DNA from: an uncultured Desulfobacterium sp.
Lineage (GTDB): Bacteria > Desulfobacterota > Desulfobacteria > Desulfobacterales > Desulfobacteraceae
Length of the DNA stretch: 6,229 nt
Reading direction: 5' to 3'
Assembly: GCA_937124525.1 (NCBI GenBank)
Contig: CAKZLA010000093.1
Coordinates: 1-6,229, forward strand
Of the stretch, positions 1-6,229 are shown one piece after another. Below the pieces are notes generated by a model. That model made no database searches. It saw only the letters and a list, made by a program, of their open reading frames with translations, and was not told the DNA's origin. The position numbers and the translations under genes were made by a program. The number at the start of each line of letters is the position of its first letter. Position 1 is the stretch's first letter.

Positions 1-54
1 GAATATTGCCTCAGTAATATGCAACAGATAATCACCATCGGTTCTTTCAGACAT
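1..54 (-). CDS. hepT: HEPN-domain toxin (HepT/DUF86-like), N-terminal fragment cut by window edge
   Basis: Only the first 18 codons are in the window, reading MSERTDGDYLLHITEAIF. The short charged start followed by D-Y-L-L-x-x-I-x-E-A-I is the usual opening of HepT/DUF86 HEPN proteins. The start ATG (54-52) overlaps the stop of the upstream nucleotidyltransferase gene by 8 bases (ATGTCTGA), which implies translational coupling. In characterised pairs the HEPN protein is an RNase toxin with an R-x4-H-x-Y active site, and the partner MNT enzyme neutralises it by AMPylating the Tyr. The active site lies outside the window, so activity cannot be judged. The identification rests on the short N-terminus plus the gene context. 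Confidence 0.65.
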   Translation of the reverse strand, partial: MSERTDGDYLLHITEAIF

Positions 55-346
55 AAATCACACTTTTTTTAATATCTTCGGCAATTCTTTTAACCGTAAT
101 TCCCTTTATGCCTTCAGGGGTTAAAACATCCGTTTTTATACCCAATACTTTTTCCAGATATTCTGTAAATTCGATAAATTTGAGACCTATGGGTTTTTCA
201 AATTCGGCGATAATGTCAATATCACTATTTTTTGTTTGCTCATTTTTAGAATAAGAGCCAAACAATCCAATTCTTTTCACACCATACTCAGCCATAAGGT
301 ATGGATATTGCTGTTTTATTTTCTTAATAATTGTTTCTTTATCCAT
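47..346 (-). CDS. mntA: Minimal nucleotidyltransferase, MNT-type antitoxin
   Basis: This is a 99-aa protein of the DNA polymerase beta-like nucleotidyltransferase superfamily, full length for the minimal (MNT) class. The signature G30-S31-(x10)-D42-x-D44 is intact (GSYSKNEQTKNSDIDI), and D73 in KTDVLT fits the third metal-binding carboxylate. In studied MntA-HepT pairs this enzyme transfers AMP from ATP to a tyrosine of the HEPN toxin and so silences it. The next gene downstream is indeed a HEPN-like start, overlapping by 8 bases. The start is fixed: an in-frame TAG lies directly upstream of the ATG at 346-344. A strong promoter sits close by (362-390). It would give a leader of only about 9 bases and would leave the GGAGA (361-357) outside the mRNA. 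The gene is AT-rich compared with the SMC-like operon. The family call is firm; the antitoxin role is inferred from its neighbour. Confidence 0.88.
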   Translation of the reverse strand: MDKETIIKKIKQQYPYLMAEYGVKRIGLFGSYSKNEQTKNSDIDIIAEFEKPIGLKFIEFTEYLEKVLGIKTDVLTPEGIKGITVKRIAEDIKKSVIYV

Positions 347-361
347 CTACATTCATTCTCC

Positions 362-390
362 ATTATAGTTTATGCTGGGCTTGGTCTCAA
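362..390 (-). promoter_or_regulatory. Sigma70-type promoter of the MNT-HEPN operon
   Basis: On the minus strand TTGAGA (390-385, five of six consensus bases) is followed after exactly 17 bases by a perfect TATAAT (367-362). The predicted start of transcription is near 355, only about 9 bases before the ATG at 346. The leader would be very short, and the upstream GGAGA would lie outside the transcript. This is the best promoter match in the window, and it gives the toxin-antitoxin pair transcription independent of the SMC-like operon. Confidence 0.7.
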
Positions 391-399
391 CATGGACCA
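382..399. promoter_or_regulatory. Inverted repeat overlapping the -35 box, possible operator
   Basis: TGGTC (382-386) and GACCA (395-399) form a perfect 5-bp dyad separated by 8 bases. The dyad covers part of the -35 hexamer of the MNT promoter (385-390). Type II toxin-antitoxin operons are often repressed by their own products at such sites, so an operator role is plausible. It is inferred only from the position; a 5-bp dyad can arise by chance. Confidence 0.3.
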
Positions 400-439
400 C
401 TCTGGGAAAGGGTTAGGCTTGCCTTATGGGCGTTACTTA

Positions 440-487
440 ACCCAATCTATAAAAGTGGGATTGATCATAAGATCTGCCACTTTGGGT
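440..487. terminator. Extended imperfect hairpin, possible weak terminator
   Basis: ACCCAA (440-445) pairs with TTGGGT (482-487) and AGTGG (454-458) with CCACT (477-481). Inside these, GATC (463-466) pairs with GATC (471-474) around an ATAA loop. Alternatively AAAGTGG (452-458) pairs with CCACTTT (477-483). Read on the minus strand, the latter stem ends in CCACTTTTAT, a weak T-rich tail that could end transcription from the SMC-like operon before the MNT promoter. The GC core is short and the T tract is poor, so the terminator role is uncertain. It could equally be a mobile-element remnant. Confidence 0.3.
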
Positions 488-507
488 CAGAGTCAGGGTC
501 AGGGTCA
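484..507. repeat. Four tandem GGGTCA hexamers
   Basis: Four consecutive hexamers, GGGTCA GAGTCA GGGTCA GGGTCA, followed by a partial GG. The second unit differs by one base. The array starts inside the right arm of the hairpin at 440-487. It could be a slippage-prone microsatellite or a protein-binding array; nothing else in the window matches it. Confidence 0.7.
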
Positions 508-589
508 GGCTTACCAATTATGACGTGTAGCCCATGTTGTGTGCAAGCACATACAAGTCAGAAACTTCCAACAATCATACCCAAAAGTC

Positions 590-601
590 AAGGGTACCCT
601 T
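590..601. repeat. Perfect 12-bp palindrome AAGGGTACCCTT
   Basis: The 12 bases are exactly self-complementary and the symmetry does not extend further. It lies 36 bases past the end of the 88-aa ORF. It could be a binding site for a dimeric protein, but no promoter is visible beside it. Confidence 0.35.
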
Positions 602-636
602 CCCAGTATAAGACTGTTTAATCTTAAAAGATTTTA

Positions 637-903
637 TCATGATTTCATCTCATATTCCAACGAATTAAGAATGACCTCCTCCTGGACAAATTGTTTCAGT
701 ATTCGAAGCAGCTTTTTTTCAAGGGGCAAGTCACTATCCTGAATTAGAGACCAATCCCTGGCGATACTAAAAAGCAAATCACCAAGAATCTTTTTCTTTG
801 TTGATGTGTGAAAGAATTCCTTCAATCCTTTGATGACGTTTAAATCAATAATTGTAGCCTTAAAAACGAATATGCAATAAACAGCCCATAAAAACTTGAT
901 CAT
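637..903 (-). CDS. Hypothetical 88-aa protein downstream of the SMC-like gene
   Basis: I do not recognise this ORF. Its ATG (903-901) lies 14 bases after the stop of the SMC-like gene, and an in-frame TAA nine bases upstream of the ATG rules out a longer form. No good Shine-Dalgarno is visible; re-initiation after the upstream stop would be the likely route. Residues 1-18 are hydrophobic (MIKFLWAVYCIFVF) and could be a membrane anchor. Residues 20-88 look helical and charged, with heptad-like Leu and Ile spacing and an acidic C-terminus. The codons are much more AT-rich than in the ATPase gene. It may be a small accessory protein, or the stub of a gene lost where a JetD-like nuclease would sit in a Wadjet operon. 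The sequence shows no nuclease motif. Confidence 0.4.
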   Translation of the reverse strand: MIKFLWAVYCIFVFKATIIDLNVIKGLKEFFHTSTKKKILGDLLFSIARDWSLIQDSDLPLEKKLLRILKQFVQEEVILNSLEYEMKS

Positions 904-917
904 CGAGTATTATTGAA

Positions 918-3900
918 TCATTCTCGTTCCTCCACGTTCTGTTCAATGACTTCCAGGCAATTGAAGGGCTTGTCTCCCACCTGGAGGTGTTTGCCACTGT
1001 GGCGGATGGCCACCCGGTGCTGGAAAAGACCCAGAGATTCCCGGTCATTGATACCGGTGAAATAGATACACTGAATACCCATGGCCCGGGCTACCTTGAG
1101 CTGGGTGTCCAGAAAATCAGAACGGTTACACACCCCCAGGGGGTTATCGGCAATGAGAAAGGCAGGGATACGATCATCCCTCTTGTTCCGGCGTTTTTGG
1201 CGCATGGACGTGAGAAGAGAATAGAGAAGCACCGCCGTGGTCAGGGCCTCGCCCCCGGAACCCAGATCTTTGCCCACGGGCTCATAATTACGCCCGGTAT
1301 CATCACATTTAAGCAGGCGGATGCCAAACTCCTGTTTTGCCGAAGAGACCTTGAGCAGCCGATAAAGAAGCTCCATGCCCAGTGTATCCCCGGCTCTGGC
1401 AGTGACCTCCGGAATATAATTTTTCTGGATCAACTCATCCAGCCAGTTATCAATGGTTTTGCGATAGATCAGTGTGTGCCGGGTGAAATCCAGGCGGGCA
1501 CCAGCCTTTAAAATGGGCTTTCCCCCATAGACAAACACGTTGTCGGGCATGAGTTGTTTTGAAGCGGTCTGGAGTTTTTGATAAGAGACCCTGACATGCT
1601 GGAAGAGTTGGTCCACAAGGCTTTCCACAAACTGGGCCGACCGGGACAGATCGCTTTCTATGTTGGCGGCAATGTGGCTGCATTTTTCCATGAGTTCACT
1701 GCTCTGGGTTCCCATACTTTCCGCATCGTGCCGGGAAAGCTCATCCACAATGGCTGGCAATTGCTTCTTTAACGTTTCATCCCTGAGTTCCCCCTGGAGC
1801 CGGTCAAAGGCATTCCCCATATTTTTCCGGCTGTTTTCCATAAGGGCTTCCATTTTCTTCCGGGAATTCAGGATCACTTCCATCTGTTTTTTGAATTTCA
1901 CCGCATTGTTTACCCGGTTTTCCCCTTCCACCCGGACCAGCTCCAGCCAGTTCCCCCGGGGGGAGAGACTATCCCAGCAGGGCACCTGCCCCGTCAACAT
2001 GGCCAGGGAAAGCTTGAGTTCATTCACCCATCGGCGATTTTTATCCAGATCCGCTGCCTGGAGTGCCCCATATTTTTTAAGCTCATTGAATTTTTCTTCC
2101 TGGGCTTCGGCCACCTTGCCATAGTGAAGCATCAGCCCTTCCAAATCAGTATTTTTGAGATCTTCCAGGTCAATGTCTCCATGGATGCCCTGGCGGGACA
2201 ACGTTTTCAATTTTTCCCCGCAGCGGGCAAGATCCCGGTTCCGGCCTTCCAACTGCACTTTCTGCCCAGCCAGCTGCTCTTTAAGATCCGCCACAATAAC
2301 CGAAAGTGCTGCCATGCGTTCATCTCGCTCCCGGCTGCTTTTTCCGGCCCATTTTTCAGCTATCCCTTCATCAAAAATATTTTTACTGCGATATCGATGC
2401 AAATCGTTTGTAATCTTCTGGAGCCTCTCCCTCACCCGCTGCAGCTCATCCCTCAATCCATCTATCCCCAGCTCACTGGCAATGCGGATGGCATTGCTCT
2501 GGGCTTGTTCATGCTGCTTTCTAAGGGTGGTAAGGTCCATGGACAAGGCCTGTTGAGTCTGTTCTTCATTGAGAACTATCCCCTCTGAGACCGGGATGTC
2601 ATCGGCTCGATCCTCCAGGTTTTTCAACTCCGCCCTCTTCTGGGCCATGGCGCTGTGAATAAGGGTGAGGGTATCACCAGTTTCTTTTTCCTTGTCCCTA
2701 ATCTGGGCGGCAACATGGTTCATCTCCACCCTTTGGATCTCTTTTTGGGAAAGGTCTTTTTTCCAGCCACCCATGTCCCCATACTGGGCAAGCCAAGTCT
2801 TCACAAGTTTTACCACCTGTTCCAACCGGGCCAGGGTCCGGGTTTCCGTATGCAAAATATCTTCCAGCTCTTTTTTTCTGACTCCGTTGGTCTCCCCTTC
2901 CTTTTCCACTGCCTGGATCTTAGATGCAATGGCAAGTAGGGATTCCCCGGCAACTGCCACATTCCGGGACAACAGTTCCACCGCAGCCATGTCAGGATAT
3001 TTTTCCCGGTAGCCATTGAGGCTGCGCTGGGTTTTTTCCATGGATTCAATCCTGGACAAACGCTGGGACAGCTCTTTTTCAAGTTTTTCCTGTTTCCCGG
3101 CAAAAAACTTTTTTTGATCCTCCAGATAGCTTTTGCTGTACACAATGGGGTCCTGGGGTGAGATCACCGGAAACTCAATGCCCTGCCGGTCCATATCCCG
3201 GGGAGTGGATATCACCACGGGCTTGTAAAGCCAAGGGGGCACAGGAATATTTTGCACTTTCTCAATCACCCCATGGGTGGCAGCCATGATACCGCTGAAC
3301 CGTCCTGGATCACCCTCCACCACCCGGGCGATCTCTTCCGGGGTTTTATCAAGCCCGGACAGATAATCCAGAAAGGGCTTTACCTCAGCCGGGGAGAGTC
3401 CCTCTGATGTGTAATGGGCAATGAGTTTTGCCACCTGGTCATCCACCACCAGGGAGTTCATGTTTTCCAAACGCTTTAATTCGTTTTTAACTTCCAGAAT
3501 TTGTTCTTGAAAGGCGTGTGTACCCGTGCGGGTCCGGGCCATGGATTCCCCAAGGCGTGTGGCAAGCTCCGCCCTTGTGGGCTCGAAGGTTGCAACACCT
3601 GCGATGCGTATAAGGTGGGCATCTCCAAGCAGAAGTGTTCTTTGGCCCCTTTCATCGGCCATGGATTTTTCAGCCAGTTTCAGGATTTCCTCTTCCTGGA
3701 TCTGGGATCGATGCAATTGACTTGAGCGCTCCTGGGTCTTTTTTTGCAAATTTCCAAGGTCCCGGAGTTGGGTGGTGGTCTGCTCCAAGGTTTTTTCACA
3801 ATCATGGACCTCTTTCCCCAGCCTTGTCAGGCTCTGTCCAGGGGCTTCCCCGGGGGCAAGACCTAAATTTTCCCGGGCCATGACAGCACCCTTAATCTGG

Positions 3901-5297
3901 GTCGTAAGACGGACAATATCACCATTCAAGGTCGATATCTCCCTGTCCTGCTCCAGGAGTTGTTCTTTCAGAGAATTATGCTTTTCCTGGGTGGCCTGTA
4001 TCTCTTTTTCCATGGCCGTAACGGCAGAAATGGATTCCATCTGCTGGCTGTTTAACCTGGTATGGTACTGGGCCGCCCGGAGATCCACCTGCCGCTGTGC
4101 CGGTTCCAGGTCAGAGGTCCGATGGGCCAGAATTTTATCTTTGGATTCCACCTCGGCTTTGAACTGTCTCTGGGAAGCCATATAGTCTGCAGCCTTAAGA
4201 GCCACACCTTCATTTTGGAATTCCTCCAGTTTTTTATCCGCTTCCCGGATCAACCCTTTGAGCTTATGGCTTTCCCGGCTGTGGCCGACCTCTTCCACCT
4301 TCACCTGATTGGCCTGGGCAGTGTCCCGGGCACGAATTGTCTCTTTTTGTTGATCCCGATTATTTTTCACTGCAGCATCCGCCACTTCAAGGGCCATGTC
4401 GGCCTCTTTCCTGGCAGAGTTCAGCAAATGAGCAGCTTCTCCAAGCTGTAACCTGCAATTTTCCATGTCCTTGTGGGCCCTACGCCACTCCCGGCCCATA
4501 TCGTGGAAATCCTCCATGTTCTTCTTAAGAGATAACACCGCATCCAGTTGTTTTTTCTTTTCAGGACGATTTTTCATTTTGGAAATGGTCTGGGCCGTGT
4601 TTTTCCTGATGTCCATGGCAGCATCAAGGTCCGACACACACCCCAGAAAAAAACTGAGAAAATCTGCCTCACTTTTAAATTTAAACGAATCCTTGATCCC
4701 CCCTTCACTGCGGGAAAAATCCACCTGACGGTTCACCAGCCAGGGATCAAGCCCCAGGGATTCAAGTTTTTCCTCCCATTCTTTTTGACTGGCAGTCTGG
4801 TGGACCTTACCGCTTAAAAACTCTTTCACCGCAGTGTGGGGATGATTGGCGTTGGAAAGAGCCTCCCATTGCACACGAAGACTGTTAAACAATTCCCACT
4901 CGCCTATGAAATAGCTTCGCTCGATGTGATCCGGGGTGGTTTTCTTTCGGTGGAGAAGTTGCCCCAGCACCAGACGTTCCTGGGGTTGAGACTCAAAAAG
5001 GGTGGGGTCCAGATCCATGGAGAGCTCCAGCATCACCAGGGCAGGTCGGTCAGGTACCAGGTATTGCTCCAGTGTTTTGTCACCATTGGACTGGAGATAT
5101 TGCACAAAACGACGGCGATCAGGAACGAACACACTGAACAAAAAAGAGAGCAAGGTGGTCTTGCAGGAGCCGTTGGCAGCCACAATGATGCCATGCTCTG
5201 CCTGCTTGTTTTCTTTACAAATGGGGAAATAACCGTTTCTGAGAATATTTTCCCCGGCCACAAGATCACTGACAAAAAATCGACTAAGCTTATACAT
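918..5297 (-). CDS. SMC/MukB/JetC-like coiled-coil ATPase with atypical Walker motifs
   Basis: This is a 1459-aa protein of SMC/MukB architecture, close to MukB in length. The N-terminal head (about 1-210) holds a Walker A at 40-48, AANGSCKTT, with Ala40 and Cys45 at the usual Gly positions and K46-T47 intact. Long Lys/Glu/Gln-rich coiled coils (about 230-600 and 722-1230) flank a compact hinge-like region (about 610-722, Pro- and Gly-richer, e.g. VQNIPVPPWLYKPVVIS). The C-terminal head has an ABC signature GSGGE (1346-1350) and a Walker B AFLIADNPLG (1379-1388), with Asn1385 where the catalytic Glu normally stands. SMC proteins dimerise through the hinge and use ATP to trap or extrude DNA. 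Related JetC proteins sense plasmid DNA. I chose the ATG at 5297 because it overlaps the upstream stop by 8 bases (ATGTATAA) and has GAGGTG at 5307-5302. A start at 5402 would add 35 residues encoded inside the previous gene. SMC-like ATPase is firm; the subfamily is not. Confidence 0.9.
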   Translation of the reverse strand: MYKLSRFFVSDLVAGENILRNGYFPICKENKQAEHGIIVAANGSCKTTLLSFLFSVFVPDRRRFVQYLQSNGDKTLEQYLVPDRPALVMLELSMDLDPTLFESQPQERLVLGQLLHRKKTTPDHIERSYFIGEWELFNSLRVQWEALSNANHPHTAVKEFLSGKVHQTASQKEWEEKLESLGLDPWLVNRQVDFSRSEGGIKDSFKFKSEADFLSFFLGCVSDLDAAMDIRKNTAQTISKMKNRPEKKKQLDAVLSLKKNMEDFHDMGREWRRAHKDMENCRLQLGEAAHLLNSARKEADMALEVADAAVKNNRDQQKETIRARDTAQANQVKVEEVGHSRESHKLKGLIREADKKLEEFQNEGVALKAADYMASQRQFKAEVESKDKILAHRTSDLEPAQRQVDLRAAQYHTRLNSQQMESISAVTAMEKEIQATQEKHNSLKEQLLEQDREISTLNGDIVRLTTQIKGAVMARENLGLAPGEAPGQSLTRLGKEVHDCEKTLEQTTTQLRDLGNLQKKTQERSSQLHRSQIQEEEILKLAEKSMADERGQRTLLLGDAHLIRIAGVATFEPTRAELATRLGESMARTRTGTHAFQEQILEVKNELKRLENMNSLVVDDQVAKLIAHYTSEGLSPAEVKPFLDYLSGLDKTPEEIARVVEGDPGRFSGIMAATHGVIEKVQNIPVPPWLYKPVVISTPRDMDRQGIEFPVISPQDPIVYSKSYLEDQKKFFAGKQEKLEKELSQRLSRIESMEKTQRSLNGYREKYPDMAAVELLSRNVAVAGESLLAIASKIQAVEKEGETNGVRKKELEDILHTETRTLARLEQVVKLVKTWLAQYGDMGGWKKDLSQKEIQRVEMNHVAAQIRDKEKETGDTLTLIHSAMAQKRAELKNLEDRADDIPVSEGIVLNEEQTQQALSMDLTTLRKQHEQAQSNAIRIASELGIDGLRDELQRVRERLQKITNDLHRYRSKNIFDEGIAEKWAGKSSRERDERMAALSVIVADLKEQLAGQKVQLEGRNRDLARCGEKLKTLSRQGIHGDIDLEDLKNTDLEGLMLHYGKVAEAQEEKFNELKKYGALQAADLDKNRRWVNELKLSLAMLTGQVPCWDSLSPRGNWLELVRVEGENRVNNAVKFKKQMEVILNSRKKMEALMENSRKNMGNAFDRLQGELRDETLKKQLPAIVDELSRHDAESMGTQSSELMEKCSHIAANIESDLSRSAQFVESLVDQLFQHVRVSYQKLQTASKQLMPDNVFVYGGKPILKAGARLDFTRHTLIYRKTIDNWLDELIQKNYIPEVTARAGDTLGMELLYRLLKVSSAKQEFGIRLLKCDDTGRNYEPVGKDLGSGGEALTTAVLLYSLLTSMRQKRRNKRDDRIPAFLIADNPLGVCNRSDFLDTQLKVARAMGIQCIYFTGINDRESLGLFQHRVAIRHSGKHLQVGDKPFNCLEVIEQNVEERE

Positions 5298-6099
5298 GGG
5301 GCACCTCGGCTGGGGGGGATGAGGGGGATGGGGGAATTTCCGGGGAATCATCCCCAGGGAGAATGGACTTTTTTTTCTCTGCCACAAGCTCCCGAAAGGC
5401 ATGAAAGACGTACACCGATGCCGTGCGCATGGCGCTCTGGTAAGCGGGTGTGGGGCGGTACTCCATCTCTTCTTCCGCCTCTTCCTGGAATTCCAGAAGA
5501 TAACCTGTGTCCACCATGTGTTCCAGCACCCGTATAATTAACTCAAGCCAGCTATTGCCCCCCACGGCCCGTTTGCTGTCGGGATTTTCCTCGGGAAGTT
5601 CCCTGAGTCTCTGGGCTGCTGTTCTCACCTCCGGGTGGAGGATCTCATCCGCCGGGTCCATGCTCTCTTCTGCCTTGGCAAACACCCGAAGGATGTCAAT
5701 GACATCACCGGAAACGATGACCCCCAAATCCTCCACCGGGGCATCCAAGTCCGATTCTGTGGGAAAAAATGCAGTGGCCACGGCACAATGCACGCAGAGC
5801 AATTCCCCGGCTTTCAGGGGAGTTCTGCCAAGCATTTTGCCATAATCGGTGAGGGTGCTGGCAAAAAAACTGGCCCCATTCCGGGCAGATAGTCTAAGGG
5901 CCAGGGGTTCCACCTCCAAAAGTTGTAATTCCATGCCCCGGAGGTTTTCCATCACGGCCCGGTGAAAGGCATCCTCTGCCTGGAACCGCTGGAGCAGCTC
6001 CATGAGTTCTGTCTGATGGTCGCTGATAATTCGTTTGTTGCCGTTACTGTATGCCAGACTAAGATAGACAAGTCGGCTGATCTCGTAAATGTTTTCCAT
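5290..6099 (-). CDS. Probable small SMC-partner subunit (MukE/MksE/JetB-like)
   Basis: This 269-aa soluble protein is encoded directly before the SMC-like ATPase and overlaps it by 8 bases, so the two are probably translationally coupled and made together. There is no signal peptide or clear membrane segment. Residues 1-80 are helical. Residues 182-225 have a winged-helix-like pattern: a Leu/Ile-rich helix, then DTGYLLEF, an acidic loop (EEAEEEMEYR) and PTPAYQ. MukE, MksE and JetB are winged-helix proteins of about this size next to their ATPase and kleisin, and position and shape suggest that role. The tail (about 248-269) is Pro/Ser-rich (PEIPPSPSSPP) and probably disordered. The ATG at 6099 is preceded only by a weak AGAG. 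I do not recognise the sequence itself, so the partner role is an inference. A kleisin or an unrelated regulator would also be possible. Confidence 0.55.
   Translation of the reverse strand: MENIYEISRLVYLSLAYSNGNKRIISDHQTELMELLQRFQAEDAFHRAVMENLRGMELQLLEVEPLALRLSARNGASFFASTLTDYGKMLGRTPLKAGELLCVHCAVATAFFPTESDLDAPVEDLGVIVSGDVIDILRVFAKAEESMDPADEILHPEVRTAAQRLRELPEENPDSKRAVGGNSWLELIIRVLEHMVDTGYLLEFQEEAEEEMEYRPTPAYQSAMRTASVYVFHAFRELVAEKKKSILPGDDSPEIPPSPSSPPAEVPHV
5302..5307 (-). promoter_or_regulatory. Ribosome binding site that fixes the start of the SMC-like gene
   Basis: GAGGTG on the minus strand lies 4 bases before the ATG at 5297, inside the last codons of the upstream gene. Together with the 8-base start/stop overlap it selects this ATG over the in-frame one at 5402. 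Confidence 0.6.
5312..5345 (+). other. Potential G-quadruplex motif at the gene junction
   Basis: The plus strand carries four G runs: 5312-5318 (7), 5323-5327 (5), 5330-5334 (5) and 5342-5345 (4). The loops are 4, 2 and 7 bases. This meets the usual sequence rule for an intramolecular quadruplex. It lies in the template strand of the operon, over the codons for the Pro-rich tail of the 269-aa protein and just before the ATPase start. The repeated CCC Pro codons may be the simple cause. Confidence 0.4.
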
Positions 6100-6229
6100 G
6101 GTGATGTCTCTATGTTTTATGCCGAAAATGAGTCGGCGGTATTTTTTTTATAAAAAACTCCGTCCAATGATTTGTAATAACTGGAGTTTCGATATTTGTT
6201 GTGGGCAGGCCCAAACCCCAATATGGTCT
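6100..6229. other. AT-rich upstream edge; leader or end of an upstream gene
   Basis: On the plus strand a 5-bp hairpin GCCGA-AAATGAG-TCGGC (6121-6137) is followed after GGTA by eight T. This overlaps a perfect 14-bp A/T palindrome TTTTTTATAAAAAA (6144-6157). Plus-oriented it resembles a weak intrinsic terminator, though no plus-strand gene leads to it. All three minus-strand frames are open from the edge for at least 26 codons. One ends at TAG 6112-6110, ten bases before the 269-aa gene (…IKKIPPTHFRHKT). Another ends at TAA 6119-6117 (…YKKNTADSFSA). Either could be the C-terminus of an upstream gene such as a kleisin, but I recognise neither. I see no strong promoter here. Confidence 0.35.

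Follow-up and report, generated by a model that had tools for sequence, protein, structure and literature searches.

The Locus and Its Genes

The window, i.e. the whole 6,229-nucleotide stretch of DNA analyzed here, carries on its minus strand a jetB-like gene and a jetC gene, both of which appear intact, followed by the remnant of a jetD gene (Table 1). The frame that contains jetC is open from 918 to 5402, with the ATG at 5295–5297 as the probable start; from this Met, the gene runs uninterrupted to its full length, and a 90% relative (P0001) is equally long. The PADLOC match of the protein spans residues 36–1474 of the 1,494-residue frame, and searches against Pfam and NCBIfam gave no significant matches. 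This 1,459-residue protein is the JetC of Wadjet type III, an anti-plasmid system, with head lobes of the MukB/JetC kind. The jetB-like product shares 243 of 266 residues with the protein encoded between JetA3 and JetC3 in Desulfocicer vacuolatum and reached none of the PADLOC JetB models. In D. vacuolatum DSM 3385 (L001), the gene order is JetA (JetA3, 5.1e-31), JetB-like, JetC and JetD (JetD3, 1.6e-56), and the two JetC proteins share 1,290 of 1,459 residues. No match to the JetA3 kleisin was found within the window, whose edge falls about where jetA would end. The window holds a probable JetBC pair, with jetA beyond view and the nuclease absent at the locus. Rfam gave no matches within the window, and no relatives were found among viral contigs and phage records at the thresholds used.

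At the other end of the window, a gene for an MNT-type nucleotidyltransferase occupies 47–346 on the minus strand (PADLOC PDC-S09, 8.5e-25; MntA-like below the NCBIfam cut-off), and after it, at the window edge, an open reading frame begins (MSERTDGDYLLHITEAIF...) that we take to resemble a HEPN partner. The MNT-type gene and the HEPN-like frame beside the broken jetD are possibly a toxin-antitoxin pair.

Table 1. Coordinates of genes and head motifs in the window
Feature	Position	Strand	Basis or remark
jetB-like gene (KITE subunit position), 269 aa	5290..6099	-	Synteny with Desulfocicer vacuolatum
jetC (JetC3, Wadjet type III SMC-like ATPase), 1,459 aa	918..5297	-	PADLOC PDLC00578, 7.5e-77; overlaps the end of jetB
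Walker A, AANGSCKT; Cys for the last Gly (clade-specific), Lys invariant	5157..5180	-	320-row alignment
Glu201 in the E-G pair ahead of the first coiled coil; weaker candidate acid	4704..4706	-	Invariant in 320/320 rows
ABC signature, LGSGGE	1248..1265	-	S-G-G invariant in 320/320 rows
Walker B, FLIADNP; Asn replacing the catalytic Glu	1140..1160	-	Translation, 320-row alignment, AlphaFold2 C-lobe model
H-loop region, TGIND, ending in an acid (1044-1046) that is a candidate replacement	1044..1058	-	Alignment
jetD remnant, codons 1-61 of 377, 66% identical	670..852	-	Match to D. vacuolatum jetD

An Asparagine in Walker B

A sequence-only reading of this DNA had placed the Walker B motif of JetC at FLIADNP, with Asn where the catalytic Glu belongs, and reverse-strand translation of the motif confirms it: Asp is encoded by GAT (1146–1148), Asn by AAC (1143–1145) and Pro by CCC (1140–1142). 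The residue numbers given there, D1384 and N1385, with P1386 next, are exact when the Met at 5295–5297 is residue 1; our alignment reference (window 918–5306, minus strand) begins three residues before this Met, and there the same residues are D1387, N1388 and P1389. In the AlphaFold2 model of the C-lobe, a strand leads into D-N-P. The same reading had pointed to a conserved-looking stretch after the motif. Among homologues gathered with the window protein, NPLGVCNRSDFLD(T/A)Q is conserved with minor variation, and it is the D-N-P core that reaches wider.

How far does the Asn extend? Three sets of homologues were gathered, seeded with the window protein, a Polaromonas JetC and a JetC from a Rhodococcus plasmid; going by the names given for some members, these sets come mainly from Desulfobacterota, Proteobacteria and Actinomycetota. 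D-N-P is present in all 82 sequences listed for the first seed, in 120/120 for the second (the best 120 of 344) and in 119/120 for the third (the best 120 of 1,520), i.e. by motif count in 321 of the 322 listed homologues, the sole miss (P0274) being a 1,047-residue piece. Six further sequences (the window, L002, L003, L004, L012 and L014) all have it as well. After nine truncated or irregular rows were removed from the 329 rows of a head alignment, the Walker B column reads Asn in 320 of 320 rows, next to an invariant Asp; these rows are not independent, since some are closely related and at least one is duplicated (L014 = P0203). The actinobacterial proteins with a D-N-P-x-G ending that the sequence-only reading had mentioned do exist, with DNPIG in 119 of the 120 listed.

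JetC3 models fall into several lineages, and outside the lineages that were searched, D-N-P was found in Pontibacillus (P0323), a member of the Bacillota, and in L098, L099 and L100. The JetC3 of Priestia megaterium, also of the Bacillota (L037, 13073–17650, plus strand; PDLC00584, 3.6e-97) has D-H-L-F-G in Walker B, again without Glu, and an unusual Walker A, NGDGKG. Two weak partial JetC3 matches (L009 and L010), whose translations lack the JetC3 Walker B, enter no count. Among the JetC3 sequences compared, none has D-E; homologues with D-E, which the sequence-only reading had named as evidence against novelty, were found in the outgroups, namely type I JetC (6/6) and MukB. By these alignments, Asn in place of Glu is well supported as a family trait of JetC3, and the parsimonious reading would be that the Glu was lost once, at the root of JetC3.

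Other Head Motifs and Candidate Acids

Measured against the pattern GxxxxGK[ST], Walker A of the window protein retains Lys and Thr and has both outer Gly residues replaced; the other JetC3 sequences listed have mostly ENGGGK[ST]. The Cys variant (NG[ST]CKT) occurs in 78 of the 320 rows, namely the window, L002 and members of the homologue set gathered with the window protein. The signature, GSGGE, agrees with S-G-G-[EQ]. Across all 320 JetC3 rows, the Walker A Asn-Gly and Lys, the signature Ser-Gly-Gly, Asp-Asn-Pro, Trp177, Glu201-Gly202 and Gln1412 are invariant. Because the core nucleotide-binding residues are invariant, JetC3 should still bind ATP and engage its heads.

The H-loop His is absent, with Gly (201 rows) or Ala (119 rows) at its position, and by hand alignment type I JetC and MukB lack it as well. 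It is near this His, in sequence, that ABC heads contact the gamma-phosphate. Three residues beyond its position, at 1421, all 320 rows have an acid (Asp in 317, Glu in 3), the counterpart of which in type I JetC is Lys in 6/6. The acid is not universal: the Priestia protein with D-H-L has Ala by hand alignment, and in L100, the Asp is shifted one residue later. For the Q-loop, a weak SMC profile alignment points to Q174, a position at which only 235 of the 320 rows have Gln; Glu201 had been considered for the Q-loop Gln position and was dropped on the SMC profile alignment.

Loss of jetD

The truncated jetD region covers 637–903 of the window on the minus strand. No later parts of jetD were found elsewhere in the window, which encodes no JetD nuclease with a Toprim domain, and no repeats of at least 12 bases were found around the breakpoint (340–920). 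Between the jetC match and the jetD remnant lie 83 unmatched bases, compared with 14 in D. vacuolatum. Of 11 genomes with JetC3 matches (in one of which JetC3 is broken), nine have a jetD, sometimes not adjoining jetC, and a search of the other two (G002 and G217) gave no match; the VEN and GDxD motifs are present in all nine JetD proteins found. The JetD of D. vacuolatum had no match among PDB sequences.

Barring a jetD elsewhere, the window derives from a Wadjet type III locus and has lost the nuclease. With jetD broken, the complex made here could bind DNA, or move it, without cutting it, again barring a JetD supplied from elsewhere. A nuclease-free afterlife would be possible for this locus, a suggestion that concerns one window only, because MukBEF and several other members of the Wadjet group are also described, in passages of PMC7617805, as having no nuclease.

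Several irregular loci were also encountered. The stretch L055 (832–6337) of genome G227 shows the reverse of the loss in the window, with jetC in separated pieces and a jetD match over codons 6–357, and has no JetA or JetB match. On Salmonella plasmid pRM11065-2 (L013, 5827–10253), a JetC3-like gene is annotated as two overlapping CDSs, and a downstream JetD match has no annotated gene, the gene table being incomplete. The record NZ_CP134663.1 (L003), which has JetC3 and a JetD match, is a 4.9-Mb E. coli "plasmid" that is probably a mislabelled chromosome.

Alternative Readings

Might D-N-P have been misread, the true D-E lying elsewhere in the protein? Structure matches give JetC3 an identity to known SMC heads of only about 10–15%, which leaves some room for such an error, but D-N-P sits one strand after the signature helix, as ABC heads have it, in the AlphaFold2 C-lobe model; it belongs to the few blocks that are invariant across JetC3; and a C-lobe profile alignment sets JetC3 DNPLG on JetC1 DEAFG, weakly (E 0.0038, probability 8.7%) and anchored by S-G-G and D-x-x-x-G. 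On this placement, alignment and invariance, a misread motif is rejected as extremely unlikely. Just as hard to credit is the idea that the Asn marks a broken catalytic site in a degenerating locus, jetD being broken too. The truncated jetD fits decay; however, relatives share the same Asn, some of them in genomes with full-length jetD, and between the window and D. vacuolatum, the dN/dS of jetC is 0.19 (YN00) or 0.15 (NG86). The window branch shows no acceleration either: of 760 sites at which 8 or more of the 9 outgroup proteins agree, 9 differ in the window alone and 17 in D. vacuolatum alone. The window jetC is under purifying selection and is evolving no faster than that of D. vacuolatum. 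Among 19 sequences, made up of the window and 18 loci, 12 encode this Asn with AAC and 7 with AAT, and the codon differs synonymously between the window and D. vacuolatum. The earlier suggestion of a family trait, not decay, is upheld because D-N-P is fixed in the compared JetC3 rows, the Asn codon changes are synonymous and dN/dS is about 0.15–0.19; decay of the Asn residue is refuted by its presence in relatives, the low dN/dS and the steady window branch.

Asn cannot serve as a general base. JetC3 would either have found another base or function without cycling, and the second option supplies the main rival to a relocated base: an ATP-locked clamp, in which JetC3 stays engaged on DNA with essentially no hydrolysis and engagement alone activates JetD, i.e. 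a one-shot sensor. ABC heads are classically trapped by removing this Glu, and in JetC3, the residues for ATP binding and engagement are kept. Additionally, LmuB of the Lamassu system generally has Gln for Glu; passages of PMC10586767 read it as having low or no hydrolysis, and its activation as likely irreversible. In C. glutamicum, according to parts of PMC10123090, the MksG nuclease does not depend on hydrolysis by MksB in vitro. Hydrolysis does matter in type I, where MksB E1042Q is reported to be impaired as an ATPase (PMC10123090). Against the clamp, type I JetABCD is reported to cleave only with ATP and a working JetC ATPase (PMC10586767), and the MukBEF mutation E1407Q is reported to abolish DNA entrapment (PMC7617805). 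A dispensable site should also drift among N, Q, D and S, but Asn is fixed in 320/320 rows. We regard the clamp as possible, although doubtful. Alternatively, the missing acid could be Glu201 of the invariant N-lobe E-G motif, reaching into the active site. This residue is invariant in the alignment and in five JetC3s of other lineages, including L100 and the Priestia protein with His at Walker B, and type I JetC has V or L at the position by an ungapped by-eye reading. That register is by eye, however, as the local N-lobe profile alignment with JetC1 covers Walker A only and a forced global one lacks it. An SMC profile alignment, itself weak (probability 48%, low local confidence), sets Glu201 at the EEAAG motif past the Q-loop, towards the coiled coil, and the region is of low confidence in the model (pLDDT about 50). 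A role for Glu201 as the missing acid seems quite improbable to us.

Proposed Mechanism and Significance

Our preferred reading, which is unproved, is an exchange between type I JetC and JetC3 in which Glu and Lys would give way to Asn and an acid. With an acid kept in 320/320 rows where type I has Lys, the catalytic base may have moved. On the relocated-base reading, ATP would bind and glue two JetC3 heads together around DNA; hydrolysis would be weakened, not abolished, with the Asn helping to position the attacking water; and the role of the base would pass to another group, most likely the acid D1421 (window 1044–1046). The outcome would be a slow motor under tight gating, which would sense plasmid DNA before licensing JetD to cut. 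The strictness of the Asn, without drift among several residues, argues that its side chain does something. Against the relocated-base reading stand the Ala of Priestia and the shifted Asp of L100, the low or absent hydrolysis attributed to LmuB, the in vitro result for MksB, the weak C-lobe profile alignment with JetC1 and the two genomes in which no jetD was found. We would give an even chance to this explanation as a whole, i.e. weakened hydrolysis, a relocated acid and a gated motor that licenses JetD. The bolder proposal that Wadjet type III would constitute a distinct class of SMC motor, with Glu and Lys exchanged for Asn and an acid in a rewired site that still hydrolyzes ATP, we consider rather unlikely.

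Active SMC motors are usually recognized by their Walker B Glu, and such complexes are routinely frozen by mutating it to Gln. A Wadjet type without this Glu would offer a natural test; does plasmid sensing proceed by repeated ATP cycles, i.e. loop extrusion, or by ATP-dependent head engagement alone? In the titles, abstracts and passages of the open literature that were searched, no account of a JetC3 Walker B lacking Glu was found, and an earlier report is possible. The idea of a Glu-less SMC has precedent because a natural Glu-to-Gln Walker B is already on record for LmuB (PMC10586767). That review, in the passages used here, describes Wadjet work so far as mostly on type I and expects types II and III to reveal mechanistic differences; a type II structure has since been published (9qe0, from Neobacillus vireti). 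The Asn trait of JetC3 is well supported, and the question it raises is how JetC3 uses ATP.

Comparison with Known Systems

The window JetC had no match among PDB sequences, and when the family profile was compared with the PDB, the top 60 rows were coiled-coil stretches rather than heads. Matches to type II JetC through PADLOC PDLC00551 were weak and partial (best 2.5e-8), look like coiled-coil noise and were set aside. Among canonical SMCs, a simple pattern finds the DE motif in 23 of 25, the others being one off-target match and one without the motif. In the D. vacuolatum family (86 genomes, G001 and G200–G284), the canonical SMC model TIGR02168 had no match at E up to 1e-20, with the 7 best candidates scored per genome; it matched 33 of 39 genomes sampled across the phylum, at E up to 1e-50, and 11 of 14 controls. 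A protein search for SMC in the D. vacuolatum family, run without a positive control, was empty.

Within Wadjet type III, the window protein resembles other JetC proteins (PADLOC JetC3, DUF3584) in its near-full-length profile match, its size and its D-N-P, and its clade differs from the rest in the Walker A Cys. The order JetA-JetB-JetC-JetD is known from D. vacuolatum; in the window, jetD is truncated. The JetC of Wadjet type I, or MksB (8as8, 8dk2; C. glutamicum MksB), has D-E-A-F-G and a Lys after the H-loop, where JetC3 has D-N-P and an acid, and JetC3 is about 350 residues longer. Among 198 genomes sampled from the same phylum, six supplied a type I JetC, and each of the six reads DEAFG. 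In E. coli MukB, the Walker B pair is D1406-E1407 and Walker A is canonical (GGNGAGKS); JetC3 differs from it in both. The LmuB models of PADLOC gave no match to the window protein up to E 1, and two distant JetC3 relatives match them weakly. LmuB is unlike JetC3 in its size (about 650 residues), in its partners and effectors and in having Gln instead of Asn, but it is like JetC3 in being a defence SMC/Rad50-like ATPase in which the Walker B Glu has been lost naturally (PMC10586767).
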